A DNA stretch of 64,000 nucleotides from Mycobacterium paraseoulense (GTDB lineage Bacteria > Actinomycetota > Actinomycetes > Mycobacteriales > Mycobacteriaceae): assembly GCF_010731655.1 (NCBI RefSeq), contig NZ_AP022619.1, positions 2,542,001-2,606,000 of the forward strand, written 5' to 3'. The notes below the pieces were generated by a model. That model had not been told where the DNA came from and made no database searches. It saw nothing but the letters and a program-made list of their open reading frames with translations. This document shows, one piece after another, positions 1 to 64,000 of the stretch; the stretch's first letter is position 1, and each line of letters opens with the position of its first letter. The position numbers were made by a program, and so were the translations under genes.

Positions 1-1401
1 CGCCCCGGACTCAGCTACCGCGACCTGGCCCACCAGCTCACGGCGTACGTTCTCGAGCACGGGTTCACCCACGTGGAGCTGCTGCCCGTCGCCGAGCATC
101 CGTTCGCCGGGTCGTGGGGCTACCAGGTGACGTCGTACTACGCGCCGACGTCGCGATTCGGCACGCCCGACGAGTTCCGGTTGCTGGTCGACTCCCTGCA
201 CCAGGCCGGCATCGGCGTCATCGTGGACTGGGTGCCGGCGCACTTCCCGAAAGACGCCTGGGCGCTGGGGCGCTTCGACGGCACCCCGCTCTACGAGCAC
301 TCCGACCCCAAGCGGGGTGAGCAACTCGACTGGGGCACTTACGTATTCGACTTCGGCCGGAACGAGGTGCGTAACTTCCTGGTGGCCAACGCGTTGTATT
401 GGCTCGAGGAGTACCACGTCGACGGATTACGGGTGGACGCGGTCGCTTCCATGCTGTATCTCGACTACTCCCGCCCGGAGGGCGGCTGGACGCCGAACAT
501 CTACGGCGGCCGGGAGAACCTGGAGGCGGTGCAGTTCCTGCAGGAGATGAACGCCACGGTGCACAAGTCGGCCCCGGGCATCGTCACCATCGCCGAGGAG
601 TCGACGTCGTGGCCCGGCGTCACACGCCCGACAAACCTTGGCGGCCTGGGCTTTTCGATGAAGTGGAACATGGGCTGGATGCACGACACCCTCGACTACA
701 TCAGCCGCGACCCGATCTACCGCAACTATCACCATCACGAGATGACGTTCTCGATGCTCTACGCGTTCAGCGAGAACTATGTGCTGCCGATCAGCCACGA
801 CGAGGTGGTGCACGGCAAGGGCACCCTGTGGGGGCGGATGCCGGGCAACAACCACGTCAAGGCCGCCGGGCTGCGCAGCCTGCTCGCCTACCAGTGGGCG
901 CACCCCGGGAAGCAATTGCTGTTCATGGGGCAGGAATTCGGCCAGCGCGCCGAGTGGTCCGAGGAACGCGGCCTGGACTGGTGGCAACTCGACGAGCAAG
1001 GGTTTTCCAACGGCGTCCTGCGGATGGTGCGCGACATCAACGACACCTACCGCGCCCACCCGGCACTGTGGAGCCAGGACACCATCCCCGACGGTTACTC
1101 GTGGATCGACGCCAACGACTCGGCCAACAACGTGCTGAGTTTCCTGCGGTATGGCAGCGACGGTTCCGTGATGGCGTGCGTGTTCAACTTCGCGGGCAGC
1201 GAGCACAGCGGCTACCGGCTCGGTCTGCCGTCCGCCGGCCGCTGGCGCGAAGTGCTCAACACCGATGCCACCGATTACAACGGCTCCGGCATCGGCAACA
1301 TGGGTGGAGTCGACGCCACCGAGGACCCGTGGCATGGCCGACCGGCCTCGGCGGTGCTGGTGCTGCCGCCGAACTCGGCGCTGTGGCTCGAGCCCGAGTA
1401 G
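1..1401 (+). CDS. glgB: 1,4-alpha-glucan branching enzyme, 3' part
   Basis: This gene is cut by the left window edge; the frame is open from base 1 and the N-terminal carbohydrate-binding region and start are missing. GlgB cuts alpha-1,4-glucan chains and rejoins them as alpha-1,6 branches in glycogen synthesis in the cytoplasm. The visible GH13 barrel carries the nucleophile region [10 protein letters not shown], the acid region TIAEEST and the distal Asp motif [10 protein letters not shown], followed by the C-terminal beta-domain ending in LWLEPE. All catalytic blocks are intact, so the gene looks functional. It converges on the YbbN-like gene only 28 bp away. In H37Rv a PE_PGRS gene lies between these two orthologues; there is no room for it here. 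Confidence 0.97.
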
Positions 1402-1429
1402 GCGGCTGAAAGCGAGCCGACCGAGGGGT

Positions 1430-2347
1430 TCAGTACAGCGCGTTCGCGAGGTTGCGCCGCCCGGCGACGACCTCGGGGTCGGCGGGGTCGAAGAGTTCGA
1501 AGAGTTCGATCAGCCGGGTGCGCACCCGGGTCCGATCCTCCCCGGATGTGCGGCGCACCAATGCAATCAGGCGATCGAACGCGGCGCTCACGTCCTGGTT
1601 GAGGATTTCGACGTCGGCGGCCGCGAATGCGGCATCGATGTCGCCCGGTGCCGCGGCGGCCGCGGCGGGCGCGTCCGGCGGGTGGGCGGTCGCGCGCATG
1701 AGAAAGTCGACCTGCCGGATCGCGCCCTTGGCTTCGGCGCTGCCCGGGTCGGCGTCCAGTATCGCCTGATACGACGCCCTGGCCGCCTCGAAATCGCCAG
1801 CCTCGAGCTGTTCGCGGGCCGCGGCCAGCGCCGGATCGACCTCCTCGGAACCCGTGGAACTGCTTGGGCCCCTGAGTTTCCCGGCCGTCGCCGACAGAAT
1901 TTGGTCCAGCCAGCCGCGCAGTTGGTCGGGCGGCTGCATACCTTGAAAACTGGACAGGGGCTGCCCGGCGGCCAGAGCGACGACCGTCGGCACCGCGTCG
2001 ACACCGAAAATCTGCGCCACCCTGGGCGCCACGTCGACGTTGACGGTCGCCAGGGACCACTTGCCGTTGTCCTCGCCGGCCAAGCCGGACAGGATGTCGA
2101 CGAGCTGGACGCACGCGTCGCTGCGCGGTGACCACAGCACCACCACGACGGGCACTTCCTCGGAGCGGAGCAGGACTTCGGCCTCGAAATTGGCCTCGGT
2201 GATCGCGGATACTCCCGGGCCATTCTCGGCGGCCGAGGTTGTTCCGCCGGTCCCGCCGGTCGGCTGCTGCTGGGCCCGCGCCTTGAGGCCGGACAGGTCG
2301 ACCGCACCAGCCAGCGCGGGGCCAATCGAAGGTCGCGGACGCGTCAC
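1430..2347 (-). CDS. YbbN/CnoX-like thioredoxin-fold TPR co-chaperone (Rv1324-type)
   Basis: A protein of 305 residues starting at a GTG (2345-2347). An N-terminal thioredoxin fold (roughly residues 60-180) is followed by TPR-like helices. The site that is WCGPC in thioredoxin reads WSPRSDAC here, so only the second Cys is kept, as in E. coli YbbN; a disulfide reductase role is therefore unlikely. YbbN relatives hold unfolded proteins and pass them to DnaK or GroEL; that role is inferred from the family. The N-terminal stretch up to about residue 45 is low complexity. The product closely resembles the M. tuberculosis Rv1324 product over its whole length, as far as I can recall that sequence. 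Confidence 0.88.
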   Translation of the reverse strand: MTRPRPSIGPALAGAVDLSGLKARAQQQPTGGTGGTTSAAENGPGVSAITEANFEAEVLLRSEEVPVVVVLWSPRSDACVQLVDILSGLAGEDNGKWSLATVNVDVAPRVAQIFGVDAVPTVVALAAGQPLSSFQGMQPPDQLRGWLDQILSATAGKLRGPSSSTGSEEVDPALAAAREQLEAGDFEAARASYQAILDADPGSAEAKGAIRQVDFLMRATAHPPDAPAAAAAAPGDIDAAFAAADVEILNQDVSAAFDRLIALVRRTSGEDRTRVRTRLIELFELFDPADPEVVAGRRNLANALY

Positions 2348-2533
2348 GAGGTCAAGTTTGTCATGCTCTTCGATGGCCTATCCACCCGGTGGCGCCGACG
2401 TCACGCCGCTTTGCCCGGGGCGGCAAGCCCCTGCAAACCGCCGCAGAGCGGGACATATGACGAAGATCACAAAAGATCCCGCGCGGGCCGAGCCAGCAAC
2501 ATCGACCGGGGCCGGCGCGCGTCGATCGCCCCG

Positions 2534-3715
2534 CTACTTTGCCCGCAGGATCAAGGCATCGCCCTGGCCGCCCGCGCCACACAAGGCCGCGACGGCGTAA
2601 CCGGAGCCACGGCGGGCCAGTTCCAGGGCCGCATGCAGCGTGATCCGTGCGCCCGACATGCCAATGGGATGCCCGACGGCGATCGCTCCGCCGTTGACGT
2701 TGACGATCTCGGGATCGAGGCCGAGTTCGCGGGTCGAAGCCAACGCGACAGCGGCGAACGCCTCGTTGATCTCGACGACGTCCAGCTGATCGACGGAGAT
2801 GCCTTCGCGGCTGAGCGCTTTCTGGATCGCGTTGGCCGGCTGCGACTGCAGGGTGGAGTCCGGACCGGCCACCACACCGTGGGCGCCGATCTCGACCAGC
2901 CAGTTCAGCCCCAGCTCCTGCGCCTTGGCCTTGTTCATCACCACCACGGCCGCCGCCCCGTCGGAGATCTGCGACGCCGAGCCGGCGGTGATGGTGCCGT
3001 CGCGGCGAAAAGCCGGCTTGAGGCCGGCCAGGGACGCCGCGGTGGTACTGGCGCGAATCCCCTCGTCCTCGGTGAACTGCAGCGGATCACCCTTGCGCTG
3101 CGGGATGTTGACCGGCACAACTTCGTCGGCGAAGACGCCGTCCTTCCACGCCGCGGCCGCCTTCTGATGCGACCGCGCAGCGAACTCGTCCTGCTCCTCG
3201 CGGGTGAACTTGTCCACATCGTTGCGCTGCTCCGTGAGGGCACCCATCGGCTGGTCGGTGAACACGTCGTGCAGGCCGTCGTATGCCATGTGGTCCAGGA
3301 CCGTGACATCGCCGTACTTGTAGCCCGCCCGGCTGTCCATCAGCAAATGGGGCGCCCTGGTCATGGACTCCTGCCCGCCGGCGACCACCACGTCGAACTC
3401 CCCGGCACGAATCAGCTGGTCGGCGAGCGCGATGGAGTCGATGCCGGACAAGCACATCTTGTTGATGGTCAGCGCCGGGACGTCCCAGCCGATGCCGGCC
3501 GCTACCGCGGCCTGACGGGCGGGCATCTGTCCTGCCCCGGCCGTCAAAACCTGGCCCATGATGACGTACTCGACCGCCGAGGCGGGCACGTTGGCCTTCT
3601 CCAGCGCACCGGCGATCGCGATCGCACCCAGGTCGCTTGCCGAGAAATCCTTGAGCGAACCCATCAACTTGCCGATCGGCGTGCGCGCTCCAGCAACGAT
3701 CACCGACGTGGTCAT
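2534..3715 (-). CDS. fadA4: Acetyl-CoA acetyltransferase (thiolase)
   Basis: A 393-residue thiolase, the usual length for the family. It catalyses condensation of two acetyl-CoA, or the reverse thiolysis, in the cytoplasm. The acyl-accepting Cys88 lies in INKMCLSG, the catalytic His in [10 protein letters not shown] and the second Cys in [10 protein letters not shown] near the C-terminus. The ATG start at 3715 is preceded by a strong AGGAGG ribosome site. It is divergent from the methylmalonyl-CoA epimerase gene, with 81 bp between the starts, as in the Rv1323/Rv1322A neighbourhood. This pairing suggests a shared role in short-chain acyl-CoA or propionate metabolism, which is an inference from context. 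Confidence 0.95.
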
Positions 3716-3796
3716 GACAACCTCCTAAGGGTCCGGGGACGGCCGATCTGGCCTCCCGGAGAAGCGCAATCTTTGCCGCCAGGTTACCTTTATGTG

Positions 3797-4261
3797 ATGA
3801 CGACCGATCAAGTTGACGCCCGTCAGGTCCTGGCCACCGCGCTGGTGACGGCGGTCGATCACGTCGGCATCGCAGTCGCCGACCTGGATACGGCAATCGC
3901 CTGGTATCACGACCACCTCGGCATGGTCCTGGTGCACGAGGAAGTCAACGAGGAGCAGGGAATCCGCGAGGCCATGCTGGCCGTGCGGGGTGCCGAGGGC
4001 GGCGCCGCACAGATCCAGCTGATGGCCCCGATCGACGACTCCTCGACCATCGCCAAGTTCATCGACAAGCGCGGGCCCGGCATCCAGCAGATGGCGGTCC
4101 GGGTGAGCGACCTCGACGGCGTGGTCGAGCACCTGCGTTCTCAGGGCATCCGCCTCCTCTACGAGGAGCCCCGCCGCGGCACGGCAAACTCACGGATCAA
4201 CTTCATCCACCCCAAGGACGCCGGCGGCGTGCTCATCGAGCTGGTCGAGCCGGCCGCCTGA
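3797..4261 (+). CDS. mce: Methylmalonyl-CoA epimerase (VOC family)
   Basis: A 154-residue protein that interconverts (R)- and (S)-methylmalonyl-CoA, feeding propionate carbon into succinyl-CoA or into methyl-branched lipids. Two VOC modules are visible, with metal-ligand candidates His in VDHVGIAV, Gln in AQIQLMAP and Glu in GVLIELVEP. The expected fourth ligand, a His in the usual HH motif, is replaced by Gln in GIQQMAVRV. The same replacement occurs, as far as I recall, in other actinobacterial homologues. I chose the ATG at 3797; a GTG directly before it (3794) is in frame. The much longer open frame upstream is antisense to fadA4 and is not coding. Confidence 0.9.
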   Translation: MTTDQVDARQVLATALVTAVDHVGIAVADLDTAIAWYHDHLGMVLVHEEVNEEQGIREAMLAVRGAEGGAAQIQLMAPIDDSSTIAKFIDKRGPGIQQMAVRVSDLDGVVEHLRSQGIRLLYEEPRRGTANSRINFIHPKDAGGVLIELVEPAA

Positions 4262-4273
4262 GGCCCGGGCCAG

Positions 4274-4567
4274 TCACGACCACTTCCTGGTGGGCCCGCG
4301 CGTGGCGCGGTGGGTCCAGCACGGGGCATGCCAATGCCGACGGTCGTCGGCGCCTCCGAGGGTCACGTCGGCCGGCCACACCACCAGATGCGCTGTGCCC
4401 GAGCGTATTTCGTGATCGCAACCGGGACAGCGGTAGGTCTTGACGGCCCGGGCCGCTGCGACCGGACGCACTTCGTACTCGTGACCGTCGGGCCCGATCT
4501 CCACCCGCGGGGCCGGGAGCGGCGACGGCTGCCGCTGCCGACGTGGCGGTGTGCGGCGCCGGGCCAT
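4274..4567 (-). CDS. Small zinc-ribbon-like conserved protein (Rv1322-type)
   Basis: A 97-residue basic protein. The N-terminal 20 residues are rich in Arg, Pro and Gln. The core holds a CPGC pair (YRCPGCDHEI) and a later HWHAPCW motif, which together look like a treble-clef or zinc-ribbon site. No enzymatic motif is visible. It lies 22 bp downstream of nucS on the same strand and is probably co-transcribed with it. This order is conserved in mycobacteria, and similar proteins are often labelled ATP/GTP-binding without support in the sequence. A nucleic-acid-binding role alongside NucS is a guess. Confidence 0.75.
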   Translation of the reverse strand: MARRRTPPRRQRQPSPLPAPRVEIGPDGHEYEVRPVAAARAVKTYRCPGCDHEIRSGTAHLVVWPADVTLGGADDRRHWHAPCWTHRATRGPTRKWS

Positions 4568-4589
4568 ACCGCCAGCCTAGCCGCGACGC

Positions 4590-5270
4590 TCAGAACAGCC
4601 GGTATTCGTCGTTGTCCATCCCCCGCATCTTGTCGTAATCCAGTGTCAGGCAGCGGATCCCACGGTCGGTGGCCAGCGTGCGGGCTTGCGGCTTGATCTG
4701 CTGGGCCGCGAACACCCCCTTTACCGGCGCCAGCACGCTGTCGCGATTGAGCAACTCGAGGTAACGGGTGAGCTGCTCGACGCCGTCGATCTCGCCCCGC
4801 CGCTTGATCTCCACCGCGACGGAACCGCCCTGTTCGTCACGGCAGAGCAGGTCGACGGGCCCGATCGCGGTCATGTATTCGCGACGAACCAGCGTGTAGC
4901 CCGCACCGAGCAGGTGCACATGCTCGGCGAGCAACGCCTGCAGGTGGGCTTCGACGCCGTCCTTGACCAATCCGGGGTCGACGCCGAGGTCGTGGCTGGA
5001 GTCGTGCTCGACCGCCTCGACGGTGATGCGCAGCTGTTCGCCGGTTTTGTTCTGCACGACCCACACGGGCGCCTGATCGCCGGGCTCCTCGGTGAGCCAG
5101 CAGGGCGGACTCATCCAATTCAGCGGCTTGTAGGCGCGGTCGTCGGCGTGCACGCTGACCGAGCCGTCGGCCTTGAACAGCAGCAACCTGCGCGCCGACG
5201 GAAGATGCGCGGTGAGCCGGCCGACGTAGTCCACAGTGCATTGGGCGATCACTAGACGCACCCGACTCAC
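4590..5270 (-). CDS. nucS: Endonuclease NucS (non-canonical mismatch repair)
   Basis: A 226-residue protein beginning at GTG 5270 ([11 protein letters not shown]); another GTG three codons on is also possible. NucS (EndoMS) cuts both strands at G/T, T/T and G/G mismatches and replaces MutS/MutL in Actinobacteria. The N-terminal half is the beta-sandwich dimerisation and binding domain. The RecB-like nuclease half shows [10 protein letters not shown] and [10 protein letters not shown], which supply the catalytic Asp, Glu and Lys. The protein ends in EYRLF, resembling the C-terminal sliding-clamp-binding motif through which NucS is stimulated. The gene is transcribed away from the cyclase gene, with 36 bp between the starts. 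Confidence 0.95.
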
Positions 5271-5306
5271 CTTAGAGCGTGGCCGACAAATTAGGCTGAC
5301 GCCACC

Positions 5307-6920
5307 ATGTCGGCCACCCAGAGCTTGGCAAAACGCATCGGCCGGGTGCTCGAGACGGTCACCCGTCAGAGCGGCCGGTTACCGGAGACCCCGGCGTACG
5401 GCTCCCTGCTGCTGGGACGGGTCTCCGAGAGCCAGGGACGTCGCCGCATCCGCATCCAGGTCATCCTGACCGTGCTCGTCTTGGGCGCCAACCTGATCGG
5501 CATCGCGGTCGCGCTGCTCCTGGTGACCGTCGCCATCCCGCAGCCCAGCGTGTTCGACGCTCCGTTATGGATCACCTTCGCGGCATCACCGGCCTATATC
5601 GCGCTGGCGCTGGCGGTGGGCACCTTCTGGATCACCCGCAGGACGGTCGTATCGCTGCGCTGGGCGATCGAGGAGCGGGCGCCGAGCGAAGAAGATGAGC
5701 GCAACACCTTCCTGGCCCCATGGCGGATCGCGCGCTTCGACCTCATCTTGTGGGGTGTCGGGGCGGTGGTGTTGACGACGCTCTACGGCCTGGTCAACAC
5801 GCTGTTCATTCCGCGCTTCCTCATCGCGGTGGGCATCTGCGGCATCCTGGTGGCCACCGGCAGTTATCTGCTCGCCGAGTTCGCGTTGCGCCCGGCGGCT
5901 GCCCAGGCACTCGAAGCGGGGCCACCGCCGCGGCGATTCGCCTCGGGCATGATGGGCCGGACCATGGTGGTCTGGTTCCTCGGCTCGGGCCTGCCCGTTC
6001 TCGGTATCGGCTTTCTGGCGGGGTTTCAGGCCCTGATGCGAAACCTGACCGAAACCCAGTTCGCGGTCGGCGTGCTGATCGTCTCGGTCGCCACGGTGAT
6101 CTTCGGTTGCCTCCTGATGTGGATCCTGGCCTGGCTCACCGCAACTCCGGTGCGCGTGGTCCGAGCGGCGCTCAGACGCGTCGAGCGCGGCGACCTGCGT
6201 GGCGACCTCGTCGTGTTCGACGGCACCGAACTCGGTGAGCTGCAACGCGGTTTCAACAGAATGGTCGACGGGCTGCGCGAGCGCGAACGCGTGCGCGACC
6301 TGTTCGGCCGGCACGTCGGACGCGAAGTCGCCCTGGCCGCCGAGCGCGAGCGCCCCAAGCTGGGCGGCGAAGAACGCCATGTGGCAGTCGTATTCATCGA
6401 CATCGTCGCCTCTACCCAACTGGTTACCAGCCGGCCCCCGGCCGAGGTCGTCTCGGTGCTCAATCAATTTTTCGGCATCGTCGTCGAGGAAGTGGACCGA
6501 CACTGCGGACTGGTCAACAAGTTCGAGGGCGACGCGACGCTGGCGATCTTCGGAGCCCCCAATCATCTGGAGCGCCCGGAAGACGAGGCGCTGGCCACCG
6601 CGCGCGCCATCGCCGAGCGGCTCGGCGACGAAATGCCGGAGTGCCAGGCCGGCATTGGCGTAGCGGCGGGCCAAGTGGTCGCCGGCAACGTCGGCGCCAG
6701 GGAGCGCTTCGAATACACCGTGATCGGCGGACCGGTCAACGAGGCAGCCCGCCTGTGCGAGCTCGCCAAGTCGCATCCGGACCGACTGCTTGCCACGGCC
6801 GAAGCGCTGGAGGGTGCGAGCGAGAACGAACGCGCCCATTGGTCTTTGGGCGAGACCGTGACACTTCGCGGACACGAGCGCCCCACTCGGCTCGCTGCGC
6901 CCGCCGACCCGCAGGCCTGA
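5307..6920 (+). CDS. Membrane class III adenylate cyclase with HAMP domain
   Basis: A 537-residue protein of the Rv1318c/Rv1319c/Rv1320c family. About six hydrophobic segments lie between residues 50 and 290. A HAMP linker follows (roughly 285-340, ending [12 protein letters not shown]), then a cyclase homology domain. Metal-binding Asp residues are in FIDIVAST and [11 protein letters not shown], the substrate-selecting Lys precedes FEGD, and NEAARL supplies the transition-state Asn and Arg. All key residues are present, so cAMP formation is expected. H37Rv carries three tandem paralogues here; only one is present in this window. It is followed, after 71 bp, by a lipoprotein gene on the same strand. 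Confidence 0.92.
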
Positions 6921-6991
6921 CGCGATTGAATTCGGACCCGAGTGGGTAAGGGCACTAAGGACATCGCCCCCTCGAAGAGATTGGTGTTGAC

Positions 6992-7372
6992 ATGACCGCT
7001 AGTGCAACTGCCCGCCGTGTTTCCGTGGCCGCGGGCATCGCCGCGGCGATTGCCTTGAGTTCGCTGACCGCGGGTTGTGGATCAAACAACAACAACAAGA
7101 ACCCGACGACGTCGACCGTAACCACCACCGTGACGACGCCGGCCAGCCTCACCACCACCGCCCCGGCGGCAACAACCCCCGCCGGACCGGGCGGTGGCGG
7201 CCCCGAAACCGGACCGGGTGGCGCCACCACCGCGGGACCGGGCGGTTCCGGCGCCGGTGCCGGGCCCGGCGGGGCGAGTGCGGGTGTGCCGGGCGCCGGG
7301 GCGTCCGCCGGACCCGGGGGCGCGGGTGCCTGCGCCGGCGGCGTGTGCGTCGGAACCCCTCCCAGCCCGTAG
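6992..7372 (+). CDS. Gly/Pro/Ala/Thr-rich putative lipoprotein
   Basis: A 126-residue protein with a basic N-terminus (TARR), a hydrophobic segment and a lipobox LTAGC at about residues 25-29, so export and lipid anchoring are expected. After the Cys comes an Asn run (SNNNNKN), a Thr/Val/Pro-rich stretch and then about 65 residues of Gly, Pro and Ala in short PGG-type repeats. Two Cys lie near the C-terminus in GACAGGVCVG. No catalytic domain is visible. The low-complexity tail suggests an extended surface or wall-spanning segment; the function is unknown. It could share a transcript with the cyclase gene upstream. Confidence 0.7.
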   Translation: MTASATARRVSVAAGIAAAIALSSLTAGCGSNNNNKNPTTSTVTTTVTTPASLTTTAPAATTPAGPGGGGPETGPGGATTAGPGGSGAGAGPGGASAGVPGAGASAGPGGAGACAGGVCVGTPPSP

Positions 7373-7540
7373 TCGTTCAGCTAGGGCGCCGGTCCCACCG
7401 GCGTCCTAGCGCTGACGGCGGATAGCGTCCGCAACGACGCCGCGTGCGGGGCGCCGCAGCGCGCCGCTCCCGAGTCTCGCCACTACTACGATGTCGCTTT
7501 TCCGCCAGTTTTGTCGGGCGGCTGGTGTAAGGCTTGAGGC

Positions 7541-9028
7541 GTGCACGACGACTTCGAACGCTGTTACCGCGCCGTCCAGTCCAAGGACGCCCGGTTCGAC
7601 GGCTGGTTCGTCACGGCGGTGCTGACCACCCGCATCTATTGCCGGCCCAGCTGTCCGGTGCGGCCGCCGTTCGCTCGCAACGTGCGGTTCTATCCGACCG
7701 CGGCCGCCGCTCAGCGGGCGGGATTCCGGGCCTGCAAGCGTTGCCGTCCCGACGCGTCCCCCGGTTCGCCGGAGTGGAATATGCGCGGTGACGTCGTTGC
7801 GCGGACGATGCGGTTGATCGCCGACGGCACGGTGGATCGCGAAGGCGTCGGCGGGCTGGCGGCCCACCTCGGTTACACCACCCGCCAGTTGGAGCGGCTG
7901 CTGCAAGCCGAGGTCGGGGCCGGCCCGCTCGCGCTGGCACGGGCCCAGCGGGCACAGACCGCCCGGCTGCTCATCGAGACCACGGACCTGCCGTTCGGGG
8001 ACGTCGCGTTCGCGTCGGGGTTTTCCAGCATCCGCCAGTTCAACGACACCGTGCGCTTGGTCTTCGAGAACTCGCCGACGGAGCTGCGGCGGCGCGCGGC
8101 CGGCCGGCCCGGGTCGAACTCCGCTTCGCCGGGGGCGGTGTGCCTGCGATTGCCGGTCCGGACCCCGTTCGCGTATGAGGGCGTCTTCGGCCATCTGGCC
8201 GCCGGCACCGTGCCCGGCTGCGAGGAGATCCGCGACGGTGCGTATCGGCGGAGCCTGCGTCTTCCATTCGGCAGCGCCGTCGTCACCCTCACGCCGGCCG
8301 TCGATCACGTCCGCAGCGTGCTGGTCCTCGACGACTTCCGCGATCTGACGACGGCGATCGCCCGCTGCCGGCGGCTGCTGGATCTCGACGCCGATCCCGA
8401 AGCGGTGGACGACGCGCTGTCCGGCGACCCACACCTGCGTCCGGTTGTGGGAAAGGCTCCCGGACAACGCATTCCGCGCACCGTCGACGAGACCGAGCTG
8501 GCCGTTCGCGCGGTCCTGGGCCAACAAGTATCGACCAAGGCGGCGCGCACCCACGCCGGCAGGCTGGCCGCGGCCTACGGCCAGCCGGTCACCGACCCCG
8601 ACGGCGGGTTGACGCATACTTTCCCGTCGGTGGAGCAGCTCGCCGAGATCGACCCCATCCACTTGGCGGTCCCGAAGGCCCGGCGACGCACCCTGAGCGC
8701 GTTGGTGGCCGGGCTCGCCGAGGGCAGCATCGTCCTGGACAGCGGGAGCGACTGGGAAGCCGCCCGCAGACAATTGCTGGACGTGCCCGGGATCGGCCCG
8801 TGGACCGCAGAGGTGATTGCGATGCGCGGGCTCGGCGACCCGGATGCCTTCCCCGCCACCGACCTCGGCCTTCGCCTGGCTGCGAAACGGCTGGGCTTAC
8901 CCACTGACGAACGAGCGCTCGTCGCCCGTGGCGCCCGCTGGCGCCCCTGGCGCTCCTATGCCACCCAATACCTATGGACCACCCTCGAGCATCCGGTAAA
9001 CCAATGGCCACCACAGGAGGTCGCATGA
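7541..9028 (+). CDS. alkA: Ada/AlkA fusion: methylphosphotriester sensor, AraC regulator and 3-methyladenine glycosylase
   Basis: A 495-residue three-part protein starting at GTG 7541. The N-terminal Ada zinc domain has Cys in IYCRPSC and CKRCRP; it accepts a methyl group from DNA phosphotriesters, which in Ada switches on transcription. A central AraC-type helix-turn-helix (about 90-185) follows. The C-terminal half is an AlkA glycosylase with the helix-hairpin-helix DVPGIGPWTAEV and the catalytic Asp in PATDLGL. It therefore combines sensing, regulation and base excision of alkylated purines. Its stop overlaps the ogt start in an ATGA, so the two repair genes are translationally coupled. 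The orthologue in H37Rv is Rv1317c. Confidence 0.95.
   Translation: MHDDFERCYRAVQSKDARFDGWFVTAVLTTRIYCRPSCPVRPPFARNVRFYPTAAAAQRAGFRACKRCRPDASPGSPEWNMRGDVVARTMRLIADGTVDREGVGGLAAHLGYTTRQLERLLQAEVGAGPLALARAQRAQTARLLIETTDLPFGDVAFASGFSSIRQFNDTVRLVFENSPTELRRRAAGRPGSNSASPGAVCLRLPVRTPFAYEGVFGHLAAGTVPGCEEIRDGAYRRSLRLPFGSAVVTLTPAVDHVRSVLVLDDFRDLTTAIARCRRLLDLDADPEAVDDALSGDPHLRPVVGKAPGQRIPRTVDETELAVRAVLGQQVSTKAARTHAGRLAAAYGQPVTDPDGGLTHTFPSVEQLAEIDPIHLAVPKARRRTLSALVAGLAEGSIVLDSGSDWEAARRQLLDVPGIGPWTAEVIAMRGLGDPDAFPATDLGLRLAAKRLGLPTDERALVARGARWRPWRSYATQYLWTTLEHPVNQWPPQEVA
9015..9028 (+). promoter_or_regulatory. Ribosome site and ATGA coupling of alkA to ogt
   Basis: AGGAGG at 9015-9020 precedes ATG 9025 by four bases, and the alkA stop TGA (9026-9028) overlaps that ATG. 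This fixes the ogt start and indicates translational coupling. Confidence 0.85.
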
Positions 9029-9528
9029 TCGAGTACCGCACCATCGACAGCCCGATCGGGCCGCTGACCCTCGCCGGCCAGGATTCGGTTCTGACCATGC
9101 TTCGGATGGTCGATCAAACCTACGAACCGAGCCGCACCGGCTGGGCACCGAATCCCGTGGCATTCCAGGACGCGACGGAGCAACTCGACGCCTACTTCGC
9201 CGGTGAACTGACCGAGTTTGATTTCGAATTCGAATTGCGTGGGTCCGAATTTCAGCGGCGGGTATGGAAGGCGCTGCAGACAATTCCCTACGGCGAAACC
9301 AGATCGTACGGAACAATCGCCGCCCAGATCGGCGCTCCCGGTTCCGCACGGGCGGTGGGATTGGCGAACGGCCACAACCCCATCGCGATTGTCGTCCCCT
9401 GCCACCGCGTCATCGGCGCCAACGGCAGCCTCACCGGCTACGGAGGCGGCCTGGACCGAAAGCAAACCCTGCTGGCGCTGGAGAGGAAACACGCATCGAC
9501 GAATGCCGCTTTGACATTATTCGACTAG
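9025..9528 (+). CDS. ogt: Methylated-DNA-protein cysteine methyltransferase
   Basis: A 167-residue suicide repair protein that transfers the alkyl group from O6-alkylguanine to its own Cys. The acceptor Cys is in PCHRVIGANGS, followed by GYGGGLDRKQTLL as in the family; the helix-turn-helix and Arg finger region (RAVGLANGHNPI) is intact. I chose the ATG at 9025 because a perfect AGGAGG lies at 9015-9020 and because the reading frame upstream overlaps alkA. The ATGA overlap with alkA means that both are made together. The shared perfect hairpin at 9551-9580 probably ends this transcript and the opposing rRNA transcript. Confidence 0.96.
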   Translation: MIEYRTIDSPIGPLTLAGQDSVLTMLRMVDQTYEPSRTGWAPNPVAFQDATEQLDAYFAGELTEFDFEFELRGSEFQRRVWKALQTIPYGETRSYGTIAAQIGAPGSARAVGLANGHNPIAIVVPCHRVIGANGSLTGYGGGLDRKQTLLALERKHASTNAALTLFD

Positions 9529-9550
9529 AAATCGCTCGCATCGTGAATGC

Positions 9551-9580
9551 AAAAACACCCCCGTTGCCGGGGGTGTTTTT
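9551..9580. terminator. Bidirectional intrinsic terminator between ogt and rrn
   Basis: A near-perfect inverted repeat with 12-bp arms (AAAAACACCCCC and its complement) around a six-base loop. It ends in five T on either strand, so it can serve both the plus-strand alkA-ogt transcript and the minus-strand rRNA transcript. Confidence 0.88.
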
Positions 9581-9585
9581 GTGTA

Positions 9586-9700
9586 TGTTCGGCGGTGTCC
9601 TACTTTTCCACCCGGATGGGCAGTATCATCGGCGCTGACAGGCTTAGCTTCCGGGTTCGGAATGGGACCGGGCGTTTCCCTGTCGCTGTGGCCGCCGTAA
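9586..9700 (-). rRNA. rrf: 5S ribosomal RNA
   Basis: The minus strand begins TTACGGCGGCCACAGCG and runs through the conserved CCGAACCCGGAAGCTAAGCC region to CACCGCCGAACA. The length is about 115 bases. Ends were placed by pairing of the terminal stem, so either may be off by one or two bases. It is the last gene of the rrn operon and is followed within a few bases by the hairpin terminator. Confidence 0.95.
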
Positions 9701-9769
9701 CTCTATTTAAATTTGGTTTCGGTGGGGGGGTGTGATGTCCAAGTTTCCTACGACGAATTGTCGCGGAAA

Positions 9770-14706
<4,937 letters not shown>

Positions 14707-14910
14707 TCTCCTCGCAAAACGAGGTGAATTTCAAATCAGAGAAAATCTGACCTAACAAAAAGACACCAAATAACTGGCATCAAAGATTGCCATACCCACA
14801 CACGGGGAGTGCGAGGTATGGCCAAAAAAACAACAACAAAATAAAAAGACCAAACACACTATTGAGTTCTCAAACAACACTTGTTTCGCCCGTTTTGGGG
14901 CAACCCTGCC

Positions 14911-14940
14911 AGCTTAATACAAGTCCGGCAGTGGAGTCAA
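14911..14940 (-). promoter_or_regulatory. rrn promoter, 16S-proximal
   Basis: Minus strand TTGACT (14935-14940), an 18-base spacer and TAAGCT (14911-14916). It corresponds in place and sequence to the conserved mycobacterial proximal rrnA promoter. The sequence downstream, CTGGCAGGGTTGCCCC, is shared in large part with the upstream promoter. Confidence 0.8.
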
Positions 14941-14986
14941 CTCCCAGTTTTGGTCTTCGAGAGACCGTTTCGGGAGCAGCCGTGCC

Positions 14987-15016
14987 AGGCTAGTACCAAT
15001 CCAGCGAGGGAGTCAA
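14987..15016 (-). promoter_or_regulatory. rrn promoter, murA-proximal
   Basis: Minus strand TTGACT (15011-15016), an 18-base spacer and TAGCCT (14987-14992). It lies about 60 bases after the murA stop and exactly 76 bases upstream of the second promoter. Similarity of both the boxes and the spacer suggests a duplicated promoter. Confidence 0.75.
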
Positions 15017-15074
15017 GCGCCCGGGGTGTCGACCGCCTGGTGTGGCGACCGGCCCTGCGGGACACTGACTTTGG

Positions 15075-16328
15075 CTACTCTACCCGCTCGATCTCCGCTC
15101 CCAAAATCGCCAGGTTCTCGACGAACAACGGGTAGCCGCGATCGATGTGGAAGACGTCGTGTACCTCGGTGTCACCGTCGGCCACCAGCCCCGCCAGCAC
15201 CAGGCCGGCACCGGCCCGAATGTCCGAACACCACACCGGGGCGCTCGACAATTGCGGCAGGCCCCGCACGACGGCATGGTGGCCGTCGGTGCGCGCGTCG
15301 GCGCCCAACCGGATCATCTCTTCGACGAAACGGAAGCGCGCCTCGAAGACGTTTTCCGTGATCATCGAGGTGCCGTCGGCGATCGACGCCAGGGCGATGG
15401 CCATCGGTTGCAAATCCGTGGGAAACCCGGGGAACGGCAGGGTCGCCACGTTGACGGCCTTGGGTCGCTCGTACTGGGTGATCCGAAAGCTGTTGTCCGT
15501 TTGGGTGACGGTCGCGCCGGCGTCGTGCAGTTTGTGCAGCACCACCTGGAGGTGGGCCGGGTCGACGCCCGTCACCGAGATGTCGCCTCGGGTCATCGCT
15601 GCGGCGATGCCCCAGGTGGCGGCGACGATGCGGTCCCCGATCACCCGGTGTTCGGTCGGGTACAGCCGCGGGACACCGGTGATGGTCATGGTCGGCGAAC
15701 CGGCACCTTCGACCTGCGCGCCCATCTGGTTCAGCATGGTGCACAGGTCCACGACGTCGGGTTCGCGCGCCGCATTGTGGATCGTGGTGACACCCTCGGC
15801 CAGGACCGCGGCCATCAGGATGTTCTCGGTGGCTCCCACCGATGGAAATTCCAGCTGGATCTCCGCACCGCGCAACGTATCGGCGTGGGCGACCACGCAG
15901 CCGTGCTCGATGTTGCACTGCGCGCCCAGCTGCCGCAGCCCCGCCTGATGCATGTCCAGCGGGCGGGAACCGATCGCGTCGCCACCCGGGAGCGCGACCC
16001 TGGCGCGCTTGCAGCGGCCGACCAGCGGTCCCAGCACGCAGACCGACGCCCGGAACTGCCGCACCGCCGCGAAGTCCGCGTCGTACTTGGGCTCATCGGG
16101 AGAGGTGATGCGGGCGACATCGCCGTCGAGTTCGACGGTGGCGCCCAGGCCGCGCAACACCTCCGCCATCAACGGCACATCAAGGATGTCGGGGCAATTG
16201 GTGATGGTGCTGGTGCCTTCGGCCAGCAGCGTGGCGGCCATCAGCTTGAGCACGCTGTTCTTTGCGCCCCCTACTGCGACTTCGCCGGACAACCGGTTTC
16301 CGCCGGTCACCACGAATCGCTCAGCCAC
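15075..16328 (-). CDS. murA: UDP-N-acetylglucosamine 1-carboxyvinyltransferase
   Basis: A 417-residue enzyme for the first committed step of peptidoglycan synthesis, adding enolpyruvate to UDP-GlcNAc. The fold of two inside-out barrels is seen end to end, with the N-terminal [10 protein letters not shown] containing the conserved Lys. In the active loop, the Cys that fosfomycin alkylates in E. coli is Asp here ([13 protein letters not shown]), the known basis of intrinsic fosfomycin resistance in mycobacteria. The gene is co-directional with and directly upstream of the rrn operon, and read-through into rRNA from murA is possible. Confidence 0.97.
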
Positions 16329-16380
16329 CCGCGTCAGTCTAGTGAAGCGGTATGGGCTTGTCAGTCAGGCCGCTTGACGA

Positions 16381-16460
16381 CGATGCGCTCCGCGGGGCGG
16401 AGTGAAGCGGGAGCGGAGTGAGGAGGGGGCACCCCCAGCCCCGAAGCGGCGAGGGGGCGA
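16381..16460. repeat. GC-rich repetitive intergenic stretch with GGAG/GCGGAG motifs
   Basis: The segment between the murA and adenosyltransferase starts contains four closely spaced GCGGAG or GCGGGAG-like units, a GGGGGCACCCCC palindrome (16425-16436) and a closing GGCGAGGGGGCGAG. It does not code. It has the look of an interspersed intergenic repeat, but only one copy lies in this window. Confidence 0.45.
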
Positions 16461-16515
16461 GTCAAGCAGTCAGCCGAGGCACGGCCCTTTCCCGAGCCGC
16501 AGTACCGTCGTGCTC

Positions 16516-17100
16516 ATGGCGATACACCTGACCCGCATCTACACGCGAACCGGTGACGACGGCACGACGGGGTTGAGTGACTTCTCGCGAGTCTCCAAAA
16601 ACGACCCACGCCTGGTTGCCTACGCGGATTGCGACGAGGCCAACTCGGCGATCGGCGTCGCAATCGCCCTAGGTCAACCGGACGAGGAAATCGCCGGAGT
16701 GCTGCGACAGATCCAGAACGACCTGTTCGACGCCGGCGCGGACCTATCGACCCCGGTGGTGGAGAACCCCGAGTACCCGCCACTGCGGGTCACCCAGCCC
16801 TATGTCGACCGGCTCGAGGGCTGGTGTGACAAATATAACGAGAACCTGCCGGCGCTGAATTCCTTTGTGCTGCCTGGCGGTTCGGCCCTGTCGGCGCTGT
16901 TGCACGTGGCCCGCACCGTCGTCCGCCGCGCGGAACGCTCGGCGTGGGCGGCGGTGGAGGCCGCGCCGCAGCAGATCAACGTCCTTCCGGCGAAGTACTT
17001 GAACCGCCTTTCGGATCTGCTCTTCATCCTGGCGCGGGCGGCGAATCCCGACGGCGACGTGCTCTGGAAGCCCGGCGGCGGCGCGCCGAACGCGAGTTAA
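16516..17100 (+). CDS. PduO-type cob(I)alamin adenosyltransferase
   Basis: A 194-residue protein (start ATG 16516; GTG 16510 is also in frame). It makes adenosylcobalamin from cob(I)alamin and ATP. The family signature TRTGDDGTTGLSDFSRVSK is the ATP-binding loop, and RTVVRRAERSAW with NRLSDLLF are the conserved cobalamin/ATP-side helices. The product is needed for methylmalonyl-CoA mutase, so it is metabolically linked to the epimerase at 3.8 kb. It is the orthologue of Rv1314c by context and sequence. It converges on the DUF2550 gene with 15 bp between them. Confidence 0.93.
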   Translation: MAIHLTRIYTRTGDDGTTGLSDFSRVSKNDPRLVAYADCDEANSAIGVAIALGQPDEEIAGVLRQIQNDLFDAGADLSTPVVENPEYPPLRVTQPYVDRLEGWCDKYNENLPALNSFVLPGGSALSALLHVARTVVRRAERSAWAAVEAAPQQINVLPAKYLNRLSDLLFILARAANPDGDVLWKPGGGAPNAS

Positions 17101-17115
17101 CCCGCGGCGCCGGGA

Positions 17116-17559
17116 CTAGACGCTGCGACGACGAGCGCGGGGTGACGGGCGGGACTCCAGCCACGACAGGAAGGCGGTCAAAGCTCCCTTGTCGAGCGCG
17201 ATCTCGTAACCGGTCCGGCGATCCTGCGTCGTATCACGCAACTCCAGCACGACGATCTCGTCGGTCATGATGTCGAACTCGTCGCCGCGCGGTGCTCGGC
17301 GGGCGACGATCTCGACTCCCCTGCGGCTGAGTCGGCGGTCCGGCCACAAACGCAAGCTGGAGAGCCGGTAGAAGGCGGCCTCACCGCCGCGGTAACGGAT
17401 CACGCCGTGGCGCCAGCCGTGACCTCCGACCGCGGGAATGTCGCGCATGATTCCCGCGGTGCCGCCCTGCCGCAGCTTCCACAACCGGTAACTGAGCGCG
17501 ACCACCGCGCCCGCCAGGACGACGACGAGCACGACCATTCCGATCATGGGCGCGCTCAT
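17116..17559 (-). CDS. DUF2550 single-pass membrane protein
   Basis: A 147-residue protein with one N-terminal membrane segment (about residues 5-25) followed by an Arg-rich soluble domain of mainly beta character. It belongs to the actinobacterial DUF2550 family (Rv1312-type), found at the end of the ATP synthase cluster. It begins 6 bp after atpC on the same strand, so it is almost certainly the last gene of the atp operon. No catalytic motif is seen. Function is unknown; a link to ATP synthase assembly is suggested only by position. Confidence 0.88.
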   Translation of the reverse strand: MSAPMIGMVVLVVVLAGAVVALSYRLWKLRQGGTAGIMRDIPAVGGHGWRHGVIRYRGGEAAFYRLSSLRLWPDRRLSRRGVEIVARRAPRGDEFDIMTDEIVVLELRDTTQDRRTGYEIALDKGALTAFLSWLESRPSPRARRRSV

Positions 17560-17565
17560 CGGCGG

Positions 17566-17931
17566 TTAGTCGATCGCGCCGACGGCGCGCAATCTGCCGC
17601 GCCCCCGCGCCGCGATGCGGGGGTCGTCGGACTCCGAGTCCTCCCTGGCGGCGCTTTCGTCGATCTCGGACTCGAACGCGGCGGACTCGGCCAGGACGGT
17701 CACCGTCTCTTCGGTGACCGACAGGAAGCCGCCTTCGATGGCGACCCGCAAATCGTCTTCGCCTTCGCGTTCGACGCGCACCATGGCGTCGTCGACCAAC
17801 TGGGCCACGACCGGAATGTGCCGGGGCAGGATGCCGATCTCGCCGACGGTGGTGCGGGTGAACAAAAACGTTGCCTCACCCGACCAGATCTTCCGGTCGA
17901 CGGCGACTATCTCGACGTTCAATTCGGCCAT
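17566..17931 (-). CDS. atpC: F1 ATP synthase epsilon subunit
   Basis: A 121-residue subunit of the central stalk. The N-terminal beta-sandwich starts [20 protein letters not shown]. The C-terminal part is short, as in mycobacteria, in which epsilon is shorter than in E. coli and contributes to latent ATPase activity. It lies 35 bp after atpD. Confidence 0.96.
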
Positions 17932-17966
17932 GCCACAGAGCCTTTCAGAGCCTTTTCGCTCACGCC

Positions 17967-20359
<2,393 letters not shown>

Positions 20360-20365
20360 TGGTTG

Positions 20366-22030
20366 CTACTTCTTCTCTTTCTTTGCCTTCTTCTCCGGCG
20401 CCGGCTTCTTCACCTTCACCGACTCCTTCTCGAGGTCTTCTTCGTCCAGGGGCTCGACGTGTTCGTCGGGCACCACCGATCCACCGCCCGTGGCCGCGAA
20501 GCCCTTCTTGAAGTTGTTGATGATCTCGGTCAGCTGGTTCTCGGCCTCTTCGGGAAGCTTGCCGCTGTCACGGATACCGGCCAGGAACTTCTCCTCCGAC
20601 GCCCGCATGTGGTCCAGCAACTCGGTTTCGAAACGCCGGACGTCCTCGACGGGCACGGAGTCCAGGTGGCCTCCGGTGCCCAGGAAGATCGAAACCACCT
20701 GCTCCTCAACCGGCATGGGCTGATACTGCGGTTGCTTGAGCAGTTCGACGAGCCGCTCACCGCGCTCCAGCTGCGCCTTGGAGGTCGCGTCCAGGTCGGA
20801 TGCAAACGCCGCGAACGATTCCAGTTCGCGGTATTGCGACAGGTCCAGACGCAGCGAGCCGGCCACCTCTTTCATGGCCTTGATCTGCGCCGCACCGCCC
20901 ACGCGGGACACCGACACACCGACGTTGATGGCCGGCCGCACACCCTGGTTGAACAGGTCGGACTCCAGGAAGCACTGACCGTCGGTGATCGAGATGACGT
21001 TGGTCGGGATGTAGGCCGAGATGTCGTTGGCCTTGGTCTCGATGATCGGCAGGCCGGTCAGTGAGCCACCCCCGAGCTCGTCGGAGAGCTTCGCGCAGCG
21101 CTCCAACAGGCGCGAGTGCAGGTAGAACACGTCACCGGGGTAGGCCTCGCGGCCCGGCGGCCGACGCAGCAGCAGCGAGATCGCCCGGTATGCCTCGGCC
21201 TGCTTGCTCAGGTCGTCGAAGACGATCAGCACGTGCTTACCGTCGTACATCCAGTGCTGGGCGATCGCCGAACCCGTGTACGGCGCAAGCCATTTGAATC
21301 CGGCCGAGTCGGACGCCGGGGCCGCGACGATGGTGGTGTAGTCCATCGCGCCACCCTCTTCGAGCGCTCGCCGGACCGACGCGATCGTGGTGCCCTTCTG
21401 ACCGATGGCCACGTACACGCAGCGGACCTGCTTGCGCTCGTCGCCGCTCTCCCAGTTCCCCCGCTGGTTGAGGATGGTGTCGACGCACACCGCGGTCTTG
21501 CCGGTCTTGCGGTCGCCGATGATCAGCTGCCGCTGGCCGCGGCCGATCGGCGTCATCGCGTCGATGGCCTTGATGCCGGTCTGCAGCGGCTCGCTGACGC
21601 TCTGCCGCTGCACCACCGACGGCGCCTGGATCTCCAGCGCGCGGCGGATATCGGTGTCGATGTCGCCCCGACCGTCGATGGGCTGGCCGAGCGGATTGAC
21701 AACCCGGCCCAGGAATGCGTCGCCGACGGGGACGGACAAGACCTCCCCGGTGCGCTTGACCTGTTGACCCTGTTCGATTTTCTCGAAGTCACCCAGGATC
21801 ACCGCGCCGATGCTGTGCTCGTCGAGGTTCAGGGCGACGCCGAGAACTCCGCCCGGAAACTCGAGCAGCTCCTGCGTCATGACGGAGGGCAAGCCTTCGA
21901 CGTGCGCGATGCCGTCACCGGCATCGACGACCGTACCGACCTCTTCGCGTGAGGTGTCGGAGGTGAAAGAGCCTACATACTCCTCGATGGCGCTTTGGAT
22001 GTCATCAGCGGAGATTGTCAACTCGGCCAT
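20366..22030 (-). CDS. atpA: F1 ATP synthase alpha subunit
   Basis: A 554-residue nucleotide-binding subunit with Walker [11 protein letters not shown]. About 40 residues beyond the canonical end form a charged tail ([18 protein letters not shown] and a Lys-rich end). This C-terminal extension is the mycobacterial one known to suppress ATP hydrolysis. The N-terminal [19 protein letters not shown] is the delta-contacting helix. Start ATG 22030 is supported by conservation; the gap to atpH is 57 bp, the largest inside the atp cluster. Confidence 0.97.
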
Positions 22031-22087
22031 GGCGTTTCGTCTTCCTACTTGATCGCGGTTCGCGTGTGCTTGTGATGATGGTTGGTG

Positions 22088-23428
22088 TCAGTCGGGCAAA
22101 TGCGCCTGGGCCGCGGCAAGGCGAGAAGCGAGTGTCCCGTCAATCACTTCGTCGGCCACGGAGATGAGCAGCCCGCCCAGCTGTTCGTCGGAGACCTGCA
22201 GCTGCACCGTCACCGGGTGGCCGTAGATACGGCCGAGTACGTCGGTGAGGCGAGACCGCTGGGCATCGCTGAGGTCGGCCGCAGCACTGACTTGTGCGAC
22301 GATCTCGCCGCGACGTGCCACGGCGACCTCCGCCAAGAACTGGACGGCCTCCTCGGCCGACTCACCTCTGAGCAGTTGGACGGTCTGGGTCAGCAGCGCG
22401 ACCGCGATCGGATCGACTCTGTCGTTCGCGCTGTCAAGCACCTTGCGCAGCAGGCTGATCCGGCCTTCTACCGGTACGCCGTAGTCGCCCAACAAGATGG
22501 CGAGCCGTGGCTGGGCCTGAAGGATGCGGGAGAACCGGAACAACTGGTCCTCCACGTCGTCGATCTTGTTCTCACGTTCGGCGACTTCGAGCAGCGCCTG
22601 GCGCGAGATGTGCTCGATGGCGGCGGCCAGATCGGAGTTGGCCGACCAACGCTCCGAGACGGCTAGCCGCAAGACTTCGAGCGTGACGTCGGCGACCTTG
22701 CCGGAGACCAGACGCTCGATCAACTGGATCCGGGGCGCCGCATCGTCGGCGGGCACGGTCAGATACCGGGTGACGACGATCTCGCGGTCCAGCATTTCGG
22801 CCACCGAAACGAGCTCGGCTGACAGATTGGAAAGAGCTTTATTGTCAAGGTCTTTCGCTATGTCACTGAACCGCTCCAACAGCCCGGCCACCGCCGCGCG
22901 ACTGGCGGAGCGCATCTTCGCCAGAAGCGGATATTGGACCTCCGCGGGCGCGGGGGCCATCGCTTCGAGGTCGTCCAGGAACCGGTCGACGGTAGCCGAT
23001 TGCTGCGCCGGATCGGCGACGAAGTTGCGCACCAATTCGCCCGCCTGCCGCACCGCTTCGTGGCCGAGCTCCAGGCGGAGCTGGCGGCTCAGCTGCGTGC
23101 GCAGCAGGTCGACCTGCCGGCCGCCCTGTGCGGTGATGCGTTCGGCCTCGGACTGAGACTGGGCCCGGAACTGTTCGGCGATCCGGCCCGCGTCCGTCTG
23201 GGCCTCGTCGACGAGCCGTTCCGCCTCGGTCTTGGCGGATTCCACGGCTTGGCTGTGGGCGGTGGTGGACTCGCTCAGCCGATCGGCCGCCGCCGCAGCG
23301 TCTTTCAGCTGCTGGCGCACGGCGTCTTGGCGAGCGGCCATCAGACGACGCACCGGCGGCACGACGTAGCGCACGACCAAGAAAACGATGGCCGCGAAAC
23401 CGATCAACTGCCCGATGAAAGTCGACAT
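22088..23428 (-). CDS. atpH: Fused b-delta subunit of ATP synthase
   Basis: A 446-residue fusion found in mycobacteria. An N-terminal membrane helix and long b-type coiled coil (about 1-165) is followed by a linker or insertion and a C-terminal delta (OSCP) domain (about 270-446). It forms part of the peripheral stalk that holds F1 against the rotor, partnered by the separate b subunit AtpF. The coiled coil is rich in Glu, Arg and Gln heptads. It starts 6 bp after the atpF stop. Confidence 0.96.
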
Positions 23429-23434
23429 ACGCGA

Positions 23435-23959
23435 TTACCGTCCAGACTTCCCGGTGGCGGCGGTGGCCGGGGCCACGTCGACACCGAGGATCCGGCTGGC
23501 CAGCGTCGCCGACATGGCCGCCACGTTGGCGCGCAGATCCAGCTCCACGGCGTCTCTCTCCCGCTTCAGTTGCTCGGAGGCCATTTGCAACGTCGACATC
23601 ACCTGTTGCTCGGCACGGGCGCGCGCGTCTTCGATCAGCTTACGGCCCTCGGCGCGGGCATTGTCGCGCAACGACGACGCCTGAACCCGCGCTTCCGTCA
23701 GGGCTTCTTCGTAGTCGGCCTTCGCGGCGTCGAACTGTTCGCCTGCCTTCTTGTTGTCGGCGACCGTCTTGGCGACCATGGCGTCACGCTCACGCAGCAC
23801 CCGCATGACGGGCGGCACGACGAACGTGCCGATGACGGCCAGCACGATCAGGAAGATCGCCAGCACGAAGAAGAAAGTGCCGTTCGGAACGAGGAAGTTG
23901 TTGCCTCCCTCGGCTACCACCTGGCTGGATGCCAGAACGCTCAGGCTCGCGTCACCCAT
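23435..23959 (-). CDS. atpF: ATP synthase b subunit
   Basis: A 174-residue peripheral-stalk subunit with one membrane segment (about residues 25-50, [20 protein letters not shown]) and a long charged coiled coil. The ATG at 23959 is preferred; a GTG immediately before it (23962) is in frame. The spacing from atpE is 9 bases, and no clear ribosome site lies between, so translation may be coupled to atpE. Confidence 0.95.
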
Positions 23960-23968
23960 CACAGCGCG

Positions 23969-24301
<333 letters not shown>

Positions 24302-25057
24302 TCAGTCATGATGTTCCTCGATCTCCATGGCTTGGCTGAAGTAGAGGATGGTCAAGATCGAGAAGATGAACGCCTGGATCGCCCCGACGAACAGGTCGAA
24401 GGCCTTCCAGATGGCGTTGGGTGCCCACATGATGTACGGCGGGAAGAGCGCGATCAGCGCGACCAGGATGCCGCCGGCGAAGATGTTGCCGAAAAGTCGG
24501 AGCGACAACGAGATCGGCTTGGCGAGTTCTTCGACGAGGTTGATCGGCGCCAGGAACGCCACGTGACCTTTGAGCACGGCGAGCGGGTGGCCGACGATGC
24601 CGCGGCGCCAAATGCCGGCCACGTGGTAGCAGACGAACACGAAGAGGGCCAGCGCCAGGACGTAGTTGATGTCGGCGGCCGCCGACTTCAGTAGCTCGGT
24701 GGTGTGCCCGGACTTGTCGGTGTATTGCAGCGGAAGCACCGACAGCCAGTTGGAGATCAGGATGAACACGAAAATGGTAACGGCCAACGGCAACACGAAC
24801 GGCGCAATCCGCATGCCGACCGCGCTCTCGATCTGATCGCGCATCTGGACGGTGATGGCCTCCCAGAACAACTGAACGCCGCTGGGGACGCCGGTCGACG
24901 TGATTTTCGCCCGCAGGAAGAAAGCCAGTGCGAGCACGATCACCGCGGCGATCCCGGTCGACAGGATGGTGTCGGTGTTCACCGTCAGCCCCAGCCATTT
25001 GGCCTGGTGGTGTTCTCCAACCTCGATCGCGGCGGCCAGGAACGTCGTCTCAGTCAT
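24302..25057 (-). CDS. atpB: ATP synthase a subunit
   Basis: A 251-residue membrane subunit that forms the proton half-channels beside the c-ring. The essential Arg lies in [17 protein letters not shown]. The end is [23 protein letters not shown]. The start ATG 25057 gives [17 protein letters not shown], matching the mycobacterial family; the open frame continues upstream through atpI but is not coding there. The start overlaps the stop of the AtpI-like gene by 8 bases, so translational coupling is likely. Confidence 0.96.
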
Positions 25058-25514
25058 CGCTGCTGCTTCTTCCTTCCATTCCATCCGACCCCGCGACCAC
25101 GCCGCCGCCGGCGCGCAGCTTCTTCCACACCGGAAGCGCCGTCGACGCCACCAACAAGACCTGGAAGAGCGCCAATCCGAACACGACACCCAGGCCGGCG
25201 GGACGGAAGATGTAGGCGACGATCAGCCCGATGACGGTGATGATGGCCAGCCGGGTGGCCGAGTTCAGGGCCATCGTGCTTTTCAGTGGATGGTCTTTCG
25301 CGGTGATCGACGCGACCGAACGACGCACCAAAAGGGCGTTGAGCAAACCCAGTAGCAACCCGACGCCGAAGAACACCCCGACCATCGGATGACCGGTCAA
25401 GCCGGCGATGACGATTGCCACCGCGGTAATCGCGATGCTGAGGACGAACAGGCGGACCGGGCGGAACGCAACAGAGGGAAACACCAACGGCGCGTCCTGC
25501 GCTGGTGTCGTCAC
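25050..25514 (-). CDS. AtpI-like membrane protein
   Basis: A 154-residue protein with four predicted membrane segments, in the place of atpI at the head of the atp operon (Rv1303-type). Atp-I family proteins assist c-ring assembly or ion supply in other bacteria; that role is inferred. The C-terminus is hydrophilic ([13 protein letters not shown]) and overlaps atpB. The 216 bp to wecA may hold the atp promoter, but I could not identify boxes with confidence. Confidence 0.85.
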
Positions 25515-25730
25515 TGCAGCACCTCAATCCCAAGTTGGTGGAGCGGGAGTCCCCCGACCGACTGATCGGTGGCCCGCCGAGCGTATCGCACGTCACAGTG
25601 GAATCGCCCAAGGGGTATCTTCCGACGCGAGTCCTCCGCCGACCCATTCGGATCTGCGTCCGATGGACCGGCAATTTGTGCGGCTTTTTGGGGCTCTACC
25701 TGCACCGTACCACATGGCGAAGCACCACTA

Positions 25731-26963
25731 CTACTTGCTGTCGTAGTCCTCGTCCACGTAGTCGTCGCGCCGGCGCATGAGCGGGATCGCCGTCGCGATC
25801 CCGGCGACCACGATGGCCCCCAGCATCACCGCCGCGGTGTGACGAGGGTTGAAGAAGATCGTGCTGGCCGCACCGAACGCGACAATGCCCACCCAGAGAT
25901 AGATCAGCAACACCACCCGGCGGTGGGAATGACCGATCTGCAGCAACCGGTGGTGCAGATGCATCTTGTCGGGACTGAAGGCGCTGCGGCCCGCGCGGGT
26001 GCGGCGCACGATCGCCAGCAGCAAATCGAGCATCGGCACGAACATGACCGCCACCACCAGCAGGAACGGCGACAGCAGGGCGAACACGTCCCGCGCACCG
26101 TAGGCGTTTTGCGAGACCGGCCCCGCGGCGGTGGTAGAGGCGGCGGCGAGCATGAGGCCGATCAGCATCGAGCCGGAATCGCCCATGAAGATCTTGGCGC
26201 GGTGGAAGTTGTGCGGCAGGAAGCCCAGACACGCCCCCGCGAGCACCACGGAGATCACGGCGGGCGGATAGAAGAGGACATCGCCGCCGTGATCGCGCAG
26301 CAGCCCGACCGAGAACATGCAGATCGCCAGCGCGGTGATCAACCCGAGCCCGGCCGCCAGTCCGTCGAGCCCGTCGACGAAGTTCATCGCGTTGACGATG
26401 GACACCGTCAGCGCCAGCGTGAGCAGGATCGACGAGGCCTGGTCCAGCACGATGGTGCCGACACCGCCGATCGGGATGTAGAGGACGCTCCACGCCACGC
26501 CCATGGTGACCAGCACGCTGGCCGCGGTGATCTGGCCCGCGAACTTCGTCAGGGCGTCGAGCCCCCAACGATCGTCGATGAGGCCGATGCCCATGATGAC
26601 CGCGCCGGCCACCAGCACCGCCGGCATGCCCGTCGAGTAGACGAATCCCCGGGTGAGCGCGGGCAGTTGGGAGGCCAGGAATACCGCCGAGACGACGCCG
26701 AGGAACATCGCCAACCCGCCCATGCGCGGCGTCGGGGTCACGTGTACGTCGCGTTCCCGCGGATAGGCGACCGCGCCCAGTCGGGTGGCGAGCACCCGCA
26801 CGGGACCGGTCGCAAAGTAGGTGATGATCGCCGCGGTCAGTCCCACGAGCGCAAGCTCGCGCAGCGGGACACCGGCGCCACGGTCAGACAGCGCGAGCAA
26901 ACCGCTGGCAAGGTTGGCTAGTCCGCCGGCCGGGTCGCTGGACACGTCGAGACCGTACTGCAC
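25731..26963 (-). CDS. wecA: Undecaprenyl-phosphate GlcNAc-1-phosphate transferase
   Basis: A polyprenyl-phosphate sugar-phosphate transferase of 410 residues with about eleven membrane segments. It links GlcNAc-1-phosphate to decaprenyl phosphate, starting the linker that joins arabinogalactan to peptidoglycan. Family motifs are DDRWGLD, NFVDGLDGLAAG, MGDSGSMLIG and the HLHHRLLQ loop. The start is GTG 26963 by homology; a TTG directly before it (26966) is also in frame. The gene is Rv1302 by context. It sits 28 bases after the TsaC-like gene and 216 bases before the AtpI-like gene. Confidence 0.94.
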   Translation of the reverse strand: MQYGLDVSSDPAGGLANLASGLLALSDRGAGVPLRELALVGLTAAIITYFATGPVRVLATRLGAVAYPRERDVHVTPTPRMGGLAMFLGVVSAVFLASQLPALTRGFVYSTGMPAVLVAGAVIMGIGLIDDRWGLDALTKFAGQITAASVLVTMGVAWSVLYIPIGGVGTIVLDQASSILLTLALTVSIVNAMNFVDGLDGLAAGLGLITALAICMFSVGLLRDHGGDVLFYPPAVISVVLAGACLGFLPHNFHRAKIFMGDSGSMLIGLMLAAASTTAAGPVSQNAYGARDVFALLSPFLLVVAVMFVPMLDLLLAIVRRTRAGRSAFSPDKMHLHHRLLQIGHSHRRVVLLIYLWVGIVAFGAASTIFFNPRHTAAVMLGAIVVAGIATAIPLMRRRDDYVDEDYDSK

Positions 26964-26991
26964 CAACCTGGCAACGGGGGAACCGCTCCGG

Positions 26992-27651
26992 TTAGGCCTG
27001 GGCGGTTAGGCTTTCGGGGTCCACGCCGAGCACTTCGGCGATCCGTTCGGCACTCACCGGGCCGGGCCGCAGGATGCGGGGGGCCGGGCCGGTCAGGTCG
27101 ACGATCGTGGAGGCGGCCTGCTGCTCGGCCGTCCCCGCGTCGAGATAGACGTCGACGAGATCACCGAGTTGATTTCGGGCCTCGTTGGCATCCACCGCGG
27201 GCGGACGGCCGGAGACGTTCGCGCTGGACACCGCCATGGGCCCCACTTCACGCAACAGCTCGATCGCGACCGGGTGCAGCGGCATCCGCAGCATCACGGT
27301 GCCGCGAGCGTCGCCGAGGTCCCATTGCAGCGACGGTGCCTGCGTCACCACCAGGCTCAGCGCGCCCGGCCAGAAGGCGCGGATCAGGTCGCGGGCCCCG
27401 CCCGGCATCGTGTAGACCAGGCCCTCGATGGTGTGCCAGGAGCCGACCAGCACGCCGACCGGCATGTCCCGGCCCCGCCCCTTCGCCGACAGCAGCGCGG
27501 CCACCGCGGCGCTGTTGAAGGCGTCGGCGCCGATGCCGTAGACGGTGTCGGTCGGCATGACGACCAGTCGGCCGCCCTTGAGGGCCCCGGCCGCAGAGGC
27601 GATTCCACGCGACCGCTGGCCGGGATCGGCGCAGTCGAAGACTTCAGCCAT
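26992..27651 (-). CDS. TsaC/Sua5-like threonylcarbamoyl-AMP synthase
   Basis: A 219-residue YrdC-domain protein. It makes threonylcarbamoyl-AMP, the activated intermediate for t6A at position 37 of ANN-decoding tRNAs. The family signature PTDTVYGIGADAF and the later SSANVSGRPPAV are present. It lacks the extra C-terminal Sua5 domain. The ATG at 27651 overlaps the prmC end by 8 bases; the open frame upstream is antisense-like and not conserved. Its location in an operon with prfA and prmC links it to translation accuracy. Confidence 0.9.
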   Translation of the reverse strand: MAEVFDCADPGQRSRGIASAAGALKGGRLVVMPTDTVYGIGADAFNSAAVAALLSAKGRGRDMPVGVLVGSWHTIEGLVYTMPGGARDLIRAFWPGALSLVVTQAPSLQWDLGDARGTVMLRMPLHPVAIELLREVGPMAVSSANVSGRPPAVDANEARNQLGDLVDVYLDAGTAEQQAASTIVDLTGPAPRILRPGPVSAERIAEVLGVDPESLTAQA

Positions 27652-28492
27652 CCGCGCCGCTCCTGCGCGCGGTGACGAATCTCGGCCGGCCGGCGAGGTC
27701 GCGGCGGCCCTGGACGTCTTCGAAAAGCCCGTTCTTGCAGACCAATTCGACGGTTTCACGCGAGGTGGTGTCGTCGTGTTCGACAGCGAAGATGCCGCCC
27801 GGGCGAAGCCAGCGTCCGGCCAGCCGGACGATGGGGGCGATCACCGCCATCCCGTCCGGCCCGCCGAACACGGCGTGGTGTGGATCGTGTTGAACGACTT
27901 CGGGTTCCACAACGGCAGCATCGGGCACATAGGGCGGGTTGGCCACCACCACGTCGACAGCCCCGTCCAGCTCGGGCAGCAGCGTGGCCTCGGTGACGTC
28001 GGCGTGGACGAACTCGACGCCGGTGCCCGCAGCGTTGCGGCGCGCATACCCCAGGGCCACATCGGAGTCATCGATGCCGATGATTCGCGCGGCCGGGTGC
28101 TTGTGGGCCAGCGCCACCGCCAATGCGCCCGAACCGGTGCACAGGTCGACGACGACGGGCCGGGCAGGGAGGCGCTGTTCGGTGACCCACGCAAAAAGGG
28201 CTTCGGTCTCCGGGCGCGGTATGAAGACGCCGGGGCCGACGTGCAGCGTCAGCGGTCCGAAGGCCGCCGTGCCGGTGAGGTGCTGCAGCGGCACCCGTCG
28301 GGACCGCGCGGCCACGACGTCGCCGTAACGACCCGGGAAGTCGGCGCCGATCGACCGCAGCAAGCCCAGCCGACCCCGCTCGGTGCCGGCCACATGCGCG
28401 GCCAACTCCTCGGCATCCCAACGCGCGGAGTCGATCCCCGCTTCGGCGAGCGTCGCCGCAGCGGAGTCGATCGCGCGCCTCAAGGCACTCAT
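27644..28492 (-). CDS. prmC: Peptide chain release factor N5-glutamine methyltransferase
   Basis: A 282-residue SAM methyltransferase (HemK family) that methylates the Gln of the GGQ motif in release factors. The N-terminal helical domain (1-80) recognises the factor. The Rossmann domain shows [16 protein letters not shown] and the NPPY motif in [12 protein letters not shown]. Its ATG overlaps the prfA stop in an ATGA, so enzyme and substrate are translationally coupled. The open frame continuing into prfA is not used. Confidence 0.94.
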
Positions 28493-29562
28493 GCCTGTTG
28501 CAGCCGTGCCTGTTTGTCGGCGGCGCCCAACGCGTCGAACATCGAGTCGAGGTCGCCGTCGAGTACCTGATCGAGATTGTGTGCCTTGAAACCGATCCGG
28601 TGATCGGTGATCCGGTTCTCCGGGAAGTTGTAGGTGCGGATCCGCTCGCTGCGGTCCACGGTCCGGATCTGGCTGGCGCGGTCGGCCGACGCGTCGGCCA
28701 GTGCCTGTTCTTCGGCCAGCGCTTGCAGGCGCGCGGCCAGCACCTGTAACGCGCGCGCCTTGTTCTGCAGCTGCGAGCGTTCGTTCTGGCAGGTGACCAC
28801 GATGCCGGTGGGCAGATGCGTGATCCGCACCGCGGAGTCGGTGGTGTTGACCCCCTGCCCGCCCTTGCCGGACGAGCGGTACACGTCGATGCGCAGGTCC
28901 GACTCGTCGATCTGCACCTCGCCCACTTCCTCGGGCTCGGGGTAGACCAGGACGCCGGCCGCCGAAGTGTGCACGCGGCCTTGGGACTCCGTCACCGGCA
29001 CGCGCTGCACCCGGTGCACGCCGCCCTCGAACTTCATCCGGGACCACACCCCGTCGGGCGAGTCGCCCTTGCTGGCGATGGACAGCGTCGCGTCCTTATA
29101 GCCGCCGAGGTCCGACGTGGTTTCGTCGAGGACGGTCACCGTCCAGCCGTGCCGCTCGGCATAGCGGATGTACATCCTGGCCAGGTCGGCCGCGAACAAC
29201 GCCGATTCCTCGCCGCCCTCACCCGATTTGACTTCCAGGACGATGTCGTCGGGGTCGTGCGGGTCGCGTGGGGCGAGCATGTCGGTCAGTTGGGTGTCCA
29301 ATTCGGCGACCCTTGCCTGAAGTTCGGTGACCTCTTCGGCGAACGACTCGTCGTCGGCGGCCAGCTCACGCGCGGTCTCCAAGTCGCCCCGCGCCGACTC
29401 CAACTTGCGGTAGGTGGCGACGATCGGGGCCAGCCGGGCGAACCGCCGGCCGGCCTTGCGCGCCTCGGCGGGATTGGTGTGCAAGTCGGGGTCCGCCAGC
29501 CGTCGCTCGAGCTCGGCGTGTTCGGCCAGCAGCACATCAATCGTCTGGACCGGCTGCGTCAC
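28489..29562 (-). CDS. prfA: Peptide chain release factor 1
   Basis: A 357-residue class I release factor reading UAA and UAG stops. The GGQ motif ([11 protein letters not shown]) enters the peptidyl-transferase centre, and the Gln is the target of the neighbouring PrmC. The start is GTG 29562, placed 6 bases after a GGAGGTG ribosome site; upstream in-frame ATGs run into rpmE and are rejected. It follows rpmE by 103 bp. Confidence 0.95.
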
Positions 29563-29665
29563 GTGTTCACCTCCTGTCCCGTTCAGCCCCGCGCTCTCGT
29601 TGCCGCAAACGCAAACCGACGCCCGGCCTGTGCTTACTCGCACAGTTCGGGCGTCGGCAACGCAG

Positions 29666-29902
29666 CTATTTGTCGGTGTTGTCCGTCGCGGCACCTTTGC
29701 GCTTGCCGTAACGCTTCTCGAAGCGGGCCACCCGGCCGCCGCTGTCGAGAATCTTCTGCTTGCCGGTGTAGAACGGGTGGCACTGCGAGCACACCTCGAC
29801 GACGATGTTGCCGCCCGGCTTGGTGCTGCGGGTCTGGAAGGTGTTCCCACACCCGCAATGCACGGTGGTCTCCCCGTAGGCGGGGTGAATGTCAGTTTTC
29901 AT
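29666..29902 (-). CDS. rpmE: 50S ribosomal protein L31
   Basis: A 78-residue protein of the zinc-binding (C+) L31 type, with Cys in HCGCGNTF and [12 protein letters not shown] zinc-free paralogue usually replaces it under zinc limitation. The start ATG 29902 gives [11 protein letters not shown], the family N-terminus; nine upstream residues in the open frame are not conserved. A promoter-like sequence lies just upstream at 29932-29961. It is basic and Lys-rich near the C-terminus. Confidence 0.95.
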
Positions 29903-29931
29903 GCTGTCCTCTTCGATCTTGTCGAGCACCG

Positions 29932-29961
29932 ATTATGCCAGGTCAACCATTGCTCTCCCAA
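29932..29961 (-). promoter_or_regulatory. Candidate rpmE promoter
   Basis: Minus strand TTGGGA (29956-29961), 18-base spacer and CATAAT (29932-29937), which would start RNA about 20 bases before rpmE. The boxes are close to the SigA consensus, but no experimental support is available from sequence alone. Confidence 0.4.
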
Positions 29962-29969
29962 AACAATGG
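29947..29969. other. Inverted repeat between rho and rpmE
   Basis: CCATTG, an 11-base loop and CAATGG. It lies in the rho-rpmE gap and overlaps the candidate rpmE promoter. It has no T run, so it is not a classic terminator; it may be an operator or chance. Confidence 0.3.
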
Positions 29970-30043
29970 GGTGCTCCTCGGCATTCCCGGCGCACGTGGT
30001 TTAAGTGTCGCGATGATGCCCCGCGCCGAGGAACTGGGTTCGG

Positions 30044-31870
30044 TCAGTCGTTGTCCATGGACCCCGGTGTGGTCTTGGAGACCTGCACCAGGAACTCGTA
30101 GTTGGTCTTCGTCTTGCGCAACTGCGACATCAGCAGGTCGATGGCCTGGTGGGAATCCAGACCCGACAGCACCCGGCGCAGCTTGTGCACGATGCCGAAC
30201 TCGTCCGGCGACAGCAACAGCTCGTCCTTGCGGGTGCCGGAGGGGTTCACGTCGACCGCCGGGAAGACCCGCCGCTCGGAGATCTTGCGATCCAGCTTCA
30301 GCTCGGCGTTACCAGTGCCCTTGAACTCCTCGAAGATGACGGTGTCACCGGTGGATCCGGTCTCGACCATCGCGGTGGCGATGATCGTCAGCGACCCGCC
30401 TTCCTCGATGTTTCGGGCGGCACCCAGGAACCGCTTCGGCGGGTACAGGGCGGTGGAGTCGACACCACCGGACAGGATTCGGCCCGACGCGGGCGACGCG
30501 TTGTTGTAGGCGCGGCCCAGGCGGGTGATCGAGTCGAGCAGCACCACGACGTCCTTGCCCTGCTCGACCAGGCGCTTGGCCCGTTCGATGGCCAGCTCGG
30601 CGACCGAGGTGTGGTCCGACGGCGGCCGGTCGAACGTGGAGGCGATGACCTCGCCCTTGACCGAGCGCGTCATGTCGGTGACCTCCTCGGGCCGCTCGTC
30701 GACGAGCACGACCATGAGGTGGCATTCCGGGTTGTTTCGGGTGATCGCGTTGGCGATGTCCTGCAGGATCGTCGTCTTACCCGCCTTGGGCGGCGACACG
30801 ATCAGTGCGCGCTGGCCCTTACCGATCGGCATGATCAGGTCGATGACCCGGGTGGTCAACCGGTCGGGTGTGGTTTCCAGGCGAAGCCGCTGATTGGGGT
30901 AGAGCGGCGTCAGCTTGGAAAAATCGGGGCGCTTCTTCGCGTCCTCGACCGGGCCGCCGTTGACGCTGTCCAGGCGGACGAGCGGGTTGAACTTCTGGCG
31001 CTGGTTGGGCTGTTCGCCGTCCTTCGGCACGCGAACCGCACCGGTCACGGCGTCACCGCGGCGCAGGCCGTTCTTGCGCACCATGTTCATCGACACGTAG
31101 ACGTCATGCGGGCCGGCCAGGTAGCCGGAGGTGCGGACGAACGCGTAATTGTCGAGAACGTCAAGGATTCCGGCGACCGGCTGCACGACGTCGTCTTCAC
31201 GCAGCTCGGTGTCGCCGCCCTCGCCGGACCGCTCACCGCGCCGCCTGCGATCGCGGAATCGGCGGCCGCGCCGGCCCTGACGGCCCTCGCCGTCGTCGTC
31301 CTGCTGGTTCGAGCCGCCACGGGATTGCTGCCCGCCCGATCCTTGCTGGTCACCGCTTTGGTCGCTTCCGCCGTCCTGGCCGCGCTCGTCGTTCTCGCGC
31401 TTGCCACCTTGGCGGTTGTCGTCCTCGCGGGTGGTCGCGCCCTCGCGGTTGCGTGGCCGCTCGCCATCCGCATCGTCGCCGGTGCGGGCCGATCCCGGCT
31501 CGCGGGAGGCGCTGCGCCGTTCGCGGCGGGGGGCCTCGGTCGTCGAACCGTTCTGGTGGTCCTGGGCGGGCGGTGCGTCAGCGCCGGCGGCGTCGGACTT
31601 GCCGCTGTCCTCGGGGGCGGCAGGGGCCGATGTCCCGTTGGACTGTCCCCTGATTTCCTTTATGGCGGCGATGAGTTCGTTCTTGCGCATGCCCGACGTT
31701 CCCTTGACGCCGACCTGGTTAGCCAGCGCGCGCAGTTCGGGAAGCACCATGGTCGACAGTGAGCCAACCGGGGCATCGGTTTTGACGTCGGATGTGTCTG
31801 GGGTCACGGCGTTCGGCGCGTCATTGCTGTCGGCGCTCGCGTCAGCCGTGAACAGGTCCGTATCGGTCAC
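30044..31870 (-). CDS. rho: Transcription termination factor Rho
   Basis: A 608-residue RNA-dependent hexameric ATPase that ends transcription. The start is GTG 31870 with AAGGAAC ribosome site. A Rho_N-type helical domain (about 35-75) is followed by an inserted disordered region of about 145 residues (77-222). This insert is rich in Asp, Gly, Gln, Asn and Arg and ends in a strongly basic patch. The cold-shock-like RNA domain (about 228-285) and the ATPase core come next, with P-loop SPPKAGKTT at 359-367. E. coli Rho is about 419 residues, so the insert explains the extra length. Such inserts are typical of high-GC Actinobacteria and add RNA-binding capacity. Confidence 0.96.
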   Translation of the reverse strand: MTDTDLFTADASADSNDAPNAVTPDTSDVKTDAPVGSLSTMVLPELRALANQVGVKGTSGMRKNELIAAIKEIRGQSNGTSAPAAPEDSGKSDAAGADAPPAQDHQNGSTTEAPRRERRSASREPGSARTGDDADGERPRNREGATTREDDNRQGGKRENDERGQDGGSDQSGDQQGSGGQQSRGGSNQQDDDGEGRQGRRGRRFRDRRRRGERSGEGGDTELREDDVVQPVAGILDVLDNYAFVRTSGYLAGPHDVYVSMNMVRKNGLRRGDAVTGAVRVPKDGEQPNQRQKFNPLVRLDSVNGGPVEDAKKRPDFSKLTPLYPNQRLRLETTPDRLTTRVIDLIMPIGKGQRALIVSPPKAGKTTILQDIANAITRNNPECHLMVVLVDERPEEVTDMTRSVKGEVIASTFDRPPSDHTSVAELAIERAKRLVEQGKDVVVLLDSITRLGRAYNNASPASGRILSGGVDSTALYPPKRFLGAARNIEEGGSLTIIATAMVETGSTGDTVIFEEFKGTGNAELKLDRKISERRVFPAVDVNPSGTRKDELLLSPDEFGIVHKLRRVLSGLDSHQAIDLLMSQLRKTKTNYEFLVQVSKTTPGSMDND

Positions 31871-32138
31871 GGAGTTCCTTTCTTCCCCCGCTGATCAGGT
31901 CATTCGGGGGGTTCGTTGCATTCAGCCAAATTTGCCGAGTGCACCCAATCATCGACTCTGCAACGGTGATCGCCTCAGTCGGCGGAGTAGGCGGCGAACC
32001 TCGTTCACGAGAAGAATTGGTGTTGTCCTAGCGGCAAGGCAGTATTTATGCAGATGCAGATGCTGCGATTGCTGGACGGGTCCGAGGATAGCCCGCATCC
32101 TTGTCGGAAGCAAGCAAACCCTCCGGCCACGCTGTGGA
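31871..32138 (-). other. Intergenic region thrB-rho
   Basis: This stretch of 268 bases is non-coding. It holds the candidate rho promoter near the thrB end and otherwise an untranslated leader with no obvious strong hairpin or T run. A CAGATGCAGATGC direct repeat (32051-32063) is the only short repetition seen. Confidence 0.6.
32085..32113 (-). promoter_or_regulatory. Candidate rho promoter
   Basis: Minus strand TTGCTT (32108-32113), 17-base spacer and TATCCT (32085-32090). RNA would begin about 205 bases before the rho GTG. A long leader would fit autoregulation of rho by premature termination, but that is inference. Confidence 0.45.
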
Positions 32139-33101
<963 letters not shown>

Positions 33102-34184
33102 TCAGGCGAGTCCCAGCTTCTCGACGACGAGCACCGGGTCCACCGGCAGCGGGGACACGGCCGGCATGTCCCGCAGCGCGGTGTCGGGATCCTTGAGGCC
33201 ATTGCCGGTGACCGTGCACACCACCGTCGACCCGCGCGCCACCCAACCGTCGTCGACCGCCTTGAGCAGGCCCGCGATGCTGGCCGCCGACGCGGGCTCG
33301 ACGAAGACGCCTTCGCTCTCGGCCACCAGGTGGTAGGCGGCCAGGATCTCTTCGTCGGTGGCGGCGAGGAAACGCCCGTTCGACTGCTGCTGCGCGTTGA
33401 CGGCGGCCGCCCACGACGCGGGGGCACCGATGCGGATGGCGGTCGCGATCGTTTCGGGATGGCTGACCGGGGCGCCGTGCACCAATGGTGCGGCGCCGGC
33501 GGCCTGAGTGCCCAGCATGCGGGGCAGCTTGTCGATTACGCCGTCGTGGTGGTACTCGGTGTAGCCCTTCCAGTACGCGGTGATGTTGCCCGCGTTGCCG
33601 ACCGGGAGGGCGTGCACGTCCGGCGCGGTGCCCAGCGCGTCGACGATCTCGAACGCCGCCGTTTTCTGGCCCTCGATGCGCACCGGGTTCACGGAGTTGA
33701 CCAGCGCGATCGTCGGGAAGTCGGCGGCCATCTTGCGGGCCAGTTCCAGGCAGTCGTCGAAGTTGCCGTCGATCTGGATGATCTTGGCGCCGTGCATGAC
33801 GGCCTGCGCCAACTTGCCCATCGCGATCTTGCCCTGCGGGATGAGCACCGCGCAGGTGATGCCGGCGCGAGCCGCGTACGCGGCCGCCGACGCCGAGGTA
33901 TTGCCCGTCGAGGCGCACAGGACGGCCTGCTGGCCGCGCGCCAGTGCGTCGGTGACCGCCATGGTCATGCCCCGGTCCTTGAACGAGCCCGTGGGGTTGA
34001 GGCCCTCGACCTTGAGATGGACCGTGCAGCCGGTCTTTTCCGAGAGGCGCGTGGCTGCGATCAGCGGGGTGCCGCCCTCGAGCAGGGTGACCGGGGTCCA
34101 GTCGTCGCCCACCGGCAGCCGGTCGCGGTAGGCGGCGATCAATCCTGGCCACGGCTGGTGCACGGCGGTATGCGGAACGCTCAT
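33102..34184 (-). CDS. thrC: Threonine synthase
   Basis: A 360-residue PLP enzyme (fold type II) that converts O-phosphohomoserine to threonine. The PLP Lys is in [11 protein letters not shown], the phosphate-binding loop is [12 protein letters not shown], and [12 protein letters not shown] is the substrate-side loop. The ATG overlaps the hom stop in an ATGA, so the two are coupled. It is of the short actinobacterial class. Confidence 0.96.
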
Positions 34185-35506
34185 GAGCCGGTCTCTTCCA
34201 GTCGCAGCACACTGGTGACGCCCTGCACGACATCCAAATCCGCCAGGGCATCGACGGTTTCGGACAGCGCGGCGTCGGTTGCGCTGTGGGTGACCACCAC
34301 GACGCGGGCCCCCACCCGTCGCCCGCCTTCGTCAACCACGCCCTCCTGGCGGACCTCGGCGATGCTCACCTCGCGCTTGGCGAACTCGGCCGCCACCGTG
34401 GACAACACGCCGGGCTTGTCGGCGACGTTCATGCTGACGTAGTAGCGGGTGGCGATGAAACCCATTGGGGCGATGGGAAGCTGGGCGTACTTGGATTCCT
34501 TCGGCCCGCGGCTGCCCAGCACCCGGTTGCGGGCGGCCATCACCAGGTCGCCGGTCACCGCGGAGGCGGTGGGCGCGCCCCCGGCGCCCTGGCCGTAGAA
34601 CATCAGCCGGCCGGCGGCCTTGGCCTCGACCACGACCGCGTTGAACGCCCCGTTGACCGTGGCCAGCGGGTGCGACAGCGGCACCAGGGCCGGGTAGACG
34701 CGCGCCGAGACCCGTTCCTGCCCATCGTCGCCCGTGATGCGTTCGCAGATGGACAGCAGCTTGATGGTGCAGCCCAGCGCCCGCGCGGAGGCGAAGTCGG
34801 CGGGCGTGATCTTGGTGATGCCCTCGCGATAGACGTCGTCGGCGGTCACCCGGGTGTGGAAGGCGATCGATGCCAGGATCGCCGCCTTGGCCGCGGCGTC
34901 GTAGCCTTCGACGTCGGCGGTGGGATCGGCCTCGGCGTAGCCCAGCGCGCTCGCCTCGGCCAGGGCGGTCTGGTAGTCGGCGCCGGTGCTGTCCATCGCG
35001 GACAGGATGTAGTTGGTGGTGCCGTTGACGATGCCGGCGACCCGCAGCACCGTGTCGCCCGCCAGGGATTGGGTGAGCGGGCGGATGACCGGGATGGCAC
35101 CGGCCACCGCCGCCTCGAAATACAGGTCGACGTGGGCATTTTCGGCTGCCTGCGCCAACTCACCGGTGGAGGTCGCCAGGAGCGCCTTGTTCGCCGTGAC
35201 GACGGATTTGCCGTGCTCGAGCGCGCGCAGGATGGCCTTACGGGCCGGTTCCACCGGCCCCATCAACTCCAAGACGATGTCTACGTCTTCGCGGGAGACG
35301 AGTTCCTCGATGTTGTCGGTGAGCAGCTCGAGCGGAACGCCGCGGTCGGCGGCGACCCGCCGCACTCCGACGCCGCGCAACACCAAAGGCGCGCCGATAC
35401 GGGCCGCGAGGTCGTCGGCGCTGTCCTCGATGATTCGGACGACTTCGCTTCCGACGTTGCCGAACCCGAGTACCGCTACGCCGACCGGCTTTTCGTCACG
35501 GGGCAC
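34181..35506 (-). CDS. hom: Homoserine dehydrogenase
   Basis: A 441-residue enzyme reducing aspartate semialdehyde to homoserine. It has an N-terminal Rossmann domain ([14 protein letters not shown]), a catalytic domain with [11 protein letters not shown] and a C-terminal ACT domain from about residue 355. The ACT domain gives feedback inhibition by threonine in relatives. The gene is named thrA in M. tuberculosis but lacks the aspartokinase part of E. coli ThrA. It is 3 bases from the lysA stop. Confidence 0.96.
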
Positions 35507-35509
35507 CGT

Positions 35510-36928
35510 TCACCTCACTTCCAGACTCAGTAGATCGTCAACCGTCTCGCGGCGCAGGATCAGGCGGGACCGCCCGGCACGCACCGCCACCACGGCCGGC
35601 CGGCAGATCATGTTGTACCGGCTCGACAGCGAATAGCAGTAGGCGCCGGTCGCCGCGATCCCGAGCAGGTCACCGGGCCCCAGGTCGTCGGGCACCCACG
35701 CGTCACGCACCACGATGTCACCGCTCTCGCAGTGCTTTCCGACGATCCGGGCCAGCGTCGCCGGCGCGTCGCTGGACCGCGAGACCAGCCGGGCGTCGTA
35801 CTGCGCGTCATAGAGCGCGGTGCGGATGTTGTCGCTCATGCCGCCGTCCACGCTGACATAGCGGCGCTGCGCGGTGCTGCTCACGTCGACGTCCTTGACG
35901 GTGCCCACCTCGTACAGCGTGATGGTCCCCGGCCCGGCGATGGCGCGCCCGGGCTCGACCACCAGCCTCGGGGTGGGCAGCCCGACCGCCGCCGACTCGT
36001 TTCCGACGATAGCCGTCAGCTTGGCCGCCAGCTCAGAGACCGGCGGTGGGTCGTCGGTCCCCACGTACGAAATTCCGAGTCCGCCACCGAGATCCACGGT
36101 GACGATCTGACGCGTCTTGTCGACGCCGAATTCGTCGACGATCTGGTGCAGCAGCCCGATGACGCGGTGCGCGGCGACCTCGAACCCGTCGACGTCGAAG
36201 ATCTGGGAACCGATGTGGCTGTGCAGCCCCACCAGGCGCAGGTGATCGGTGGCGAACACCCGGCGCACCGCGGCCATCGCCGCTCCGCTGGACACCGACA
36301 GACCGAACTTCTGGTCCTCGTGTGCGGTCGAGATGAACTCGTGCGTGTGCGCCTCGACCCCGACCGTGAGACGGACGTAGACGTCCTGAACGATGCCGGC
36401 GTCGGCCGCGATCGTGTCGAGGCGCTCGATTTCGATCATCGAGTCCACGACGATGCGGCCCACACCGGCTTTGACCGCCGCGGTCAGTTCCGCGGCCGAC
36501 TTGTTGTTGCCGTGGAAGGTGATCCGCTCCGGCGGGAAGTCGGCGTGCAGCGCGACGGCGAGCTCACCGCCGGTGGACACGTCCAGCGAGAGACCCTCCT
36601 CGTCGACCCAGCGGGCGATCTCGCTGCACAGGAACGCCTTGGCCGCGTAGCAGACGTTGTGTCCGCCGCCGAATGCCTTCGCGAGTTCGCGGCAGCGGGA
36701 GCGGAAGTCGTCCTCGTCGACGACGAACAGCGGTGTGCCGTACTCCCGGGCGAGCTCCGTCACCGGGATTCCGGCGAGGCTGACCACACCGGCGTCGTCG
36801 CGATCGATGTTGCGGGGCCAGACATTCGGCGCGAGCCGCAGCAGCTCGTCGGGAGATTGCGGTCGCGGCGGGCTGTCGGGGTGCCGGGTTTCTTCGGCGT
36901 GCCGGGGACCGGCCGGGTGCACGTTCAC
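35510..36928 (-). CDS. lysA: Diaminopimelate decarboxylase
   Basis: A 472-residue PLP barrel enzyme that decarboxylates meso-diaminopimelate to lysine. The PLP Lys lies in [11 protein letters not shown], with HSHIGSQI, the Gly-rich [10 protein letters not shown] and [10 protein letters not shown] binding the cofactor, and a catalytic Cys in GKHCESGD. I chose GTG 36928, which overlaps the argS TGA; this gives an N-terminal extension of about 25 residues compared with the H37Rv annotation. The longer open frame lies inside argS. It competes with peptidoglycan synthesis for diaminopimelate. Confidence 0.93.
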
Positions 36929-38577
36929 ATTCGCTCCGGAGCGGTGACACCGAGGATCGTCAGCCCATTGGCGATGACCTGGCGGGTCGCCTGGCACAGC
37001 GCCAGGCGCGCGGTGTGCAGGTCGGTGGGCTGTTCATCGCCCTGGGGCAGCACCCGGCACGAATCGTAGAACCGGTGGTAGTCACCGGCCAGGTCTTCCA
37101 GGTAGCGGCATACCCGGTGCGGTTCGCGCAGGGCGGCAGCCGTTTTCAGCACGCGGGGGAATTCACCGATGCTGCGCAGCAGCGTCCCCTCCTTGTCGTG
37201 GGTGAGCAGCTCGAGGTGCCCCGTGTCGGGGACCAGGCCCAGTTCCGCGGCGTTGCGGGCCAGCGCCGACAGCCGGGCGTGCGCGTATTGCACGTAGTAG
37301 ACCGGGTTTTCATTCGACGCCGAGGACCACAGCGCCAGGTCGATGTCGATCGGGGTGTCGACCGAGGAGCGGATCAGGCTGTAGCGCGCCGCGTCGACGC
37401 CGATCGCCTCGACCAGGTCATCGAGCGTGATCACGGTCCCGGCCCGCTTGCTCATCCGGACCGGTGCCCCGTCGCGGACCAGGTTGACCATCTGCCCGAT
37501 CAGCACCTCGACCCTCGCCGGGTCGTCGCCGAAGGCGGCGGCCACCGCCTTGAGCCGCGCGATATACCCGTGGTGGTCGGCGCCGAGCATGTAGATGCAC
37601 AGGTCGAAGCCGCGCTGCCGCTTGTCCAGGTAGTAGGCGATGTCACCGGCGATGTAGGCCGGCTTGCCGTCGCTCTTGATCACGACGCGGTCTTTGTCGT
37701 CACCAAAGGCACTGGTGCGCAACCAGGTTGCGCCGTCCTTCTTGTAGATGTTGCCGGTGTCGCGCAGCCGGGCGATGGCCTGGTCGACTCGGCCACTGGT
37801 GTGCATCGAGTCTTCGTGGGTGTAGACGTCGAAGTCGGTGCCGAACTCGTGCAAGGACTCCTTGATGTGGGTGAACATCAGGTCGACACCGATTTCGCGG
37901 AACGTCTCATGCATCTCGGCGCCGGGCAGGCTCAGCGCGTCGGGCGCCTTGGCCAGCACCTGCGCGGCGATGTCGTTGATGTAGGCACCGGCGTAGCCGT
38001 CCTCGGGCGTCGGTTCACCCTTGGCGGCGGCGATCAGCGAGCTGGCGAAGCGGTCGATCTGGGCGCCGTGGTCGTTGAAGTAGTACTCGCGCAGGACGTC
38101 GGCGCCCTGGGTGGTCAGCAGCCGGCCGAGCGCGTCGCCGACGGCGGCCCAGCGGGTGCCGCCGATGTGGATCGGTCCGGTGGGGTTGGCCGAGACGAAT
38201 TCCAGGTTGATCTTGTGGCCGCCCAGCGCGTCGGAGTGACCGAAGCCGTCGCCGGCGTCGATGACGGCGTTGACGATCTTGGCCTGCGCCGACGCCTCAA
38301 GGCGCAGGTTGATGAAGCCGGGACCGGCCACCTCCGCCGAGGCGACGCCGTCGGCCCGCGACAGGGCCTCGGCCAGCCAGCCGGCCAGCTCCCGGGGGTT
38401 GGCGCCGACCTTCTTGCCCAGCTGCAGCGCCAGATTGCTGGCGTAGTCGCCGTGCTCGGGGTTGCGGGGCCGCTCCACGGTGACCGTCGCCGGTAAGGCG
38501 GCAGCATCCAGCCCGCGCTCGGCCAGCACCGCGGAGGCGGTGGTCCTGAGCAGCTCGGCGAGGTCAGCGGGCGTCAC
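36925..38577 (-). CDS. argS: Arginyl-tRNA synthetase
   Basis: A 550-residue class I synthetase starting at GTG 38577. The HIGH motif appears as [11 protein letters not shown] and the KMSKS-equivalent as MSKRAGTVI; the C-terminal DALR anticodon-binding domain is present. It is the first gene of the argS-lysA-hom-thrC-thrB series. The head of the gene faces a tRNA-Arg gene 116 bp away, on the opposite strand, so an Arg synthetase and an Arg tRNA are divergently placed. Confidence 0.96.
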
Positions 38578-38692
38578 GAGCGTCCATCCTATTGGCTGAG
38601 GTGCCCGCGCCCCGAATCCATTGCGGTGACGAAGCGGACACCGACATGCGCTAGTCTGGCGGGGCCCAATGGCGCAACGCCAATGCCGTAGC

Positions 38693-38765
38693 GCCCCCGT
38701 AGCTCAGGGGATAGAGCGTCTGCCTCCGGAGCAGAAGGCCGCAGGTTCGAATCCTGCCGGGGGCA
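38693..38765 (+). tRNA. tRNA-Arg (anticodon CCG)
   Basis: A 73-base cloverleaf: acceptor arms GCCCCCG (38693-38699) and CGGGGGC (38758-38764) pair fully, the anticodon stem TCTGC/GCAGA encloses the loop CTCCGGA, and the T arm GGTTCGAATCC is canonical. The anticodon CCG reads CGG. The CCA end is not encoded. The last 14 bases plus one base downstream are repeated 3,180 bases on (41932-41946), which suggests that an element has inserted at this tRNA. A TAGTCT box at 38652-38657 is a candidate -10. Confidence 0.97.
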
Positions 38766-38766
38766 C
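38752..38766 (+). repeat. Putative att-type repeat, left copy at tRNA-Arg 3' end
   Basis: TCCTGCCGGGGGCAC, exact with 41932-41946. Similarity continues on the right (TTCTTGCAGGT here against TTCTCGCAGGT there, one base offset) and a GCAG is shared on the left at equal distance. Confidence 0.6.
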
Positions 38767-38957
38767 TCATGTTTCTTGCAGGTCAGACTGTGTTTCCGTT
38801 AGTCAGCTCGGCTGATGAAAACGCCATTTCGGGCCGCAGTGCCACGAGGATGTCGCAACTGTTCCCAAAGTCTTCCGGCCAGCAAAAGCGCATCGTCCTC
38901 ACCTTGCCTGGAGTCGCCATCAGGCACGCTGAATCGTTCACCGCGCATTAACCGGAC
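38767..38957. other. Low-GC intergenic segment after tRNA-Arg
   Basis: About 190 bases with visibly lower GC than the surroundings. A 60-codon open frame on the plus strand (38769-38951) has no recognisable product or ribosome site and is not annotated. The segment fits the boundary of inserted DNA. Confidence 0.5.
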
Positions 38958-40724
38958 TCAGATGGTGCGTTTCAGCCCGACGTGAGCGGCGTGGTACCCG
39001 AGCCGGCGATAGAACGCCCGAGCCCTTTCGCGAGCCTCGTCTGTGGTCACCTGCGCCAGCTGTGCCCCGTGTGCTCGGCCGTAGTTGTGTGCCCACTCGA
39101 CTAGTGCAGTACCAAGACCCTGTGCGCGTTCGGCTTTGGCGACCCGTAATCCCTCGATCTGCAGCCGGGTGGCGCCGCCGCGGGAAAGGCCGGGAATGAT
39201 CGTCAATTGCACAGTCGCGACGACTATATCGGAACCGTTCAGGACGACTCCGAGATAGTTGGATCGGTTGCGAACGACGATGTCGTAGGCCGCCTCGTAG
39301 CGTTCGAGTTCGGCGTCTTCGCGTTCCTGACCGAATTCGTCGTCGGAGAGCAGCTGGGCGATCACCCCCACGTGTTCGCGCGTCGCGCGCTGCACACGAT
39401 ATGTGCGGCCCGCTACCCGCAGCAGTCCTCGAACCGAGGACTGCGCCAGTGCCTGTAGGCGCGCCACCAACAGGTCCAGCCACGCCCCCACGTTGGTTCG
39501 TGCCTCCGCGGTATCCGGGTAGCGGCATCGCAGATGTAGCCCGGACTCGTCCTGGATGAACCAGAGCATGACGCCGTCGGTGTCAACGCTCGCGCTCACA
39601 TACTGGGCGTCGAGTCCGACCGAGTCGATGCGCACCGGAAGTCTGCTTTGGTCCAGCCAGGAAATCGCGAACATGCCAGGCGCGATGGGCATTCCACCCC
39701 ACGGAGCCAGTACGTCGGCCAGTGGCCAGGAACCAAGCTGCACGGCTTCTTTGACGGCGGTGGCCGCGGCGTGCGGCTCGGCAACCGCCGACTCCAGGAC
39801 CGAATTGGTGATGAACCAGCCCACCGAGTCGTGCCATTTGTCTTCAAATCGGCTGTGCACGGGGAAGACCGCGCGCAGCGGCGCCCCGGCCAACTCGCGG
39901 GTCACCGCGGTCATGGCGACCACGGCGAGTGCCAGCGTCGAGACACCGTCGTCGCGTGCCTGCGCGGCGAACGCGGCGCCGTCATCGACATCGAACACGT
40001 CACGCACTTCAACGCGTTCCGGATGCGGCCCGGACTCACCCAACGGCAGCGGAAACCGTGGCATCACCCCACCGCTGTCGCTGATGATTTGTGCCCATCG
40101 CGCGCGCACGCGTTCCGGTGCCGCGGGAAGGTCCAGCAGTGCTTGCGTGTGCACGACAAATGCCGGCGGCGGTTGCGGCGACGACATGCGTCCGATCCGG
40201 GCGTCGGCGAGCATCGACAACAGGTCCCGGGCAATCACCAGCATTGACCACATGTCCACGTGGGCGTGGTCGGCGGCGATCACCACCGTCAATCCGGCGG
40301 CAGTCTCCAGCACGCACAATCGATGTGAGGGCCGCTGATAGGGCGAGCACGTCGCATTGAGAACCACTCGCAGTGCGTCGTTGACCGCCTGGCCCGGAGC
40401 GATCTCATGCTCGACCCACTGGCCTGGGTGAATATCGATCTCATTCAGTTGCGGATCGCCGGCCGCCCCGGGTGTGAATGCCGTTCGCAGGGTGCCGTGG
40501 CGGGCGATCACGGCCAGCCACGCATCGGCCAACGATTGGCGGCTGACCCCCGCCGGCAACCGGATGGACAGAGCCATCCAGGAGCCGGGTCGTGCGCCCG
40601 CACCGACGTGTATGCGCTGGTCGAAAGACACCGGGAGCTGGCGGCCGAGGTCAGACACCGACACGTCGTAGCCCCAGAGTCGTCCAAAGGGTAGCCGCAG
40701 GTGCGCGACGTTGGTCAGCCGCAT
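38958..40724 (-). CDS. Condensation-domain acyltransferase fused to GNAT acetyltransferase
   Basis: A 588-residue two-domain protein. Residues 1 to about 430 form a condensation or PapA-like acyltransferase domain. The canonical HHxxxDG appears as DHAHVDM at 152-158, so the catalytic His153 and structural Asp157 are kept while the first His and the Gly are changed. A second family motif, VGWFITNS at 301-308, is present. Residues from about 440 to 588 form a GNAT domain with acetyl-CoA loop RAQGLGTAL (533-541) and AFYRRLGY. No adenylation or carrier domain is nearby. It is divergent from an alpha/beta hydrolase gene and lies in the segment bounded by tRNA-Arg repeats. Function is unknown; transfer of an acyl group to an amine, alcohol or peptide is likely. 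Confidence 0.8.
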   Translation of the reverse strand: MRLTNVAHLRLPFGRLWGYDVSVSDLGRQLPVSFDQRIHVGAGARPGSWMALSIRLPAGVSRQSLADAWLAVIARHGTLRTAFTPGAAGDPQLNEIDIHPGQWVEHEIAPGQAVNDALRVVLNATCSPYQRPSHRLCVLETAAGLTVVIAADHAHVDMWSMLVIARDLLSMLADARIGRMSSPQPPPAFVVHTQALLDLPAAPERVRARWAQIISDSGGVMPRFPLPLGESGPHPERVEVRDVFDVDDGAAFAAQARDDGVSTLALAVVAMTAVTRELAGAPLRAVFPVHSRFEDKWHDSVGWFITNSVLESAVAEPHAAATAVKEAVQLGSWPLADVLAPWGGMPIAPGMFAISWLDQSRLPVRIDSVGLDAQYVSASVDTDGVMLWFIQDESGLHLRCRYPDTAEARTNVGAWLDLLVARLQALAQSSVRGLLRVAGRTYRVQRATREHVGVIAQLLSDDEFGQEREDAELERYEAAYDIVVRNRSNYLGVVLNGSDIVVATVQLTIIPGLSRGGATRLQIEGLRVAKAERAQGLGTALVEWAHNYGRAHGAQLAQVTTDEARERARAFYRRLGYHAAHVGLKRTI

Positions 40725-40814
40725 GGCGGTACCTTAACGCCCCGGTTAGCCTGAATGCTCGGTCTGCGCGGTCGGCTCCGGGGCGAGCCGTCCGGTCGTG
40801 AGAAGAGTTGCGTG

Positions 40815-41594
40815 ATGTCCACTTTCGTGGTTCCCGGAGCGGAGCTTGCGGTCGAACTGAGCGATGAAGGTGGTCATCCGGTAGTTCAACTGCATGGACT
40901 TACCTCCAGCCGCGCGCGTGACCGGGTGCTCAATCTCGACCTCGGCAGGGGCCTCAGCGGGACCCGACTGCTGCGGTACGACGCACGCGGCCATGGCAAG
41001 TCGACGGGGCGCAAGGTCCCGGAGGATTACCGATGGGAAAGCCTTGCCGAGGATCTTCTGCAGCTGCTCGACGAATGGTTTCCCGGCGAACGGGTGCACG
41101 GAGTCGGCCCGTCCATGGGTACCGGCACGCTGCTGCACGCGGCTGCCCGCGAGCCGGACCGTTTCGCCGGGCTCACGCTCATGGTGCCGGCCACCGCGTG
41201 GGAAACCCGGCCCGCGCAGGCCGAGATCTACGAGGTTGCGGCCGAAATTATCGAGACCGAGGGAGTCGGGGCATTCATCGCGTCGGCGCGTGGGGTGACT
41301 CCGCCGCCGGCCACGGTCGGCGCGCCCGAAACAGTTCCCGATGTGGCCGACGCGCTGCTGCCGTCACTGTTTCGGGGTGCGGCCCTCAGCGACCTGCCCG
41401 CCCGCGAAGCGGTCGCACGAATCGATGTGCCGACGACGATTCTGGCCTGGGTCAACGACCCGGCGCATCCGATGTCGACAGCGGAATCGCTTGCCGCACT
41501 GATGCCGCGGTCAACGCTCACCGTGGCGCACACCCCGGCCGATGTCGAGACCTGGCCCCAGATCCTGAGCCAAGACGTAGCCCGCAGAGGCTGA
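40815..41594 (+). CDS. Alpha/beta hydrolase
   Basis: A 259-residue hydrolase. The oxyanion region is QLHGLTSSR, the nucleophile elbow GPSMGTGT, the acid residue probably in WVNDPAHP and the His in AHTPAD near the C-terminus. The ATG at 40815 is chosen; earlier residues in the open frame are not family-like. It is divergent from the condensation-GNAT gene with 90 bp between starts, so one control region may serve both. Substrate unknown; an esterase or thioesterase paired with the fusion enzyme is a reasonable guess. Confidence 0.8.
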   Translation: MSTFVVPGAELAVELSDEGGHPVVQLHGLTSSRARDRVLNLDLGRGLSGTRLLRYDARGHGKSTGRKVPEDYRWESLAEDLLQLLDEWFPGERVHGVGPSMGTGTLLHAAAREPDRFAGLTLMVPATAWETRPAQAEIYEVAAEIIETEGVGAFIASARGVTPPPATVGAPETVPDVADALLPSLFRGAALSDLPAREAVARIDVPTTILAWVNDPAHPMSTAESLAALMPRSTLTVAHTPADVETWPQILSQDVARRG

Positions 41595-42006
41595 CTTGTA
41601 CACGGACGCCACGTCGGCTCCCGCCTGGGCCGCGTCGGCGTCTTGCATGGTGTAGACCATCAGCGGCTTCCGTCTCTGTGGAGTCCCCACCCCGTACGCC
41701 GGCCCGAATCAATCGAGAGATCCCAGATGAATCCCGCGGCGACTGAGCGCACTGCGCAGCCACCACGTTGGCCCACGCGGCGGCGACGCCTTCAGGTGAT
41801 CAGATTTGTAATCGGTTGTCGCACAACGGATTTCGTTTCGGCCGAGCCGAGGCATCCGACAACGATCCGACTCGCACACCCGCGTTATGCCTCTGAACTG
41901 CGAATATGTGGCTCAATTCCGCAGTTATTGTTCCTGCCGGGGGCACCAACATTCTCGCAGGTAGGCCGGCTTACAACCGTCGGCCCGGGCGGGTTAGATC
42001 GTCAGC
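41595..42006. other. Long non-coding stretch ending in att-type repeat
   Basis: These 412 bases hold no convincing gene. The second half (about 41800-41935) is markedly lower in GC. A minus-strand frame across 41570-41690 reads without stops (containing MVYTMQDADAAQ) but has no start, ribosome site or known relative. The tRNA-Arg repeat copy is at 41932-41946. Confidence 0.6.
41932..41946 (+). repeat. Putative att-type repeat, right copy
   Basis: Exact copy of TCCTGCCGGGGGCAC from the tRNA-Arg 3' end, followed by an imperfect continuation. It lies 60 bases before the next gene. It marks the likely far edge of an insertion. Confidence 0.6.
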
Positions 42007-42780
42007 ATGGGCGAACGTGTGACGTTCCAAGGTTCCACGGGCGCGACTCTGGCAGGCGTCATCGAGATGCCGGACGGGGCGGTGCGGGGCTGGGGCGTGT
42101 TCGCGCACGGCTTCACCCTCGGTAAGGACTCGCCCGCCGCCGCGAGGATCTGCAAGCAACTGGCCGCCGACGGCATCGGCATGCTGCGCTTCGATGCGTT
42201 GGGCCTGGGCGGGTCCGAGGGCGACTGGGGCGACGGGTCGTTCACCGTCAAAGTCGACGACATCGCCAAGGCGTGCGAATTCATGACCAACCGCGGAACC
42301 CCGGCCGACATCCTGATCGGGCACTCCTGGGGCGGCGCGGCGGTGCTCGCCGCGGCTCGGCAATCGCCGGGAGTGCGGTCGGTGGTGACGGTCGCGGCGC
42401 CGGTCGACCCGAGCCACGTCGAAAAGCATTACGACGCAGTCGTCGATCGCTGCCTAACCGAGGGCAGCGCCGAATGGATGGTCGGCGGGCGCACGCTGAC
42501 ACTCAAGCGGGCATTCGTCGAGGATGTGCGTCGGGCCCACCTACGCGACAAGATCAAGGGTTTGCGCCTGCCGCTGCTCATCCTGCACTCGCCCACCGAC
42601 AACACGGTCGGCATCGAGAACGCGAGCGAGATCTTCCGCTTGGCCCGTCATCCCCGCAGCTTCGTCTCGCTGGAGGGGTCGGATCACTTTCTCGCCGCCC
42701 GCGGGCAGGCGCACCGGGCGGGGCGCATCATCGGCGCCTGGGCCGACGCGTACCTGGGCGACAACAGCCAGGTCAAGTAG
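42007..42780 (+). CDS. Alpha/beta hydrolase (OsmC-associated type)
   Basis: A 257-residue hydrolase with oxyanion motif FAHGFTLGKDS, nucleophile GHSWGGAAV, Asp in HSPTDNTV and His in GSDHFLA, a complete triad. The sequence resembles the hydrolase half of OsmC-hydrolase fusions (RICKQLAADGIGMLRFDALGLGGSEG), though no OsmC gene is adjacent. It starts at ATG 42007 just outside the right att-type repeat. Substrate unknown. It converges on the phosphatase-like gene, 21 bp away. Confidence 0.85.
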   Translation: MGERVTFQGSTGATLAGVIEMPDGAVRGWGVFAHGFTLGKDSPAAARICKQLAADGIGMLRFDALGLGGSEGDWGDGSFTVKVDDIAKACEFMTNRGTPADILIGHSWGGAAVLAAARQSPGVRSVVTVAAPVDPSHVEKHYDAVVDRCLTEGSAEWMVGGRTLTLKRAFVEDVRRAHLRDKIKGLRLPLLILHSPTDNTVGIENASEIFRLARHPRSFVSLEGSDHFLAARGQAHRAGRIIGAWADAYLGDNSQVK

Positions 42781-42801
42781 GCACACCAGCCGATGCGATG
42801 C

Positions 42802-43794
42802 TCACCCGCCGACGCCGGGGGCACGTTCGCCAAGCTCCCCGCGATCGCTGATGTCCAGGACTTCGACCTCGTACCTGTCCGACAACTCCTGGCCGAACGC
42901 CATGGCCTCCGGGCCTCCGTCGGTGTCGAGGAGGCCCAGCTCGACGATGCCACCCATCCGCGCCCGGTACTCGGCACGCGGGCTGATCTTCATCGTCGGC
43001 GGTGGCCGGAACGGCAGCACGTCATGCAGCACGACCTTGCCGACAACCAGATACGACCACGGCGCATCCGTGACCTTCAGTTGCGGCGCCACTCGCGAGG
43101 CCAACTGCGACACCTTCGGGAACCCGCGCGCCCGCGCGATCACGTCCGCGACCTCGATATCGGCGTACCATCCGCACTCGCACTCCGGCGCCGGCGGCAT
43201 GTGTTCCGGGTTGTAGCGGCATTCGGCGGCGGACCATTTCGTCGGCCAGGTCATTTCCCCGTAATACGGGGATCGCAGCACATCCCCGGCCATTCCCGTC
43301 CAAAAGCGAAAACCGACGGCGGTTTCCAGGCGGCCGAAACCGGGTGCGATGAGCCGGTCGTCCAGCCAGTCGTGCAGCCCGGGCATCGCGGCCTCGATCG
43401 CTGCCAAGGCGTGCTCGAAGTCAGCGCCAAAGACCGGGTTCCGGACGTCGACGCACCTGAGCCGGGCGTCGTCGACGCCACCCGCTCGCAACACCTCCAC
43501 ATGTTCGCGGCCCAACGCCACCACCAGATCGGCGGCGAGGTGCTCAGGACCGACCAGCGCAGCCCGATGGCCCGCCGGGGCGGGATAACCATTCGCGGAC
43601 AGCACCGAGCACGCTTGCTCATCGGCCGTATCGCCCACCCACGCGAGGGTGCCCGCACTGGAGACCCGCACCACGTCTTTTAGGCCACGCTCCCGCAGCT
43701 GCTCGGCGAACAGCGCCGCGGCCATCACCGATCGAGCACGGTTGAAACTGCATACGAACGCGACGTGCAGCCGAGGGTTACTCACCGTCCGCAC
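42802..43794 (-). CDS. Low-molecular-weight phosphatase-like protein with C-terminal Cys-containing domain
   Basis: A 330-residue fusion. Residues 8 to about 150 resemble low-molecular-weight tyrosine phosphatases, with the P-loop CSFNRARS (Cys15-X5-Arg21-Ser22). The position of the general acid, normally DP followed by an aromatic, reads RNPVFG with Asn119, so phosphatase activity may be weakened or changed. The C-terminal 150 residues contain PAPECECGWYAD, a motif shared by several actinobacterial proteins of unknown function, and a beta-rich part (WSYLVVGKVVLHD). I do not recognise this combination. Arsenate reductase is a weaker alternative. Confidence 0.75.
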   Translation of the reverse strand: MRTVSNPRLHVAFVCSFNRARSVMAAALFAEQLRERGLKDVVRVSSAGTLAWVGDTADEQACSVLSANGYPAPAGHRAALVGPEHLAADLVVALGREHVEVLRAGGVDDARLRCVDVRNPVFGADFEHALAAIEAAMPGLHDWLDDRLIAPGFGRLETAVGFRFWTGMAGDVLRSPYYGEMTWPTKWSAAECRYNPEHMPPAPECECGWYADIEVADVIARARGFPKVSQLASRVAPQLKVTDAPWSYLVVGKVVLHDVLPFRPPPTMKISPRAEYRARMGGIVELGLLDTDGGPEAMAFGQELSDRYEVEVLDISDRGELGERAPGVGG

Positions 43795-43919
43795 CGCATC
43801 CCACGCAGCGCAGCGAGCTCATGGAAGTCCTTCAATCGAGGGTGACCGTTGTATGCGACTCGCCTCGAACAGATTTGAGTCGGTCGCCAGCTTATCGGTG
43901 GGGTCTCGGGTCAGCCGGC

Positions 43920-44420
43920 TCAGTCTCGTGCCAGGACGAACGCCTCGATGTGGCGCTTCCCGGCCCGCGCTTCGTACTTCCGCCAGCCGGGATACAGCTT
44001 GAGGCCTGTCGCCCAGATCTCGTCCCGCTCGCCGGGTGTGGCGAGCCGCGCGGTGGCATGCCAGGTGTCGCGCCCAATGGTTACGGTCGCTTCCGGGTAG
44101 GCCTTCAGGTTGTGATACCAGGCGGGATGCTTGGCGCCGCCGAAGTTCGACGCGATGAGGGCCAACCCATCGGGATGCGGGATTCCGTACACGGCGACGG
44201 TGCGGGGCTCCCCGGACTTGGCGCCGGTGGTGGTGAGCATCACCACGGGGATGCCGGTTGCGAGCCCGGCGAAACTGCTCCTGCCCCCGCTGACCCTGGT
44301 GACGAGGCGGTCGAGGTGGTGGGCCGTGGGGCGAAGGAGCGCCGAACCCGGCTTCGTGGATGCGAATCGACGCATCATCCGGTGGAACGCATTGGCGTCA
44401 TCGAAGGACTGTCCGGCCAT
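43920..44420 (-). CDS. Ddn-family F420-dependent nitroreductase-like protein
   Basis: A 166-residue split-barrel protein of the deazaflavin-dependent nitroreductase group. The family core is VVMLTTTGAKSGEPRTVAVYG, then ASNFGGAKHPAWYHNLKAYPE, which binds coenzyme F420. These mycobacterial enzymes reduce quinones and activate some nitroimidazoles. The start ATG 44420 gives an N-terminal helical segment as usual. It is divergent from the secreted M15-like gene. The natural substrate cannot be told from sequence. Confidence 0.9.
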   Translation of the reverse strand: MAGQSFDDANAFHRMMRRFASTKPGSALLRPTAHHLDRLVTRVSGGRSSFAGLATGIPVVMLTTTGAKSGEPRTVAVYGIPHPDGLALIASNFGGAKHPAWYHNLKAYPEATVTIGRDTWHATARLATPGERDEIWATGLKLYPGWRKYEARAGKRHIEAFVLARD

Positions 44421-44526
44421 GGTGTCATTGTGGCCCGGCCGACGGCTGCTTCGGGCCTATTCGCCGAGCGGAAAATCCGAATGAAAACGCGTCACGCGCG
44501 TCGCTTACAGCACTAAGCTGCAGCTC

Positions 44527-45222
44527 GTGGGCAAGAATGTGTTTGCCAACGGCCGTGGGCGCTGGCTGGCCATCGGCGCCTCGTTCGCGCTCGCGGCCGG
44601 CATGGTCTACGCCCAAGACACCAAGCCCCGCTGCTGCGCGCCGAACGCGCTGGCGGCGGCCCCCACCGCCGCGGCGGCCGCACCCCCCGCCGCGGCGGCG
44701 GCCGCACCGTCAAGCGGGCCGCACACCGCCACTCCCGCGGAAGTCGAGATGCTGGCCGCAAACGCACCCGCCGCGGCCCAACAGTTCCAGGTCGCCTTGC
44801 CCCATGGCATCGCGTCGGAGGAGCGGCTGCAGGTCAAGACGATCTGGGCGGAGCGTGCCATCAGCGTGCTGTTTCCGCAGATCACGACCATCTACGGTTA
44901 TCGCGAAGATCCGCTGCCATGGCATCCCAACGGGTTGGCGATCGACGTGATGATCCCCAACCACGCCAGCCCCGAGGGCATCGAGCTCGGCAACCAGATC
45001 GCCGGGTACGCCCTGGCGAATGCCAAACGATGGGGAATCAACCACGTGATCTGGCGGCAGAAGATCTATCCAGGCGTCGGCGGCGGAAGCTGGACCGCCG
45101 ACCTCGGCTCGGAGACCCTGAACCACTACGACCACGTGCACATCGCCACCAATGGTGGCGGGTACCCGACCGGGCACGAGGTCTACTACATCGCCTCGAT
45201 GACGCCGGCGCCGAAGCAGTGA
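44527..45222 (+). CDS. Secreted M15/VanY-like metallopeptidase-fold protein
   Basis: A 231-residue exported protein with start GTG 44527. A signal sequence (about 1-30) is followed by CC and a long Ala/Pro linker (about 41-68). The C-terminal domain has GYREDPLPWHPNGLAIDV, giving His133 and Asp140, and HYDHVHI, giving His203 and His205. These are the zinc ligands of M15 D-Ala-D-Ala peptidases. Such secreted proteins act on or bind cell wall, but many homologues are called hypothetical. No catalytic acid is assigned with confidence. Confidence 0.8.
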   Translation: MGKNVFANGRGRWLAIGASFALAAGMVYAQDTKPRCCAPNALAAAPTAAAAAPPAAAAAAPSSGPHTATPAEVEMLAANAPAAAQQFQVALPHGIASEERLQVKTIWAERAISVLFPQITTIYGYREDPLPWHPNGLAIDVMIPNHASPEGIELGNQIAGYALANAKRWGINHVIWRQKIYPGVGGGSWTADLGSETLNHYDHVHIATNGGGYPTGHEVYYIASMTPAPKQ

Positions 45223-45368
45223 CCGACGTCGTCTGACAAGGGATCCACTCGCGCTCGCCTGCGGCGATAGCCCACCAAGAATTTGTTGAGAAGCCGTTAA
45301 GGCCTCGTGCTGATTCTGTGATCAACGCACCCAGCGTCCACCAGAAACCCCAGCACAAGGAGACCCCG

Positions 45369-45692
45369 ATGTTTTCTCGCCGTTTCACCGCCACCGTTGT
45401 CGGCACCGCCGCCCTGGCCCTGGCCGCGCTCGGGCTCGCGGGCACCGCGGGCGCGAGCTCGGTCGATGACGCTTTCCTCGCCCAACTGGCTTCCGACGGC
45501 ATCACCCCGCCGAGCGCCTCGGTCGCCATCAAGGACGCCCACGCCGTCTGCAACGCCCTCGACCAGGGCCACTCGAGCAAGGACGTCATTAGCGCCGTGG
45601 CCCAGGCCACCGGCCTGAGCAACAAGGGCTCGAAGACATTCGCGGTCGACGCGGCTTCGGCATACTGCCCGCAGTACGTCACCTCGGCCTGA
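45369..45692 (+). CDS. DUF732 secreted protein (Rv1291c-type)
   Basis: A 107-residue protein with a clear signal peptide ([20 protein letters not shown]) cut near AGA/SS. The mature part of about 75 residues is DUF732, with two Cys (HAVCNAL and AYCPQYV) that probably form a disulfide. Start ATG 45369 has AAGGAG nearby; the longer open frame is rejected. DUF732 proteins are common and mycobacterium-specific; the function is unknown. It matches the conserved gene next to tRNA-Arg in H37Rv, so about 6.6 kb separates it from that tRNA here. Confidence 0.88.
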
Positions 45693-45739
45693 CACCGACC
45701 ACCACGGTGCGGGGACCCGGAGCGGGTCCCCGCATCCGT

Positions 45740-46276
45740 TTATGGTCGCCGCAGCAGGAACAAGCTGTAGGCAGCGACAGACTGCGCGTCGGCGATCACC
45801 CCGGAACGGATCATCTGCTCGACGTCCTCGCGGTCGAACCAGGCGCTGCGCAGGTCCTGTTCCTCGTGCTCGAGATCCGGCTCCCCCTCGGCGATACCGG
45901 TGGCCAGGAACACCCAGCCACGCTGGCTGGTCATGCCTGGAGCGACGTCGAGCTTGCCGAGCACCTCGAACGACGTCGCGCTCAATCCCGTCTCCTCGCG
46001 CAGCTCGCGCTCGGCCAACGCCGACGGGTCGGTATCCGCCAAGCCGGGGGCGGTGCCTTGCGGGAATTCCCACCGCCGCGCCCCGAGCGGATACCGGAAC
46101 TGCTCGACCAGCCGGAAGCGGTGCCCGTCGAACGGCATCACCAGCGCGTAGTCCGGCTTGTCCACCACGCCGTAAATGCCGGGGCTGCCGTCCGGGCGAC
46201 GGATGTCGTCTTCGCGGAGCACCATCCATTGGCTCCGGTAGACCTCGCGGGAGGCGACGCATTCGATGAAGGGCAC
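45740..46276 (-). CDS. Nudix hydrolase, ADP-ribose pyrophosphatase-like
   Basis: A 178-residue Nudix protein. The helix of the Nudix box reads AERELREETGL, with the metal-binding Glu residues intact; the loop before it (GTAPGLADTDPSAL) is longer than the standard box. It probably hydrolyses ADP-ribose or a nucleoside diphosphate sugar. It is 36 bp downstream of the TPR gene on the same strand and likely shares its transcript. Its 3' end faces the DUF732 gene. Confidence 0.87.
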   Translation of the reverse strand: MPFIECVASREVYRSQWMVLREDDIRRPDGSPGIYGVVDKPDYALVMPFDGHRFRLVEQFRYPLGARRWEFPQGTAPGLADTDPSALAERELREETGLSATSFEVLGKLDVAPGMTSQRGWVFLATGIAEGEPDLEHEEQDLRSAWFDREDVEQMIRSGVIADAQSVAAYSLFLLRRP

Positions 46277-46312
46277 CCGACCAGTATCGCGGCCGGCCCG
46301 CGGCGCGTCCCG

Positions 46313-47608
46313 TTACCGTGCGGCCGTGAAGCGGTCGTAGGTCCGGCGCAGTGCGCCGCGGTCGACGGAATGCAGCACCCGGGTGAGCGCCGCGAACACG
46401 TCGACGTGTCCGACGGTCGGGTCCGCCGTTTCGCCACGGGTGTATTCCCAGGGCAAGGGCCGTCCGCGGCGCAGCACTTCCCCGAGGTACCACACGGCAC
46501 CGTCGACGAACGGCGCATTGCTCTCCTCTTCCAGGAGCTGCTCGGGTGTCGCGGCCCTCCGAATGACGAGCTCTTCCAACGCGTCAAGGGACTGCGGGGA
46601 GAAATCCCACACAGCGTCGCCACCGTAATGACTTGCCCAGACCGGGAATTGGGCCCCGCGCTCGGCGAGCCAGCACCTCAGATATTCTCCGTTCGAGAAC
46701 CGCTGTGTCGCTTGGCTTTTGGCTCGAAGTCGGCGCTTGCTGGATTCTTCGACCCGGTCGCGGACCTCGGCCACCCACCGGTATCCCTCGACACGATCCC
46801 GCCATTTCGCCAGTTCCTCCTGGGCGGCGACGGTGACGGGATTGTCGTCACCGAAGACCCGGGCTTCGTCGTCGGCCAGGGCTTGCCAGGTGGCGACCTT
46901 GGCCCCCCAATCCTCGGGTTCGGACTCCCAGAGCGCGATGGTGTGCCGCGCGATCAGCGTGTGACGGTGGTCGTGGCCGAGTTTCTCGCGCATCACCTCG
47001 ACCAGCGACTCGAGCTGAGCCATGGCGCCCGCGCCGTCCACCGACTCGCCGTGCCACTGCGCCAGCGACAGCCGCATACCCAGGGTGTCCTCGTGGTGCT
47101 CGCCAAGCACCACGCGCCGTGCCGCAAGGACGCGCTCGCCCTCGGCGATGGCGCCCGGGTAGTCACCGAGCTCCTTGAGCTGATGCGCCACTCGATCCCT
47201 GGACGTCAGCGCGGTGGGATGCTCGGCGCCCAGCACACGTTCTTCGTCGGCCAGCAGCTGCGACCATTCGGTGAGCGCCGCCCGCCCCTCCGGCTGCGGC
47301 CGGTCGGCGAACATGTGGCGCGCGGTCAACGTGGTGATGTGGTTGCGGCCGAGCACCTCGTGGAGTTCGGGTACCAGCTGCTCGAGAGCGGCATAGGCCC
47401 CGGCCTGGTCCCCCATTTGGAGCTGGAGGTGCACCAGCGCGAGCTCCATGTCCAAGACGTTTGGATGCCGTTCCCCCAAGATCGGCCGGCAGACCGCGAC
47501 CAGCTCGCCCATCAGCGGCAACGCCCCGGCGAAATCGGCCGCGGCAATGCGCTCCGAGATGAGTCGGGTCAAGGCGGCGAGCGGCCCGGGCAGTTCAGGC
47601 TGCGTCAT
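46313..47608 (-). CDS. Kinesin-light-chain-like TPR repeat protein
   Basis: A 431-residue protein whose first 280 residues are TPR units of the kinesin-light-chain type, recognisable by repeated LGxxHPxTL-like turns (LGERHPNVLD, LGRNHITTLT, LGAEHPTALT, LGEHHEDTLG, LGHDHRHTLI, FGDDNPVTVA). The last 140 residues are a separate domain with many Trp and aromatic residues (AVWDFSPQSLDALEELV, WEYTRGE) that I do not recognise. Such TPRs in Actinobacteria often serve in signalling or defence proteins, but no effector domain or partner is next to it except the Nudix gene. Confidence 0.8.
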   Translation of the reverse strand: MTQPELPGPLAALTRLISERIAAADFAGALPLMGELVAVCRPILGERHPNVLDMELALVHLQLQMGDQAGAYAALEQLVPELHEVLGRNHITTLTARHMFADRPQPEGRAALTEWSQLLADEERVLGAEHPTALTSRDRVAHQLKELGDYPGAIAEGERVLAARRVVLGEHHEDTLGMRLSLAQWHGESVDGAGAMAQLESLVEVMREKLGHDHRHTLIARHTIALWESEPEDWGAKVATWQALADDEARVFGDDNPVTVAAQEELAKWRDRVEGYRWVAEVRDRVEESSKRRLRAKSQATQRFSNGEYLRCWLAERGAQFPVWASHYGGDAVWDFSPQSLDALEELVIRRAATPEQLLEEESNAPFVDGAVWYLGEVLRRGRPLPWEYTRGETADPTVGHVDVFAALTRVLHSVDRGALRRTYDRFTAAR

Positions 47609-47767
47609 ACCGCTATCGAATCTCGCATGCGGCCCCCTCGCAATTCACTCCGTCTTAGCAGGCGTCTGGTGTCGCGCTGGCATGAACCGGCAGGGTATCC
47701 GATAGTCATAGGGACAAATGCCAACGTCAGCAGAGGTGGGGGCTATGCCGGACGCTCGGAAGCGTGA

Positions 47768-49489
47768 GTGACCATGCGCGGCCACATCATCGTGAGCGGC
47801 GACGACGCACTGGCGACCACGATCGTCGAGGAGCTCAACAACGCCGGCGTGCACATCGTCAAGGTCCGCACCGCCGGCGAGCTCGACACCGTCGGGGTAA
47901 CCCGCGCCCGCGCCGTGATCTGCGTGGGAGACGACGACGCGACCAATCTCGAAATCGCGCTGCTGGCAAGGAAGGCCAATCCGCGCGTGCGTGTGGTGGC
48001 GCGACTGGCCAACGACGTGCTGCGGACGGCGATGGCCGCCGACAAGCGCCCCGGGGCGATCTTGGACGTCGCCGACCTCGCGGCGCCCTCCGTCGTCGAG
48101 GCATGTCTGGCGCACACCGTGCACCCGTTCGAGGCGGCGGGCATCGAGTTCGTCGTCTCCGGCGCCGAGGCGCCGTACGGCGCGACGCTGCGCGAGATCT
48201 ACGGCGATCTGGCGCCGGTGGCGGTGATTCACGGCGAGAACTGCGCCACTCCCGGCGAGGTGGTGTCCTGTCCGGGCCGCGATCTGCCGATCCACGCCGG
48301 CGACTGGACCGCGATGATAGGCACCGCCGACGAATTGGCCGCCCGCGGCATCAAAGTTCCGCTGCCGACGGTGACGCGCTATCGCCTGCCCCGGCTGCGG
48401 CGGGTACTCGACGGCGCGCGCGCCCTGCGCGACGATGTCAACCCGATGTTTGCGCGAGCACTGCTGGCCGCCGCGTGCTTGCTGATCGGCTCGACGATCG
48501 TGCTGCGCTTCAGCTACCAGCCGCGTCCGAAGATGACGTGGCTCGACGCGCTGTATTTCAGCACCGAGACGATCGCGACGGTGGGTTACGGCGATTTCAG
48601 CTTCCTGCAGCAACCCACATGGTTGCGGCTGTTCAGCATCATGTTGATGTTCGCCGGCGTGACCACCACCGCGCTGCTCGTCGCTTTCATCGCCGACCTG
48701 CTCTTATCGCGACGTTTCGCCCACTCGGTGGGCCGCCGGCGGGCGCGCCATCTTCGCAACCACGTGATCGTCGTCGGGCTCGGTTCGTTCGGGAGCCGCG
48801 TGGTTGCCGACCTGAGGTCAGCCGGATACGACGTCGCGGTGATCGAGCGGGACGAGAACAACCGCTACCTGTCGACGGCGGCCGACCTTGACGTGCCGGT
48901 GATCTTCGGGGACGCGACGTTGCGGCAGACGCTGGAGGCCGCGCGCGTCGAGCACGCCCGCGCGGTGGCGGTGCTGACCCAGGACGACATGGTGAACATC
49001 GAGACCGGGATCGTGCTGCGCGAGATGCTGGGCCCGCGGGTGAAGCCCGGGGTCGTCCGGCGCGACGTCCCCCTGGTGCTGCGCGTCTACGACCGGACAC
49101 TGGGGGCCGCGGTGGCGCAGCGGTTCGGATTCGAAAACGTCCGGTCTACCGTCGAACTTGCCGCACCCTGGTTCATCGGCGCCGCGATGGGCCTGCAGGT
49201 GCTGGGCACGTTTTCCGTCGGGCAGCGCTCGTTCATGATCGGCGGGATGCACGTGGCACCCGGCAGCGAACTCGACGGGCTGAAGATGTTCGAACTGTCC
49301 ACCCAGACCCGTGTCATCGCGATCACGCGTAAGGACGCGCCGGTCGAGCTTCATCCGCGACGTGACGCCTGGCTGCGCGGCGGCGACACGGTTTACCTCG
49401 TGGGCCCGTACCGCGAGTTGTTGGCGACGCTGCGCAAGGGTCAGCCTCCCCAGGAGCCGGCGGCCGGGGACGAGCGCGCGTCGGCCTAG
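47768..49489 (+). CDS. Two-RCK potassium channel protein
   Basis: A 573-residue protein. An N-terminal TrkA-N (RCK) domain (1 to about 200) has a degenerate nucleotide loop (IIVSGDDALAT). Then a two-helix channel pore (about 225-315) with selectivity filter TVGYGD at 271-276, and a second RCK domain with an intact GLGSFG loop (337-342) and a C-terminal TrkA-C-like part (about 480-560). Start GTG 47768 or ATG 47774. K+ conductance gated by nucleotide or ions is expected. Having an RCK domain on both sides of one pore is uncommon. Confidence 0.87.
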   Translation: MTMRGHIIVSGDDALATTIVEELNNAGVHIVKVRTAGELDTVGVTRARAVICVGDDDATNLEIALLARKANPRVRVVARLANDVLRTAMAADKRPGAILDVADLAAPSVVEACLAHTVHPFEAAGIEFVVSGAEAPYGATLREIYGDLAPVAVIHGENCATPGEVVSCPGRDLPIHAGDWTAMIGTADELAARGIKVPLPTVTRYRLPRLRRVLDGARALRDDVNPMFARALLAAACLLIGSTIVLRFSYQPRPKMTWLDALYFSTETIATVGYGDFSFLQQPTWLRLFSIMLMFAGVTTTALLVAFIADLLLSRRFAHSVGRRRARHLRNHVIVVGLGSFGSRVVADLRSAGYDVAVIERDENNRYLSTAADLDVPVIFGDATLRQTLEAARVEHARAVAVLTQDDMVNIETGIVLREMLGPRVKPGVVRRDVPLVLRVYDRTLGAAVAQRFGFENVRSTVELAAPWFIGAAMGLQVLGTFSVGQRSFMIGGMHVAPGSELDGLKMFELSTQTRVIAITRKDAPVELHPRRDAWLRGGDTVYLVGPYRELLATLRKGQPPQEPAAGDERASA

Positions 49490-49598
49490 TGGCGATCGCA
49501 AGCGCGGCGCAGCCGCGCGCGGCGGGTCGCCACCATCGGCCCAGTGGTGATCGCAAGCGCGGCGCAGCCGCGCGCGGCGGGTCGCCACTATCGGCCTC
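49481..49598. repeat. 55-bp tandem repeat with nested palindromes
   Basis: Two copies (from 49481 and 49536) with three mismatches, and a third start at 49591. Each unit has an outer inverted repeat GTGGCGA...TCGCCAC (GTGGTGA in the second copy) and an inner hairpin GCGCGGC-GCA-GCCGCGC. It lies between the convergent channel and LLM genes and slightly overlaps the channel 3' end. The layout suits a bidirectional terminator or REP-like element. Confidence 0.75.
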
Positions 49599-49602
49599 GC
49601 GC

Positions 49603-50493
49603 CTAGAGCCGGCCCGCCACGTCCGCCGCGCGGCTGAGCTGGTCGACGTCCGAGCTCGTCGGGATGAGCTGCACCTCGTCGGTGCCGATGTCCTCGAACG
49701 TGCGCAGCACCGCCAGCAGCTCGTCCTCGGTGCCGGCCCACCCGGTCGTCGGCGCCATGGCGTCGACGTACTCCCCCGGTATCCAGTTCATATAGCGCCG
49801 TAGGTGACGATGTACCTGCGCCCGGGCCTGTTCGGGCGGGCCGAACGCGAACCAGAACGACGTCACCAGGTGGGGTTTGCCCTTGCCGGCCCGCGCCCAT
49901 GCGTCGCGCGCGACGTCGAACAGCTCGTTCTGCTTGGCGACGTCCAGATCCAGGGTCGTCCCGGCCAGTCCTGCGGCCCAGGAAGCGGCGCTGCGGATGG
50001 TCTTCGGGCCGATGCTGCCCACGAACAGCGGCGGCCCACCGGGCTGCACTGGCGCCGGACCGACCGGCAAGACCGATTCGGTGAGCTTTTCCCCGGCCCA
50101 CACCCGCTTCATCACGGCCACGCGCTCGGCCATGTCGCGCATGGTCTGCGTCGCCGGGTCGGCGCCGACGGCGTGGTAGTCCTCATGCCTGCCGCCCACG
50201 CCGATGCCCACGCTCAGCCGCCCGCCACAGAGCATGTCGCCGGTCGCGAGTGCCTTGGCCAGCATGACGGGGTCGTGCAGCTGCGGCACGATCACGGTCG
50301 TCAGCAGCCGCACCCGACGCGTCCAGGCGGCCAGCGCCCCCAGCAGGGTGAGGTTGTCCGGGTTGTCGAAGGCGATGCGCTCACCCCAGCACAGCGACGA
50401 GAACGGGCCGTCGTCAATCGCGCGCGCCCAGTTCTCCAAGATTCCCGCGTCCAAGTCCGGTTCCATGACCGGCAGCGTCATCGCAATCCGCAC
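49603..50493 (-). CDS. LLM-class F420-dependent oxidoreductase
   Basis: A 296-residue luciferase-like monooxygenase-fold protein. It starts at GTG 50493 (VRIAMTLPVMEP) or ATG 50481. The barrel has GGRLSVGIGVGGRHEDYHAVG, the F420/flavin loop, and GPPLFVGSIGPKTIR typical of the family. It probably oxidises or reduces a substrate with coenzyme F420. The longer frame to 50598 is not conserved. It is divergent from the VOC gene at 50543. Confidence 0.87.
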   Translation of the reverse strand: MRIAMTLPVMEPDLDAGILENWARAIDDGPFSSLCWGERIAFDNPDNLTLLGALAAWTRRVRLLTTVIVPQLHDPVMLAKALATGDMLCGGRLSVGIGVGGRHEDYHAVGADPATQTMRDMAERVAVMKRVWAGEKLTESVLPVGPAPVQPGGPPLFVGSIGPKTIRSAASWAAGLAGTTLDLDVAKQNELFDVARDAWARAGKGKPHLVTSFWFAFGPPEQARAQVHRHLRRYMNWIPGEYVDAMAPTTGWAGTEDELLAVLRTFEDIGTDEVQLIPTSSDVDQLSRAADVAGRL

Positions 50494-50542
50494 GACGGCG
50501 ATTCTGGCACGGGGGTCAACTTCCCGGCGTGCAAGTGGCAGC

Positions 50543-50965
50543 ATGGAGCAGATGGGTTTCACCAGCAGTTCCATCGCGCACGTCCGCCTCACTGTCACCG
50601 ATATCGAGCGATCCCGGCAGTTCTACGAGAGCGTGTTCGGTTGGCCCGTCCTGCTGGAAGTGCCCGACAACGCCGACGACGCCACCCGCAAACAGCTGAG
50701 CTTCTTGTTCGGCGGCGTCATCTACGACCTCGGCGGCACCCTGCTCGGGCTGCGGCCCGTAGCGACGGACCGTTTCCACGAAGACCGCGCGGGGCTCGAC
50801 CACATCGCGTTCCGGGTCGGCAGCAAGGACGAATTGGATTCCGCGGCAGCGCACCTGGACGAACTGGGCGTCACCCATGAGCCGGTGAAAGACATCGGAC
50901 CGTCCTACATCCTGCAGTTCCGCGATCCCGACAACATCGCCCTGGAGCTCACCGCGCCGAAATAG
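50543..50965 (+). CDS. VOC family protein (glyoxalase/dioxygenase superfamily)
   Basis: A 140-residue protein (ATG 50543; ATG 50552 is the alternative) with two beta-alpha-beta modules, starting IAHVRLTVTDIERSRQFYE. Metal-ligand candidates are His (AHVRLTV), His (LDHIAFRV) and Glu (IALELTAPK). It resembles lyase/bleomycin-resistance-type VOC enzymes; the substrate is unknown. It is followed 9 bp later by a second VOC gene, so they form a pair. Confidence 0.85.
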   Translation: MEQMGFTSSSIAHVRLTVTDIERSRQFYESVFGWPVLLEVPDNADDATRKQLSFLFGGVIYDLGGTLLGLRPVATDRFHEDRAGLDHIAFRVGSKDELDSAAAHLDELGVTHEPVKDIGPSYILQFRDPDNIALELTAPK

Positions 50966-50974
50966 GAGGAGGCC

Positions 50975-51364
50975 ATGGCCATCAGTTTCAACCACACGAT
51001 CGTCGCCGCCCGCGACAAACGCGAGTCCGCGGAATTCCTCACCGAATTGTTCGGTCTGCCCGACCCAAAACCGTTCGGCCACTTCATGGTTGTTCAACTG
51101 GAGCACGGCGCCAACCTCGATTATGCGGACGCTCCCGAGGGCGGGGAGATCCCGCGGCAGCACTACGCCTTCCTGGTTTCCGAGGAGGACTTCGACGCCA
51201 TTTACGGCAAGATCTCCTCGCGTGGCCTGCCGCACTGGGCCGACCCGGGCGCCAAACGGCCCGGCGAGATCAACCACAATGACGGCGGCCGCGGGGTGTA
51301 CTTCCGCGACCCCTCGGGACATGCGATGGAGATCCTCACCCGGCCGTACGGGTCGGGAAGCTGA
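50975..51364 (+). CDS. VOC family protein
   Basis: A 129-residue protein preceded by a strong AGGAGGAGG ribosome site. The sequence has FNHTIVAARDK at the first module, GHFMVVQLEHGANLDYAD, and HAMEILTRPYG with a ligand Glu at the end. The His in FNHTIV and the Glu would be two metal ligands. It is co-directional with the preceding VOC gene and possibly forms a heterodimer or a pathway pair with it; this is inference. Confidence 0.87.
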   Translation: MAISFNHTIVAARDKRESAEFLTELFGLPDPKPFGHFMVVQLEHGANLDYADAPEGGEIPRQHYAFLVSEEDFDAIYGKISSRGLPHWADPGAKRPGEINHNDGGRGVYFRDPSGHAMEILTRPYGSGS

Positions 51365-51383
51365 ATCGGTGCGGCGGTAGCGC

Positions 51384-51869
51384 CTATTCGCCGGCGCGCG
51401 GTGTGCCGTGCCGCACGCTCTCCTGCGTCCGATAGTCCTCGGCGAATTGCACGACATGCCTGGGCAGCGCGTTGGCGGCGACGTCGGCCAGGGTGGTTTC
51501 CTCCAGCACCGACCGCATGCTGGCACGCAGCGCCCGCCAGACGTCGGTGAGCGCCGCGGTCGGCCCGGAGTAGGGCAGGTCCCCGAGACCGATGTCGCGG
51601 ACGCTGGCCAATGGTCCGTCGATGCAGCGCAGCACGTCGGCGATGCTGATCTCGTCGCCGGGACGGGCCAGTTCGTAGCCACCCTCCCGGCCGCGATGGC
51701 TTCTCACCAGGCGGTCGGTGCGCAGGTTGGTCAGGATGTCGACCAGGAACTGCGGCGGTATGCCCTGCGCTTGGGCCAAGTCGTCGGTTTTCACCAACGT
51801 CCCATGGGGGACCGTGGCGAGCTGGACCATGGCCCGCACCGCGTACTCCGCCTTCGCCGACATGCGCAC
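51384..51869 (-). CDS. Rrf2-family transcriptional regulator (Rv1287-type)
   Basis: A 161-residue winged-helix protein with the Rrf2 signature [15 protein letters not shown] and [14 protein letters not shown]. The three-Cys iron-sulfur site of IscR is missing; the only Cys is in RCIDGP. It is thus more like CymR or a metabolite/partner-controlled Rrf2 than a cluster sensor. It is the last gene after cysNC (58 bp) on the same strand, so a role in sulfate assimilation control is likely. The palindrome before cysD is a candidate target. Confidence 0.9.
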
Positions 51870-51927
51870 TCTCAGGATTGTGCCACTCGGTGCAGGATTT
51901 TCGGCGCAGCCGGGTGGGCTCGGCGTG

Positions 51928-53778
51928 CTAACCGCGCGATTCGAGCAGATCGACGATGCTTTGCGCCTGCTCCTCGACGGTGCGGTCGGACGTCAGCCGC
52001 AGGTCGGGGTTGGCCGGCGGTTGATAAGGGCTGTTGATGCCGGTGAAGTGTGCGATCTCGCCGGCGCGCGCCTTCGCGTACAGCCCCTTCGGGTCACGCT
52101 GCTCGCATTCCTCGATGGAGGTGTCACAGAACACCTCGACGAAGTCGAACCCCGCTGCCGCGTGCACATTACGAGCCATTTCGCGTTGCTCGGTCAGCGG
52201 GCTGATGGCCGGCACCAGCACGACGTTGCCGCAATCGGCGAGCAACGTCGCCACATGCGCCAGTCGGCGCAGGTTCTCGGCCCGGTCGGCCATGCTGAAG
52301 CCCAAGTCGGCGTTCAGACCGTGGCGCAGGTTGTCGCCGTCGAGAACATAAGCGGGAGTGCCCTTTTCGAGCAACATCTGCTCGACCAGCATGGCCACCG
52401 ACGATTTGCCCGAACCGGATAGGCCGGTGAACCATACGGTCCGCCCCCGCGGCCGGGCCTCGGCCACGGTTGACGACTTGTGCCGCACGGTGTTCGGGCT
52501 TGCCGCCTGCGCCGACACGTCACGCAGCACCATGCCCGCAGCAACGGTGCCGTTGGTGTGCGGGTCGATCAGGATGAACGAGCCGGTGCTGGCGTTGCGG
52601 GTGTACTCGTCGAGCAGAAGCGGAACCTGAGTGCGCAGCGATATTCGGCCAAGTTCGTTGAGCTGCAACGCCGTTGCGGCCTTGTCCCGATGTAGGGTGT
52701 TGACGTCGAGTCGGTAGTCCAGCCCGGTCACCCGCACGCGCGTGGTGCGGGTGGTGTGCTTGATGACGTACTCGCGGCCGGTCTCCAGCGTCGCGTCGTC
52801 GGCCATCCAGCACACGGTCGCGTCGAATTCCTGGGCCACCCGGGGCTGATTGTTGGTGCGCGCGATGAGATCACCGCGCGAGATATCGATCTGGTCGGCA
52901 AGGCTGATCGAGACGGCCATCGGCGGAAACGCTTCTTGGACTGGGCCGTTCGGGCCGCCGATCGCGGTGATCGTGGTGGTCTTGCCGATCGGCAGTACGA
53001 CGACTTCGTCGCCCGGCCGCATCACACCGCTGGCCACGGTGCCGGCATAGCTGCGGTGGTCTTGATGCTCGCGGGTGTGTGGCCGGATGACGTACTGCAC
53101 CGGGAACCGCACGTCGACCAAGTTCCGGTCCCCGGCGATGTAGACCTCCTCCAGATGCGACAACAGCGCGGGGCCCTCGTACCACGGCGTCTGGTCCGAC
53201 TTGGTCACCACGTTGTCGCCGTGCAAGGCCGAAATCGGGATAGTCGCCACGTCGTGCACATCCAACCGCGCGGCGAAGGCGTGGAATTCGTCGCGGATTG
53301 CCTCGAATTTCTCTCTGTCCCAACCGATCAGGTCCATCTTGTTGACGGCGAGCACGATATGCTGGATGCCCAGCAACGACGCCAGGAAGGCGTGCCGGCG
53401 CGACTGCTCCAGCAAGCCGTGCCGGGCATCGACGAGCACGATCACGAGCTGGGCGGTCGACGCGCCGGTCACCATGTTGCGGGTGTATTGGATGTGACCC
53501 GGCGTGTCGGCGATGATGAATTTCCGCTTGGGGGTGGCGAAATAGCGGTAGGCGACGTCGATCGTGATGCCCTGTTCGCGTTCGGCACGCAAGCCGTCGG
53601 TCACCAGCGCCAGGTCGGTGTAGTCGTGGCCGCGCTCTTTGGACGTCTGCTCCACCGCGGCCCACTGGTCCTCCATGACGGCCTTGGAGTCGTAGAGCAG
53701 GCGCCCGATCAGCGTGGACTTGCCGTCGTCGACCGAGCCCGCGGTCGCGAGGCGAAGCAGCGTGGTGGGTGTGGCCAT
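51928..53778 (-). CDS. cysNC: Bifunctional sulfate adenylyltransferase large subunit / APS kinase
   Basis: A 616-residue fusion. The CysN half (1-430) is an elongation-factor-like GTPase with P-loop [15 protein letters not shown] and NKMD motifs that drives sulfate activation to APS. The CysC half (about 440-616) is APS kinase with P-loop GLSGSGKSS and makes PAPS. The ATG (53778) overlaps the cysD stop by one base (TGATG), so it is translationally coupled to its partner. The result is the full sulfate activation complex. Confidence 0.96.
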
Positions 53779-54707
53779 CAGAAATACCCCTGCCGTTTGC
53801 GGTCTTCCATGCCGGCTTCCGAGATTCGGTCGTCGGCCCTGGTGGCGCCCCGTTCGGTCAACCGCGACACCGCGGTCTCGGCGATCACCTCCTCGACCGT
53901 GACGGCCTCCGATTCCACGCATCCGGTGCAGGTGACGTCCCCGACGGTGCGGAAACGCACCGTCGCCTCGAACACCGGCTCGTCGTCGCGCGGTTGCATG
54001 TGCCGGTCGACCGCCAGCAGCATGCCGTCGCGGCGAAACACCTTGCGCCGGTGGGCGTAATAGATCGAGGGCAACGCAATGTTCTCCGCGCCGATGTAGG
54101 ACCAGATGTCGAACTCGGTCCAGTTCGACAGCGGGAAGGCCCGGATGTGCTCGCCCTTGTGGTGCCGGCCGTTGTACAGGTTCCACAGCTCGGGCCGTTG
54201 CGCCTTCGGGTCCCACTGGCCGAACTCGTCGCGGAAGCTGAACACCCGCTCCTTGGCGCGGGCCTTCTCCTCGTCGCGGCGCGCTCCGCCGAACGCCGCG
54301 TCGAACTTGTTCTCCCGGATGGCGCGGAGCAGCGTCACGGTCTGGATCGAGTTGCGTCCCTGCGGTGGCTCGACGACGCGGCCTGCGTCGATGTCCTCCT
54401 GAACCGAGGCGACCACCAGGCGCACCCCATGCTCGGCGACCAGCTCATCGCGGGTGGCGATCACCTCGTCGAAGTTGTGGCCGGTGTCGACGTGCATCAC
54501 CGGGAACGGCAACCGACCGGGCCGGAACGCCCGCAGCGCCAGGTGCAGCATGACGATGGAGTCCTTGCCGCCGGAGAACAGCAGAACGGGCCGCTCGAAT
54601 TCGGCGGCCACCTCCCGGATGATGTGGATCGCTTCGGCCTCCAGCGAGCGCAGGTGGCTCAGCTCGTACTGGCCGGCGGCTGGAGCCGCCTTCAGATCGC
54701 TGGTCAT
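53778..54707 (-). CDS. cysD: Sulfate adenylyltransferase small subunit
   Basis: A 309-residue PP-loop ATP pyrophosphatase forming APS from sulfate and ATP. The PP-loop is LFSGGKDSIVML and the downstream AFGGARRDEEKAR and RHHKGEHIRAFPLSNW are family blocks. The ATG 54707 is chosen; the open frame to 54758 begins inside the regulatory palindrome. GGAAG lies before the ATG. It is the first gene of cysD-cysNC-rrf2. Confidence 0.94.
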   Translation of the reverse strand: MTSDLKAAPAAGQYELSHLRSLEAEAIHIIREVAAEFERPVLLFSGGKDSIVMLHLALRAFRPGRLPFPVMHVDTGHNFDEVIATRDELVAEHGVRLVVASVQEDIDAGRVVEPPQGRNSIQTVTLLRAIRENKFDAAFGGARRDEEKARAKERVFSFRDEFGQWDPKAQRPELWNLYNGRHHKGEHIRAFPLSNWTEFDIWSYIGAENIALPSIYYAHRRKVFRRDGMLLAVDRHMQPRDDEPVFEATVRFRTVGDVTCTGCVESEAVTVEEVIAETAVSRLTERGATRADDRISEAGMEDRKRQGYF

Positions 54708-54736
54708 AACTTCCTTGCTGATCTTGGTTGAACTGA

Positions 54737-54789
54737 CCATATTTGGCATATTTGCCATCTATCGAATCAGCTAACCTCACGGGTGTCAA
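54737..54789 (-). promoter_or_regulatory. cysD promoter region with operator-like palindrome
   Basis: On the minus strand, TTGACA (54784-54789) is a perfect -35; a -10 near 54761-54766 (TTCGAT) is weak. Downstream lies TGGCAAATATGCCA (54744-54757), a perfect palindrome with 5-bp arms, overlapping a direct repeat of CATATTTGS at 54738-54755. AT-rich content stands out in this genome. Binding by the Rrf2 product is proposed. Confidence 0.55.
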
Positions 54790-54891
54790 ATTCGGGTTCA
54801 ATATGGTCCGGGCACCAGCGATGGGATGCATTACGTCCGGGGCGACGGCAACCCCTTTTGCCGCTCGGGAACAGTACGAAAGCATGGGCGG

Positions 54892-55317
54892 ATGACTACA
54901 CCTTCCAAAGCTCCCAGCGGCCGCGACGTCATCTCGCAGTTCCTCCCCCAATCGCCGTTCGTTGCGAAGCTGGGCATTGTTGCCGACCGGCTCGATGGCC
55001 ACGAGGTCAGGCTGCGGCTGCCGTGGGATCCCTCCAACGTGACGATCGGTGACATGGTGCACGGGGGCGCCATCGCCACACTCGCCGACGTCACCGTCAT
55101 GGCGGCGGCCTGGTGCGGCTCGGAGGCGCCCCCGGAGCTGCGGGGCGTAACCGTCTCGATGGCGTTGGACTTCATGGCGCCGGCCCGCGCCACCGACGTG
55201 ATCGGCGTAGGCCGGGTGCTGCGGCGCGGCCGGTCGCTGGTGAACTGCGAGGCGGAGGTCGTCGACGCGCACGGCAGGCTCGTCGCGAAGGCCCTCGCCA
55301 CCTACAAGGTCGGCTGA
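54892..55317 (+). CDS. PaaI-type thioesterase (hotdog fold)
   Basis: A 141-residue hotdog-fold protein. The active-site block is GDMVHGGAIATLADVT with the family Gly-Gly and Asp/Asn-type helix cap, and the central strand TVSMALDFMAPA is typical. It probably hydrolyses acyl-CoA thioesters. The ATG at 54892 is chosen over ATG 54826. It diverges from cysD with 184 bp between starts and converges on the carbonic anhydrase, only 3 bp away. Confidence 0.87.
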   Translation: MTTPSKAPSGRDVISQFLPQSPFVAKLGIVADRLDGHEVRLRLPWDPSNVTIGDMVHGGAIATLADVTVMAAAWCGSEAPPELRGVTVSMALDFMAPARATDVIGVGRVLRRGRSLVNCEAEVVDAHGRLVAKALATYKVG

Positions 55318-55320
55318 CCG

Positions 55321-55812
55321 CTAGACCTTGACTTCCTCCAGCTTGCCCGTCGCGACGTCGAAGACGAATCCGCGCGCGGATCCGTGCTTGGTCACGAACG
55401 GGCTGGCGTCGATGCGGCGCAACGACTGCCGGACATCCTCGGCAACGTCCGGGAACGATTCGGGGGCCCACGGCGGCTTGACGCCGGTCTCCTCTTGAAT
55501 GGCGCGCTTGAATTCGTCGTCGGTGAAGGTGAGCATGCCGCAGTCGGTGTGGTGGATCAGGATGATCTCCGTGGTTCCCAGCAACCGCTGGCTGATCGCC
55601 AGCGAGCGGATGACGTCGTCGGTCACGACCCCGCCGGCGTTGCGGATGACGTGCGCCTCGCCCTCGTTGAGACCCAGGGCGCGGTAGACGTCGAGCCGGG
55701 CATCCATGCACGCCACGACCGCGACGTGTTTGCCCGGCGGCATCGGCAGCGGCCCGTGGAAGGTGCTCGCATACCGGGCGTTGTTGCCCAGGAAGTCATC
55801 GGTAACCGTCAC
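55321..55812 (-). CDS. Beta-carbonic anhydrase (Rv1284-type)
   Basis: A 163-residue enzyme hydrating CO2. Zinc ligands are Cys in VACMDARLDV and His/Cys in IHHTDCGML; the Asp-Arg dyad DAR is intact. The start is GTG 55812, following a GAGGAGG ribosome site; upstream ATGs in the open frame lack it. In M. tuberculosis this enzyme is reported as important under starvation. It lies between the sulfate and opp gene groups as in H37Rv. Confidence 0.95.
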   Translation of the reverse strand: MTVTDDFLGNNARYASTFHGPLPMPPGKHVAVVACMDARLDVYRALGLNEGEAHVIRNAGGVVTDDVIRSLAISQRLLGTTEIILIHHTDCGMLTFTDDEFKRAIQEETGVKPPWAPESFPDVAEDVRQSLRRIDASPFVTKHGSARGFVFDVATGKLEEVKV

Positions 55813-56003
55813 GCAAGCCTCCTCGGAGTGTCGCGGCACGGAATTTGCTGCCTGCATCGGTGCCGCGGTGGATGTTAACAACGGGCCATCGATTATTGAC
55901 GCATGAAAATCAGCCTGATCACAAGGATCGGGCCGCCGAACCGGGCCGGTCCGGGCCCGGCTCGTTAACCTGTCCCAATGCGAGGCGGGCGGTGCGGTCG
56001 GGG

Positions 56004-56981
56004 ATGATTCGCTTCTTGGCGCGCCGGCTGCTCAACTACGTCGTGCTGCTGGCGCTGGCATCGTTTCTGACCTTCTGCCTCACATCGGTCGCCTTCCGGC
56101 CCCTGGACAGCCTGTTGCAGCGCAGTCCGCGCCCGCCGCAGTCGGTCATCGACGCCAAGGCGCACGCGCTCAACCTGGACAAGCCGATACCGATCCGCTA
56201 CGCGCAGTGGGCCGCCCACGCCATTCGCGGCGACTTCGGCAAGACCATCACCGGCCAGCCCGTCGGCGCCACGCTGTGGCGGCGCGTCGGAGTCACCCTG
56301 CGGCTCCTGGTCGTCGGGTCGCTGGCGGGCACCGTCCTGGGCATCGCGGCCGGGGCCCGGGGAGCCATCCGCCAATACCGACTCAGCGACCGCCTCGTCA
56401 CGATGATGGCGCTGCTGGTCCTGAGCACCCCGACGTTCGTCATCGCCAGCCTCTTGATCCTCGGCGCACTCCGGGTGAACTGGGCTTTCAGCGTGCACCT
56501 TTTCGACTACACCGGGGAAACGTCGCCGGGTGTGGCTGGTGGGGCCTGGCACCACCTGGTGGACCGGTTGCGCCATCTGATCCTGCCCACGCTCACCCTG
56601 ACCCTGGCGGCCGCCGCCGGATACAGCCGTTATCAGCGCAACGCGATGCTCGACGTCCTGGGGCAGGACTTCATCCGAACGGCCCGCGCCAAAGGGCTCA
56701 CCCGCCGCCGCGCGCTGGTGAAGCACGGGCTGCGCACGGCGCTGATACCCCTGGCCACCCTGTTCGCCTACGGTGTCGCCGGGCTGGTCACCGGCGCGGT
56801 GTTCGTGGAGAAGATCTTCGGCTGGCACGGCATGGGTGAATGGCTGGTGCAGGGCATCGCGACGCAGGACACCTACATCATCGCCGCGATCACGCTGTTT
56901 TCCGGCACCGTCGTGCTCCTGGCCGGCCTGCTCTCCGACGTCTTCTACGCCGCCCTCGACCCGAGAGTTCGGGTCTCATGA
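56004..56981 (+). CDS. oppB: Peptide ABC transporter permease OppB
   Basis: A 325-residue permease with about six membrane segments. The cytoplasmic EAA-type loop reads FIRTARAKGLTRRRALVKHGLR, with the conserved ARAKGL coupling motif. The N-terminal MIRFLARRLLNYVV is the family start. It forms the channel with OppC, fed by lipoprotein OppA and driven by OppD. Start ATG 56004 has GGGGA nearby. First gene of oppBCDA. Confidence 0.95.
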   Translation: MIRFLARRLLNYVVLLALASFLTFCLTSVAFRPLDSLLQRSPRPPQSVIDAKAHALNLDKPIPIRYAQWAAHAIRGDFGKTITGQPVGATLWRRVGVTLRLLVVGSLAGTVLGIAAGARGAIRQYRLSDRLVTMMALLVLSTPTFVIASLLILGALRVNWAFSVHLFDYTGETSPGVAGGAWHHLVDRLRHLILPTLTLTLAAAAGYSRYQRNAMLDVLGQDFIRTARAKGLTRRRALVKHGLRTALIPLATLFAYGVAGLVTGAVFVEKIFGWHGMGEWLVQGIATQDTYIIAAITLFSGTVVLLAGLLSDVFYAALDPRVRVS

Positions 56982-57900
56982 CGGCCGAGCCCAAAGCTCA
57001 AGCCGCTCAAGGGATCTCCGCCCCAACGACCTCGGAGTTCACCTCGCGCCGCACCCTGGTGCTGCGCAGGTTCGTCCGCAACCGGTTGGCGGTCGCGGCG
57101 CTGGTGCTGCTGGTGCTGCTGTTCGTCGGTTGCTACACGCTGCCGGCGGTGCTGCCGTATTCCTACGACGACCTCGATTTCGACGCGCTGCTGCAACCGC
57201 CAAACAGCCGCCACTGGTTGGGCACCAACGCGCTGGGGCAGGACCTGCTGGCGCAGATCCTGCGGGGCATGCAGAAGTCGATGCTGATCGGTGTCTGCGT
57301 GGCGGTCATCTCGACCGGCATCGCCGCCACCGTCGGCTCGATCGCCGGCTATTTCGGTGGCTGGCGGGACCGCGCACTGATGTGGTTGGTCGACCTGCTG
57401 TTGGTGGTGCCCAGCTTCATCCTCATCGCCATCGTCACACCGCGAACCAAGAGCTCGGCCAACATCCTGATGCTCGTCCTGCTGCTCGCCGGCTTCGGCT
57501 GGATGATCAGCTCCCGGATGGTACGCGGCATGACCATGAGTCTGCGTGAACGCGAGTTCATCAGGGCCGCAAGGTACATGGGCGTGTCCAGTCGCCGGAT
57601 AATCCTCCGCCACGTGGTACCCAACGTGGCCTCCATTCTCATCATCGACGCCGCCCTCAACGTCGCCTCGGCAATCCTGGCCGAGACCGGGCTGAGCTTT
57701 CTCGGTTTCGGCATCCAGCCGCCGGACGTGTCGCTGGGCACGTTGATCGCCAACGGCACCCAGTCCGCGACCACCTTCCCCTGGGTGTTCTTGTTTCCGG
57801 CGGGCGTTCTGGTACTGATCCTGGTGTGCGCCAACGTGACCGGCGACGGTCTGCGCGACGCGCTGGATCCCGGCAGCGGCATGCTGCGGGGGGTCGCCCG

Positions 57901-57904
<4 letters not shown>
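56978..57904 (+). CDS. oppC: Peptide ABC transporter permease OppC
   Basis: A 308-residue permease with six membrane segments and the coupling loop [23 protein letters not shown]. The extended hydrophilic N-terminus (about 30 residues) is typical of OppC. ATG 56978 overlaps the oppB stop (ATGA), so both permeases are made in equal amounts. The [10 protein letters not shown] region is in the family core. Confidence 0.95.
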
Positions 57905-59731
<1,827 letters not shown>

Positions 59732-59739
<8 letters not shown>

Positions 59740-61399
59740 GCGGGTAGCGACGGCGATCGTCGCGACGGCGCTGGCGGTGTCCGGATGCTCACCGGCCATC
59801 AACCTGGCGCCCGAAAGCGGCCGCAGTGCCGAGATCGGCACCACCAGCGACATCAACCCACGGGACCCCGCCACCCTGCAAGACGGCGGCAGCCTGCGAC
59901 TGGCGCTCAGCGACTTCCCGCCGAACTTCAACATCCTGCACATCGACGGCAATTCGGCCGAGGTCGCCGCGATGATGAAGGCCACCCTGCCGCGGGCCTT
60001 CATCATCGGCGCCGACGGCTCGACGGCTGTCGACACCGACTACTTCACCAGCGTCGAACTCACCGGGACCGCACCGCAAGTGGTGACCTACACGATCAAC
60101 CCGCAGGCGGTGTGGTCCGACGGAACGCCGATTACGTGGGAAGACATCGCCAGCCAGATCCATGCGTTGAGCGGCGCCGACAAGACCTTTGAGATCGCCG
60201 GGCCCAGCGGGGCCGACCGTGTCGCGTCGGTCACCCGAGGTGTCGACGACCGGCAAGCCGTCGTGACCTTCGCCAAGCCGTACGCCGAGTGGCGTGGCAT
60301 GTTCGCCGGCAACGGCATGCTGCTGCCCAGGAGCATGACGGCCACGCCGGAGGCGTTCAACAAGGGCCAACTCGATGGGCCCGGACCCTCGGCGGGCCCC
60401 TTCATCGTCACGTCACTGGACCGGACCACACAACGGATCGTGTTGTCCCGCAACCCGAAATGGTGGGGCGCCCGGCCACGGTTGGACAACATCACCTACC
60501 TGGTCCTCGATGACGCCGCGCGGCTGCCCGCCCTGCAGAACAACACCATCGACGCGACCGGCGTCGGCACCGTCGACCAGCTGACCATCGCTCGGCGCAC
60601 GAAGGGGATTACGATCCGCCGCGCGCCCGCCCCGGCATGGTCTCACTTCACGTTCAACGGCGCCCCGGGGTCGATCCTGGCCGACAAGGCGCTGCGCCTC
60701 GCGGTGGCCAAAGGCATCGACCGCCGCACCATCGCCAAGGTCGTCCAATACGGCCTCACGAGTGATCCGGCGGCGTTGGGCAACCACATCTATGTCGCCG
60801 GGCAGGAGGGCTACCAGGACAACAGCGCGGTCGTCCCCTATGACCCGGACGAGGCCAAGCGGGAGCTCGATGCCCTGGGCTGGAGGTTGAACGGCCAGTT
60901 CCGCGAGAAGGACGGCCGCCCACTGGTCGTCCGCGATCTGTTCTATGACGCCCAGGGTAGCCGTCAGTTCGCCCAGATCGCCCAGCACAGCCTCGCGCAG
61001 ATCGGCGTCAAGCTCGAACTGGTGTCCAGGTCCGGCAGCGGGTTCTTCACCAACTACATCAACGTCGGGGCTTTCGACATCGCCCAATTCGGTTGGCTCG
61101 GTGACGCTTTTCCGCTCTCGGCACTTACGCAGATCTACCTGTCGGGCGGGGAGAGCAACTTCGGCAAAATCGGCAGCCCGCAGATCGACGCGGCGATCGA
61201 GCGGACCCTGCAAGAACTCGATCCCGGCAAGGCGCAGGCGTTGGCCAACGATCTCGACAAACTCATCTGGGCCGAGGGGTTCAGCCTGCCGCTGACGCAG
61301 TCGCCCGGCGACGTCGCGGTCCGCAGCACGCTGGCGAATTTCGGCGCGCCCGGCCTGGGCGACCTCCGCTACACCGCCATCGGGTTCATGCGCGGCTGA
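59732..61399 (+). CDS. oppA: Peptide-binding lipoprotein OppA
   Basis: A 555-residue substrate-binding protein. The start GTG 59732 overlaps the oppD stop by 8 bases and leads to a short signal with lipobox AVSGC (Cys about residue 19), so it is membrane anchored. The SBP_bac_5 body ([19 protein letters not shown]) binds oligopeptides. Compared with the H37Rv protein, the N-terminal extension before the lipobox is shorter. The last 14 bases overlap the convergent S33 peptidase gene. Confidence 0.93.
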
Positions 61400-62627
61400 T
61401 CCGGCGTAGCCGCGCCGGGATCGGCAGCGCGCCCTCAATAGCGGCGGCCACCCCGATCGCCTTCCACAGCAGCCGCAGCTCGGGGCGCGCCGGAAGCGCG
61501 TCGAGCGCAGGCGCTTTCGCGGCGAGCCCGTCGAGCTCACCCCGCCACACCGCCCGGGCGATGGCGATCGCGGCGGGCTCGCGGAAGTCCAGCGCGCTGT
61601 GCGCCATGCTGGGCAGCTTCAACAGCACCGCGTTGGGCAGCAGCGCGGCTACCCGCTCGGCGACGGCCGGCGGCGTGATGAGGTCGCGGCCGCCGGAGAC
61701 CACCGCGGTCGGCCAGGTGAAATGCGGCATCTCGGCCACCAGGTCGTACGGCTCGTCCTCGAAAGTCGCGGTCTGCGTGCGCGCTTCACGTTCCGCCACG
61801 GCGGGGTCGAGCGGTAGTCCGTCGGGCTCGGCAGCGTAGTTCAGTTCCCGGAACGCGATGCGGCTCACCAGGTCCTCCTCGTAGCGATAGGGCAGGTTGC
61901 TCAGCGTCGAGAACCGGGACAGCGCCCACCACAACAACTTTCGCCCATCCAGCAGCAGGTCGAGCTGTCGCTCGAGCAGCTCGGCGCCGCCGTAGCCATA
62001 GATCGTCGCCACGACCTGGGTGGCCGCCGCGGTCATCACCCCCGCGTCGACGAGCTTGCGCATTTTGGGCGCCAGCGCGGCGGTCTCGGGGCTGTCACCG
62101 CGAAGCAGCAGCCGACGGATCGCGTGGCGAACGATCACGACGTCATGCCGCGACAACAGCGGCGAATCCAGGATCATCGCCCGCACCCGGCCCGGATGGC
62201 GCACGCCGAAACCGGACGCGATGTAGGTGCCGTACGACGCGCCGTAGATGACGGCCGAGTCGACATGGGCGTCGTCGAGCACGGCGGCGATGTCATCGAC
62301 GACCTGGTTCACCGTGATCGCCTCGGGGGGCAGATCCTCGCCGGAGTCGTCGTGGCGCGACATGCCCACTCCGCGGTGCTCGATCATGATGACGTCCAGG
62401 CCGGCAGCGGCCGCGCGACACCGCAGTCCCTTGTACATCTGCACCGACGCCACCCCAGGACCACCCGGGATGATGACCAGCGGGTGTGCCGACTTCCGGC
62501 CGGTGCGCACGTAGTACAGATCGAACTCTTCCGTGCTATCCGGCGAGACCGGCCGGCGCACGGGTCGCACACCGGGCAGTGCCGCGAGCTTCTCCTGCGC
62601 CCGGCGACGTTTCGCATTCATCGTCAT
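61386..62627 (-). CDS. S33-family alpha/beta hydrolase (prolyl iminopeptidase-like)
   Basis: A 413-residue hydrolase with the peptidase S33 oxyanion motif IIPGGPGVAS, nucleophile YGASYGTYIASG, Asp probably in GGRDLITPP and His in SMAHSALD. The long cap domain of about 150 residues is typical of aminopeptidases in this family. It shares its 3' end with oppA (14-base overlap, opposite strands). Its gene lies beside the peptide importer, which suggests peptide breakdown; this is inference from context. A Rv1279-type dehydrogenase, found here in H37Rv, is absent. Confidence 0.87.
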   Translation of the reverse strand: MTMNAKRRRAQEKLAALPGVRPVRRPVSPDSTEEFDLYYVRTGRKSAHPLVIIPGGPGVASVQMYKGLRCRAAAAGLDVIMIEHRGVGMSRHDDSGEDLPPEAITVNQVVDDIAAVLDDAHVDSAVIYGASYGTYIASGFGVRHPGRVRAMILDSPLLSRHDVVIVRHAIRRLLLRGDSPETAALAPKMRKLVDAGVMTAAATQVVATIYGYGGAELLERQLDLLLDGRKLLWWALSRFSTLSNLPYRYEEDLVSRIAFRELNYAAEPDGLPLDPAVAEREARTQTATFEDEPYDLVAEMPHFTWPTAVVSGGRDLITPPAVAERVAALLPNAVLLKLPSMAHSALDFREPAAIAIARAVWRGELDGLAAKAPALDALPARPELRLLWKAIGVAAAIEGALPIPARLRRISRA

Positions 62628-62725
62628 CTGTGTCGGCCCACCATGATCCCATTCTGCCGGGACCGCCGGCGGGCACCGTCGCAGCGGTCCACCCGAGGCG
62701 TTCGACGCAGCTCAACGCGTTGGCG

Positions 62726-64000
62726 CTAGGCGCTCAGGTCGATGCGGTGCGCGCCCTTGACGCCGTCGTACCGGTCGGGGCTGCAGGTGAGCACGATCAC
62801 CTGCCCGTGCGCGCCCACTGTGTCGAATACCTCGCCCATCTTGGCCAACCGGTCGGGATCGGTGAAGCCGAGCGCGTCGTCGACCACCACCGGAACGGCG
62901 TCCTCCTTGGCGACCAGGGCGGCGCCGGCCAGCCGCGCCAGGATGGCGAGTTGCTCCTTCGCCCCGCCCGACAGTGATTCGTAGGGCACCGTGACGCCGT
63001 CGAGCGTGCGGCTGCGAATGCAGAGGTCGCTGTCGATGTCGACCTCGAACGTGGGCCCGAACACCGGCCGGCCGAGCCGTTGCAGCTCCGCGCGGTAGGG
63101 CTCGACGTAGCGCTGCCGGGTGGTGTCGCGGTGGCGTGTCATCACCGCGCGCAGCAACCGCGCGGCCCGGGCCCGGCTGCCGACCCGGATGTGCTCGCTG
63201 ACGGCGTGCTCGCGCTCGGTTTCCGCGGCGTCGAGCTTGCCTTGGCGGCCCTCGCTGCCGAACACCGAGAGTTCGATGGTGATCTCGCGCAACGCGCGGG
63301 CCGCCTCCTCGTAGCGCTCGCGCAATTCCTCGGTTTCCTTCGTGGCAGCGGCTAATTCGTCGTGCACGGCATCAGGCCTGGCCGCCGCCAGTCTGTCGGC
63401 CAGTTCGGCGTGACGACGTTGCGCGGCCCGCGCCGCCTGCTGCGCGGTATCCGCCAACGACGCGAGATCGTCATCGCCGGCCGACGCCCGTTCTTCGGTC
63501 AGCCGGTCGTTGGCCGCTGTGAGTTCGCTGCGTTGAGTCTCCAGGGTGTTCTGCAGAACTGTTGCGCGGGTGGCCAACTCGGTGAGCCGAGTGGCGGCAG
63601 CGGTGGCGTCCCGGCGGCGGTCGTCGCAATCGGCCACCGCGGCCAGGCGAGCCGTCTCGATCGTATCGAGGTCGGCGCGCGCGGCGTCGATGTCGATAGC
63701 GTGGAACTCCACCCCGGCCGGCTGCCCAGCACGAAGCTGCGTGAGCCGCAACCGCAGCTGGTCGATCTCTTCGTCACCGCACAAGCCGGCCAGGGTGGCG
63801 CTCAGCTGGTCGCGGCTGCCCTGCAGTTCGCGGCGACGCTGGTCGGCGGACCGGGCGGCGGCCAGGTCAACGACCCCACCAGCGGCCAACGCCGCCGCCA
63901 GATCTTCTTGTGCCGCAGCGTGTTTTGCGTGAATGTCGAGCGTCGTCGCGCCTGGAGTGATCCGCGCTGTCAGGACGCCGGGGACCTCGACCGTGGTGGG
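62726..64000 (-). CDS. SbcC/Rv1278-like AAA ATPase, C-terminal part
   Basis: The gene runs off the right edge; the frame is open to base 64000 and the start, Walker A and first half are outside. The visible 424 residues show a long coiled coil (rich in Ala, Glu, Arg and Asp from about 63900 to 63100). The ABC signature follows in LSGGAKEQLAIL, then Walker B VPVVVDDALGFTDPDRL and the H-loop region QVIVLTCSPDRY. This is the SbcC/Rad50-like arrangement for DNA-end processing. An SbcD-type nuclease gene would be expected outside the window. The resemblance to Rv1278 is by context and motifs. Confidence 0.87.
   Translation of the reverse strand, partial: PTTVEVPGVLTARITPGATTLDIHAKHAAAQEDLAAALAAGGVVDLAAARSADQRRRELQGSRDQLSATLAGLCGDEEIDQLRLRLTQLRAGQPAGVEFHAIDIDAARADLDTIETARLAAVADCDDRRRDATAAATRLTELATRATVLQNTLETQRSELTAANDRLTEERASAGDDDLASLADTAQQAARAAQRRHAELADRLAAARPDAVHDELAAATKETEELRERYEEAARALREITIELSVFGSEGRQGKLDAAETEREHAVSEHIRVGSRARAARLLRAVMTRHRDTTRQRYVEPYRAELQRLGRPVFGPTFEVDIDSDLCIRSRTLDGVTVPYESLSGGAKEQLAILARLAGAALVAKEDAVPVVVDDALGFTDPDRLAKMGEVFDTVGAHGQVIVLTCSPDRYDGVKGAHRIDLSA

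Follow-up and report, generated by a model that had tools for sequence, protein, structure and literature searches.

The closest described systems are the PapA2/PapA1-type trehalose-lipid acyltransferases, the NRPS condensation domains and free-standing C enzymes (PDB 4znm, which we take to be SgcC5), the alpha/beta hydrolases resembling 3-oxoadipate enol-lactonase and aclacinomycin methylesterase, and the standalone GNATs of actinobacteria, which are encoded by separate genes in varied contexts. In the window, that is, the whole stretch of 64,000 nucleotides of the Mycobacterium paraseoulense contig NZ_AP022619.1 that was analysed here, an acyltransferase of the condensation/PapA fold is joined to a GNAT domain in one protein and is accompanied by a divergent alpha/beta hydrolase gene. 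PapA2 departs from the HHxxxDG motif at the first His and at the Gly, as does the fusion protein; compared with the PapA2/PapA1 type, the fusion adds a C-terminal GNAT domain and an obligatory divergent hydrolase, and lipid-biosynthesis genes were not seen recurring beside it. The NRPS condensation domains and free-standing C enzymes are linked to it by a Pfam Condensation match above the cut-off and by weak PDB matches, but the fusion carries DHxHxDM and not HHxxxDG, the window lacks carrier and adenylation domains, and NRPS-type ORFs score lower in the family profile. The partner hydrolase has the GxSxG nucleophile elbow and the Asp in common with the enol-lactonase and methylesterase-like enzymes, whereas the conserved His after the last strand is missing and a DxxHP pattern is found instead. 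The fused GNAT, unlike the standalone ones, forms a clade of its own.

The fusion gene (38958..40724, minus strand) is an ORF with an ATG start encoding 588 residues, and is supported by its Pfam matches and its homologues. Residues 1-432 (39429..40724, minus strand) make up the condensation/PapA-fold acyltransferase domain, as indicated by the alignment with PapA2 (PDB 6aef) and by a Pfam Condensation match over residues 50-326 (38.4 bits against a cut-off of 30.6), and residues 444-586 (38967..39395, minus strand) make up the GNAT domain, with a Pfam Acetyltransf_1 match over residues 466-577 (51.9 bits against a cut-off of 20.7). The latter also matches PDB 1z4e with 99 bits over 143 residues, an entry deposited as a 'transcriptional regulator' and presumably derived from B. 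halodurans. Arg533 and Gly536 are invariant and Gly538 is at least 90% conserved in the 24 rows aligned; we take these residues to be the RxxGxG CoA motif of GNAT. No NCBIfam model matched the fusion protein above its own cut-off. With both Pfam domains above their cut-offs, the joining of two acyl-transfer domains in one chain, as proposed in the initial annotation, is confirmed, and the domain search puts the first of them inside the condensation superfamily.

The active-site motif D152-H153-x-H155-V-D157-M-W-S (40245..40271, minus strand) reads D152-H153-A-H155-V-D157-M158-W159 in the protein of the window, and was recognized from its conservation and from the PapA2 alignment. All locus statistics on the fusion family refer to the best 80 of 217 confirmed loci encoding fusion relatives in the genome collection. 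Among these, Asp152, His153, His155, Asp157, Trp159 and Ser160 are identical in 80 of 80 loci, so the motif is not a product of chance; Met158 is present in 79. The mean column identity across 24 chosen members of the family is 78%. The window is indeed free of carrier and adenylation domains, since none of the 50 PP-binding and none of the 130 AMP-binding Pfam matches of the genome (counted on one 6.09-Mb contig) falls inside it, while the single one of the 50 Condensation matches that does is the fusion gene itself.

The family profile gave 202, 197 and 155 bits with the nearest PapA-like relatives (L167, L166 and L168, respectively), 58-130 bits with six further PapA-like proteins of the L166-L168 clusters, 118 bits with a Sinorhizobium plasmid protein, and 33-47 bits with eight NRPS-type ORFs of this genome. 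Of six condensation-family proteins that stand alone in the same genome, five scored 99, 66, 55, 42 and 22 bits, while L227 was not matched, possibly because of a wrong frame. With scores so uneven, the lower PapA-like values run into the range of the NRPS C domains. When the PDB was searched with the family, PapA2 came out ahead of the best NRPS C domain by a small margin (35.7 versus 31.4 bits). Residues 52-447 of PapA2 can be aligned, by sequence only, with residues 37-417 of the fusion protein across both subdomains (E 3.2e-8), and His153 falls on His166 of PapA2, which is the catalytic centre according to the accessible part of the structure paper (PMC6996325). The catalytic His is therefore kept, as the initial annotation had stated. 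At the aligned place PapA2 reads A-H-L-C-V-D-P (AHxxxDP), and three of the five stand-alone proteins scored have DHxxxDG and one has DHxxxDA. Because of these, a departure from HHxxxDG must be considered usual in this branch; the earlier reading of DHAHVDM as a changed HHxxxDG is right, but not its peculiarity, and we have rejected it as a mark of unusual chemistry. Profile scores, the motif and the lack of carrier domains together disfavour an NRPS-type condensation enzyme, and a first domain that is PapA-like rather than NRPS-like is supported by the trees and the profiles, although not proven.

The PapA-like proteins of L166-L168 form the nearest outgroup, with 28-31% identity to the family, and the L167 protein matches PapA2 with an E of 1.2e-36. 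Two of the three carry DHAHxDA, and the third DHALGDA. Unlike the fusion, they are clustered with other PapA-like genes and show no GNAT match and no partner-hydrolase match in the stretches read. A glycosyltransferase gene is present near the PapA-like relatives in L166 and L168; none is found among the called genes of L167, where there is a single unrelated left neighbour without a Pfam match. The clusters of several PapA-like acyltransferase genes at L166-L168 are possible glycolipid loci. A PapA-like condensation protein with 25% identity was also found on a Sinorhizobium terangae plasmid (L170), with genes for a sulfotransferase, a GMC oxidoreductase, a class III aminotransferase, a HAD protein and a glycosyltransferase as neighbours, and similar matches occur on other Sinorhizobium and on Cupriavidus taiwanensis plasmids.

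The partner alpha/beta hydrolase (40815..41594, plus strand, 259 residues) was assigned by Pfam, and its start was placed at the conserved MSTFVVPG, while the listed ORF begins at 40755. It lies directly upstream of the acyltransferase gene and divergent from it, with a gap of 19-147 bp in 80 of 80 loci, 79 of them found by tblastn and one, L039, placed separately (a second match is present in that locus, and the divergent hydrolase is at 84 bp). Gene calling alone recovers it in 47 loci, the remainder being antisense or missed calls according to tblastn. In the class sample of 394 genomes, the fusion query matches 37 genomes at E ≤ 1e-30, of which 17 contain the acyltransferase family, 3 PapA-like proteins only and 17 a standalone GNAT only. 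The hydrolase matches 30 genomes at E ≤ 1e-40, with at least 54% identity in 17 and with 41-51% in 13. The 17 genomes carrying the acyltransferase and those carrying the hydrolase at ≥54% are the same, and in every one of them the coordinates show a divergent pair of genes no more than about 150 bp apart. The phylogenetic profile thus bears out the link to the adjacent hydrolase that had been suspected from the window. Both proteins are at least 67% identical to those of the window in the best 80 of 217 loci, across orders, and the pairwise identities of the hydrolase and of the acyltransferase part are correlated over the 80 loci (r = 0.91). The hydrolase is an obligatory partner of the acyltransferase in all loci checked.

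The GNAT domain is not so constant, being absent from 7 of the 17 class-sample members. One of these is G498, in which the gene is frame-split, and the six others are 428-452 residues long and keep the same start, preceded at 6-8 nt by a TAnnnT box. In a tree of the acyltransferase part (45 rows, with a distant outgroup and with the long branches L121 and L122 meeting), these six make up two clades nested among the fusions, with supports of 100/99 and 100/100, and the starred branches force two changes. In a GNAT tree, one branch separates 28 fused from 12 standalone domains (96/86; 95% of 200 bootstrap trees), the fused GNAT being 44-52% identical to the 12 standalone genes, whose contexts gave no pathway clue. 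The simplest account, supported by the trees but not proven, is that the GNAT was fused once and then lost at least twice, with the hydrolase retained. Since it is missing in 7 of 17 members, the initial suggestion that two activities modify one molecule twice does not hold as the core of the system. In Psychromicrobium, the GNAT end of the fusion is altered. In G498 (L123/L153) the acyltransferase gene is split across two frames next to an intact partner hydrolase, as in a decaying copy or by a sequencing error.

The reading that we favour, if only tentatively, is a self-contained two-gene acyl-modification module combining PapA-like CoA-dependent transfer, accessory acetyl transfer by the GNAT and product processing by the hydrolase-fold protein; that the module moves horizontally is the best reading. 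By comparison with its relatives, the first domain would be a CoA-dependent acyltransferase of the PapA type, with His153 as the general base, and would move an acyl group onto a hydroxyl or an amine of a small polar acceptor. This acceptor would most likely be a sugar or a glycolipid, which is a guess, because just two of the three nearest relatives have an adjoining glycosyltransferase gene. The C-terminal GNAT would then be an accessory acetyltransferase of the same pathway, added once and dropped in some lineages, and the divergent hydrolase may trim, recycle or pass on the acyl product. No pathway genes travel with the pair and its flanks vary, which is odd for a lipid-biosynthesis enzyme. 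A wider claim, which we regard as possible but doubtful, is that the PapA-like acyltransferase and the hydrolase-fold protein, which lacks the standard catalytic His, are an undescribed, horizontally moving and obligatory pair of the Actinomycetota with overlapping back-to-back promoters. This minimal system would make or turn over a new acylated metabolite or lipid of the cell, and the fused GNAT would contribute a further, dispensable acylation. The strict pairing turns the generic annotations 'GNAT' and 'alpha/beta hydrolase' into one testable unit, carried by soil actinobacteria, by some of the mycobacteria and by at least one plasmid. Since there are two genes only, which vary in presence within one genus (23 of 248 genomes) and are also found in Arthrobacter and Microbacterium, the product could be traced by comparing the lipids and metabolites of two-gene deletions.

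The family is widespread. Among 8000 candidates scored, at least 971 proteins match at E ≤ 1e-3 (not all of them are necessarily family members), and the best 120 matches listed have 68-98% identity over 92-100% of the query; the closest among the matches listed are from Mycobacterium parascrofulaceum (98%) and M. paraffinicum (97%). The genera represented in the best 80 of 217 loci include Mycobacterium, Mycolicibacterium, Arthrobacter, Psychromicrobium, Microbacterium, Antrihabitans and Smaragdicoccus, as well as Gordonia, Tsukamurella, Nocardia, Rhodococcus, Aeromicrobium and Nocardioides. With the genome of the window counted in each case, the fusion is present in 3 of 296 genomes of the phylum sample (E ≤ 1e-60) and in 23 of 248 of the genus sample (E ≤ 1e-100), and the acyltransferase part, with GNAT-less members included, in 17 of 394 of the class sample. 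The pair thus recurs patchily across many soil actinobacteria. Database names for the relatives are generic ('GNAT family N-acetyltransferase', 'condensation domain protein', 'peptide synthetase'), and a description of the architecture was found neither in a search of the open literature, which is weak evidence of absence as subscription journals lie mostly outside it, nor in the accessible part of PMC2922099. The initial view of an undescribed architecture has so far survived this search, but that of an unusual one has not, the family being widespread and its names no more than generic.

In the tree of the acyltransferase part, Antrihabitans (Nocardiaceae) is nested among Arthrobacter and Microbacterium with a support of 95/92, which suggests a transfer between orders. 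Among 39 matching plasmid records, only one exceeds 60% identity; it is from Tsukamurella tyrosinosolvens and carries the same divergent hydrolase. The locus has no match to a PADLOC defence family at E 0.01 or to a phage genome at E 1e-5, and a role as defence or phage cargo was rejected on these grounds. Two copies of the pair lie about 47 kb apart on one contig of Mycobacterium ahvazicum (L028 and L029); they share a called neighbour pattern that includes argS and tRNA-Arg, and could reflect a regional duplication or an assembly artefact.

In the window, the edge of the variable region is marked by a tRNA-Arg(CCG) gene (38693..38766, plus strand), 0.2 kb from the fusion gene, and argS was identified among the neighbours; further neighbours, named from their translations, are presumably lysA, thrA, thrC and thrB. 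Of the 23 mostly mycobacterial loci L013-L035 (a check that left out L061 and L092), 15 have tRNA-Arg(CCG) at a distance of 29 bp to 4.5 kb, one more adjoins a tRNA-Arg(CCT), and no tRNA was found in seven, distances being counted from the fusion gene. When stretches reaching 3.3-10 kb beyond argS were inspected in eight genomes of the same genus, seven had the tRNA without the pair and the eighth carries the pair; the seven genomes were also unmatched in the genus search (248 genomes, E ≤ 1e-100). The 'candidate island' of the initial annotation is therefore borne out as a variable, tRNA-flanking site, and we treat this position as an integration hotspot. Outside Mycobacterium, a tRNA was detected in just 3 of 49 loci scanned, all three being tRNA-Arg(CCT) in Nocardia, for which reason a functional link with argS or tRNA biology was rejected. 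The genes flanking the pair differ between genera. A second alpha/beta hydrolase beside the pair (42007-42780 of the window) is present in 10 of the 23 loci L013-L035, in a neighbourhood cluster with Mycobacterium members only, and a low-molecular-weight phosphatase-like protein (42802-43794) in 3 of the 23.

The patchy presence in the phylum, class and genus samples, the varying neighbourhoods, the tree groupings across orders and the Tsukamurella plasmid copy with its divergent hydrolase would also be expected of a mobile detoxification or resistance module, in which the transferase domains acylate or acetylate a foreign compound, such as an antibiotic or a plant or fungal metabolite, and the hydrolase cleaves its esters. 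The GNAT domain does have a weak similarity to the AAC(3)-XI and AAC(3)-I enzymes, and the hydrolase to macrolide esterase models, but the scores fall far short of what the curated models require (34 bits for AAC_3_XI, with a cut-off of 300, and 36 for macro_16_ester, with one of 420). Besides, the conservation (at least 67% over 80 loci) and the strict pairing fit one defined endogenous substrate better, and no regulator or transporter gene recurs beside the pair across genera in the neighbourhood clusters inspected. We thus consider a detoxification module unlikely, and retain the acyl-modification module as the preferred reading.

A putative -10 box TAAGGT (40731..40736, minus strand) is found 6 nt before the fusion ATG, and a leaderless mRNA is predicted from it and from the conservation of TAnnnT: 80 of 81 loci have this motif at a distance of 6-8 nt upstream of the ATG, as compared with 199 of 1408 other called genes (a rough control, as called starts are often too early). 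This layout matches that of leaderless mycobacterial mRNAs in the accessible part of PMC3898074, where TANNNT is centred 7-12 bp before 73% of the primary start sites and 26% of the genes with a primary start site are leaderless. On the opposite strand, a candidate -10 TACCTT toward the hydrolase (40730..40735, plus strand) overlaps the first, and a second candidate, TAGCCT, is located at 40747..40752 (plus strand), both being recognized as reverse-strand TAnnnT. A reverse TAnnnT within 10 nt that overlaps the forward box is seen in 78 of 81 loci, and 52 of 81 have a second one, 15-30 nt away from the start of the fusion, so overlapping divergent promoters are possible for the two genes; such promoters have been described in E. 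coli and on Salmonella plasmids, in the accessible parts of PMC12825309 and PMC10268837. A symmetric TAnnnTA is shared in 73 of 81 loci and is a candidate only for a common -10 of both genes, several neighbouring bases being about equally conserved. None of these TAnnnT counts is made up of independent observations, because the sequences are related.

In addition to the pairing, we have also checked the catalytic residues of the hydrolase. The nucleophile Ser100 of the GxSxG elbow (GPSMG) and the acidic residue Asp215 are invariant in 81 of 81 rows, as are His27 and His218. A conserved catalytic His is lacking behind the last strand: position 239, where the sequence would lead one to expect it, holds H in 41 rows, R in 25, S in 8, and another residue or a gap in 7 of the 81. 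The catalytic set is thus probably non-standard, comprising Ser100, Asp215 and perhaps His218; His218 might stand in for the usual residue; alternatively, the protein may act other than as a free hydrolase, and its catalysis may be impaired. The poorly conserved His at 239 in a protein with three invariant residues (Ser100, Asp215 and His218), the strict pairing and the candidate back-to-back promoters would agree with a two-protein synthase of a small acylated signal or metabolite, in which the hydrolase-fold protein, held in a stable complex with the PapA-like enzyme, would transfer the acyl group or release the product. Such a complex is hypothetical, and eight distant hydrolase relatives (40-50% identity) likewise have the D-x-x-H-P pattern and a variable C-terminal position, while the stretches read around them show no adjacent acyltransferase match, meaning that this feature did not arise for the partnership. 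A synthase of this kind therefore seems quite improbable to us. The contexts of the distant hydrolases offered no pathway clue. How a hydrolase family that lacks the usual catalytic His works is a question of enzymology in its own right, and one that can be checked.

The idea that the two proteins are not enzymes, or are decayed leftovers that happened to persist close to a tRNA integration site, could be argued from the frame-split acyltransferase of G498 and the altered GNAT end in Psychromicrobium, but is extremely improbable given an active site whose residues are the same throughout the 80 loci, a mean column identity of 78% among the 24 chosen members and co-retention in 17 of 17 genomes. 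Elsewhere in the window, the GC content between 9000 and 15000 drops to 0.55-0.59 with a mostly strong negative GC skew, and no minus-strand ORF of at least 120 residues is present from 9493 to 15074; this segment (9000-15000) is probably a minus-strand rRNA operon.
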